A DNA stretch of 24,387 nucleotides from a virus, in the IMG/VR virus record IMGVR_UViG_3300013103_000060, positions 1 through 24,387 of that record. The stretch is one strand, 5' to 3'. Below are positions 1 through 24,387 of this stretch, piece after piece; position 1 is the first letter of the stretch, and every line of letters starts with the position of its first letter. A program made the position numbers and the translations under genes. The notes below the pieces were generated by a model. That model was not told the origin of the DNA and ran no database searches. It saw only the letters and a program-made list of their open reading frames with translations.

Positions 1-2020
1 AAGTTGTACAATATTGTTCACAAGATGAGGAACAACCTGTTTGTTCAAAACCTTCACAAGAAGAGGCACAACCGGGGGACTTCCAAGTTTTAGCTTGAAT
101 TTCTAATCTATCAGGTTCATCAGTTGATCCTGGTATATGTCTAATTGCTTCAATTTCAGCAGGAACATCTACTAAATTATCAAAATCTAAAGTAATTGTA
201 TCATTAATTTGTAATTCTGATTGATCTAAAAAAGCATTAAATTTTATTCTTTGCCTTGGATAAGCCCAACGCCTTAAAAAAAATTGAGCTAAAGAAAATG
301 CCGACCAATGGCTTTTATGTACCCAAAAATTTAAACTCTTCTCTCTTGCTCCATATAGGCTTATTGAATTAGAATCTTCTAGTTCAAGTTTTTTAGCCTT
401 ACCATCTTCAAAATAAGATACATAAAGCTTATTATAAAATTCTCCTGCTTCAATATTCTCTATTGAACTAAGTTCCCTTGTAGTATCTGAAATTGTCTTA
501 ACTGATGCACTTAAAGCATTTTGCATATAATGAAAAAACAACTTTCCATCTACAAATTTTAAAGAAATTCTTGATTGAAAAGCCACATCGAAAAGTAAAT
601 TAAAATCTATTTTTCTCTTGAGGTCTAGTCCAATTTTAAGCCAAGAAAGTGAAGCTATTGTAGCCGCTTCACTTGTTGTATCAAAATCAGCAGGATAACT
701 GAGCCCTAATTCTTGGGCAATATAAACAAGAATAGTGACAGGGTTTTCATAATTAACACCTGTTCCTGTTATGTATAAATTATTTTCAGAGTAAGGAGAT
801 TGACTAAAATTTTTAGGATCAAAGGGTAAAGTTAGAGAAGTTACATTATGTCCTAGACTTCCTGCCCAGGTGGAATCATCTAAATTCAAGGTCATCAAAG
901 AATCTTCAAGACGTACAAACGTATCAACTGCTTTTTTTCCTGCTACAAAGATTGAGCCTTTTAATTCTATTTTTTCTATATTAATTGAAGGAGCATTGTT
1001 AATAATCCATGTGTATTCTTCTAAATACTCATATACTTCCTCACCAGCTTCATGTACTATTTGCTCTGTGAATATTTCAAAATAAGTATTTGCTTGTATG
1101 CCTAGAACACTAGTTGCAGGGATAAAAGCATAAATATTTGGACTTGTAAAATTAACTATAGTTTTTATAAAATTTTGTTGCCCTATATAAAATTTTATTT
1201 TCTTACCTATCCAATTAGGGCCATTTGGTGCAAGGTTTGCAATAAAAGTATTAATAGTCGTACCTGTTGCAATTGTTTTTCCTGTTGCAGTGACTCTGCC
1301 TCGTTGAGTTAGTGCAAGCTTACCCCCCACAAAACTACCTCGAATATATTCAGAACCCAACATTAAATCTAAAGGGGTGTTTTGTTCAAACTCTTTTGAA
1401 TCATTGACCGCCGCCTCAACTGAATTCCAGCGCATTCTAGTAGTTAGAGCCGTTCTTTTTGATGCAGTTACTTGTACCGCACCTGCGGAATGTTCAACAC
1501 GCCCAACAATTAAAGGTAAAATTGAGCCTTCAGCTTCCGTTGAGATACTTGGAAAGATAGTTTTATTTGCAACATCGCCTAAACGCTCTTGAAAGTTTGT
1601 TTGATAATCTTCAATTATAAAAGTTGCTAATGGGGGGTCTTCTTTTCTTATAATCTCTCTTAATGTTCCCTTACCTATTATGAAAGCGTCAGCAAGGAGC
1701 AAGCCAGAAAAGAATTGATAAATAGTCACAGGGATTTTATAAGTTGCTTGATTGTTCATATAGCTTAAAATTGTAAAATCAGAATCTATAATTACTATAT
1801 CAGAACTCTCTTGTCTCCCTACATTTTCCCTAATTTGTGAAAATATAGATCCCCAAGAATTTATTAATTCTGGTTCTGTAATTACTGGGACTGTTAAAAC
1901 TCTGTCCGAATAATATTTAGTTCCTATAGCCCCCCCAAATTCAATTTTTATATAATTCAGGGGTTTTAAACCACTTATTTTATTCTTTTCTGCTATTGCG
2001 TTTGCTGTCAATGTTCTCAT
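1..2020 (-). CDS. Phage tail-tip / hub-like protein, 3' end outside window
   Basis: An uninterrupted frame opens with ATG at 2020 and is still open at position 1, giving at least 673 residues. It lies directly downstream of the tape measure and a distal-tail-like gene, where tail-tip or hub proteins sit in siphoviruses. The N-terminus (MRTLTANAIAEK, then short beta-rich blocks, then LPLIVGRVEHSAG near residue 170) resembles large phage tail proteins, but no catalytic motif was recognised. The last visible part carries five closely spaced cysteines (C651, C655, C663, C667, C671; spacing 3-7-3-3), unlike the Cys-poor rest. The preceding gene's stop at 2024 is 3 nt upstream of the ATG, so translation is probably coupled; the ribosome binding site is weak (GAAAG). 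The role is inferred mainly from position. Identity as a hub rather than a fibre is uncertain. Confidence 0.7.
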   Translation of the reverse strand, partial: MRTLTANAIAEKNKISGLKPLNYIKIEFGGAIGTKYYSDRVLTVPVITEPELINSWGSIFSQIRENVGRQESSDIVIIDSDFTILSYMNNQATYKIPVTIYQFFSGLLLADAFIIGKGTLREIIRKEDPPLATFIIEDYQTNFQERLGDVANKTIFPSISTEAEGSILPLIVGRVEHSAGAVQVTASKRTALTTRMRWNSVEAAVNDSKEFEQNTPLDLMLGSEYIRGSFVGGKLALTQRGRVTATGKTIATGTTINTFIANLAPNGPNWIGKKIKFYIGQQNFIKTIVNFTSPNIYAFIPATSVLGIQANTYFEIFTEQIVHEAGEEVYEYLEEYTWIINNAPSINIEKIELKGSIFVAGKKAVDTFVRLEDSLMTLNLDDSTWAGSLGHNVTSLTLPFDPKNFSQSPYSENNLYITGTGVNYENPVTILVYIAQELGLSYPADFDTTSEAATIASLSWLKIGLDLKRKIDFNLLFDVAFQSRISLKFVDGKLFFHYMQNALSASVKTISDTTRELSSIENIEAGEFYNKLYVSYFEDGKAKKLELEDSNSISLYGAREKSLNFWVHKSHWSAFSLAQFFLRRWAYPRQRIKFNAFLDQSELQINDTITLDFDNLVDVPAEIEAIRHIPGSTDEPDRLEIQAKTWKSPGCASSCEGFEQTGCSSSCEQYCTT

Positions 2021-2023
2021 TTT

Positions 2024-2440
2024 TTAGCTTTCTATTTCTATCTCTAAGCTTAAATTGTAAAAGCCTGCACTTCTTATAGAAGATGTGTAAGTGTTTCCTG
2101 AAATATTAAAATTTTCCTCTACTAATAAGTTATCTGTAAATTCTTCAAAGTTTAATTCACCCACTAAAAATCTAGCTGTCCAAATTTTTCCCTTGTGATC
2201 TGTTAGAGTAAAATCATTTGTATTAATAGTAGCAAAAGCAGTCTCCATTTGTGTTTTTTCATCTTCATTTAAACCTTCCCAGCTTAAAGAAATCTGTTTT
2301 ATGGAGAATCCTTTTTGATATCTATACAAAACCCCTGCTGCACTTCTTCCGAAAGTAACAAAGCTATTTATTTTCTTTATATTACCCCATTTAGGGTTTG
2401 AAAAGAAATAATTAACTGTTGAATAATTAAAAGTTATCAT
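2024..2440 (-). CDS. Distal tail / minor tail protein (138 aa)
   Basis: This 138-residue, beta-rich, aromatic protein lies between the tape measure gene and the large tail-tip gene, the usual place for a distal tail protein that caps the tube and anchors the tip. No signal peptide or membrane segment is visible. The start is supported by AAGGA six bases before the ATG, and that site overlaps the tape measure stop codon, so the two genes are likely coupled. The central segment (SWEGLNEDEKTQMETAFATI) looks amphipathic and helical, and the rest alternates like beta strands. The assignment rests on gene order and general composition rather than a signature motif. A small adaptor of the baseplate is the main alternative. 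Confidence 0.6.
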   Translation of the reverse strand: MITFNYSTVNYFFSNPKWGNIKKINSFVTFGRSAAGVLYRYQKGFSIKQISLSWEGLNEDEKTQMETAFATINTNDFTLTDHKGKIWTARFLVGELNFEEFTDNLLVEENFNISGNTYTSSIRSAGFYNLSLEIEIES

Positions 2441-2449
2441 TTTATTTCC

Positions 2450-4417
2450 TTAGTGCGCTGGTTGTAAGCTCTTAAATGTTTTTATTCTTGCTGGCTCTTT
2501 ATTTTCTTTCTGTGTCTTTATTTTTTTGTTCATTTCTGTTAAAAGCTTATTAGTTTTTTTTTGCTCTTGTAAACTTGCTTGATATTGTTTTTTATATATT
2601 GCAACTTGTTCAGGGGTTCTTTTACCCTCTTTTTCTAACCTATCAAACTCAGCTAATTTTTTATCTGCTTTTATTGGAACTCTTATCTTTTCTATTTCCT
2701 CCGCCCTTGCCCAAGCTTGTACCGCTTGAGAGGTTAGGTTCTGAGACATGGGGCTAGTTTTTCGTTTGCTTCTTATACCCTCTTGCTTTTTGTCTCTCCA
2801 TGTTCTTATTTCTGCTAATTCTTTTTTATAACCGCTTTTTTGCTTTGAGGCTTTAAGTCTTCGACCTAAATTTAACTCCACCGCCTGCTGGGTCAAGTCC
2901 AAAGAAGTCATTTTTGCTTTTTCGCCTGGTAAAGCTTCATAAACTTTTGCTAGACCATATAGAATATTCTCCACAATTAGTGAAAAAGCTTTTGTAATAC
3001 TCGTTCCTATACCTAGAAAAACATACTTTATTTCTAAACCCATTTTTTTAAATAAATAAGCTATTTCAAAAGCAATAATTTTAAGATCCCCAAAGGAGTT
3101 GCCTAAAATTTCTTTAAAATTATAAAAAATGGCTGCTACTTGTAAAACTATAGCTTTCAGCCTAAAGAAATTTGCAATTACAAAAGTGCCTAAAATCTTT
3201 CCTAACTTCTGCATATCATCAGTAAAGCCCATAATTTCTGGTCTAGTGTCATAAAAGCCTTTAAAAGCTTCTGCTAGCCCCTGACCAAACTGTATACTCT
3301 TAACGCGCCCATAAGCTACCATCCGATCCCATGCGAAAGCCGTGGTATTTTTCATTTTTAAAACAGCCGCAGTAAAATTACCTGTTTCACTGCTTACCTT
3401 GTTTTGTATTTCTTCATATTTCTTCATTTGATTACCTGTTAAGCCTAATGCACCAGTTAAGGCTCTAACATTACCAAAAAGCTGTGTCATCTGTTGAGTG
3501 TTACCCTTTGTAGCTGTATAAACATATTTTAGATAGTTTACTAAACCTTTTGCTTTTAGTGCCTGCAAATTAAAAGATATTCCTAAATCTTTAGCTACTC
3601 TTACCGCTTTTAATGAAGGGTTTAGTATTGAAATTAATACTTGTCTTAATGCTACTATAGTTGCGTTAGTTTTTCCACCCGTCATAGTTAAACTCGCAGT
3701 AGCCGCGCCAATTTCATCAAAACCAATTCCTAGTTGGGCGGCAATTGGTGCAATACGTCCCATTTCTGGGGCTAACTCTGCAAAAGTTGTTTTCCCATAC
3801 TTTATAGTATTAAAAAATATTTCTGCGGCTTTCTGGGCTTGTTTTAGCTTAGTAGTTCCTAAACTTTTCTTATAGGCATTAATTACTGAGGTCAAACCAT
3901 CAACGGCTGTAGCTACATCTGTAGCACTTGCAAGAGCTATATCTTGAGCCAGAGCTAAAAATTTAATAGCATCTTTTGCTTTTACACTCGCTGAAATAGC
4001 ATCATATAAACCTTTTGTCAAGGGTTCAGTAGCCCCACCCCCCCTGAGCATAAGTTTTAAAACTTCATTAGACATCCCTTTGAATTCTTCTTTAGTTTGA
4101 TTTGTTAATGTCCAGACCTGCTTCATCCCTTTTTCAAATTTCATAAATTCCTTGAGAGAATGAACAGAAAAACCAGCAACCGCTGCTATTGCTATAGAAG
4201 AAGCTTGAGCGACACTATTTGCTATCTTTTTTGAAGCTTGGCTAATTTTATTTATACTCTTTTTTGCTGCTGAAGAAGCACTTCTTGAAGCATCGCGCCA
4301 ACGATTACCAAAATTCTGTGCTGCTCTTGAAGTAATATTAGAGGCTTTTTTTGTTGCTTGTACTAAGTCTGTAGTTTTCCCAGTAAAATTTACTTTTAAT
4401 TCGTTTTTATATATCAT
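2450..4417 (-). CDS. Tail tape measure protein (TP901-type core)
   Basis: This long protein (655 aa from the chosen ATG) sets tail length and is expected to be threaded through the tail tube and ejected before DNA. The N-terminal 60 residues are Lys/Ser/Ala-rich and helical. A block at about residues 90-330 contains features typical of TP901-family tape measures (MGRIAPIAAQLGIGFDEIGA, then ASLTMTGGKTNATIVALRQ). A hydrophobic stretch follows at about 400-500, and a highly charged Lys/Glu-rich coiled C-terminus ends the protein. With about 0.15 nm of tail per residue, a tail near 100 nm would be expected. A TTG at 4438 is in frame upstream, but the ATG at 4417 is preferred because it overlaps the end of the predicted frameshifted chaperone (stop at 4407). 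No strong ribosome binding site precedes either start, which fits coupling. Confidence 0.88.
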   Translation of the reverse strand: MIYKNELKVNFTGKTTDLVQATKKASNITSRAAQNFGNRWRDASRSASSAAKKSINKISQASKKIANSVAQASSIAIAAVAGFSVHSLKEFMKFEKGMKQVWTLTNQTKEEFKGMSNEVLKLMLRGGGATEPLTKGLYDAISASVKAKDAIKFLALAQDIALASATDVATAVDGLTSVINAYKKSLGTTKLKQAQKAAEIFFNTIKYGKTTFAELAPEMGRIAPIAAQLGIGFDEIGAATASLTMTGGKTNATIVALRQVLISILNPSLKAVRVAKDLGISFNLQALKAKGLVNYLKYVYTATKGNTQQMTQLFGNVRALTGALGLTGNQMKKYEEIQNKVSSETGNFTAAVLKMKNTTAFAWDRMVAYGRVKSIQFGQGLAEAFKGFYDTRPEIMGFTDDMQKLGKILGTFVIANFFRLKAIVLQVAAIFYNFKEILGNSFGDLKIIAFEIAYLFKKMGLEIKYVFLGIGTSITKAFSLIVENILYGLAKVYEALPGEKAKMTSLDLTQQAVELNLGRRLKASKQKSGYKKELAEIRTWRDKKQEGIRSKRKTSPMSQNLTSQAVQAWARAEEIEKIRVPIKADKKLAEFDRLEKEGKRTPEQVAIYKKQYQASLQEQKKTNKLLTEMNKKIKTQKENKEPARIKTFKSLQPAH

Positions 4418-5044
4418 GATTGCCTGTTTTATTTTCAAAAGTTATTAGCTCAAATGCTAGATACTTCAACTGTTCATTATATTCAAGGGTTTTAAAAAGA
4501 AAACCCCAACGCGCCTCAGAGGAAAGAATGAAAAATTCTAAAGTTAAAGAATCCTTATTTTTTAACTTTTTTTTTCCTTTTCTAAATCTTCTAATATATC
4601 AACTTCAGTCACAGCTTTTATAATTTGAAACAAATGTACAGGAAGAAAGCCAAAATCTTGAAGTTCTTGTGTTATCTTGTCTAAGGATTCTAAATAATTG
4701 TCTTTATCAAGAAATGTTTCAAATGTTATTTCACTACTAGATTCAAGAGCCTTATGGGTAAGGGCTATATTTAGTCTTTGTTCATATTTAGACTTCTCTT
4801 TTATATAAATTTTATCTTTTGTATTATATTCTTTTAAAAATTGTTTTGTATTTGGGTCTTTGACTAGTTTTCCTTTTTCTTTAATGAAACCAGAAAAAGG
4901 TGGTATAGGTTCTGTTAATTTACAAGATAAATCTTCTTGAAAACCTAAAGGCAAAGGACTCAAGGATAACTCAAGAGAACGGGAGCCAAACTTCAAAGAT
5001 ACATCAACAGTATACTTTAAATTTTCTATGTTATTTATTTTCAT
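4407..5044 (-). CDS. Predicted -1 frameshift product, gpGT-like chaperone (about 212 aa)
   Basis: Minus-strand reading from 5044 decodes the 160-codon chaperone frame. At the heptamer A_AAA_AAA (about 4574-4568, inside a run of nine A) the ribosome can slip back one base. It then reads AAG TTA AAA AAT AAG and so on for 53 more sense codons to a TAA at 4409-4407. The extension begins KLKNKDSLTLEFF and ends FENKTGNHDI. It has mixed composition, with WGF and aromatic residues, unlike random low-complexity AT sequence. It overlaps the tape measure ATG at 4417 by a few bases, exactly as in other G/GT pairs. The frameshift is inferred from the site and frame. Its efficiency and any stimulatory structure are unknown. 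Confidence 0.7.
4562..5044 (-). CDS. Tail assembly chaperone, gpG-like (160 aa)
   Basis: This protein sits between the tail tube gene and the tape measure, the fixed position of the lambda-G-type chaperone that coats the tape measure during tail assembly. It is soluble, charged and helical, with no membrane segment. The start ATG has AAGAGG six bases upstream. The gene ends in GAA AAA AAA AGT TAA, in which the zero-frame heptamer A_AAA_AAA is a canonical -1 slippery sequence. The -1 frame stays open for a further 53 codons, reaching into the tape measure start (see the GT entry). Sequence similarity to a named chaperone family was not recognised. The call rests on position, size and the slippery site. 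Confidence 0.75.
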   Translation of the reverse strand: MKINNIENLKYTVDVSLKFGSRSLELSLSPLPLGFQEDLSCKLTEPIPPFSGFIKEKGKLVKDPNTKQFLKEYNTKDKIYIKEKSKYEQRLNIALTHKALESSSEITFETFLDKDNYLESLDKITQELQDFGFLPVHLFQIIKAVTEVDILEDLEKEKKS

Positions 5045-5067
5045 TTTAACCTCTTATTAAAATTATA

Positions 5068-5547
5068 TTAAACTTTTGCGAATGTTGGGGTTATTTCAAA
5101 ATCAGTAAATTCAAAAGCTAGTTCATTACTTTCAGAATTTTCCGTATGGCTTGTTTTAGTTAATTTTAGAAAATTAAAGGTTATTTTTTCATTTGCTTCA
5201 GTGCTTAACTCAGTATATTCTAAAACCATTTTTATGGTGTATATTTTATCATTCCAAGTGCTGATCCAACCAGACGCTGCACCTATATTTTGTAATGCTT
5301 CAAATAATGTAGGATTACCATCACTTGTTTGTTTTAGATATTGTATATGGTGTATACTAAAAGAACCTGTGACCGCTTCTTGATCTGCTTTTGTCATATC
5401 ATATAATTGTCCCCGCGCTTTTATTTGGTTGATATTATCTGTAATATCAAACTTTAGATCACCTCGTTCAGCGGCTAGTGTTATTTTTTGACCTACATTG
5501 TCCTCTATTGTTACAACAGCATCTTGCATATTCTTTACAACTGCCAT
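5068..5547 (-). CDS. Major tail tube protein (159 aa)
   Basis: This protein is expected to form the tail tube through which DNA passes. Its length, beta-rich character and position between the tail terminator and the tail chaperone match siphovirus tube proteins. The N-terminus (MAVVKNMQDAVVTIEDNVGQ) and a middle block (ALQNIGAASGWISTWNDKIY) are typical in style of phage tail tube/major tail proteins. The start is well defined: TAGGAG lies six bases before the ATG. Abundant expression is expected, and no frameshifted long form is apparent. The assignment is by context plus general resemblance. Confidence 0.7.
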   Translation of the reverse strand: MAVVKNMQDAVVTIEDNVGQKITLAAERGDLKFDITDNINQIKARGQLYDMTKADQEAVTGSFSIHHIQYLKQTSDGNPTLFEALQNIGAASGWISTWNDKIYTIKMVLEYTELSTEANEKITFNFLKLTKTSHTENSESNELAFEFTDFEITPTFAKV

Positions 5548-5556
5548 TTTTTACTC

Positions 5557-5976
5557 CTATTCTGTTATATCTGCAAAAAAATCTAAAGTAATAACTCTAT
5601 AGCTTATTGTCTTTTCCACTTTTTTTTGGTTCTCTTGGTTTTCTAAGGCTATTATTTCTGCCTCTTGTATTTTTAAAGCCACAGGGGTTTTATTTATTGT
5701 ACTATTTTGGAAAAGCCTTAAAAACTTATCCACTAATTGATCCAAAATATATATATTACTCAAATCTGTTGAGAAGATAGAAAAAGAAAAAGTCCCTTCA
5801 TATCTTCTATAAACCCCCCTGTCTGCTATTTTTCTAAAAGTTAAAACATGAATATTAGCCCAAAAATCACTAGAAGGTTCTTGATGAGATTCTTGCCAAT
5901 ATATTTTTGTCTCATTCCAATTCTTAGATATTGCTTGAAAAAGAGCCTTTTTAATTTGAGTAATTTCCTGATTCAT
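5557..5976 (-). CDS. Tail terminator-like protein (139 aa)
   Basis: This gene lies between an HK97-gp10-like tail completion gene and the tail tube gene, where the tail terminator that caps the proximal tube is normally found. The protein starts with a helix (QITQIKKALFQAISKNW) and continues with alternating strands and helices (HVLTFRKIADRGVYRRYEGTFSFSIF, then ISYRVITLDFFADI), a layout shared by small alpha/beta terminator proteins. Its ATG overlaps the previous gene's stop (ATGA at 5973-5976), indicating coupled translation. No catalytic residues are expected. A different neck component is possible. Confidence 0.6.
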   Translation of the reverse strand: MNQEITQIKKALFQAISKNWNETKIYWQESHQEPSSDFWANIHVLTFRKIADRGVYRRYEGTFSFSIFSTDLSNIYILDQLVDKFLRLFQNSTINKTPVALKIQEAEIIALENQENQKKVEKTISYRVITLDFFADITE

Positions 5977-6293
5977 TTTAGTTTTAAAACCTTTCTTGAT
6001 AACTCTTTCAATGACACTCTGACCATGCCTAAAGGAGCTTGTTTTGAATGTCCAAATTCAAGATATACAGTATAATGAACACGATTATAAACAGACCAAC
6101 CACCTTCTGACAGGGGTCTTATATACCAGCCAGCCCTTGATTGACCTAAGTCGACTGGGTTGCGTAATTTTACCATCCTTTTGAATTTAAAAGCCAGTTC
6201 CGCAAGAATCTTTTCTTTATTTTGCTTCGTTTTTTGTAAAAATTTATCTAGGTTTTTTTGAAACTCCTTTATATTTGTTTCTAATTTTATCAT
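5973..6293 (-). CDS. HK97 gp10-like tail completion/neck protein (106 aa)
   Basis: The 106-residue protein shows the recognisable pattern of the HK97-gp10/tail-component family. A helical, Lys-rich N-terminus is followed by NPVDLGQSRAGW and then NRVHYTVYLEFGHSKQAPLG near residues 70-90, which corresponds to the family's N-x-x-x-Y-x-x-x-x-E-F-G core. Such proteins join the head connector to the tail. The start codon overlaps the preceding stop as TAATG, and the gene's own stop overlaps the next start as ATGA, so it sits in a tightly coupled run of neck genes. Confidence 0.78.
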   Translation of the reverse strand: MIKLETNIKEFQKNLDKFLQKTKQNKEKILAELAFKFKRMVKLRNPVDLGQSRAGWYIRPLSEGGWSVYNRVHYTVYLEFGHSKQAPLGMVRVSLKELSRKVLKLK

Positions 6294-6622
6294 TATATAA
6301 CTCTTACAAAAGCTTTTAAAATTCCTTGGGTTTTAATAATTTCAACAACAAGCCAGATGTTATCTATAATATCATTTTTCTTGATCTCAGCATCTTCTGA
6401 GTTAATAAAAATTGCTGTTTCAGCAATTTTTATTAAGTTTGGAAAAAGGCGTAAGTCTTTTTCTGTAATAGAAGCAGGAACAATAGTTATTGATATTATT
6501 GTCTCTGTTTTTGTTTTATTTCCTGTCTTTAAATTAATAGTTTCACTTGTTAGGAGCTTTAAAGTTCTTTCTTCTCCAAAATCTTGATCAAAAATATTAA
6601 AGTCATCAGTTAGCCAGGTCAT
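6293..6622 (-). CDS. Head closure / head-tail connector-like protein (109 aa)
   Basis: The small beta-rich protein is placed between capsid-side genes and the gp10-like protein, where the head-completion 'stopper' normally occurs. It contains short strands (TIISITIVPASITEKDLRLF and NIWLVVEIIK) and a polar loop, consistent with the small beta-barrel fold of head-closure proteins. No motif allows a firm assignment. The start overlaps the upstream kinase gene's stop (ATGA at 6619-6622). Function is inferred from order and size only. Confidence 0.5.
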   Translation of the reverse strand: MTWLTDDFNIFDQDFGEERTLKLLTSETINLKTGNKTKTETIISITIVPASITEKDLRLFPNLIKIAETAIFINSEDAEIKKNDIIDNIWLVVEIIKTQGILKAFVRVI

Positions 6623-7224
6623 TTTTTAATCCTGTCTGATTCTATAATTTCTAAATATTCAAGAATCCTTGAATATTTAAAATTTACTGATATATTTAAA
6701 ACGTGCCTGCTGGGGTTCTTTTGGTTTTCTATAAATTCTTTATAAAAAAAGTCCAAGTCTTTAAGATAATCTAGTTTTATATTTTGTTCACAAATTCTTC
6801 CTCTTGACTTAATTCTTTTGAGGCATATTTTAGGTTCTGTCATTATATAAAAATAGATTGGTTTTGGTAAAGACACCTCATATTTATTTGATATAATTTT
6901 GAGCATTTCAAAACGTTTAGTATCTAAAAAACCTTGTTTGTGTAGGGTTTGAGTAAAAACCCTAGTTAAACCAAAATCTGTCAGAATATTATCTTTTTTG
7001 CTTTCTTGAAGCCCCTGATAATAAGCATCTTCCATGAAGACCTGTAAATGCATACCCCATTTTTCAGGTTCTTTATAGTATAAATCTAGTAAGGGGTTAG
7101 TTTCAACAGGTTCATCAAGAATAAAATAATCAGGTCTTTCTTTTTTTAGAAAATTTAGTAATGTACTTTTTCCTGAACCAATATTACCTATTATTCTTAT
7201 TATATTAGGCTGTTTGAAATGCAT
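6619..7224 (-). CDS. Deoxynucleoside kinase-like P-loop kinase
   Basis: This protein of about 201 residues resembles deoxynucleoside kinases, which phosphorylate salvaged deoxynucleosides and feed dNTP pools. Visible features are a Walker A loop GNIGSGKST at residues 13-21 of the chosen start, the E of LDEP near 38, and an Arg-rich lid RIKSRGR with a following Y-L as in the family. The usual DRS/ERS motif reads D-F-G here, losing the Arg at its standard place; an Arg follows four residues later. Three ATGs are possible (7254, 7230, 7224). AAGG at 7237-7234 is best spaced for 7224, and 7254 would overlap the upstream gene by 50 nt. A metabolic gene inside the neck/capsid operon is out of place, so it may be a moron-like insertion. 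Confidence 0.75.
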   Translation of the reverse strand: MHFKQPNIIRIIGNIGSGKSTLLNFLKKERPDYFILDEPVETNPLLDLYYKEPEKWGMHLQVFMEDAYYQGLQESKKDNILTDFGLTRVFTQTLHKQGFLDTKRFEMLKIISNKYEVSLPKPIYFYIMTEPKICLKRIKSRGRICEQNIKLDYLKDLDFFYKEFIENQKNPSRHVLNISVNFKYSRILEYLEIIESDRIKK

Positions 7225-7555
7225 ATACATATACCTTATCCACAACGCTTGCATCTATATATAGATAACCATCATCTTGATTATATATTGACTTAGGGAA
7301 ATACCCTTTAATCACTACTTGATTAGTTGCTGAGCCATCTGCTAGGGTAAAAGAAAGATCAGCTATTTCTAAGTTATCAATATCACTTGTTGAAATAGTT
7401 ACTATATTTACCCCAGCCTCAATATTTCTAAAACTTAACAGGGTTTTGCCATCATTCTTTACTTTTAGCCCATCCGCAGGGATTAATGTGTCAACTATAG
7501 TAGTCCCTAAAGCCCCCCTACTAAGTACATTTACATCAATTTCTGTTCTTGCCAT
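7205..7555 (-). CDS. Small beta-rich virion-type protein, function unknown (116 aa)
   Basis: The 116-residue protein (MARTEIDVNVLSRGALGTTI at the N-terminus) is rich in Val/Ile/Asp/Gly and looks entirely beta-stranded. It has no charged coiled parts and no signal peptide. It follows a 69-codon ORF, to which it is joined by a TAATG overlap at 7557-7553, and precedes the kinase. Position between the major capsid and the neck genes and the beta-rich composition suggest a capsid-decorating or connector protein. No family was recognised. Confidence 0.6.
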   Translation of the reverse strand: MARTEIDVNVLSRGALGTTIVDTLIPADGLKVKNDGKTLLSFRNIEAGVNIVTISTSDIDNLEIADLSFTLADGSATNQVVIKGYFPKSIYNQDDGYLYIDASVVDKVYVYAFQTA

Positions 7556-7764
7556 TATTCAAATCTCCAAATAGTTTCCTCTTGACAGGAAATGTTAGCT
7601 AATAAATCGGTACACCAGCTTATAGTTTCTCTTAATGACTTCAAGTGTTCCGCATGTTTTACTAAATATTCGCCTATTTTATAACTTGGTTTTGGGTCCA
7701 CTAAAACCGCAGTAAGTGCAGTTTTAGCTTGTTCTAAAATAATATTAATTTCTTCCTCAGTCAT
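7555..7764 (-). CDS. Small helical head-module protein, function unknown (69 aa)
   Basis: This 69-residue, mainly helical protein (EEEINIILEQAKTALTAVLV, then YLVKHAEHLKSLRETISW) lies immediately downstream of the major capsid gene. Small helical proteins in this location often act as head-tail adaptors or capsid accessories in phages, but no diagnostic motif is seen. Its stop overlaps the next start (TAATG). The coding call is supported by tight packing with its neighbours and regular composition. Confidence 0.6.
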   Translation of the reverse strand: MTEEEINIILEQAKTALTAVLVDPKPSYKIGEYLVKHAEHLKSLRETISWCTDLLANISCQEETIWRFE

Positions 7765-7785
7765 TTTTTAACTCCCAGAAGAAAA

Positions 7786-8907
7786 TTAAGCATTACTTTT
7801 TATTACATATTTATTATCTTTTGCAAAAACCCAGCCCCACTCGCGAACTTTGTAAGAGAATTTAATATCTCTTTGGAACTGCAATAGATTATTTGTAGGC
7901 AGCTGAAAAACTTGCAAAGGAAACACTTCTTTATATCTAAATTGTTTTGGAAAATCCCCATATAACCAGCTCGTAGCATTTCCGTTATATGTTTCAACAT
8001 ATCGGCTACTAATTACTTGTGCCGCATCAAGAGGATTTGCGCTTTTAGTTTCAGTTTTTGCTGTGTCTGTAACTGTAACAATTTCAGTGGCATTCATAAT
8101 CCTACGAGCTGTAAATTTTAAAGCTGAAGGAACCAAGAGAATAGGTTTTTGAGACATAAAAGCAATTTTATTGTTTTGTTCATCTGTCATTGCATCAAGA
8201 CCTTCATTTTCAGCCTTTTCAATAGCTGTCCAGTCAATTAACTCATTTGATGCAACCAAATAAGGAGAAGCACCATAAAGAGCAGTAGCAACGCCTAAAG
8301 GGTAATAACAAGTATGTGCACCACAAATACCACTAATAATATTTTGTTCTTTTCTCATTGCTAAATTTTGAGCAATATCTTGAACATATTCAAGTAATTG
8401 TCCAGTACGATCAAAAAGAATTGCTTCTTCTGTTACATGAACAATACCACCACGCTTTTTTTGATCCCCTGTTGTTACATATTTACTATTAATACCATAT
8501 TCAGGATAGTCTACACCTTCTTCAACTTCATCACCGTCAGGCATGGCAGTGAAGCCAGCAATTCTTTCATCTTTCTGATTACTTTTGTATACTTTGGTTA
8601 AGGTATTGCCTATCTTCGCCTGATCATTATAAGCATCTATTAATTCATTTCCTAGAACAACTCCTATTATATTGCTAAGTGCTGAACTTCTTACATCTGC
8701 TTCTTGTATTTCTTTTTGGTTTAAAAAACCTTCTTTTTTTGACAAAAAGGTCATAGTTTCAGAAGGATCTCCAACTATACTCTCCCAGAGACCTTTTAGG
8801 GAAATGTCACTTAATTTTATTTTATCTTTTTTAAAAGCTCTGGAAATTTTAGCCTGTACAGCCTTGACCCCTTCACTTTCCATTAGTTTTTTTATTGATC
8901 CATACAT
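7786..8907 (-). CDS. Major capsid protein (373 aa, probably HK97 fold)
   Basis: The protein should build the icosahedral shell. Its length (373 aa) and position after a protease-scaffold gene and a decoration-like gene fit a major capsid protein. The C-terminal segment FQRDIKFSYKVREWGWVFA is typical of capsid subunits. A helical, Lys-rich N-terminus of about 55 residues could be a delta-type arm that is ordered or removed during maturation. The ATG is preceded by AAAGGG at suitable spacing. No crosslinking or catalytic residues can be assigned by eye. Confidence 0.85.
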   Translation of the reverse strand: MYGSIKKLMESEGVKAVQAKISRAFKKDKIKLSDISLKGLWESIVGDPSETMTFLSKKEGFLNQKEIQEADVRSSALSNIIGVVLGNELIDAYNDQAKIGNTLTKVYKSNQKDERIAGFTAMPDGDEVEEGVDYPEYGINSKYVTTGDQKKRGGIVHVTEEAILFDRTGQLLEYVQDIAQNLAMRKEQNIISGICGAHTCYYPLGVATALYGASPYLVASNELIDWTAIEKAENEGLDAMTDEQNNKIAFMSQKPILLVPSALKFTARRIMNATEIVTVTDTAKTETKSANPLDAAQVISSRYVETYNGNATSWLYGDFPKQFRYKEVFPLQVFQLPTNNLLQFQRDIKFSYKVREWGWVFAKDNKYVIKSNA

Positions 8908-8924
8908 TTATTTTTATCCCTTTA

Positions 8925-9698
8925 TTAAGCTTTGATCCAGCTAGTTATATAAATTATATCCCCTGTGGTAACTGCATAAGTAGATGCCCCATCAGCAATT
9001 TGAATTTTTCCAAGATCCCCACCAGACAGAGTAGTAACAATGGCATCGCTTTTTACATCTACACCAGAACGTAATACATTAACCAGAAAACCATCTGGAG
9101 CAATACCAAATCCAGTATCAATTTTAGCAAGACCCGCTGTGGCATCATCACTAACAGCAGTGTAAGAAGTCACAAAAAAATTATTTAAGCCAAAAAGCCC
9201 GAAAGTATTATTTTCAATCTCTTCAATTATTTGATCTGATGTCATTAAGCTTTGTGAAAGACGAGGAAAGATTTCAAGGTATACAGTTGTTGTATTACTA
9301 GAATATCTTTTTGTAACCTTTCCTATTGCTAGATCATGAGAAGCCACAGCAACTACTTTTTGATCTTCTAAGTTATCTCCTGTCGCTTTTGCTAGACCAA
9401 CTAAATCACCTACTTCAAAAGTTGCAGAAGCACATTCCATTTCTACAATCCCAGAAGTTTCAATAGCTACCTCGTCAGTCTTTCCTGCTTCGCTTTGATC
9501 ACCTGCCACACCAGCAAAAACTTTTGTGAAACTCCTTTGAGTTGTTTCTAAGTCAGTATCCCAAGTATAATCGCTTGCGGCTCTTACATCATCAGCATTA
9601 AGAAAAGTAAAATCCCCTATTTCGAGGATCTGTGCAGAATCTACTGCAAAAATCTTTTGTTTAGGTTCTTCTTTTCTGTGTCTCATATTATTAGACAT
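8925..9698 (-). CDS. Capsid decoration-like structural protein (257 aa)
   Basis: The 257-residue protein is rich in Ala/Val/Thr/Asp with repeated beta segments (GIVEMECASATFEVGDLVGL, TTTVYLEIFPRLSQ, GDLGKIQIADGASTYAVTTG). This is reminiscent of decorator/DUF2190-like proteins encoded just upstream of major capsid genes. It would stabilise or decorate the shell. The start ATG at 9698 has TAAGGGGA directly upstream, a strong ribosome binding site; an ATG four codons later is less likely. The family identification is tentative. Confidence 0.6.
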   Translation of the reverse strand: MSNNMRHRKEEPKQKIFAVDSAQILEIGDFTFLNADDVRAASDYTWDTDLETTQRSFTKVFAGVAGDQSEAGKTDEVAIETSGIVEMECASATFEVGDLVGLAKATGDNLEDQKVVAVASHDLAIGKVTKRYSSNTTTVYLEIFPRLSQSLMTSDQIIEEIENNTFGLFGLNNFFVTSYTAVSDDATAGLAKIDTGFGIAPDGFLVNVLRSGVDVKSDAIVTTLSGGDLGKIQIADGASTYAVTTGDIIYITSWIKA

Positions 9699-9701
9699 TT
9701 T

Positions 9702-10085
9702 TTATCCCCTTATTTCTTCCATAATATCTTCAATACCTTGATTATTTTCTTGAACAGTTCCTTGACTGCTTTTAATTATATTATTTACAGTACTTTCAAG
9801 AATCCCCTTTCTATCTTTAATTAATGCATCAATTGCTTTTTCATCTGCTGCATTTGATAGTTGTTCTTTAAAAAGTTCAGTTATTGCTTTTTCAGGCATC
9901 TTAGATTCTTGTAATTTTCTAATTACCAAGTTATTCTGTTCTAATTTTCGAACTTCTTCGCGCGCTTCCTCTAAGATTCTCTTAGATTCTAATCTTTCTT
10001 TTTCTAAGCTTTCGGTTAGATTTTTAATTTGTTTATCCTGCTTTTCTAAGCTTTCTTGTATTTCTTTAACTTCTGTCTCATTCAT
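9702..10085 (-). CDS. Nested scaffold protein from internal start (127 aa, predicted)
   Basis: Within the protease-scaffold gene, ATG at 10085 (Met166) lies exactly where the protease domain ends and the coiled coil begins. It is preceded by AGAGGA with a 7-base spacer, a better ribosome binding site than many genes in this window have. Initiation here would give a free scaffold protein of 127 aa, in the manner of lambda C/Nu3. The site and spacing are visible; its use is inferred. Confidence 0.55.
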   Translation of the reverse strand: MNETEVKEIQESLEKQDKQIKNLTESLEKERLESKRILEEAREEVRKLEQNNLVIRKLQESKMPEKAITELFKEQLSNAADEKAIDALIKDRKGILESTVNNIIKSSQGTVQENNQGIEDIMEEIRG

Positions 10086-10580
10086 ATAATTATCCTCTGT
10101 TTCAATAGATTCAAACAAACCTTTAACTGTTGCAGGGTCTGTCACTAGATCAACTGACTTTCCTTTTAAAAAGCTCTCTATAATTTCTTTTTTTCCTTCT
10201 CTTCTATATTTCACAGTAGCATCTACCGAAAAACCTGCCAGCTCTGGCATTCTTTCAGCAAGGTCAAAAATAAAAGAAGCTTCTTTTTCTAGTACATTTA
10301 GAGTACCTTTTACCCTGTTTTCTTTCACAAATAAATTTGTGAATTTACCTATTAGTTCTTTTTTAGGGTTTCTGTCTTTAGAACTATGTACATAAAAGGC
10401 AGGAGAGCCTTCTAAGACAGTAACCGCGGATTTCAATGCTCTATTTGTATACTCTCTATTGTTTTTAGAAAAATCTCCTAGTAGTGAAATATTCCTAATT
10501 TGTTTATTTTCTCTATCAATATCCTTGATTTCCAGGGAACTAAGAGCCGATTCATTTAGTACTTTTATATTATAAGGCAT
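9702..10580 (-). CDS. Prohead protease-scaffold fusion (292 aa)
   Basis: The N-terminal 160 residues look like a phage prohead serine protease. YVHSSKD carries a candidate catalytic His65, AGFSVDA a candidate Ser118, and VDLVTDPATVKGLFES (143-158) is a block common in head-maturation proteases of this architecture. From about 165 to 240 the protein turns into a Glu/Lys-rich coiled coil (QESLEKQDKQIKNLTESLEK), typical of scaffolding proteins, followed by a short helical tail. It should template capsid assembly and then degrade the scaffold. The ATG at 10580 has AAAGG eight bases upstream and a good promoter 20-55 nt further up. A second start lies at the domain boundary (see the nested scaffold entry). 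Catalytic residues are inferred by pattern. Confidence 0.78.
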   Translation of the reverse strand: MPYNIKVLNESALSSLEIKDIDRENKQIRNISLLGDFSKNNREYTNRALKSAVTVLEGSPAFYVHSSKDRNPKKELIGKFTNLFVKENRVKGTLNVLEKEASFIFDLAERMPELAGFSVDATVKYRREGKKEIIESFLKGKSVDLVTDPATVKGLFESIETEDNYMNETEVKEIQESLEKQDKQIKNLTESLEKERLESKRILEEAREEVRKLEQNNLVIRKLQESKMPEKAITELFKEQLSNAADEKAIDALIKDRKGILESTVNNIIKSSQGTVQENNQGIEDIMEEIRG

Positions 10581-10606
10581 TTTTTTAACCTTTAAAAAAA
10601 TTTTAT

Positions 10607-10635
10607 ATTATAACACTTTCTTACTATAATATAAA
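10607..10635 (-). promoter_or_regulatory. Promoter for the capsid/tail operon
   Basis: On the minus strand a perfect -10 TATAAT (10612-10607) is preceded by TG one base upstream (extended -10). A TTTATA -35-like hexamer lies at 10635-10630, 17 bp away. Transcription would begin about 20 nt before the ATG of the protease-scaffold gene and run through capsid, neck and tail genes. The surrounding sequence is very AT-rich, which raises the chance level, but the TGnTATAAT element in a 160-bp intergenic gap is convincing. Confidence 0.6.
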
Positions 10636-10690
10636 CTAAAATTATACTTTTAACAATATATTTTTATAAAATATATTAATATATTAATAC

Positions 10691-10714
10691 TAATAACTCT
10701 TGAGACAGTTATTA
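10691..10714. repeat. Inverted repeat TAATAACT-8 nt-AGTTATTA
   Basis: An 8-bp perfect inverted repeat with an 8-base loop lies in the 160-bp gap between the unknown 85-aa ORF and the capsid promoter. There is no U-run after it on either strand, so it is not a convincing intrinsic terminator. It could be an operator or a weak RNA hairpin. A 16-bp AT-only palindrome (10670-10685) is next to it. No gene is visible in 10581-10739. Confidence 0.4.
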
Positions 10715-10739
10715 TATGAGCCTTAGAAGGATTAAAAAT

Positions 10740-10997
10740 TTATTCTCTAACCCTAAAAACCGCCCCATATTCCTCTAAAAAAAGAAATAAAAACTTTTTA
10801 AATCCTTGCTTTAGATAATAAGGAAAAACTAAATCGAGAAAAACCCCTTCTTTAACTCCTACTAATTTTTCAAGTACCTGTTTCTCTTTTAAAACTTTCC
10901 GCCAAGCTAAACCAATTTTTTTAGGTAATTTAAAGCTTGTTTTAGAAACCCAACCAATATTTTTATTTTCAAACCTATCATATATTATATATTTCAC
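10740..10997 (-). CDS. Unknown 85-aa basic protein (GTG start)
   Basis: A GTG at 10997 opens an 85-codon frame preceded by AAAGG at nine bases; that site overlaps the stop of the upstream MuF-zincin gene. The product is basic and hydrophobic-aromatic (a run KKFLFLFLEEYGAVF near the C-terminus) with no recognised domain. It is the last gene before the capsid promoter and is probably co-transcribed with the portal and MuF genes. Coding status is supported by the ribosome binding site and tight spacing; the role is unknown. Confidence 0.5.
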   Translation of the reverse strand: MKYIIYDRFENKNIGWVSKTSFKLPKKIGLAWRKVLKEKQVLEKLVGVKEGVFLDLVFPYYLKQGFKKFLFLFLEEYGAVFRVRE

Positions 10998-11009
10998 TAT
11001 TTATAACCT

Positions 11010-13343
<2,334 letters not shown>

Positions 13344-14564
13344 TAATCTCTGAATCCATTAAATCTGCATCAACTTGCTCTCTTCGTTGCCATTCTCTTG
13401 TAGATATAACCCCAGCTTCATGAAGTATTTTATTTTTTTCTGTATCCTCTTTTGCATTTCTTGAAATCACAGGAGGGAAGGATATAAAACACTCTGGAAT
13501 ATTATCTTCTGTGTATATGTCTGCTTTTATTAATATATACTCCCAAATTCTAGTTATCTCGTTACTAAAAAACTCTTGCCAGTCTTCAATCTCCTTTTCT
13601 GCGGGCCCTTCTGAAATCATTGTACTTGAATAACTGCTATTAGAAGAATCCCCCCTAGTCATAAATTCAGGAAAACCTGTTAAGACACTAGCTGCTAAAC
13701 CTAAATTACGCCCATCCTCTTTAACATCGTTAGCATTAATGTTTGGGGATAAAAATTTATAGTCTATTCCTGAGGTATCTAAAATTGTCCCCCCTTGAGG
13801 TATTTTTCTTCTCTTAGATTCTCCATAATTAGTTATCACTGGCGATCTTGAGCTTGTTACTTGATTATTTGCAAAAGTCTTTAGCTTTGTAGGTGTTGAA
13901 CTCTTATGATCTCTGATCAAAGCAATACTTGATCTTATTCTGTTTAGGAGCATTCTATCATTAAGCCACTGATCCAGCTGTCTACTTTTTTTCAGCAATG
14001 GAAATAAAGGGCAAGAACCTCTTAATTCGTTTTCATCTTCTGCGAAAATATGTTGTATATCTTTTGCTTCTATAATTATATACTTTGAATCTTTAATATT
14101 ATAACTATACCCTGTAATATTTCCGTCCAAATCCTTTATGATTCCTAAGTCTCCAGTATCTTCCCCCCTTATTTTATTTGGCTCTATAAAAATAAAAGTT
14201 GGTAAATATATAAAGACTTCCCCATCTCTGAAAAAACGCCTTACTATTTCTTTTAATTTGCGTTTCCAATTATTTTTTTTTGCCCACTCTTTCCAAGTAT
14301 CTTCTGCCTGTGTTTCTTCTGAGGTTAGCATGAATTTTTTGCCTGTCAAATATTTTACATAATTTCTAACCAGTCCTTTATATGCATAATTAGTAAAATA
14401 TAAGTACTTAGAAACTGTTCGGATATCTTCAAGTGTTTTCACTGTGAGTATAGTCTCAGTTTTTGCAGTATTTACCAAGGGAATCCAGTCATTATTTTCA
14501 TTTTCATCAACATAGTTTTGAGATAGATTTCTAGGATAAAAAGGCAACCCCTGTATAGATTCTC

Positions 14565-14996
14565 TTAACCATTTCCACATAGCTTCTCCCTTAAATATTT
14601 TTTTATGTTTGTTGAGCTGTTATTATCTCGCTTTAGAAAACAAATACGAATATCTTTGAATTCACCGAAATCCTCTTTTACATGGTCAGAGCCTAAAACC
14701 CAGATTTTAGGTTTTAATTGTCTTACTAATTCCCTAGCATCTTCAGCTCTTAGAGGAATTACTACAGATACAGCTTTTAAATTCTCTAATAACTCAGCCC
14801 GCATAGTATAAGACAAAATAGGCTCAAAACCTTTTAATTTTTTCACCGAATTTAAAGTATTTAATCCTACTATAACAGGTTTTCCAAAACTTGTGGCATA
14901 ATTTAATAATTTTAAATGCCCTAAATGTAGTAAGTCAAAACAGCCAGATACAAAAGTAAAACCTCCAGCAAATTCAGGTAATTTTTGTTTTAACAT
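14565..14996 (-). CDS. Nucleotidyltransferase of the cytidylyltransferase/RfaE-C type (143 aa)
   Basis: The protein has the full layout of the small HxGH nucleotidyltransferases: GCFDLLHLGHLKLL at 18-31 with the HLGH signature, a Rossmann-like strand VIVGLNTLNSVKKLKG, and an SSTNIKK segment (128-134) matching the ISSTxI end motif. Relatives transfer CMP or AMP to glycerol-3-phosphate, heptose-1-phosphate, FMN or pantetheine phosphate. It most resembles RfaE-C/GCT-type enzymes, but the substrate cannot be told by eye. It is wedged between large terminase and portal in a coupled operon, so it is expressed with virion genes. This is an unusual place for a metabolic enzyme. It might modify the host surface, a cofactor or a virion component; that is inference. 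Confidence 0.8.
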   Translation of the reverse strand: MLKQKLPEFAGGFTFVSGCFDLLHLGHLKLLNYATSFGKPVIVGLNTLNSVKKLKGFEPILSYTMRAELLENLKAVSVVIPLRAEDARELVRQLKPKIWVLGSDHVKEDFGEFKDIRICFLKRDNNSSTNIKKYLREKLCGNG

Positions 14997-15005
14997 TCTT
15001 AATCC

Positions 15006-16529
15006 TTAAATAAATTTTGCTTGATCTTGAATCTCATAAGCCTGCTGATTTGGAATAGAGGCGGCAATTTCTGCATAAGTAAGAGCATGGCAAAAATGGT
15101 CAGCGTCCGTCTCAGTATAATATGCTTCAACTAAACCCCTTACAACTCTATAACAACGCACTAGGGCTTTTAAATGGCTTTTTAATTCTTGCAAATGTTC
15201 ACAATTGCTTGATACTAGTATTCTATTTTGATTAAATCTTGTAAAAACCCTATCAAGAAACTCAGTTCTATTTGCTGCAACCTTGTGACTATCCTCATCT
15301 ATATTTATTGTTTTATCACTTCTTGTATAATAACAATAATAACCTGCTTGCCAATCTTTTACAAGTTCTTTTGATCTTGAAGTTTCTGGTTGTGCATCTA
15401 TAACATAAGCCGAAGGCTTATAAGTCTGTATTAGTAAGGGTAATTCCTGCCAAGTTGCTCTAAAAGTTTGTTCAACAATTAAACCACAATCTGTATTTTT
15501 GCAAAGTACAACATAATGGGGACTAGATATAGAAACATCTATGCCCATAACAAAATTTCCATCCATTTCTACAACATCTACACAACTGTCAAATAATTCC
15601 GATGTTAATCTTGAACCTTTCGCCTCATAAGGCAGACCTAGTTTGGAATTATAAAATACTTGCAACAGGGCTTCATCACCTTGTGCTAGTTGCCAGTTTT
15701 GCTGTATATTTTTGGCAGTCATAGTTGGAGAATACAATTGACTTAGATGATCTCCCACTAAGCCATTGCCTTTTTGTACTAATTGCCATTCTCCTTTTGC
15801 CAGCATATTCAATTTTTGATTATGATTCCATTGCTTTTTGCATTTTTCACAATAGAAAAACCCTTGTTCAAGGTCAAGATTAGTTTCTAAATCTAATGTC
15901 TGGGAATGTCTACAAGCTATACATTTTAAAAAATATTTATATTGATCTCTTACTTTATATTCCTTAAAAATTCCTGTGTCTGGAAGTCTAGGAGTAGAAA
16001 GACTAAATTCCTGTGTATTTAATGACCCTGTTAATCTTTCACGAGCAAGCGCAACCATCTCTTGTTGCATATCATCTCGCTCATCAAGAATTAGGAATCT
16101 CACAGGGATTTCTTTTAGTTTTTCTCTACTTCCTGCACCTCGTAAATATAGAGCTGTTCCTCTTAATACTTTCAAATGCACATTATCTACATTAGCCTCA
16201 TCTGCAAGAGCTGAGCTTTTAATTATTGTATTGAATCTTGCTTGACTAAAGTCACTAATTGCCCCATCTCGGGGCAGTATATATAAAGAAGGGAAGCCAT
16301 TCAGAAGTTTTACAATTACAATATTTAACATTGCCTGGGTAAAACCTAATTGACTACCTTTACAAATTAGATGATTTTCTTTGTTGCTTGTAAGCACTCT
16401 TTTTAGATATGCATAAGCACCTTGATAAGATAAACCTTGGCTCTTTTTAGCAAAGTCAATGGCATCTTTATATATTATTTTCTTAACTTTTGGCTTTTGA
16501 TCTTGAAGATATGAGGATAAAAACCTCAT
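15006..16529 (-). CDS. Terminase large subunit (GpA-like)
   Basis: This motor-nuclease packages DNA into the prohead. Numbering from the longest frame (ATG 16565): a Walker-A-like CKGSQLGFTQ at 68-77, a Walker B LILDERDD at 158-165, a four-Cys zinc knuckle (C215, C218, C239, C242) as in GpA-type terminases, and nuclease acidic residues in MGIDVS (D343) and VIDAQPE (D390), with a third in TDADHFCHAL near the end. The ATG at 16529 is preferred over 16565: it forms an ATGA overlap with the stop of the preceding micro-ORF, and the 12 extra residues would merely be that ORF's tail read in another frame. Confidence 0.88.
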   Translation of the reverse strand: MRFLSSYLQDQKPKVKKIIYKDAIDFAKKSQGLSYQGAYAYLKRVLTSNKENHLICKGSQLGFTQAMLNIVIVKLLNGFPSLYILPRDGAISDFSQARFNTIIKSSALADEANVDNVHLKVLRGTALYLRGAGSREKLKEIPVRFLILDERDDMQQEMVALARERLTGSLNTQEFSLSTPRLPDTGIFKEYKVRDQYKYFLKCIACRHSQTLDLETNLDLEQGFFYCEKCKKQWNHNQKLNMLAKGEWQLVQKGNGLVGDHLSQLYSPTMTAKNIQQNWQLAQGDEALLQVFYNSKLGLPYEAKGSRLTSELFDSCVDVVEMDGNFVMGIDVSISSPHYVVLCKNTDCGLIVEQTFRATWQELPLLIQTYKPSAYVIDAQPETSRSKELVKDWQAGYYCYYTRSDKTINIDEDSHKVAANRTEFLDRVFTRFNQNRILVSSNCEHLQELKSHLKALVRCYRVVRGLVEAYYTETDADHFCHALTYAEIAASIPNQQAYEIQDQAKFI

Positions 16530-16696
16530 ATCTTTTCTGCCTTTTTCCCTGTTAATTCTTGCCATCTATGAATTATCACATCACAATAATTTTCATCTTT
16601 TTCTATCATTCTGCAATTTCTCTTTAATTCTTCATGTCTTTTAGCATTTTGAGGATAGGGCTTTATTTTTTTGATATCCATTTCTATTATTTTCAT
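16526..16696 (-). pseudogene. Internally deleted ParB/DNA-methyltransferase remnant, still an open 56-aa frame
   Basis: A 56-codon ORF begins MKIIEMDIKKIKPYPQNAKR, which matches the start of phage ParB-like-domain/adenine- or cytosine-methyltransferase fusions. It ends CRMIEKDENYCDVIIHRW followed by QELTGKKAEKI, which matches the very end of the methyltransferase domain of the same proteins. The whole interior, normally some 350 residues with the AdoMet and DPPY motifs, is missing, yet the frame is intact. Start and stop both overlap neighbours by ATGA (16693-16696 and 16526-16529), so it links the preceding small gene to the large terminase. It cannot methylate DNA. Being kept in frame suggests either recent deletion or a role as a translational relay. 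In many phages this gene lies next to the terminase, supporting the origin. Confidence 0.8.
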
Positions 16697-16881
16697 GCTT
16701 TTACCTCTGCCAGTATTCCTGTTTGACCTTTTTCCATGGTGCCAAGTCTTTCTAATATTATCTCTTCAGGTAAACAAACTATTTCTTTAGAAACAAAGAA
16801 TCTTGCTTGATCCTTAGAATTAGCAATCACAAGAAAATTTATTTCTTTAATTTGTGTTTGATACAGAAATGTTTTGCCCAT
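16693..16881 (-). CDS. Unknown small protein between terminase subunits (62 aa)
   Basis: A 62-residue ORF overlaps the end of the small terminase gene by 35 nt and hands over to the methyltransferase remnant by ATGA. The core IKEINFLVIANSKDQARFFV looks like a strand followed by a helix, as in small alpha/beta proteins. GAGG lies immediately before the ATG, perhaps too close, so initiation may depend on coupling. No function was recognised. Confidence 0.55.
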   Translation of the reverse strand: MGKTFLYQTQIKEINFLVIANSKDQARFFVSKEIVCLPEEIILERLGTMEKGQTGILAEVKA

Positions 16882-17302
16882 TCCTCAGCTCGCTTTCTCT
16901 TTTTAGTTCTTGTAATAATTGTTTCACTAAGACTTCTGGGGCATCTGGCATTATTGCCCTATAAATTTGTGCTCCCCGTAGAGCATCTTTTACTATATTT
17001 GATATTTCCGCAAAGTCTTCATTAATAACTTTTTGTAATTTTTTTCTGCAAATTGAGGCTACCATAAGACTAATATCAAAATAAGCCTCTGCCCCAGAAA
17101 CTATTTTTTTCTCAAAACGTAAGACAACTTGGTTTTCCGCCTCTTTAATTTTAAGACTTTTCTGAACTGCCCAATTATTTTTTTTTGCCCAGTGTTTTAC
17201 TGTAGCAACACCAATATTTAACTGTTTTGCTATTTTATATGTTGCCATACCATTAAGCCAGAGGTCAAAAGCCTCTTTCTGCACTTCAGGAGAGTGTGCC
17301 AT
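16847..17302 (-). CDS. Terminase small subunit (151 aa)
   Basis: The protein would recognise the packaging site and recruit the large subunit. The N-terminus holds a helix-turn-helix (ATYKIAKQLNIGVATVKHWA at 20-39, with KKNNW after it), as in many small terminases. The middle is helical (EKKIVSGAEAYFDISLMVAS) and the C-terminus is Leu/Glu-rich. Position immediately before the large subunit supports the role. A near-ideal ribosome binding site (AGGGAGG) precedes the ATG by about ten bases. The upstream spacer holds two arrays of a 10-bp repeat that could be its binding site. Confidence 0.78.
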   Translation of the reverse strand: MAHSPEVQKEAFDLWLNGMATYKIAKQLNIGVATVKHWAKKNNWAVQKSLKIKEAENQVVLRFEKKIVSGAEAYFDISLMVASICRKKLQKVINEDFAEISNIVKDALRGAQIYRAIMPDAPEVLVKQLLQELKRESELRNGQNISVSNTN

Positions 17303-17388
17303 AATATTTTAAACCTCCCTAAATAAACTCAATCTTTATTTTATAGTCTATCTTTTAAAATTAAAAAAAGCAAAGGTTTAAAAACAAA

Positions 17389-17517
17389 ACTAGCTAAAAT
17401 TAGCTAAAATTAGCTAAAATTGGCTATTTTTGTTAATATATTTTAATAAAAACACTGTCTTTTTTTTATCCTCTGCTAGTTTTAGCTAATTTTAGCTAGT
17501 TTTAGCTAAAATTAGCT
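17389..17517. repeat. Two opposed arrays of the 10-bp repeat TAGCTAAAAT in the dnaN-terS spacer
   Basis: The left array has three perfect tandem copies of TAGCTAAAAT (17391-17420) and a degenerate fourth to 17430. The right array (17475-17517) has the complement in the same 10-bp period, ending in the palindrome TTTTAGCTAAAA. The 30 bases of the left array match the reverse complement of 17479-17508 at 28 positions, so DNA or RNA could fold into a long hairpin with a loop of about 58 nt. The 10-bp period puts every copy on one face of the helix, as in multi-site protein binding. The location next to the small terminase suggests a packaging (pac/cos) or regulatory site. No gene is seen in 17303-17532. 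Confidence 0.85.
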
Positions 17518-17532
17518 CCTTTATTCTTTTAC

Positions 17533-18636
17533 TTATTTTTTAATTGGTAGGACTATATATTTATAGCCCTCCTCTGAAATGATCATCGCAGAATGTCCAT
17601 CTCTAACTTGTAGTCTTAGTTCATGCCCTGTTAGATATTTTAATAATTCTAGCAGGAAATCAGAATTAAATATTATGCTGAAAGGTTCTCCATTGAACCA
17701 TATTTTTTTTGTTATTTCTCCTAATAAACCAATAAACTTAATTTCGTTCTTTGAAAAAGCTAATGTTAGAGATATTGTTTCAAAGTCTTGCTCACTCTTC
17801 TTTAGTTTCCTACAGACACGTTTAATTGCCAATGTAAAATCTTTTCTATTAATTTTAGCCCAGTAGGGTAATTCGCTAGGTATTACCTTTTGATATGGAG
17901 GAAATTTAGCATCTGATAATCTGGTTGAGAGAATAAATTCCTTAGTACAAAATAGAAGATGTCTGTCTAAAAAGCTTAACATAACTGTTTCAGGGGTTGT
18001 TGCACTTAAAATAAGATTAATTTGTTTTAAGGCCTGAGCTAGAACAGTTAATTGCTTATTAATAACCTCGCCAATAGCTTTATATGGTCGGTCAAATATT
18101 GCAAGTCTTTTACCATCAGTAGCAACAAAACGAATCTTATCTTCTAAAATATCAACTAGTACATTATCTAAATCATAACGAGTTTTTTTATTAGTTGTAA
18201 CAAACAAAGTTTTTTTAATCAGTTTCTTAAAATCATCACCTAACATTTCAATATCATATTTATCTTCAAATTGAGGAATTTTTGGAAATTCTTTGGGATC
18301 TGCTCCTTGTATAAGAATTTTTCCATCCTCAATAATAAGGGCTGCATTGAAGCCCTGTTGGTCGATAAGTATTTCTTCATCAGGGGTCTCTTTAACCGCG
18401 CTAAAGAAACTTAATGCATTTAATACAAGTTCGCCAGGTTCTATAATTTCCAGCTCATTAGATACTAAGGTATAAGCTATAGTTGTTTTTAAATCAGTAG
18501 CTTTTAAAATTAATTCCTTATCTATAGTGCTAAGATGTACACTTTCTAGAAAGGAAAGCCCAGAGCTTTTATGTGCTATTGCCTTGATTGATTTTAAGGC
18601 AAAATTTAGGGCATTCTTTTTTATTCTCAATTTCAT
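17533..18636 (-). CDS. dnaN: DNA polymerase III beta sliding clamp homologue (367 aa)
   Basis: This is a bacterial-type beta clamp, the ring that tethers DNA polymerase to its template. Three-domain length and several landmarks agree: FVATDGKRLAIF in the middle domain, LSDAKFPPYQKVIP in the linker before the third domain, FNSDFLLELLKYL, and the C-terminal YKYIVLPIKK that corresponds to the conserved VxPxR-like end. The ATG at 18636 is chosen over an upstream in-frame ATG at 18663, because AAGGGG lies nine bases before it and it overlaps the stop of the two-TM ORF as TAATG. A phage copy of dnaN may divert or replace the host clamp. It is the last gene of the operon begun by the ring nuclease. 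Confidence 0.92.
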   Translation of the reverse strand: MKLRIKKNALNFALKSIKAIAHKSSGLSFLESVHLSTIDKELILKATDLKTTIAYTLVSNELEIIEPGELVLNALSFFSAVKETPDEEILIDQQGFNAALIIEDGKILIQGADPKEFPKIPQFEDKYDIEMLGDDFKKLIKKTLFVTTNKKTRYDLDNVLVDILEDKIRFVATDGKRLAIFDRPYKAIGEVINKQLTVLAQALKQINLILSATTPETVMLSFLDRHLLFCTKEFILSTRLSDAKFPPYQKVIPSELPYWAKINRKDFTLAIKRVCRKLKKSEQDFETISLTLAFSKNEIKFIGLLGEITKKIWFNGEPFSIIFNSDFLLELLKYLTGHELRLQVRDGHSAMIISEEGYKYIVLPIKK

Positions 18637-18803
18637 TAAAATATTCCCCTTACAAGAAAACATAAAAAAATTATTATTAAGTCAACACTAAACATAGTAG
18701 CTACAATAGCCACGGATTCTTCAAAACCCTCTTTTCTAGCTTCTTTATCCTCGGAGAGCCAGATTATTAAGACAAAAAGTAAAGCCACTGTCCCTAAAGT
18801 CAT
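18636..18803 (-). CDS. Two-transmembrane micro-protein, function unknown (55 aa)
   Basis: The 55-codon ORF is preceded by AAGGGG at six bases and ends in a TAATG overlap with the clamp gene, so it is very likely translated. It has two hydrophobic segments (TLGTVALLFVLIIWL at 2-16 and SVDLIIIFLCFLV at about 39-51), separated by a charged loop SEDKEARKEGFEE. The size and two-helix layout recall small holins or membrane effectors, but the position inside an early nuclease/clamp operon is not that of a lysis gene. No family was recognised. Confidence 0.65.
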   Translation of the reverse strand: MTLGTVALLFVLIIWLSEDKEARKEGFEESVAIVATMFSVDLIIIFLCFLVRGIF

Positions 18804-18822
18804 GATGATCCCCTTTTGTTGT

Positions 18823-19647
18823 TTATTTTGTTAAAATACTCTCTCCTGCTCGGAGAGCCAGAAAACCCTTGCATCCTTCTTGATAATCACACCAGCCACA
18901 CAAAGGGCTTTTCTTTGCTGGAAAGCTTTTTGAAGATCTAATAATTTGTATTTCTTCTTTGATTTTTTCCCAGACCTCTTGAGCCTTTTTTCTTTTGCAA
19001 AACCATAGGGGGGAGTTCCTCTTTTCAGATACAAATATATTCTGGCAATCTATTTCTTGTATCCGTGGATATTTTGCAAAGAAATATATCGCATAACTGT
19101 TCAATTGTTTTCGCCCCGAGCGATATTTCCCTGTTTTCCAGTCCCTTAATGAACAGGAAACTACTGCTTTATTAAGGTCAAGGAATAAATCTTGTTCCTT
19201 ATCTTCCTTATTTATCTTTTTTATAATCTCTTTTTTTGAGATTTCTAGTTGAACCAGGTCAACAAAACCCCTAAAAAGAGCATTTGGGCTATCAAATTCG
19301 CAAGGTTCACAACTTACTGTTAATCCAAATCCTAACTCTTTTTTCTCGATCAAGGCTCTATTATCCTTGATTTTTAGATCAAAAGTACTAAAAGAACTTA
19401 AGTCCTGAATTGTTCCATTAGTTCTTTTTGCTTTCTTCAAAATTTTCTTTGCATATTCAAGGGCTTCAAAAAATTCATGGTTCTCATCAACTTCCTTTGA
19501 GAGTTCAATAAGCTTATGAATTTTTTTTCCTCTTTCAGCTTCAGGCTTAGCTATTTTAACCTGAAGCTTATCAATATATCTCTTTTTATATTTTAATGGG
19601 CATTGGGCATAACACCCAATGCTTGAAAAAGATTCTGTTCTAATCAT
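18823..19647 (-). CDS. Cas4/RecB-like PD-(D/E)XK nuclease with Fe-S cysteines (274 aa)
   Basis: Probably a DNA exonuclease for recombination, end processing or host/defence interference. Motifs in order: CPLKYKKRYI with C16, RGKKIH with H44, FRGFVD with D130, LRDWKTG with D169 and K171, and QLNSY (Q181, Y185), the standard RecB/Cas4 active site. The C-terminal CGWCDYQEGC provides C250, C253 and C259. With C16 this makes the four cysteines of a 4Fe-4S cluster as in Cas4 and AddB. A charged insertion at 135-160 is variable. Start and ring nuclease stop overlap as ATGA (19644-19647), so both are made together. Confidence 0.88.
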   Translation of the reverse strand: MIRTESFSSIGCYAQCPLKYKKRYIDKLQVKIAKPEAERGKKIHKLIELSKEVDENHEFFEALEYAKKILKKAKRTNGTIQDLSSFSTFDLKIKDNRALIEKKELGFGLTVSCEPCEFDSPNALFRGFVDLVQLEISKKEIIKKINKEDKEQDLFLDLNKAVVSCSLRDWKTGKYRSGRKQLNSYAIYFFAKYPRIQEIDCQNIFVSEKRNSPLWFCKRKKAQEVWEKIKEEIQIIRSSKSFPAKKSPLCGWCDYQEGCKGFLALRAGESILTK

Positions 19648-20240
19648 ATTATAATACCATTTTTTGGGAAAATGGCGTTAGGATCATAGGATTTGTATCT
19701 TATGTCCTTATGGCTAATTCCTTCAAAATCTTTGAAAAAACATGAATTAATCACAAAGAGTATTTCAAAATCTTTGAAATTAAAATCTTTAATATCCTTT
19801 TTTCTGCAACAGATGTATGCATCTTTATATAATTTTGCATATTTAAATGCATACATCTTATTGTCAGAAACTACCAAAACTTTTTTATTTATCTTTACTG
19901 GCATTATTTTTATATTTCTAACGTGCCAGTATTCAATAGTTGAATTTTCTGGTAATTCAACTGTTCCTTCTGCAAGTCTTGCTCCTCTGTATTGAGCAAT
20001 AACTGCCTCATCTTCTTCTTTAAGAGCTACAGAAATTCTGTTACTTTCTACTTGCAAGCCTAATTCACTTGCAATAACTGCTGCCATATCAGCGTGACCA
20101 ATTGCTGATATTTTTTCAATCCCTTCTTTTTCTCCTAGAAGTTTGAAAGCTTCTAGTTTTGTTATTTTTTTAAAAGAAAAATTTGCTTCCTGACATTCTG
20201 GAAGCATGTTAATACTAAAAGCGTTTAATAGATATCTCAT
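19644..20240 (-). CDS. AcrIII-1-like viral ring nuclease (DUF1874) with extra C-terminal domain (198 aa)
   Basis: Residues 1-108 are a DUF1874 domain, the family of the viral anti-CRISPR ring nuclease AcrIII-1 that destroys cyclic tetra-adenylate and so silences type III CRISPR effectors. Visible counterparts of residues described for SIRV1 gp29 are N6 and S9 in YLLNAFSINML, catalytic H49 in AIGHADMA, R68 in NRI, Q83 in AQY, and R88 and E91 in RLAEG. Residues 110-198 are not part of the family's usual length of about 110. They look alpha/beta (KKVLVVSDNK, a helix YAFKYAKLY, DAYICC, FEILFVINSCF) and match nothing I recognise. The gene is first in its operon, behind a strong promoter and long leader. 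AAGG lies nine bases before the ATG. Confidence 0.88.
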   Translation of the reverse strand: MRYLLNAFSINMLPECQEANFSFKKITKLEAFKLLGEKEGIEKISAIGHADMAAVIASELGLQVESNRISVALKEEDEAVIAQYRGARLAEGTVELPENSTIEYWHVRNIKIMPVKINKKVLVVSDNKMYAFKYAKLYKDAYICCRKKDIKDFNFKDFEILFVINSCFFKDFEGISHKDIRYKSYDPNAIFPKNGIII

Positions 20241-20456
20241 AATCTTAAGCCTTAAAAATTTGCCTTGTTAAATGGTATTAAACAAGGCTGTTAATTATTT
20301 CTATAACCCTTAATCCCTGATCCTTTAATATTCAAATAGTTGAAAGGGTTTGAATATCTTCCTGAGCGGCATAAGCCCTTACCCTTATATTCTCCATAGT
20401 AAGTTAATATTGTGCATGGCTTATATCTCAAAGCAATGTTTTAATTTACTATAAAG
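20241..20456 (-). promoter_or_regulatory. About 210-nt structured 5' leader of the ring nuclease operon
   Basis: The region from the predicted transcription start to the ring nuclease ATG is gene-free apart from a possible 15-codon leader ORF (20372-20325, AAGGG at nine bases). It contains several inverted repeats: ATAAGCC/GGCTTAT (20371-20377/20418-20424) enclosing CTTAC/GTAAG; ATATTCAAA/TTTGAATAT (20328-20336/20349-20357), both arms of which lie in the leader ORF; and GCCTTGTT/AACAAGGC (20262-20269/20281-20288) just before the ribosome binding site. This may be post-transcriptional control, but no known riboswitch class is recognised. Confidence 0.5.
20262..20288. repeat. Hairpin before the ring nuclease ribosome binding site
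   Basis: The inverted repeat GCCTTGTT / AACAAGGC has eight perfect pairs and an 11-nt loop. On the mRNA it ends about 10 nt before the AAGG ribosome binding site of the ring nuclease. There is no U-run directly after it on the minus strand, so it is not a standard terminator. It could protect the mRNA or bind a protein. Confidence 0.6.
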
Positions 20457-20485
20457 ATTGTAACACAAGTTATTAACTTTGTCAA
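20457..20485 (-). promoter_or_regulatory. Strong sigma70-type promoter with palindromic operator in the spacer
   Basis: The minus strand carries a consensus -35 TTGACA (20485-20480), a 17-bp spacer and a -10 TACAAT (20462-20457) with TG one base upstream. The spacer includes the palindrome AAGTTA-N-TAACTT (20467-20479), which a repressor such as the Cro-like protein encoded just upstream could occupy. It would drive the ring nuclease, nuclease, TM protein and clamp genes. This is the best promoter match in the window. Confidence 0.8.
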
Positions 20486-20486
20486 C

Positions 20487-20518
20487 AATATTATCAACTT
20501 TTTATTAAATATTATCAA
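20487..20518. repeat. Direct repeats AATATTATCAA, 21 bp apart, upstream of the -35
   Basis: Two identical 11-bp copies (20487-20497 and 20508-20518) begin one base beyond the -35 element and are spaced exactly two helical turns apart. This is the layout of an activator or repressor dimer site on one face of DNA. They lie in the gap at the end of the small basic-protein gene. Confidence 0.6.
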
Positions 20519-20519
20519 A

Positions 20520-20840
20520 TTATTTTCTAACCCTTTGTTCTTCAAAGCCTTGAAGAAAATTAATAATCTTTATTTCTGCATTTTCTAAGTCTTTTCCAAG
20601 ATGTAGAAATCTTTTTTTTCCCAAAAGATTTTTGTATATTCTGTAATAACCTTTTTCAGTTCTATATAGAACAAAGCCTAAATCTTTTATTCTTTGTTTT
20701 TGTATTAGAAAATTTCTGTCCTTTTTAATGTTATTCTGTTTTTTTTTATATTTCATATCCAGAAAAGTATTCACAAGATTTTCAAGGTCTTTTTTATATT
20801 CCTGAAAAGTTTCAAGATATTTCTCTTTTATTTTAAGCAT
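20520..20840 (-). CDS. Small basic protein with AP2/Arm-type-like DNA-binding segment (106 aa)
   Basis: The protein is Lys-rich and helical in its first half. Its second half (GFVLYRTEKGYYRIYKNLLG then KKRFLHLGKDLENAE) resembles the three-strand plus helix DNA-binding modules found in phage AP2-like proteins and integrase arm domains, with their conserved G-K-R-x-x-x-L-G. It is probably a DNA-binding regulator. The ATG at 20840 is preferred to the upstream frame (20951), because the latter would read 124 nt inside the HTH gene; AAAGAG lies seven bases before 20840. Confidence 0.6.
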   Translation of the reverse strand: MLKIKEKYLETFQEYKKDLENLVNTFLDMKYKKKQNNIKKDRNFLIQKQRIKDLGFVLYRTEKGYYRIYKNLLGKKRFLHLGKDLENAEIKIINFLQGFEEQRVRK

Positions 20841-21061
20841 AATATTTCTCTTTTGTTTAACTGTTCTCTTAAATTCACAGGATTTATTTTTAATCTTATT
20901 ATTAATGCTAACAGACAATAACCATTTGGCATAAATTTTCCAAGTTCCCAAGTACTTAAAACTATATGATTAATTCCTAATTGCTCTGCTAATAATCTTT
21001 GGCTTAGATTATTTTTTATCCTCGCAATCTTTAAATGTTTTCCAAAGTCTTTTAAACTCAT
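20828..21061 (-). CDS. Cro/XRE-like helix-turn-helix regulator (77 aa)
   Basis: A compact HTH_3 protein. LKIARIKNNLSQRLLAEQLG followed by INHIVLSTWELGKFMP contains the typical turn (Q-R-x-x-A-E-x-x-x-x-x-x-x-x-x-W-E). The length matches Cro-type repressors without a dimerisation/cleavage domain. It is encoded just before the ring nuclease promoter and could bind the palindrome in that promoter. Its end overlaps the next gene by 13 nt. Confidence 0.8.
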   Translation of the reverse strand: MSLKDFGKHLKIARIKNNLSQRLLAEQLGINHIVLSTWELGKFMPNGYCLLALIIRLKINPVNLREQLNKREILCLK

Positions 21062-21074
21062 TTCTTAAATATCC

Positions 21075-21515
21075 TTAATATTTTAAACTATTTATATGTT
21101 CTATTAGAGCCTCTTTAGTTATTTTAAATTCCTCTGTTTCTAAAAAACGAACCCATTTTTGTAAATTATTATTTCTAATTTCTAATTCTTTAACATCCAT
21201 CAATAGATCGGTTATCCTTTTCTTATAAAAATCTGTTTTATCTGTTTCTATGTCAACTTTATTTAGCTTGTTTTCATAATCGCTTACCATTTTATGATAA
21301 GCATTCATATAATTAAGCTCAGGAGTTGAGCAATTTAAGCAATAATCGCAAATGGTTTCTTTACAATGATTGCACATATAGACATTTTGTGAATCATAAT
21401 CTCCTGATTCACAAAAACAATGATTTTCTACTCTTTCAAGATATTTTTTAGAAACTTGTAAATAACAATAAGGACAAAATAATTTAAGAAAGGTTATTGT
21501 TGATTTATCATTCAT
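21075..21515 (-). CDS. Cys-rich zinc-binding protein with coiled coil, function unknown (146 aa)
   Basis: The N-terminal 62 residues contain nine cysteines: C14-P-Y-C17, C33-F-C35, C48-N-H-C51, C56-D-Y-C59 and C62, with His at 32 and 50. These are sufficient for two zinc sites, perhaps of RING- or treble-clef-like form. From about 75 to 125 it is a charged coiled coil. It is the first leftward gene, with AAGGGG nine bases before the ATG. Early regulators and host-takeover proteins are often found here, but no family was recognised. Confidence 0.65.
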   Translation of the reverse strand: MNDKSTITFLKLFCPYCYLQVSKKYLERVENHCFCESGDYDSQNVYMCNHCKETICDYCLNCSTPELNYMNAYHKMVSDYENKLNKVDIETDKTDFYKKRITDLLMDVKELEIRNNNLQKWVRFLETEEFKITKEALIEHINSLKY

Positions 21516-21566
21516 TTTGCTAAACCCCTTAATAGAATTATATATTAATATATAAACATCTTTATT

Positions 21567-21594
21567 AATATACAGACTTATATATAAAAAGCAA
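21567..21594 (-). promoter_or_regulatory. Candidate promoter of the leftward regulator genes
   Basis: TTGCTT (21594-21589), a 16-bp spacer and TATATT (21572-21567) lie about 55 nt before the first leftward ATG. The -35 matches consensus at three positions only, and the area is AT-rich, so this is tentative. One TGTSACA repeat centred at 21638 lies about 45 bp upstream. Confidence 0.35.
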
Positions 21595-21632
21595 GAAGAA
21601 TTTTAGAATTGTACTAAAGAATATTTTTTAGT

Positions 21633-22183
21633 TTTGTCACATAAAAGACACAGCTTTATGTAGGTTGTCACAAAACGCTGTGACAAAAATAAAGAACCAT
21701 TACTTCTTTGTAAACCTTTTAAATTACAAAGCTTAGTGAAGATTAGAAAAAACAACTTTTAAAGCTTGTCACAAAACTGAAATTGACTGTGACAAGGTTA
21801 AGTTATTATTAATAAAGTACTTATATTAATTTGTCACAAAAACGGCTATTCTATAATAATAATTAGAAATTACTAATATTAAAAAAAAAAAATATATAAT
21901 ATAATATATTTCCTTTATACTCTTTTTTTTTTTGTGTTTTTGTGTCAGTTAAATACTAAAACACATAAAAGCGTTTTTTTGTGACAAAAAGATAAAAAAA
22001 TAACATAAGTCTTTATATATCAACAACTTATAAATGTCACAAAATATTTAGCGTTTGTGACAAGTTTAAAATGATAATTTTTAAAACCTTCTATACCCCC
22101 CTAACCTCTAGTCTTTCAACAAGATTTCATTCTTTATATTTTTGTCCCATCAAAATGTGACAAATTTTTTTTTATGTGACAAA
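21633..22183. repeat. Eleven dispersed near-palindromes TTTGTSACAAA: probable origin iterons or operators
   Basis: Copies of an 11-bp odd palindrome (core TGTCACA/TGTGACA) are centred at 21638, 21669, 21682, 21770, 21791, 21835, 21983, 22038, 22059, 22159 and 22178. Several occur as pairs 13, 19 or 21 bp apart, and two copies (21835, 21983) match TTTGTSACAAA perfectly. They fill the gap between the divergent gene sets together with an A/T-only stretch and long A and T runs (21880-21932). No gene is convincing anywhere in 21516-22278. A site-specific DNA-binding protein must use these copies: as replication origin iterons next to the primase gene, as operators of the divergent promoters, or both. 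Confidence 0.85.
21881..21932. other. A/T tract in the middle of the repeat region (possible unwinding element)
   Basis: This 52-bp stretch contains only one or two G/C pairs, with an A12 run (about 21881-21892) and a T11 run (about 21923-21933) flanking alternating AT. It sits between the two halves of the TGTSACA repeat set, where a DNA unwinding element of an origin would be. The interpretation is inference; the base composition is visible. Confidence 0.45.
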
Positions 22184-22195
22184 TCCTTTTTTATC

Positions 22196-22223
22196 TTGAC
22201 TTTTTTAATATATAGTATATCTT
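22196..22223 (+). promoter_or_regulatory. Candidate promoter of the rightward replication genes
   Basis: TTGACT (22196-22201) followed after 16 bp by TATCTT (22218-22223) lies about 55 nt before the first rightward ATG and directly after the last TGTSACA copies. The -35 is good (5 of 6) and the -10 weak (4 of 6), which suggests dependence on an activator. Tandem repeats begin at the next base. Confidence 0.5.
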
Positions 22224-22256
22224 TAGGACATAGTTAGGACATAGTTAAGACATATT
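22224..22256. repeat. Three tandem 11-bp repeats TAGGACATAGT
   Basis: Two perfect copies (22224-22234, 22235-22245) and a diverged third, TAAGACATATT (22246-22256), lie in the predicted transcription start region of the rightward operon. They could be an autoregulatory operator for the ribbon-helix-helix protein encoded 22 bp downstream; such proteins typically bind tandem short repeats. Confidence 0.75.
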
Positions 22257-22278
22257 AAATATTAAAAAGGATAATAAA

Positions 22279-22434
22279 ATGAAAAATAAAGTTATAAAAA
22301 GAATGGTTTGCTTTACTCCTGAGACTTTCCATTTAGGTATTATTCAGAGTAGATTATTAGATCTAAGTTTTTCAGCCTATATGAGGTTACTAATCATTAA
22401 GGCAAAAAAAAATCCCCTAATTAAGGATGATTAA
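22279..22434 (+). CDS. Ribbon-helix-helix (CopG/Arc-like) micro-protein (51 aa)
   Basis: A 51-codon ORF with AAAAAGGA seven bases before the ATG. The product has a short strand (IKRMVCFTP) followed by two helices (ETFHLGIIQSRLLDL and SFSAYMRLLIIKAKK), the layout of ribbon-helix-helix DNA-binding dimers. It is the first rightward gene and ends two bases before the next ATG, so it is translated with the primase. It probably represses or tunes its own promoter or controls replication copy number. Confidence 0.7.
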   Translation: MKNKVIKRMVCFTPETFHLGIIQSRLLDLSFSAYMRLLIIKAKKNPLIKDD

Positions 22435-22436
22435 AT

Positions 22437-24387
22437 ATGTTTCCTCTAGACTTTTTAGAACAAGATAACTGGGTATATTGGAAAGCAACACCCCGAAAAA
22501 CAAAAGAAGGAATGAAAACAACTAAAGTTCCTTATTCAATAAAAACTCAGGATTTAGCCTTAGGAAAACATATAACTTGGGGTTGCACTTACCCTATAGA
22601 GGTTTTACCTCCCTTTTCAGGACGTGGTTTTGTATTAAATGAAGAAGACAGGTTTCTTGTTGTAGATATCGATAAGAGTAATTCAAAAGAGGAATTAGAT
22701 AAGCTTGTCTCTTGGTCAAATACTTTTATTGAATTTGGGCCCTCTGGAAAAATTGACAGTCTTCATCTTTGGTTTAGACTTTCAGGAGTGTTTAACACTT
22801 CAGGAATGAGAAAAAAGAAAACAAATAAATCAAAATTAGCTTGGGAAGTATACACAGACAAGAGGTTTTTCACAATGACAGGAGCAAAGTTACAAGATAA
22901 ACCTCTTAGAACTCTTACAGATAAAGAAGTCACTAAACTTCTTAATTTGCTTAAATTTGATATAAATGAAGAGACCAAGAAAGAGACAAAACAAGAAAGT
23001 CGAGAAATATATGCAAGTGATCCTGAAATTTTAAAGGATCAAGAAATATTAGACATATTAAAATATGCAAAGAATAAAGAAAAGTTTAAAAAACTCTTTT
23101 CTGGAAATAATGAAGGCTATGATTCTGCTAGTAATGCAGATCAAGCATTAATGTGTATTCTAACATTCTATTCTCGTAATAGAGAGCAATTAGCAAGACT
23201 TTTTTCTTTATCCAAGTTAGCAAAAAGGAAAAAATGGAATAGACAAGATTATCAGCAAAGAACAATAAGTGCAGCATTATTACAAGTGAAAAAAACATAT
23301 ACAATAAAGCAACAAACTAAGAAAGAAGTTAAGAAAGAAGCCAAAAAAACTTATCAATTAGCCCAAGAAGCCCCAAAAAAAATAAATAAAAAGATGCTCC
23401 CCTTCCCTATTAAAGTATTACCTGACTGGCTACAAGAATGGGCAACTGGCTTATCTGCATCAATGGGTTCTCCTGTTGATTATTTTATTTGCAGTGCATT
23501 TGCTGTAGCTGCTAATGCCCTAGGAAAAACAAAGGTGTTAGTAAAACCCAGCTCAAGCTGGTTTGAAGCTCCTAATTTTTGGTTCGCTTTGGTAGGTGGC
23601 ACTGGTTATAAGAAAACTCCTGCCATTCAAGCAGCGTTAAAACCCTTAAATAAAATTAGTATTGAAATCTATAAACAGGCAAAGGAAAATAGAAAAGCTT
23701 ATAAAAAAGAGTTGAAAATTTGGAGTAATTCAAATAAAAAAACAAGGGGCGAGAGTCCTGATGAACCTCAAAAATCACAGACAGTTATTACAACCGATGC
23801 AACAACTGAAAGTTTAGGGCCAGTGCTGGAAAGAAGCCCCTCAGTTTTATTGAGCATGGATGAGTTGTCTGGTTGGCTAGGTTCTATGAATCAATATAGA
23901 GGGGGTCAAGGTAAAGATAAAGAATTTTATTTAAGCTCTTGGTCAGGAACTTTTATAAATGTTACTAGAAAGCATCAAGATGACATTCAAGTTGTCAACC
24001 CTTGTTTGAATGTTATAGGCGGTCTAGTACCAGATAGCTTACCTAAATTCAAGAACTTTTCTACTAATGCAGATGGTTTCCTAGAACGTATTTTATTTTG
24101 TTGTCCTGATCAAGTGCATGCAACTTGGAATGATATTGAAACAAGACACTGGCAAGAAAAATATGAGAAAGAGATTTTAAGAATCTGGAAACAATATCGA
24201 GACAAAGAAGACAAAGAAGATAAAGAAGACAAAGAAGACAAAGAAGATAAAGAAGATAAAGAAGATAAAGAAGACAAAGAAGATAAAGAAGATAAAGAAG
24301 ATAAAGAAGATAAAGAAGACAAAGAAGATAAAGAAGATAAAGAAGATAAAGAAGATAAAGAAGATAAAGAAGACAAAGAAGATAAAG
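22437..24387 (+). CDS. Primase-polymerase / DUF3987 helicase-like replication protein, 3' end outside window
   Basis: The frame is open from ATG 22437 to the window edge (650 residues visible). Residues 1-200 resemble archaeo-eukaryotic primase-polymerase domains: VVDIDKS has D77 and D79 as metal ligands, and SGKIDSLHLWFRL carries the family's Ser/His block. Residues 235-300 (NADQALMCILTFYSRNREQL, then KRKKWNRQDY) match the helical region that follows Prim-Pol domains in phage and plasmid primases. Residues 330-588 are DUF3987-like, with a degenerate Walker A GGTGYKKT (387-394, lacking the usual Gly before Lys) and Walker B VLLSMDEL (470-477). From residue 589 the protein becomes a (Asp-Lys-Glu)n repeat. 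It should start and unwind at the adjacent repeat-rich region. AAGGA precedes the ATG at nine bases. Confidence 0.82.
   Translation, partial: MFPLDFLEQDNWVYWKATPRKTKEGMKTTKVPYSIKTQDLALGKHITWGCTYPIEVLPPFSGRGFVLNEEDRFLVVDIDKSNSKEELDKLVSWSNTFIEFGPSGKIDSLHLWFRLSGVFNTSGMRKKKTNKSKLAWEVYTDKRFFTMTGAKLQDKPLRTLTDKEVTKLLNLLKFDINEETKKETKQESREIYASDPEILKDQEILDILKYAKNKEKFKKLFSGNNEGYDSASNADQALMCILTFYSRNREQLARLFSLSKLAKRKKWNRQDYQQRTISAALLQVKKTYTIKQQTKKEVKKEAKKTYQLAQEAPKKINKKMLPFPIKVLPDWLQEWATGLSASMGSPVDYFICSAFAVAANALGKTKVLVKPSSSWFEAPNFWFALVGGTGYKKTPAIQAALKPLNKISIEIYKQAKENRKAYKKELKIWSNSNKKTRGESPDEPQKSQTVITTDATTESLGPVLERSPSVLLSMDELSGWLGSMNQYRGGQGKDKEFYLSSWSGTFINVTRKHQDDIQVVNPCLNVIGGLVPDSLPKFKNFSTNADGFLERILFCCPDQVHATWNDIETRHWQEKYEKEILRIWKQYRDKEDKEDKEDKEDKEDKEDKEDKEDKEDKEDKEDKEDKEDKEDKEDKEDKEDKEDKEDKEDK
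24201..24387. repeat. 9-bp tandem repeat GAYAAAGAA, about 21 copies to the window edge
   Basis: The repeat encodes Asp-Lys-Glu in each unit. Units differ only by T or C in the third base of the Asp codon, and the order of T and C units is irregular with partial higher-order periods, as expected from repeated slippage or unequal exchange. All changes are synonymous. The full length is unknown because the window ends inside it. Confidence 0.95.

Follow-up and report, generated by a model that had tools for sequence, protein, structure and literature searches.

Opposed, helically phased TAGCTA arrays on predicted curved DNA before a phage small terminase gene: a plausible packaging or late-operon control site

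The window analyzed here is the whole of a viral record, a 24,387-base fragment of a tailed phage with a GC content of 31% (Table 1). Leftward genes for early functions (a Cys-rich protein, an XRE regulator, an STIV B116-like protein, a RecB-like exonuclease and DnaN) are followed after a gap of 230 bp by leftward genes for TerS, TerL (gpA family), a lambda-type portal, head proteins and the tape measure. Two arrays of a short repeat occupy this dnaN-terS gap (17303-17532), which opens the packaging operon and ranks second largest among the four gaps of at least 50 bp in the leftward gene block. The HTH of the probable small terminase scores 27.8 bits against PF06056 (cut-off 20.3), while PHROG terS profiles match the protein weakly and over the HTH part alone; TerL sits two tiny ORFs downstream. 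An AlphaFold model of TerS made without an alignment reached a pLDDT of 44, too low for use, and a PDB sequence search with the protein gave no reliable match. Scans of IMG/VR with TerS, TerL and capsid returned no close relatives, and the best TerL relative among bacterial genomes (31% identical, in a Planctomycetota MAG) has no array.

Several other features of the genome deserve mention in their own right. A deoxynucleoside kinase (PF01712, 4e-30; 6619-7254) and a cytidylyltransferase-like protein (PF01467, 2e-16; 14565-14996) are encoded amid the head and packaging genes, and a 777-aa head-region protein (11010-13343) contains a long Pro-Lys/Pro-Glu dipeptide repeat that stems from a 6-bp tandem repeat at 12111-12238. 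The STIV B116-like domain (PF08960, 2.5e-14; 19644-20240) belongs to a family that takes its name from an archaeal virus protein and is found here in a tailed-phage genome. The operon for the B116-like protein, the exonuclease and DnaN is preceded on the minus strand by a near-consensus extended promoter, TTGACA-17-TACAAT (11/12; 20485-20457).

Table 1. Positions of the arrays and of the neighboring genes and signals in the window
Feature	Position	Strand	Content or basis
Large terminase (TerL), gpA family	15006-16565	-	phrog_675 1e-67; PF05876 4e-26
Probable small terminase (TerS), 151 aa, N-terminal HTH	16847-17302	-	PF06056; precedes TerL
terS ribosome-binding site GGGAGG	17314-17319	-	sequence
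-10-like TATAAAAT	17338-17345	-	sequence; no good -35
Left array	17386-17426	+	AAAAC, three perfect TAGCTAAAAT, degenerate TGGCTATTTT; period 10 bp
Spacer between arrays	17427-17474		48 bp, AT-rich (sequence)
Right array	17475-17517		three opposed units, one partial, one outer unit left-oriented; period 10 bp
Right-array self-complementary hairpin	17484-17517		15 bp perfect, 4-nt loop
Phage beta sliding clamp (DnaN)	17533-18663	-	profile matches; last gene ahead of arrays

The left array consists of perfect units starting at 17391, 17401 and 17411 and a degenerate one at 17421, just as a sequence-only reading of the window had described, and the AAAAC ahead of them carries the inverted repeat out to 17386. 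That reading had counted four complementary units on the right side, where there are in fact three opposed units, one partial unit and one turned back: on the minus strand the array reads TAGCTAAAAC (17488-17479), TAGCTAAAAT (17498-17489) and TAGCTAAAAC (17508-17499), with a partial GCTAG at 17475, whereas the outermost unit (17503-17512) is TAGCTAAAAT in the orientation of the left array, followed by a partial TAGCT at 17513. Because of this turned-back outer unit, the right array can form a perfect 15-bp hairpin by itself. Counted as TAGCTA-like hexamers, the units form groups of four and five across a spacer of about 47 bp; the arrays themselves are 48 bp apart, where the sequence-only reading gave about 45 bp. 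The near-complete pairing between the two sides was confirmed as well; the exact count is 28 of 29 positions (arms 17386-17414 and 17475-17503), or 31 of 34 over longer arms, rather than 28 of 30. Both arrays keep to one unit per helical turn, which bears out the 10-bp period on which a putative cooperative binding platform had been proposed, and we count that proposal as supported. The site also lies directly upstream of the HTH-bearing small terminase as claimed, 84 bp from the start codon of terS (17302).

The arrays are real and well outside chance. The longest exact period-10 run spans 21 bases, whereas 100 third-order Markov simulations of the window yielded no run longer than 14 at periods of 8-12, and the best 29-nt inverted repeat pairs at 28 of 29 positions, compared with no more than 23 of 29 in 30 simulations and 22 of 29 in the remaining window. 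Phased TAGCTA arrays reached at most two units in 200 simulations, against three here. The 24-kb record holds no second cluster of this kind.

Each unit contains an A-tract or its complement, so that A-tracts recur once per turn. We predicted curvature from sequence using a dinucleotide wedge model with the Bolshoy values, the sign convention being set so that phased A4T4 is curved and T4A4 straight. What is new here is that, on this prediction, no place in the record curves more strongly than the left array (113 degrees over 40 bp), and the right array comes second (98 degrees), ahead of a third-ranking value of 76; in 1000 shuffles of the gap, the observed maximum was never reached. Under the same model the Alt operator of phage TP901-1 lies at the 99.99 percentile and is the curvature peak of its 10-kb stretch, while P1 pac and lambda cosB lie at the 98-99 percentile and are not unusually curved. 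Curvature therefore gives a packaging site no edge over an activator operator.

We tentatively favor, at a confidence that falls short of probable, the reading of the arrays as a pac/cosB-like site, a docking platform for a TerS ring on pre-bent DNA that may also regulate terS. The TerS oligomer would present HTH motifs spaced by roughly one turn of DNA and dock on one array or both, with one 10-bp unit read by each HTH and the curvature of the arrays lowering the cost of wrapping. Such a complex could place TerL for cleavage within or next to the 48-bp spacer, a candidate cleavage or looping region. Since the arrays lie just above the terS promoter region, their occupancy would also shut down terS transcription, an autoregulation of the kind reported for SPP1-type TerS. 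The position adjoining the small terminase gene and the combination of repeated sites with DNA predicted to be bent are both features of a packaging site, and the gene order terS-terL-portal matches that of lambda. It also counts in favor of packaging that the replication origin more plausibly lies elsewhere, at a cluster of TTTGTSACA boxes. Counting against it are the unexceptional wedge-model curvature of P1 pac and lambda cosB and the fact that no close relative of this phage was found.

In outline, phased, bent and opposed arrays fit what has been described for SF6-type TerS, lambda cosB and P1 pac, and each of these systems also departs from the present locus. The SF6/SPP1 TerS ring carries HTHs about one B-DNA turn apart and has been proposed to choose intrinsically bent DNA, and its complex with pac represses its own motor/terminase operon (PMC4737164). 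By description, SPP1/SF6 pac thus resembles the arrays in its bent DNA near terS, its proposed choice by an HTH ring and its control of the terminase operon (PMC4737164); SF6 TerS, however, reads almost no sequence and the boxes matter little, whereas the unit sequence here is strictly repeated. In lambda cosB the R sites are opposed, and an IHF-assisted bend lies between R3 and R2 (PMC4669245). Like the arrays, cosB sets opposed sites (which bind TerS in lambda) and a bend immediately upstream of the small terminase gene (nu1), and the two phages have TerL and portal superfamilies in common. Lambda cosB nevertheless differs in its three dispersed R sites, its IHF-assisted bend and its lack of 10-bp tandem arrays, and lambda has cosN and cosQ; by eye we recognized neither a cosN-like GC-rich dyad nor a cosQ in the gap, and a pac site needs none. 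At the pac site of P1, four hexamers lie to one side of the cut and three to the other (PMC10028697). This site shares with the present locus short hexamers in two groups across a spacer and linkage to the small terminase gene. P1 pac, on the other hand, uses TGATCA/G hexamers with GATC (Dam) sites in place of TAGCTA, spaces them irregularly (7, 12, 15 and 12, 11 bp), lies within pacA, and has an IHF site, a 90-bp spacer and no strong curvature.

The sequence-only reading had proposed a pac/cos or terminase-autoregulation site. Predicted curvature and the SF6/SPP1 parallels (PMC4737164) speak for that proposal, but an operator for a late activator, a competitor that it left out, fits about equally well; packaging is marginally ahead and the two stay close. 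Under this alternative, which we consider possible but doubtful, an Alt/Ltr/RinA-like activator would bind the four direct repeats of the left array and turn on the operon from terS to the tail genes, the right array serving as an upstream second site for looping or cooperativity. In TP901-1, Alt binds to a set of four imperfect direct repeats between -76 and -32, and in phi13 the promoter requires the Ltr repeats at -107 to -42 for its activity (PMC13123087). As at the present locus, some four direct repeats in tandem precede terS in the Alt and Ltr operators, at one per helical turn in Alt, and the Alt repeats, which we located in the TP901-1 sequence with an 11-bp period between alt and terS (L141, 4998-5041), form the curvature maximum of their stretch, as our left array does. 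No site scoring at least 9/12 as a promoter occurs on the minus strand of 17303-17532, while the early operon has a near-consensus one, a pattern in keeping with an activated late promoter. If TATAAAAT served as its -10, the left array would lie at about -57 to -93. A TAGCTA array in another phage (L128, below) has its end some 63 bp upstream of the start expected from a promoter-like site, TTTTCA-17-TATAAT; AT-rich DNA, however, commonly yields promoter-like matches, and the late promoter of the present phage is itself inferred. The Alt and phi13 Ltr operators differ in being one array in a single orientation, with units of 11 bp (Alt) or 18 bp (phi13) and of other sequence, and they contain nothing equivalent to the opposed right array. 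They also adjoin an activator gene, usually of the Ltr/RinA/ArpU superfamily, whereas the neighbor of the arrays is dnaN, and scans of the neighboring genes with Pfam, PHROGs and NCBIfam recognized no protein of this type in the incomplete record.

We then consider how similar arrays are distributed in other phages. The exact pattern TAGCTANNNNTAGCTANNNNTAGCTA was found in 22 stretches of IMG/VR, which include duplicates of one phage, against seven for the control hexamer AAGCTT; the spacer letters differ in about ten TAGCTA loci and in two control loci. In bacterial genomes the pattern was found in 1 of 398. All 22 loci are intergenic, which we reject as a signal: three TAGCTA at 10-bp spacing put TAG stops in all six frames, so the position is trivial. 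Two loci in phages with other terminase families (L120 and L128) have TAGCTA arrays directly before terS-terL, the second of them recovered with a looser pattern than exact TAGCTANNNNTAGCTANNNNTAGCTA. At L120 (the contig of L096), which is podovirus-like, two clusters of five and about seven TAGCTA-like units, some twelve in all, flank a perfect TTGATGTTC-GCTA-GAACATCAA dyad (9889-10063) and are followed by a 234-aa HTH-like protein, a phrog_38 TerL and a P22-type portal. At L128, nine units of the TAGCTAAACA type (2374-2460) precede a T5-like TerS (phrog_3802), with TerL two genes on. These two arrays rank among the most elaborate TAGCTA arrays. The association with terS is nevertheless weak, because such arrays also occur in other phage settings (at the 3' ends of endolysin genes, after a capsid gene and before a tail chaperone), and two of about twenty independent loci is near chance expectation. 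At 39 other TerL loci the upstream 3 kb contained no period-10 array, and in T5-like relatives of the L128 TerS a gene occupies the position that the array would have, with no 10-bp array present. The TerS proteins of the present phage, L120 and L128 appear unrelated, and a shared motif is therefore not what shared recognition would lead one to expect. A more specific form of the packaging reading, in which each HTH of a terminase ring would read one TAGCTA unit on repeat-bent DNA, sequence and shape being encoded together, and in which such wrapping sites would have arisen likewise in these three phages with unrelated terminases, strikes us as unlikely.

An RNA element of the leftward transcript between the dnaN and terS cistrons, whether a terminator, an attenuator or a processing or stability element formed by the 15-bp hairpin or the 28/29-bp stem, is distinctly unlikely. 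Folding does beat that of shuffled sequences on both strands (z of -4.6 to -4.7 on the minus strand and -7.7 on the plus strand), the right-array hairpin comes just after the dnaN stop codon, and a U-rich UUUUGUUUUU comes after the left array on the minus strand. An RNA hairpin had been raised as an alternative in the sequence-only reading as well, and it is weak because no U-run lies 3' of the right-array hairpin on the coding strand: an intrinsic terminator has a GC-containing stem and then a U-run, whereas the minus-strand hairpin is followed by AAAACUAGCAGAGG, with A residues in place of U, and the right hairpin was picked up on the plus strand only. The stems are AU-rich, the long one has a 60-nt loop, Rfam gave no match, and the lack of homologues leaves no covariation to draw on. 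Nor would an RNA hairpin need exact 10-bp phasing or curvature.

That the arrays arose by recent tandem slippage of a 10-mer, with inverted duplication, in AT-rich intergenic sequence and serve no function of their own, with curvature as a by-product of phased A-tracts, is more improbable still. Other hexamers also form perfect 10-mer tandem copies in phage DNA, as the seven control loci attest, and TAGCTA arrays are sporadic in phages and rare in bacterial genomes. Against neutral slippage stand the two oppositely oriented groups; the right-array units diverge from one another yet retain TAGCTA and phase, and the TAGCTA arrays outnumber the control even though they are confined to non-coding DNA. 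Least credible of all are replication-origin iterons: the direct repeats are iteron-like and lie by AT-rich DNA and a sliding-clamp gene, but the primase-polymerase gene is 5 kb away and has its own repeats, and we rejected the arrays as an origin in favor of these.

The repeats in question are TTTGTSACA boxes, with 12 exact copies against 0.42 expected, all in one non-coding stretch (21633-22183) and several of them overlapping palindromes. The gene beside them at the right end matches the HBD domain of NrS-1 polymerase and DUF3987, and NrS-1 polymerase requires an 8-nt template recognition sequence that occurs twice in its genome (PMC7102993). An NrS-1-like primase-polymerase may thus have its origin or an operator in this cluster. 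At the contig end (24200-24387) the reading frame of this protein enters some 21 copies of a 9-bp repeat, AGATAAAGA, Lys/Glu/Asp-rich in translation, and this is probably where assembly stopped.

The original observation of opposed arrays beside the small terminase gene holds, and their reading as a pac or terminase site is plausible but unproven; the arrays are probably a docking site for a packaging protein or a late-gene switch. How small-terminase rings recognize DNA is unsettled in general, and a compact natural site with a near-identical unit per turn and very high predicted curvature would allow sequence and shape to be separated in a binding assay. Should the arrays instead be an activator operator, they would represent a mirror-image operator of a late operon in a phage without a recognized Alt/Ltr-type activator.
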